Source: a bacterium
GTDB taxonomy: Bacteria > SM23-31 > JAUVVT01
DNA length: 12,285 nt
Reading direction: 5' to 3'
NCBI GenBank assembly: GCA_030616165.1
Contig: JAUWXV010000103.1
Span: 1 to 12,285 of the forward strand
Position numbers and translations under genes: made by a program. Positions 1 to 12,285 of the stretch are shown here, in pieces; positions within the stretch are counted from its first letter, which is position 1; each line of letters opens with the position of its first letter. A model generated the notes under the pieces. The model saw nothing but the letters and a program-made list of their open reading frames with translations, ran no database searches and had not been told where the DNA came from.

Positions 1-17
1 TATTTATATATGTAATG

Positions 18-54
18 AAAAAAAACAACCCCCTAACCCCCTTTGTTAAGGGGG
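18..54 (-). terminator. Possible Rho-independent terminator of the array
   Basis: Read on the minus strand, C5 (54-50) can pair with G5 (33-29). The stem is extended by TAAC (48-45) against GTTA (37-34), with position 49 bulged. This nine-pair stem is followed by TTG and then a run of eight T (25-18). A competing 7-bp stem, CCCCCTT (37-43) with AAGGGGG (48-54) and a 4-base loop, lies in the same place but sits farther from the T-run. The site is about 250 bases beyond the last permease stop. It could instead be a dispersed intergenic repeat, so the terminator call is tentative. Confidence 0.38.
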
Positions 55-252
55 AATTTAAAACCGCAGATTCCAGACGTTTTTTATAATAACAAGCAAA
101 TGATCATTAAATTACTTTTTTCAAATTAAATTATCTTACAAATATTATATTATCAATAACTTATATTTTTTTATTCAAAATCTTTGGGGGGTATTCAAAA
201 TAATAAGGCTAAGTGTCCAATTTAGGTAAATGGTATCCATTTTTTCTGCCAT

Positions 253-266
253 AGGCGGATCCGCCT
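253..266. repeat. Perfect 14-bp palindrome
   Basis: AGGCGGATCCGCCT is its own reverse complement. It sits about 35 bases past the stop of the last permease gene. No T-run follows on either strand, so it is not an obvious intrinsic terminator. Its GGCGG/CCGCC arms resemble those inside the 19-bp tandem repeat at 6339-6384, so it may be a dispersed palindromic element. Confidence 0.5.
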
Positions 267-301
267 TTAGCGGAAAAGTTAAGTAAATTAAAATATTAAT
301 C

Positions 302-1735
302 TTACCTCACATCATATCTTAAAAAACCAACAAAAGCCAGTGCAAAGAACAATACGTTAAAGAAGAGCAGCACGCCCCAGTAAAGCAGGACTGCCTCTAT
401 GCGGTTTTTCAGCGGCTCTTCTCTAAAATTGAAGCGGGGACGATCGCTGACATCCAGAAAAGAGTTGCTGTCAAATGTCGGGTCATTTTTTACCGCCTCA
501 CGAACTTTTTTTCCCTGATAGTCGTAATACAATGCTCTATATTCTCCCGAAACTCGATTAAAATAATCCAGGCTGCGCAGACCAGTCCCTGACAAGTCGG
601 TGGCGATATAAACGAAGTTAGCATAGGGTGAAAGGCAGGCAAGATTTTTGGCAATTTTGTTTTGCTTATCAGTTTTCAAGTCCAGTTCGCTGCGAATTTT
701 TCTGGCTTTCTCATTCTGAATACGATTAGCCTCATTCCATGCATTGCCGAAGTCCTTGCGGTATGCCTCATACATTGTCCTAAATTCAGCATCAACAGCC
801 ACTCGCTGCCGCACCTCATCTTGAGTCATAGTTTGAAATTTAGTAAAGAATTCACCATATTGTTTTTCAAACCTTTTATTCACTTCTCCCGACAAACTCC
901 GTCCTAAGTTGTCTCGTTCAATACTTGTGAGACGGTCAAGTTCTCGTTCGATTTTGTTAACCGATGGAATGCGGTATAGTTGCGCCGAAATGTACGGACT
1001 AATGTTAGGGACCACCAGAATAAGCAGTACCCACAGGAAAAGGGATGTTAGTATTGAAGTAGACGAAAATCTTGAAAAGGTAGAAACCATAAGCCCCAGA
1101 AGATAAAATATGGAGATAAAGATTACAGATGCTAATATTAACAAACCAAATGATGCCCAGTTGGAAGTGTCCCAGTGAATTGCCGGGTGAATAGTGACAT
1201 ATATACCCCCTACCAATAAAGAGAAAATAAATGGAATCAAAAGACTGGTTGTTCCTCCGATACATTTTCCAAGAAGAATTTTTGCACGTGATAGAGAGTT
1301 GGACATCATTAGTTTTAGAGTCCCACTTTCCCGTTCTCCCGATACTGCATCATAGGAAAACATAATAGCCATCAAACTCATAATGACAGTGACGATGAAT
1401 AACAAATCAAGAGGTGGAAATAGCACAGGCAGAGGATTATCGTCAAAGGAGCCGAGATTAGCATCTCGGGGGATACCGATGATTAATGGTCGGAATCGTT
1501 CGGGCGGCTTCTGAGTCGCTATCATCCCGCTGATACGATTGGTATGAGCATACTGACTGAGAAAATCATCCTGCATGGTTACTCGAAGATAGTAATCCTC
1601 CATTTCCTGCTCATAATCGTGAGTCAAAATTACCACGCAGGAGATTGTTAGGATGACACATAGAATAAGCCCTATCATGAATCGCAGATTGAACAGGTTG
1701 TTCAGAAATTCTCTTGAAATGATTGTTCCTAACAT
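302..1735 (-). CDS. ABC-2 type permease, type C paralog (477 aa)
   Basis: Predicted integral-membrane subunit of an ABC-2 exporter; substrate unknown. The start is placed at ATG 1735, not the in-frame ATG at 1750, because AGGAG lies just upstream of 1735 with about 7 bases spacing and because MLGTIISREFLNNL then aligns with the N-termini of all neighbours. TM1 is about residues 19-40. Loop 1 is the shortest of the set and keeps KPP but has lost the usual PLSIF context. TM2 is followed by the cytosolic motif SYDAVSGERESGTLKL. TM3 to TM5 come next, then a large charged, probably helical extracytoplasmic domain with the block SPYANFVYIATDLSGTG, then DVSDRPRF, TM6 and the tail RYDVR. It is the last gene of the array, 63 bases after its upstream neighbour. 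Fold and membrane role are well supported; transported molecule is not. Confidence 0.9.
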   Translation of the reverse strand: MLGTIISREFLNNLFNLRFMIGLILCVILTISCVVILTHDYEQEMEDYYLRVTMQDDFLSQYAHTNRISGMIATQKPPERFRPLIIGIPRDANLGSFDDNPLPVLFPPLDLLFIVTVIMSLMAIMFSYDAVSGERESGTLKLMMSNSLSRAKILLGKCIGGTTSLLIPFIFSLLVGGIYVTIHPAIHWDTSNWASFGLLILASVIFISIFYLLGLMVSTFSRFSSTSILTSLFLWVLLILVVPNISPYISAQLYRIPSVNKIERELDRLTSIERDNLGRSLSGEVNKRFEKQYGEFFTKFQTMTQDEVRQRVAVDAEFRTMYEAYRKDFGNAWNEANRIQNEKARKIRSELDLKTDKQNKIAKNLACLSPYANFVYIATDLSGTGLRSLDYFNRVSGEYRALYYDYQGKKVREAVKNDPTFDSNSFLDVSDRPRFNFREEPLKNRIEAVLLYWGVLLFFNVLFFALAFVGFLRYDVR

Positions 1736-1798
1736 ATATTTGCTCCTCATAATTTTATTTTCATACTTAATTTGTATAGTATAGTTTTTAAAAAAATA

Positions 1799-3088
1799 TT
1801 ACCGCACATCATAACGCAAGAAAGCGACATACGCGGCAGCGAAAATCAAAACATTAAACATAATAAGAATGGTCAGGTTAATAAAGCCCTCAGCGCTGAG
1901 AACCTCTTTTACGGAACTGCGTTGAAAGGAAAAAGCAGGAAAATCCCCAAGAAGATTACCGCCTGAGTCAATGGGCTTATCATACACAAAGTCTTTATAG
2001 CGCAAAACTGCCTGCTTCAGTTTACGCTCTTCTAATATACCTGTTCCTGCTATGTCAGTTGCCAGGTAAGTAAAGGCGGCAGATGGCGAAAACCGGCTGA
2101 TGTTTTTGGATAAAGTTACAAGTCTATCGAAACGGGTGCGATAATCAGCAATGAGCCTGTCATTTTCAGAATTAATGTTATTTAATGTTTTACTCATCAC
2201 ATCATTAATCGCTTCATTTCGAGGTTGTGATCTATCAACCTGTTTCATTTGTTGATTGAGGTCAAAAACTTCCTTAATCCAGATGTGCTCCCGTTTTACC
2301 TCCAACTGCTGAACAGACGGGATTGTCACGAACTGCCTGGCAAGGATGTTCCCAAGATTTGGGATGACAAATACGATAAGAGCCCACATGAATAATGAAA
2401 TAACTAATGAAGAAGCAGGGCGGTGCGTAATAGATGAAATAAAAAGACCCAGTGAGAAAAAGACAGCCAGATAGAGCAGGGAACTCAAGAAAAACATTCC
2501 CAGTTTCACCCAATTTCCGCTATTCATTTGTACCTGGGGAGATAGAGTAACCAGAATAACGCCTAAAAGTACTGCTATAATAAATGGGACGATGAGACTC
2601 GTAAATCCACCAATCCATTTACCTATGACCATAATCGGTCGCCCAACGTTATTGCTTAATGATAATCTGAGCGTCCCCGCCTCCTTCTCGCCAGAGATTA
2701 TGTCGAAAGCAAACAGCATAGCGCAAAGAGCTATAATGACTTTAACGATATATAATAAATCAGGAGCAGTAAACAAACGAAAGAGATTGTTGACTCTCTG
2801 CTGTTTACTGCCAACTCGAACTTGTCCCCCAAAGCGAATTTCGTATGAACGCCCCATAGACTCATCCAACCCTTTAACAAATATAGAAAGCGGCGTTGGA
2901 GGTATTATGGCTATAGGTTGATTGGATTCCGGATGCAGAATCTCATAATTCTCCAGGCGTAATTGATAATCTCGATACATTATAAATATGCTGGTGAGAA
3001 TCAACACCATTGAAAAAATTGTGATTATTGCAAACTTGAAACTTAAAAGATTTTCTAAGATTTCTTTTTTCGTTATTGTCCAGACCAT
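1799..3088 (-). CDS. ABC-2 type permease, type C paralog (429 aa)
   Basis: Membrane subunit of an ABC-2 transporter and the shortest intact paralog. TM1 is about residues 19-38. Loop 1 carries PPTPLSIF at 63-70 and a GLDESMG segment. TM2 (111-128) leads into ISGEKEAGTLRLSLSN (131-146), the cytosolic motif expected to face the ATPase. TM3 is about 162-182, TM4 194-216 and TM5 228-243. Loop 2 (about 244-400) carries SRFSPSAAFTYLATDIAGTG (331-350) and a shortened DFPAFSF (382-388). TM6 precedes RYDVR. Loop 2 is most like those of the genes ending at 302 and 10595. No convincing Shine-Dalgarno precedes ATG 3088, so the start rests on alignment with paralogs and on the 142-base spacer upstream. 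Substrate unknown. Confidence 0.9.
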   Translation of the reverse strand: MVWTITKKEILENLLSFKFAIITIFSMVLILTSIFIMYRDYQLRLENYEILHPESNQPIAIIPPTPLSIFVKGLDESMGRSYEIRFGGQVRVGSKQQRVNNLFRLFTAPDLLYIVKVIIALCAMLFAFDIISGEKEAGTLRLSLSNNVGRPIMVIGKWIGGFTSLIVPFIIAVLLGVILVTLSPQVQMNSGNWVKLGMFFLSSLLYLAVFFSLGLFISSITHRPASSLVISLFMWALIVFVIPNLGNILARQFVTIPSVQQLEVKREHIWIKEVFDLNQQMKQVDRSQPRNEAINDVMSKTLNNINSENDRLIADYRTRFDRLVTLSKNISRFSPSAAFTYLATDIAGTGILEERKLKQAVLRYKDFVYDKPIDSGGNLLGDFPAFSFQRSSVKEVLSAEGFINLTILIMFNVLIFAAAYVAFLRYDVR

Positions 3089-3147
3089 AGTGTAATCTAC
3101 AGTTATTAATAATATTTATTTTTATCTTATATTTTTCAATCTCTCTT

Positions 3148-3174
3148 AATCTGCGCAATCCGTGTAATCTGTGG
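3148..3174. repeat. Three 9-bp imperfect direct repeats
   Basis: The units AATCTGCGC, AATCCGTGT and AATCTGTGG follow each other without gaps (3148-3156, 3157-3165, 3166-3174). They resemble a common intergenic motif of environmental bacterial genomes. They sit in the spacer between two permease genes, beside the separate ACCGCA-type repeat arm at 3184-3223. No coding or RNA function is apparent. Confidence 0.45.
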
Positions 3175-3183
3175 ATAAAATAT

Positions 3184-3223
3184 TACTCTCTGCGTCCTTG
3201 CGGTTCGTTTTTTTCTCTTTTTT
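3184..3223 (-). repeat. Solo arm of the ACCGCA-type intergenic repeat
   Basis: On the minus strand this reads a purine-rich boundary (AAAAAAGAGAAAAAAAC) and then GAACCGCAAGGACGCAGAGA. It matches the outer arms at 6451-6490 and 8085-8129. It begins 7 bases after the stop of the type A permease whose stop codon is at 3231-3233. It appears without the partner left arm. Confidence 0.6.
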
Positions 3224-3230
3224 AAATATT

Positions 3231-4628
3231 TTACCTCACATCGTACCTTACAAATAATACAAATGATGAAAAAAAGATTACTGCTGTGTAAATGACAATC
3301 ACTAACAAATACTTCAGTATGAAAGAAAATCGTTCTTCTAAAGATATTATTCTCTCCTCGAAAAGTGGTACTTGTTCAAAATTAACCGGTTTTTTAGTGG
3401 TGGAATAATTTTCATAAGGATTATACCAATGCGGACTGTCCGGGTCATTGGCATCCAATTCTTTAAAAAATTGAAGAAACTGGGGCTGGAAAGAATGTAA
3501 ATCATTCCAGACCTTTTGAAATCTTAAATATCCACCTCCAACGACTGCTTCATTCATATACTCAAACAGAGAAATAGGTGAAATCATTGTTAGAAGCCTG
3601 GTTTTCTCTAATTGTCTGAACATGTCCTGATAATAGGCATTTCTAATATTCATTTCACTGTTCATGAGATTGGTTTGATTATCTGCCCGCAGTTCATGTT
3701 CCGGCAGGAATGGATTACCACCGGATGCAGCCCAACTTCCTTCAGGTGCATTTCGGTTGATGTCATCTCTGGCTTTCGATACTTTTTCATTGATATCATC
3801 CGAGTGCTCAATAGAAAATATGTTTTTAGCCGAGAACATACTTGAATTTGGAATAATGACTACGAAGATTAACCAGAATGTCAATGCAATGAGCAGACTG
3901 ACATTGGATTTTCGGACAATCACTGAGGACAAAATCCCAAATGCCGAAATTAAGGATATAAAGAAGAACGAGAGAAGTATAAAATACAGTATTTCTATTA
4001 CGCTGATAAATGAAAGTGCAACTTTATTAGAAATAATGACTATTAAAATGCTCAGAATAATTCCGATGATAAGCATCAACATTGTGACCATAATCACACT
4101 GATATATTTCCCCCAGAGCAGTGTGCCCCTCGAAATAGTATTAGACAAAGTGATTGCAAGGGTTTTTGATTCTTTTTCTCCTGAAATCGTATCAAAGGTC
4201 AAAAGCAGGACAATAAAACTCATAATCAATGAAACAATGAATGACCAGTTTAATTCCTGAAAATTGTTTAGAAACGGATTCACACTTCCGCTTCTTACTT
4301 CAAACCCAAATACATTGTATGCGCTGTGAATAAAATTGTTAGGAAGATACTTTTCTTTACAATCTGCAATAAACCCATTTCCGCGCGGCTTCGAAACAAA
4401 CGTCTGTCGTCTAACAGCAAGATTGGAAGCATTACTTTCAGCGGTATTTTTTAATCCATTTGTGAATTCAACGTTATATTTAGAATATTCCTGAATCTTT
4501 GCATCATAACTTTTTAAAAAAGCAATCGTTCCAACGATAAATACCGCAGTGATTAACAGGAAAGATATTTGAAATACCAGACTGTAAAGATAGTGTTGAA
4601 GTTCCCGTTTAATAACATATTTTAACAT
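3231..4628 (-). CDS. ABC-2 type permease, type A paralog (465 aa)
   Basis: Membrane subunit of an ABC-2 exporter, substrate unknown. TM1 is about residues 20-38. Loop 1 is of a distinct kind, with LPNNF (95-99) and SAYNVFGFE (102-110) but no PPxPL motif; only the paralog at 6498-7919 shares it. TM2 (128-146) is followed by ISGEKESKTLAITLSN (148-163). TM3 to TM5 fill about 172-260. Loop 2 contains SPISLF (350-355), then GGGYLRF, a DPDSPHWYNP stretch and VPLF (420-423). TM6 (about 436-460) ends in RYDVR. Two usual features are altered: GTL in the cytosolic motif is KTL, and LGKxxGG is WGKYIS. The start is fixed by GAGGTGA five bases upstream; that site lies inside the last codons of the preceding gene, whose stop is only 3 bases away, implying coupled translation. 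Confidence 0.92.
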   Translation of the reverse strand: MLKYVIKRELQHYLYSLVFQISFLLITAVFIVGTIAFLKSYDAKIQEYSKYNVEFTNGLKNTAESNASNLAVRRQTFVSKPRGNGFIADCKEKYLPNNFIHSAYNVFGFEVRSGSVNPFLNNFQELNWSFIVSLIMSFIVLLLTFDTISGEKESKTLAITLSNTISRGTLLWGKYISVIMVTMLMLIIGIILSILIVIISNKVALSFISVIEILYFILLSFFFISLISAFGILSSVIVRKSNVSLLIALTFWLIFVVIIPNSSMFSAKNIFSIEHSDDINEKVSKARDDINRNAPEGSWAASGGNPFLPEHELRADNQTNLMNSEMNIRNAYYQDMFRQLEKTRLLTMISPISLFEYMNEAVVGGGYLRFQKVWNDLHSFQPQFLQFFKELDANDPDSPHWYNPYENYSTTKKPVNFEQVPLFEERIISLEERFSFILKYLLVIVIYTAVIFFSSFVLFVRYDVR

Positions 4629-4631
4629 TGT

Positions 4632-4640
4632 TCACCTCAC
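4632..4640 (-). promoter_or_regulatory. Shine-Dalgarno embedded in the upstream gene's DVR-stop codons
   Basis: The minus strand reads GTG AGG TGA ACA ATG. GTG-AGG-TGA encodes the terminal Val-Arg-stop of the type B permease, and at the same time GAGGTGA is an almost ideal ribosome binding site for ATG 4628. This is the tightest gene junction in the window and points to translational coupling of the two permeases. Confidence 0.75.
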
Positions 4641-6251
4641 ATCATATTTTATGAATGATATAAATGACAGATAAAACAAAAGAATGCTTATAAGAATAGA
4701 TGCAGAAATTTTAAAGAGACATTCTTTTAAATCAGTAAGTATATCTCCGAAATGCAACTGAAAAATTGGCACATCTGATAAATCAAGATAGGAATATGCA
4801 TTAGGATCGGTTTCGGGGATATCCACTTTACCCAAAGAGGCGGAAATAGAGCGCATAGAAGTGCCTTTTGCTTGTTCATTTCTAACCCATTCTCTATACT
4901 CCTGATTGTTTTTAAATTCACCTCCAGACCGTATCCGGACAATTTCATCTGCGGTCATGAAAGTTTCTGGCGGCACGGGGGTGAAATACGAGAAAGAAGA
5001 GAATATTTTCTTATCTTTAAAATAATTGATAAGTTCCTCGCGGTAAATCCGTGTCCTGTCCATAAATCTGTAATGCGAATTAACATCAGTGCGACAAAAT
5101 GCCGAACAAACGAGACGAAACAATTCAGAAGGAGAAATAAGCGAAATCATTTCTGCAAGGTTTTTTTGCTTATCAAGTTCATCGAGGTATGCCTTTTGAA
5201 ATGCCCACTTTTTATCCGCATAATCAATCCTCAATGGCTCCTTAAATTCCTGTGACTGTCTGTAATATTCGTAACGGGATTTTGAAGTGCCGTATAATTC
5301 CTGGTATCCATCCCTGCCCCAACTATGATTCCAATGCCTTCCCCAATCGGGCCGCTTGAGTGTTTTTTCATATTCATCCCATTCTTCCCCGTATTCTCTA
5401 TTTAAATCATCCAGTGCATATTGCAGGTTATCCCGGGATTGAACCTTAATGAAACTTTCTGCCATATAAACAGACAGGTTAGGTATAATGAAAATAAAAA
5501 ATACCCAGAAGAATAAACAAACAATAATACTGACTCTCGAAGAATGAGAACGGGTAGAAATTAAAAGTCCGATAAAAATGAATATCGAAAGAAATAATAT
5601 ACTTGTCAAAAATAAAAGGCAGATGCGTCCCCAATCACCTGCAGAAAATTGAATATTGGGGGAAATAAGAATAAATATTATGCTGAGAATATAGCAAAAG
5701 AGAATGATTGGCAGAAGTATCAGATAGACACCAATAACCTTTCCCAAGAGAATTTTATACCTGCTGATTGAATTGGATAACTGTAATTTTAATGTACCCT
5801 CTTCTTTTTCCCCCGTACATAAATCATAAGTAAAAATCAGCGCCAAAAGGGACATTACGATGGCGATGATACCGATAAAATCGATAGAGAAAAAAGAATT
5901 CAGCAGAGGATTATCACGTATTGCAGTTTTCCCGGTTGCCAAAAGCGGTTTTTCACCGAGCCAGATTTTGACACGGTTACCCACATTACTGCTTATCCCT
6001 CCGCTGAAAATAGTCAATGGTTCCGGTGGCTTGACAATCTCAGGTCTTAGTTTAGAATAGACCTTAACTTCTTTAAAGTTTTTGTCTGTCTGAGCTTTAT
6101 CTAAAGTATACACCCTTAATTGTTCACTGTAATCATCAATATTAACCATTAAAGTAAAAGGAATCAAAAACAGGCACAGCAGAAAGCCGATAACGAATCG
6201 GGACGAGACTAAATTCAACAGAAAATCTTTTTTAGCAATAGAAAATATCAT
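4632..6251 (-). CDS. ABC-2 type permease, type B paralog (539 aa)
   Basis: The largest permease here; membrane subunit of an ABC-2 transporter of unknown substrate. TM1 is about residues 19-37. Loop 1 carries KPPEPLTIF (74-82) and a GGISSNVG segment. TM2 (124-142) is followed by CTGEKEEGTLKLQLSN (145-160), where the usual Ser before Gly is Thr. TM3 is about 172-198, TM4 208-231 and TM5 240-258. Loop 2 spans about 250 residues: an aromatic and His-rich patch (302-315), SPSELF (373-378), a FTPVPPETFMTADEI block (423-437) and DLSDVPIF (490-497). TM6 (513-534) is followed by YDVR. The FTPVPPETF and DLSDVPIF blocks match the frameshifted gene at 8136-9727, so these two are sister type B copies. 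The start at ATG 6251 is supported by AGGGAGA a few bases upstream. Confidence 0.92.
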   Translation of the reverse strand: MIFSIAKKDFLLNLVSSRFVIGFLLCLFLIPFTLMVNIDDYSEQLRVYTLDKAQTDKNFKEVKVYSKLRPEIVKPPEPLTIFSGGISSNVGNRVKIWLGEKPLLATGKTAIRDNPLLNSFFSIDFIGIIAIVMSLLALIFTYDLCTGEKEEGTLKLQLSNSISRYKILLGKVIGVYLILLPIILFCYILSIIFILISPNIQFSAGDWGRICLLFLTSILFLSIFIFIGLLISTRSHSSRVSIIVCLFFWVFFIFIIPNLSVYMAESFIKVQSRDNLQYALDDLNREYGEEWDEYEKTLKRPDWGRHWNHSWGRDGYQELYGTSKSRYEYYRQSQEFKEPLRIDYADKKWAFQKAYLDELDKQKNLAEMISLISPSELFRLVCSAFCRTDVNSHYRFMDRTRIYREELINYFKDKKIFSSFSYFTPVPPETFMTADEIVRIRSGGEFKNNQEYREWVRNEQAKGTSMRSISASLGKVDIPETDPNAYSYLDLSDVPIFQLHFGDILTDLKECLFKISASILISILLFYLSFISFIKYDVR

Positions 6252-6305
6252 CTGATTCTCCCTATCTTAATAATAATATCAAAAATATTTATTGTTAAAT
6301 TCTTT

Positions 6306-6490
6306 TTCACCGCAGACCCACAGGGCAGGCCCAAAGGGCAAGCCCGCCAGAGGCGGACAAGCCCGCCAGAGGCGGACAAGCCCGAAGGGCAGGGGTGCAG
6401 AGAAACAAAGAATTTCAAAAATTATTTACAATTAATCTTTTCTATTGAAATATTTTCTCTCTGTGTCTTTGCGGTTATTTTTTTTCTTTT
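6306..6490. repeat. Imperfect palindromic intergenic element, copy A
   Basis: The left arm begins TTCACCGCAGACCCACAG and ends GTGCAGAGAAACAAAG. The right arm (about 6451-6490) is an inverted version, ACCGCAAAGACACAGAGAG on the minus strand. Between the arms is an AT-rich centre of about 40 bases. The left arm also contains a GC-rich insertion with a 19-bp tandem repeat. Copy B at 7974-8129 shares both arms and part of the insertion. The element is MITE-like or REP-like in shape, with no ORF and no recognisable transposase. It starts 7 bases after the stop of the 473-aa permease. Confidence 0.65.
6339..6384. repeat. 19-bp tandem repeat, 2.4 copies
   Basis: The unit CAAGCCCGCCAGAGGCGGA occurs exactly at 6339-6357 and 6358-6376, with the first 8 bases again at 6377-6384. 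Each unit carries its own CCGCC-AGA-GGCGG stem. Copy B of the surrounding element has a related GC-rich insertion but no such duplication, so this looks like a local expansion inside copy A. Confidence 0.8.
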
Positions 6491-6497
6491 AAATAAG

Positions 6498-7919
6498 TTA
6501 CCTCACATCATACCTGATAAAACTCACGAAGGCTCCGGCGAAAAAAAGTAAATTGAATAAAATTAGAAATAGAAAATATGGCAATGCTTCATTAATTGTC
6601 GTTTTTAAATCCGTCCGCTTTTCCTGAAACTTGGGGATGTTATTAAAATCGAGTTTTTCTAACATTACATTGCTGCCTTCTTCATAAATTTCAGAGGTCA
6701 TACCTCTGTGCCATTTCAGCGGGAGAGGATAGGTGTCGAGCAAAGACTGCCGCATGGTGAGTTTGTAATTCCGGACCTGACTGAAAAATCTTTCATAATG
6801 TACAGTCCCTGATTCAACGAGTTCTTCCAGACAATTGGTAAAGCAGGCAAAAGGAGAAATAAGAGTTATTTTTTGTGCAAGTTCGACTTGATGTATCATC
6901 TGGTTACGGTAATCATCAAACACTCCAGACCATGCATCACTCATTTCGATTGCCCTTTCTAATGGTTCGCCGGGAGACCAATGGCCGCTTACGCCTGCAT
7001 TAGCCAATTCAGGATTCCGCTCATCGTAGTTCTTTCGAGCGTCTCGTTCTGCTCTGGAAGCGTCACTACTTGCATCATACAACGCCGGGATATCGGTAAC
7101 CTGGGATGCTATCAATCCGCCGGTTCGAGGAACAATAATGACAAAAATCGCCCAGAATAAAAGCGCAATAACAAGGCTTGTGGCTGATTCTCTCGTTCGG
7201 CTTGAGATGAATAAGCCCAGCATCAGAAATACAGAGATATAAAGCAATGAAAGGATAAACGTTAGTCCGATTACTATCCAGTCAATGGTTACGAACGGTA
7301 TGTTACCGAATGCTGATAGAATTATGAGATGAATCACCATTCCAAGCAGAAGCGACACCGAAAGACAGGCAAATCCGCCGAGAAACTTCCCGAGAATCAC
7401 AGTTGAACGTGATATACAGTTAGACAGACAAAGTCGGAGCGTCCCGCTCTCACGCTCACCGCTGATTCTGTCATAAACGAGAATCAAGGATATAAAGCTC
7501 AATACTATCCCGATAATGAGCGCCCAGTCAAGTGCATCACTCCGCCAGAGAAGGACATTGGAACGAATTCGCTTTGACGGACCGTAAATTCTGAAAGCGG
7601 ATGGCTGAAATGCATTGGGCAGGTTACGACCGTTGCCCTCGGAAATAAAGGAAAGGTAGTTGGGTGTTTTGTATATCCAGGGACCGTCAAAGTTAAAACT
7701 GTAAATGTAAAACAACGCGGCTGTTCTTGATGCACGGTCTGAAAGTTGTGCTAATGTCTCATTTCGGTGCTGCGTGTAATCTTCAATCTGCTGGTGATAA
7801 TCCGATATAAAAAGAATCGCGCTCACCACCATTAGTACAACAAGGAGCACAAATGTCAGCATTAGCCGAAGACTTTTCAGGTGATCCATAATCTCATTGA
7901 TGACGATATGGTATAACAT
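6498..7919 (-). CDS. ABC-2 type permease, type A paralog (473 aa)
   Basis: Membrane subunit of an ABC-2 exporter; substrate unknown. TM1 is about residues 20-39. Loop 1 has the type A features LPNAF (100-104) and SAFRIYG (107-113), shared only with the gene at 3231-4628. TM2 (about 131-149) is followed by ISGERESGTLRLCLSN (152-167) and LGKFLGG. TM3 to TM5 fill about 179-253. Loop 2 (about 254-445) carries GHWSPGEP, then SPFACF (355-360), a PLKWHRG segment and LDFNNIPKF (423-431). TM6 (about 446-468) is followed by YDVR. ATG 7919 is preceded by GAGGG at about 7 bases. It is separated from its neighbours by the two intergenic repeat copies, 216 bases upstream and 246 bases downstream. Confidence 0.92.
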   Translation of the reverse strand: MLYHIVINEIMDHLKSLRLMLTFVLLVVLMVVSAILFISDYHQQIEDYTQHRNETLAQLSDRASRTAALFYIYSFNFDGPWIYKTPNYLSFISEGNGRNLPNAFQPSAFRIYGPSKRIRSNVLLWRSDALDWALIIGIVLSFISLILVYDRISGERESGTLRLCLSNCISRSTVILGKFLGGFACLSVSLLLGMVIHLIILSAFGNIPFVTIDWIVIGLTFILSLLYISVFLMLGLFISSRTRESATSLVIALLFWAIFVIIVPRTGGLIASQVTDIPALYDASSDASRAERDARKNYDERNPELANAGVSGHWSPGEPLERAIEMSDAWSGVFDDYRNQMIHQVELAQKITLISPFACFTNCLEELVESGTVHYERFFSQVRNYKLTMRQSLLDTYPLPLKWHRGMTSEIYEEGSNVMLEKLDFNNIPKFQEKRTDLKTTINEALPYFLFLILFNLLFFAGAFVSFIRYDVR

Positions 7920-7973
7920 AATTTACCCTCATATTACTGGTTAAAAAGTTGAATTTTGTTTTTTTAAATATTT

Positions 7974-8129
7974 TTCACCGCAGACCCACAGGGCAGGCCC
8001 AAAGGTCAAGCCCGAAGGGCAGGGACGCAGAGAAACATAGAATTTTAAAGATATATGTACTAATAATTTTTCTGTTAAAATATTTTCTCTCTGTTTCTCC
8101 GCGTCCTTGCGGTTCATTTTTTATCTTTT
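7974..8129. repeat. Imperfect palindromic intergenic element, copy B
   Basis: The left arm starts TTCACCGCAGACCCACAG and ends GGACGCAGAGAAACATAG. The right arm (about 8085-8129) gives AACCGCAAGGACGCGGAGAA on the minus strand, so the ends are inverted copies of each other around an AT-rich centre. It is closely similar to copy A at 6306-6490 but lacks the 19-bp tandem duplication. On the minus strand it starts 6 bases after the stop of the frameshifted permease. A 93-codon frame runs through it on the plus strand but is composed of repeat and antisense sequence. Confidence 0.65.
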
Positions 8130-8135
8130 GCTTAA

Positions 8136-9263
8136 CTATCGAACATCAGCCCTCAAGAAGGAAACCCATGCCAGCGAGAAGAAGAATATGTTTAAAAATA
8201 TCAGAATGGATATTTCAAAAATCGCATTAGCCGTCGATATCCTCAAATCAGTAATCGAATAATTGAAACGTGGTAAATCACTGAGATCGAGCGGGTCGAT
8301 ACGGTAATTTATAATATTCTTTACTTCTTCTTCGCCCTGTGAATTCTTGAGTATGATGAGTTCCCTGCTGCTCAAAAAAGATTCAATCGGCTTCCTTGTG
8401 AAAAGGAGATAGGTGTCGAGACCGCCTTTGCTTTTCATATAACTGATTAATTCACGTCGATAGTCCGCAGACTCCTCAAGGAAACGCAGATAATTGTTCT
8501 CACTTGTTCCCGCGATTAGTGAACTGCCGTGTGAAAAAGCCCATGAAGGTGAACACAGACTCAAAGCACGCGCAAGACCCACCTGCTTGTTTAGTTTGAG
8601 CTGATAGTCTCGATAGAGCTGCCAGATTCGGTCCTCATACTCCATCCGCAGGTTGTGTCCAAAAATAGACCCGTGATATACCCACTCCATCATTTCTTTA
8701 ACTGTATAGAAGAACCTGTAAGCAAAGGGCCAAATTCCTGTATAAACTCTCCGTCCCCGTTGCACCGTTCGGAGAAATTGTGCATCCTGTTCAGAGAATT
8801 CTCTCGCTATTGATTTCATTATCTCTATCGCCGGCAAGGGATTTTTTATGGTATACTCATCCATTCTTTCCACCCATTCATCGATTAAAACCTGTGCCTG
8901 ACTGTCAATGACAGCCCTGTCAGGCACTGTAACGAGTTGCCGTGCCGCATAAACCGCGGTATGCGGAAGGATTATAACTGTAACAACCCAGATGAAAAGG
9001 AGGAGAATCAGTACTGTTGCCGAATGTCTGATACGGCTTGACAGAAGCATCCCCAGAGAGTAAAACGCAGCGAGATATAGTATTGCTAAAAAGAAAATTA
9101 TAATTATTCTGAGATAATCATTGGAATTAAGCACAATCATAGAATCGGTGTGAATGATGAGCAAACTTAATAATAAACCGATAATAAGCGGAAAGACCAC
9201 ACTTGTCATACCACCAACAAAATTTCCAAGAAGCACCGTATGTCGGGGGATATCATTAGACAA
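8136..9263 (-). pseudogene. ABC-2 type permease, type B paralog: C-terminal part of a frameshifted gene
   Basis: This is the back part of one gene spanning 8136-9727; the frame actually continues up to 9293, where it meets the N-terminal frame. The codon at 9261-9263 is TTG with no ribosome binding site and aligns with Leu of the conserved LSN, so it is not a real start. With one base restored at 9293-9296 the product is 530 residues and the broken motif reads ISGERERGTLQLILSN. This part holds TM3 to TM5, a large extracytoplasmic domain with SPSWAF and LIAGT, a FTRKPIESFLSSREL block, DLSDLPRF, TM6 and the tail RADVR, in which the usual Tyr is Ala. The FTRKPIESF block marks it as sister of the 539-aa type B gene. 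Whether it is non-functional or a sequencing error cannot be told from one sequence. Confidence 0.85.
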
Positions 9264-9727
9264 AATGAGCTGCAGTGTTCCACGTTCACGTTCCCCGAAA
9301 TGGTATTATATGCTAAAAATATCACCAGCAGACTTAGAACTATTTCTATGACTGTGACTAAATCAAGTGATGGAAACACCGCCAGAAGCGGATTACGTGT
9401 GCCTCTCTCTTCGGCTATGGTAGGCGCCTTGTCAAATGCCACGGTAACCGAAGTACCAAGTCGTTTATCAGCACCTTCACAAATGATTGAAAGCGATGAC
9501 GGCGTGCGGTCCAGACCGACATTTAATTCCGCGAAAGTATATGTTTCTTGCAAGGCATTCTCATGTTGACGGACACTATTTCCGTATTGTTCTAACCGTT
9601 CCTTATAATCCTGGGCTAAAATAAGTGTACTGGCAACAAAAAGAACTTCGCACAGTATAAAACTGATGGTAAAGCGCATGCTGAGAATATTCGATAGAAA
9701 CCGATGTTTCGCTATTAAGAAAACCAT
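9206..9727 (-). pseudogene. ABC-2 type permease, type B paralog: N-terminal part of a frameshifted gene
   Basis: This is the front part of the 8136-9727 permease. ATG 9727 is well supported by AAGGAG about 9 bases upstream. TM1 is about residues 19-38. Loop 1 carries TPSSLSI and an EGADKRLG segment, the type B/C pattern. TM2 (about 122-140) leads into AYNTISG (139-145), with Asn where most paralogs have Asp. The homologous sequence stops after Gly145; the following residues NVNVEHCSSF are out-of-frame reading and the frame closes at 9206. If translated as is, the product would be a one- or two-helix membrane fragment lacking the cytosolic coupling motif and the rest of the transporter. Confidence 0.85.
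9293..9296 (-). other. Frameshift site in a short G-run
   Basis: The minus strand reads ATT TCG GGG AAC GTG. One extra G would give ATT TCG GGG GAA CGT GAA CGT, restoring ISGERER as in the paralogs. The run is four G (CCCC on the plus strand at 9293-9296). A single-base loss in a homopolymer fits either an assembly error or a recent mutation. A -1 slip of the Gly codon on GGGG would also restore the frame, but the run is short and no stimulatory structure was identified. Confidence 0.85.
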
Positions 9728-9778
9728 TATTATATACTCCTTAAAAAAAGCACAGTAATAATATTTATTTTTTTCTTA

Positions 9779-9820
9779 TATTTTCTCTCTTTTTCTCTGC
9801 GGTTAATTTTTTCCCTTTTA
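9779..9820 (-). repeat. Solo arm of the ACCGCA-type intergenic repeat
   Basis: On the minus strand it reads TTAAAAGGGAAAAAATTAAC, then CGCAGAGAAAAAGAGAGAAA. It matches the right arms of copies A and B and the solo arm at 3184-3223, though it lacks the GGACGC core. It begins 10 bases after the stop of the ATPase gene and occupies most of the 103-base spacer before the next permease. Confidence 0.55.
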
Positions 9821-9830
9821 ATATTATCTC

Positions 9831-10544
9831 TTACACTGCCTCCTGCATATAATCCAGGTAGATTTTTTCCAAATCCTCTTCAAGAAATTCCTCACGTGTG
9901 CGGATCATCACTAACCGTCCCTCTTTCATTATTCCCACACGGTCTGCAATAGTCTTTGTACGGAATATATCATGTGTACACATGAGAATTGATTTTCCGT
10001 TGTCGCGCAGACCTTTTAAAATTTTGATGAATTCGGCTGCCGCTGTAGGGTCCAAACCGGCAGTCGGTTCGTCCAATAAAATATTGGGTGCATCTTTAAT
10101 GATAGCAATGGTGATGCCCAATTTTTGCCGCATTCCTTTGGAGAAATTTTTCAAACGCATTTCAAATGCTTCCTCCTGAAGACCGACCTTTCTCATATGC
10201 ATATGATAATCTTCTTTTGTCAGTTCCCTTTTCCCACCCAGTTTGGCAAAGAAATCCAGATTCTGACGGGCAGTGAAATTTCCATAAAGCATTACATTCT
10301 CTGATACGTATGATGCATATTTTTTGGCTTCCAATGGGTCTTTTGTTACATCGATACCGTTTATCAGGGCTGTTCCGGCGGTGGGGTCTATGAAATTCAA
10401 GAATAGATTAATGGCAGTGGTTTTACCGGCACCATTGGCACCCAATAAACAGAAAATCTCCCCTTCCTTGACTTCTAAACTCAAATTGTCAAGAGCCAGA
10501 AGTCCATCTTCATAACGCTTGGTTAAATCGATTGCTTGTAACAT
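9831..10544 (-). CDS. ABC transporter ATP-binding protein (237 aa)
   Basis: Cytosolic ATPase subunit expected to dimerise and power the ABC-2 permeases encoded around it. Visible motifs: A-loop Tyr11, Walker A GANGAGKTT (35-43), a Q-loop position occupied by Glu82 in YVSENVMLY, signature FSKGMRQK (134-141) in place of canonical LSGGQ, Walker B ILLDEP (155-160) with catalytic Glu159, D-loop AGLD (162-165), and switch His191 in CTHD. Glu at the Q-loop and SKGM in the signature are common in CcmA/NosF-like ATPases that serve ABC-2 exporters. The length is that of a bare nucleotide-binding domain with a short C-terminal helix. ATG 10544 follows a strong GGGAGGT six bases upstream, better than at most of the permeases. 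It lies 50 bases after the AT-rich permease and 103 bases before the frameshifted one. Confidence 0.95.
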   Translation of the reverse strand: MLQAIDLTKRYEDGLLALDNLSLEVKEGEIFCLLGANGAGKTTAINLFLNFIDPTAGTALINGIDVTKDPLEAKKYASYVSENVMLYGNFTARQNLDFFAKLGGKRELTKEDYHMHMRKVGLQEEAFEMRLKNFSKGMRQKLGITIAIIKDAPNILLDEPTAGLDPTAAAEFIKILKGLRDNGKSILMCTHDIFRTKTIADRVGIMKEGRLVMIRTREEFLEEDLEKIYLDYMQEAV

Positions 10545-10594
10545 AATATACCTCCCGATAAATAATTAATTATGGTTTTTTATTTTTATTTCAT

Positions 10595-12046
10595 TTATCT
10601 CACATCATATTTTATAAATTTTACAAAACATATAATAAAGAAAATAATAGTAACAATTATAATAATACACATATCTATCAATATATAATTAATTACTTCT
10701 TTTAATTTTACATGTGTATAATTATTTATGTGAGGAACTAGCAAAGTTTTTTTATCAACCTGTGAATAATAAGAATATACGTTTTCTCCAATCATATAAC
10801 GTTTATAAATCCAATTATCATAAATATCGTGTTGTACATTATATTGGAATTCGTCCGCATAATTATTAAAGTTATCAATTTCTGAAAATCCTGTACCAGT
10901 TAATTCTGCAAGCATATATTTATAACAACATACTGGAGAAAAACGAGATATATTTTTTATTAAATTGTATTGATTATCTTTTCTAATTTCATATTGGTTT
11001 TCTAATTTTTTAATTTCATTGTTTATTCTTTTTTCATACTCTTCTCTTAAATAAGCTATATCTTTATCAAATGAAGCTAAAACTGTCTGAATATCATCAT
11101 TAGTAAAATTTTTAGGTGAGACTTGTGTAGGAATAATTCCATGCTTTAGAAAAACATTATTCAGAAGTTCGTCTTCCTTTCTAATTAATTCTCTATTAAG
11201 ATTATATTTTATCATATTAAGTTCACTATCTATGAATTCTTGAGATTTTATTGGATATATTGTCTGTCCAATCATCGGACTTATCTGCGGAATAAAGAAT
11301 ACTATTATCATCCATATTAATGATAATATAACAATTGAAGTTGCAGAATTATATGTACAAATTGATATTAAAATTCCCAGATTAAAAAGAAGAAATAGAA
11401 ATACAATACTTGTAAGAAATATAAATATTATAGATAGATAATTATTAGTAAAAATGGAAAAAGTATTTGAAATATTTAAAATCATAATCCCTAAAATAAA
11501 GGCTATTATAAATGGAATAATAAAGCTTATAAAATTACCAATTATTTTTGCGATGATTATTTTCCATTTTGGTATTGGATTTGATAGCATTAGCTTTAAA
11601 GTGCCTTTTTCTTTTTCTCCACAGATTAAACTAAAAGAAAATATAAATACAAAAATAGGCAAAATAATACTAACAATGATTGAATAGTCAAGATAACCAT
11701 ATAAAACATCATAGAATTCTTTAAAAACTAGTCTTGTCTCGATTTTTTTTTCATCTAGATTAATAAGCACTTTGTAAGGTAAATTATCTTCAAGACCGTG
11801 TGTGAACACACTCAGTGGAGAAGGTGGTCGAAAACCTTGAGCAATAAAATTATGGATAATATTATTTTCAGAAGCATTATGATACATTTGTTTTTCATTC
11901 CCATATTCCTCTAATTGAAATTCATATTCATTAAGTGAAAGATAAATACCCAATGGTATAGTAACTATACACACAATGTTTATAACTAAAAATCGAAATG
12001 TAGTAACTATATCTTTAATTTCCTTTAGTATTAAAGTTTTTATCAT
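10595..12046 (-). CDS. ABC-2 type permease, type C paralog, very AT-rich (483 aa)
   Basis: Membrane subunit of an ABC-2 transporter directly upstream of the ATPase; substrate unknown. TM1 is about residues 19-37. Loop 1 carries PPSPLSVFTHGL (74-85). TM2 (about 121-138) is followed by ICGEKEKGTLKLMLSN (141-156), with Cys for the usual Ser and the YD before it replaced. TM3 is about 169-190, TM4 204-229 and TM5 236-252. Loop 2 includes a Lys/Glu-rich, probably coiled-coil stretch (about 328-366), then SRFSPVCCYKYMLAELTGTG (367-386). TM6 (about 455-476) ends in KYDVR. The DLSDxPxF motif is replaced by VPHINNY. ATG 12046 follows GGAGA at about 8 bases. Base composition is far lower in G+C than the rest: 9 of 60 at 11401-11460, against 32 of 60 at 8521-8580 in the frameshifted paralog. 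Confidence 0.92.
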   Translation of the reverse strand: MIKTLILKEIKDIVTTFRFLVINIVCIVTIPLGIYLSLNEYEFQLEEYGNEKQMYHNASENNIIHNFIAQGFRPPSPLSVFTHGLEDNLPYKVLINLDEKKIETRLVFKEFYDVLYGYLDYSIIVSIILPIFVFIFSFSLICGEKEKGTLKLMLSNPIPKWKIIIAKIIGNFISFIIPFIIAFILGIMILNISNTFSIFTNNYLSIIFIFLTSIVFLFLLFNLGILISICTYNSATSIVILSLIWMIIVFFIPQISPMIGQTIYPIKSQEFIDSELNMIKYNLNRELIRKEDELLNNVFLKHGIIPTQVSPKNFTNDDIQTVLASFDKDIAYLREEYEKRINNEIKKLENQYEIRKDNQYNLIKNISRFSPVCCYKYMLAELTGTGFSEIDNFNNYADEFQYNVQHDIYDNWIYKRYMIGENVYSYYSQVDKKTLLVPHINNYTHVKLKEVINYILIDMCIIIIVTIIFFIICFVKFIKYDVR

Positions 12047-12225
12047 CTTAAATTCTCCAATACAATAATTTTTTTATTATTTGATATCACATTAATATAT
12101 TTATAATAAAATTGGCCTATTTAAAATTATGTGAAAATAAAAATTATCTTTAAAGATTTCAGAAAGTATTCAATTTTAAAACTCCACATAAAGTTTCTAA
12201 AACTAAAGCAGCAATATCCGTTACT
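12047..12225. other. AT-rich intergenic spacer
   Basis: These 179 bases separate the right-edge permease from the AT-rich permease. No open frame with a ribosome binding site and no copy of the ACCGCA repeat is visible. On the minus strand there is a TTGAAT (about 12171) and a GATAAT with 19 bases between them, a poor promoter match that I do not call. The Shine-Dalgarno GGAGA of the next gene lies at its left end. Confidence 0.5.
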
Positions 12226-12285
12226 TTATCTCGCATCATATTTTAGAAAACTTACAAAAGTACTAACAAAAAAAGTATTGAAAAC
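12226..12285 (-). CDS. C-terminal end of a further ABC-2 type permease (partial)
   Basis: The last 19 codons before a TAA at 12226-12228 read VFNTFFVSTFVSFLKYDAR. This matches the end of TM6 plus the short cytosolic tail of the other permeases (compare FVSFIRYDVR at 6498 and FVKFIKYDVR at 10595), with Ala for Val. It is the eighth paralog in the window, truncated at the right edge, and its subtype cannot be judged. The match is short, but family position, strand and tail agree. Confidence 0.75.
   Translation of the reverse strand, partial: VFNTFFVSTFVSFLKYDAR

Follow-up and report, generated by a model that had tools for sequence, protein, structure and literature searches.

An array of ordered ABC-2 permease genes with a single ATPase gene recurs in several bacterial phyla

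ABC exporters are usually described as having one motor per channel, and sharing of an ATPase is known from ABC systems such as the ECF group II transporters and MsmK. MceG is likewise the one ATPase for the Mce1 and Mce4 importers (PMC9947336), and FhuC is the one ATPase for several permeases, whose partner choice has been tied by the authors of that work to the coupling helix (PMC10147376). In these shared-ATPase systems, permeases that differ in specificity draw on one ATPase, as we propose below for the array described here; however, they are importers with scattered permease loci, whereas the array consists of NosY-like presumed exporters that lie together with their ATPase in a single ordered locus.

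Amongst efflux systems, YbhGFSR of Escherichia coli is an ABC-2 transporter comprising the adaptor YbhG, the double ATPase YbhF and the permeases YbhS and YbhR (PMC7190983). It shares with the array two ABC-2 permeases, an ATPase, a periplasmic adaptor and a presumed reliance on TolC, but has one permease pair, a classical membrane fusion protein and no permease array. In the NosDFY(L) system of denitrifiers, the ABC-2 permease NosY and the ATPase NosF are separate proteins, as they are in the array, and the NosY fold is common to both. The helical insert of roughly 180 residues on the extracytoplasmic side of the array permeases is absent from NosY, however, and the array has several different permease pairs along with TolC and NEW3-domain proteins; neither a NosD-type partner nor a NosZ/NosL context was found among the subset of neighbouring genes that we scanned. 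An ABC-2 permease and a DrrA/GldA-like ATPase are also common to GldA/GldF, yet the matches of the array to GldF are weak. Scores against the curated NCBIfam models lie far below the cut-offs (at most 36.8 bits against 288.5 for GldF, and 143.4 against 402.6 for GldA), and gliding motility was rejected as a function. Anti-phage defence was rejected as well, as neither the permeases nor the NEW3 protein had a PADLOC match and the matches of the ATPase look like generic ABC/AAA hits. We found no description of such arrays in the open-access literature, subscription journals being outside the scope of this search, nor any paper there that mentions DUF3526, a domain matched, mostly weakly, by several of the permeases.

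Gene content of the window and conservation of its permeases

The stretch of DNA analysed herein, which we refer to as the window, spans contig C343 (12,285 bases) from end to end. The draft genome that contains it totals 3.74 Mb over 343 contigs, is approximately 90% complete and belongs to the class of bacterium SM23_31. All genes in the window lie co-oriented on the minus strand. In the order of transcription, the window opens with the last 20 codons, including the stop, of a permease gene cut by the contig end (12226–12285; product ending in SFLKYDAR), followed by a permease of 483 amino acids belonging to clade A of the trees described below (10595–12046; PF12679, E = 1.9e-31; clade support 100/99) and by the only ABC ATPase of the array, a protein of 237 amino acids with intact Walker A, signature and Walker B motifs (9831–10544; PF00005, E = 3.2e-26). 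Six permease genes follow, the last ending at position 302. A clade L permease (8136–9727) precedes its clade S partner (6498–7919; E = 4.5e-36 for PF12679, as for the values below), a second clade L permease of 539 amino acids (4632–6251; E = 1.3e-30) precedes a second clade S partner (3231–4628; E = 9.2e-35), with these L and S assignments taken from the trees, and a clade D permease of 429 amino acids (1799–3088; E = 3.3e-30; clade support 100/100) precedes its clade E partner (302–1750; E = 6.7e-33). The sequence-only reading of this DNA had proposed seven co-oriented permeases, the tail of an eighth and one ATPase, and the profile searches bear this out: PF12679 is matched by all permeases of the window, with E values from 1e-10 to 1e-36, and a single ABC-like ORF was detected in the window even at a permissive threshold.

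The first clade L gene is interrupted at a G-run near position 9290 (9280–9300, minus strand), where a frameshift of one base yields two overlapping ORFs (9206–9727 and 8136–9263) that match the profile in two frames. The frameshift falls inside the conserved coupling segment, and the gene may be either a pseudogene or the product of a sequencing error at the G-run.

The attributes of the ABC-2 (type V) class are present both in the permeases, where all intact members score above the PF12679 cut-off and the six-helix fold resembles NosY, ABCG and ABCA, and in the PF00005 domain and nucleotide-binding motifs of the ATPase. An AlphaFold2 model of the clade E permease (pLDDT 94.8) is most similar to NosY, with which it aligns over all 250 NosY residues (Z = 28.7, rmsd 2.2 Å, 22% identity), while ABCG and ABCA proteins match at Z values of approximately 19–21; the large helical extracytoplasmic domain noted above is an addition to this fold. 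Amongst the six intact permeases of the window, identity is 59% in the coupling segment, which is cytosolic and lies between helices 2 and 3, and 89% in the C-terminal tail, versus 17% and 12% in the two regions on the extracytoplasmic side. In a NosY-like fold, the ATPase is expected to make contact with this segment. The motifs that the sequence-only reading had singled out as shared extend well beyond this locus, as the E-x-E-x-G-T-L residues of the coupling segment, an SP pair and the D-x-R tail are each at least 90% conserved across 104 relatives.

Recent tandem duplication was considered as the origin of the array and ruled out: array members are 26–38% identical to one another, whereas orthologs of the L, S, D and E permeases in other phyla are mostly closer, at 40–64%. 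On these identities, the array is a collection of old transporter pairs.

Recurrence of the array and fixed order of its permeases

A scan of an 84,980-species genome collection recovered members of the family in records named Aminicenantes, Acidobacteria, Planctomycetota, Latescibacterota, KSB1, Zixiibacteriota, Calditrichia, Ignavibacteria, Rhodothermales and Bacteroidetes. Simple loci with the order NEW3–ATPase–permease–permease or permease–ATPase–NEW3 are common, and the array architecture with one ABC ATPase each is also found in Aminicenantes, Planctomycetota, one Prevotellaceae genome and other lineages. An intact contig of 199 kb from Aminicenantes fen_413 (G387) carries ten permeases within 48 kb, eight of which form one array in the order TolC, NEW3, A, ATPase, A, A, A, L, S, D, E. 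The corresponding order in genome G149 is TolC, NEW3, D, E, A, ATPase, L, S, L, S, and in Planctomycetota genome G391 it is L, S, kinase, regulator, L, S, L, S, TolC, NEW3, D, E, ATPase; the strings of G390 and G392 are similar, with one permease of G392 apparently split as well. A permissive scan found a single ABC-like ORF per array locus in the window, G387, G391, G390, G392 and G149. Three long ORFs of 1574, 754 and 776 amino acids had the look of domain fusions, but the 754-residue frame overruns the ATPase gene and the 1574-residue ORF holds a run of masked bases.

Within the phylum of the window, the array was found in one of six genomes, namely the source genome itself; most of the other five are incomplete. 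Genome G149 (locus L155) lies outside this phylum, and its array ATPase is 91% identical to that of the source genome, with 73% identity for the NEW3 protein and 61–64% for the D and E permeases. The ATPase of an SM23_31 genome of the same class is less similar, at 71%. This likeness between G149 and the source genome looks like horizontal transfer of the array, judging from sequence identity.

We built permease trees of 201 sequences and, by a more careful maximum-likelihood analysis, of 85 sequences. Eight clades each occupy one side of a branch in these trees, and all are monophyletic in the maximum-likelihood tree (support 96/86 for L, 100/99 for S and for A, and 100/100 for each of D, E, G, F and f); the clades are common to several phyla. 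In chromosomal order, S comes after L in all 31 cases and E after D in all 14, an order that is together invariant in 45 of 45. The L and S trees mirror one another (r = 0.962, 21 pairs), with the true neighbours ranking first of 576 within-genome assignments, as do the D and E trees (r = 0.955, nine pairs). The same pair types also occur alone with one ATPase, D–E in L070, L079 and L085 and L–S in L091 and probably L042. Beside the ATPase, A-type permeases are found alone or in odd-numbered sets. That the array is a string of fixed ordered pairs whose partners are co-inherited is well supported by these sequence comparisons. Mirror trees and fixed order can be obtained from genetic linkage alone, and for this reason we only infer that L and S neighbours, and D and E neighbours, form physical heterodimers.

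Probable upstream genes and a candidate adaptor to TolC

A permease profile search located further members of the family in the source genome. Contig C285 carries one permease behind a divergently oriented GAF-domain histidine kinase and an NtrC-type regulator, and contig C321 carries three permeases with a TolC/OEP protein (PF02321, E = 1.8e-40) and a NEW3-domain protein (PF10633) between them. C321 breaks off inside a clade A permease, at about position 298 in a profile of 477 positions, and the window opens with the tail of a permease; as no other permease of the family in the source genome is cut by a contig end, these are probably one gene. C285 ends after a clade L permease that lacks a partner and C321 begins with a clade S permease that lacks one, and the tree places the two in matching subclades, the same pair subtype. 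On the basis of the matching L/S subtype and the complementary broken ends of C321 and the window, C285 and C321 probably lie upstream of the window. So joined, the full array would span approximately 25 kb in the order regulators, L, S, TolC, NEW3, A, A, A, ATPase, L, S, L, S, D, E, with 11 permeases to one ATPase. The earlier observation that nothing else accompanies the permeases and the ATPase therefore holds inside the window contig and fails beyond it, where TolC-type, NEW3 and kinase/regulator genes lie on the contigs that are probably upstream.

An identical overlap of 73 bases between C285 (5011–5083, L027) and C321 (1–73, L026) was at one point taken as proof of their join and has been withdrawn, because the sequence is a palindrome-containing dispersed repeat (core GGGACAGGACATTGTCCTGTCC) with eight exact copies and at least 39 matches, often at contig ends. 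The repeat probably breaks the assembly.

TolC and NEW3 genes are adjacent in C321 as well as in G387, G391 and G149. A model of a homologous NEW3 protein from L043 (pLDDT 81, pTM 0.45) comprises a signal-like helix at the N terminus, a coiled-coil hairpin (residues 44–82 and 88–123), beta domains and a C-terminal helix that, in the model, looks like a membrane anchor. At the predicted tip of the hairpin we identified RxxxLxxxxxxS in an alignment of 31 homologs (R in 74%, L in 94% and S in 84%), a short motif that is incomplete in some members, including at position R in the copy of the source genome. This is the RLS motif by which AcrA, MacA and MexA dock to TolC (PMC3391258). The hairpin of one NEW3 homolog also matches the RND-adaptor model TIGR00999 (2.2e-8). 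With the RND, HlyD and MacA adaptors the NEW3 protein thus shares a coiled-coil hairpin with the RLS tip motif, but, unlike in those adaptors, the hairpin is N-terminal and is followed by Ig-like/NEW3 domains and the C-terminal helix. Fold searches returned no known membrane fusion protein among the matches listed, and no lipoyl or beta-barrel domain was recognised; Ig-like proteins fill these lists, so the searches are uninformative as to adaptor identity. Two of the parts expected of a tripartite system are represented, one by the TolC/OEP gene on C321, a contig that would join the window as outlined above, and the other by the hairpin with its RLS tip. Given the tip motif and the RND-adaptor match, the NEW3 protein is likely, from its modelled architecture, to be a TolC adaptor of unusual build, and would as such be a new design amongst these adaptors.

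Sigma-54-like sites were found upstream of 7 of 84 system genes versus 6 of 360 other genes in the same loci (Fisher p = 0.004). One such site, TGGCATATCTCTTGCA, precedes the C285 permease behind the divergent kinase and regulator.

A proposed shared ATPase and the competing readings

The ATPase is 66–91% identical across the comparison genomes versus 28–64% for permease orthologs in the same genomes, and the array genomes encode one to three close homologs of the window ATPase against, in most of them, six to 14 permease matches genome-wide. In L060 and L087, L–S and D–E pairs occur with no ABC-like ORF within several kilobases on either side, and may be served by an ATPase encoded elsewhere in the genome. 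This genomic stoichiometry and the ATPase-less pairs would fit an ATPase that is shared among pairs. The window ATPase need not act alone, given that contig C192 (L025, 616–2889) carries one clade G permease followed by a second ATPase that is 91% identical to it. These ATPases group as sisters in their tree, though the permeases beside them are only distantly related, which suggests duplication or gene conversion within the source genome.

We consider it reasonably probable that several NosY-like heterodimeric exporters share one ATPase and are coupled to TolC via an unusual adaptor bearing the RLS motif. Each L+S, L+S and D+E set of neighbours would make one fixed heterodimeric membrane channel, with A-type permeases besides, and a dimer of the single ATPase would dock on the strongly conserved coupling segment (E-x-E-x-G-T-L) of any pair that it encounters. 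Through its diverged helical domains on the extracytoplasmic side, each pair would have a substrate or partner of its own, the NEW3 protein with its N-terminal coiled-coil hairpin would act as the periplasmic adaptor to a TolC-type channel, and the GAF histidine kinase and sigma-54-type regulator would control expression. Efflux through TolC with pair-specific substrates is the best reading of the locus, its direction, substrates and docking to TolC being deduced from the genes and motifs present. The shared motor with divergent outer parts envisaged by the sequence-only reading draws support from the single ATPase per array in several phyla, the ATPase-less pairs and the conserved coupling segment. 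Moreover, no array permease was found to have an ATPase of its own, and relatives carry simple and multi-permease loci both, rather than the simple ones only that were thought to tell against that proposal. Its suggestion of sensor or self-protection roles finds no support, as the TolC-type and adaptor-like proteins favour efflux.

Its view of the outer parts as interchangeable is likewise unsupported, as the permeases come in fixed pairs of set order and the tree of each partner tracks that of its own neighbour. A combinatorial exporter, in which array permeases mix freely into many dimers on one ATPase, would account for the presence of many permeases with the same coupling segment beside one ATPase and for the single or odd-numbered A-type permeases. 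We regard it as improbable, however, because the L–S and D–E order never varies, the true L/S neighbours are the best of all within-genome assignments and pair types are found alone with an ATPase elsewhere. Still less credible is that only one pair works, for instance that nearest the ATPase, with the other permeases decaying or spare. The frameshifted permease of the window and the apparently split one of G392 could be taken as signs of such decay, but the other window permeases are intact and keep the coupling motif, and their orthologs in distant phyla, at 40–64% identity, are paired in the same way, a state that would not persist in decaying copies. The most serious rival, though still unlikely, is a NosDFY-like machine acting in the periplasm, in which the ATPase would drive conformational change in the extracytoplasmic domain of each pair, for example to mature envelope proteins or lipids or to extract them. 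The closeness of the fold to NosY, the large helical extracytoplasmic domains and the M1-peptidase-like proteins beside some L–S pairs are in keeping with such a machine. Against it, the TolC-type proteins and RLS-bearing NEW3 proteins of the arrays favour transport across the outer membrane, yet many simple loci have no adjoining TolC gene.

The multi-permease, single-ATPase ABC-2 array is genuine and recurrent, and both its single-ATPase organization and its pairing are well supported. A wider claim, to which we give slightly less than an even chance, is that such loci represent an undescribed modular class of exporter in which a highly conserved ATPase powers an ordered series of fixed, ancient heterodimers that lead to TolC via a non-canonical NEW3/Ig-type adaptor, and that horizontal transfer contributed to its spread over several phyla. 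The gene content of the arrays, which returns in distant phyla, points to a single motor driving several different channels, which would be the export counterpart of the shared-ATPase importers. Fixed pairs, a conserved coupling segment and a very conserved ATPase make recognition between motor and channel directly testable.

Some loci exhibit other arrangements and neighbours. In KSB1, Zixiibacteriota, Calditrichia and Rhodothermia (L065, L084, L104 and L113), there is a widespread operon of NEW3, ATPase, permease F and permease f, for which we found no description and no recognised TolC gene adjoining. M1-peptidase-like proteins directly adjoin L–S permease pairs in L143 (12536–14527) and L049 (344–1837), and in L144 a protein with an HExxH-like motif (16511–17554) adjoins an A permease. 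These peptidase-like neighbours are a possible clue to substrate.
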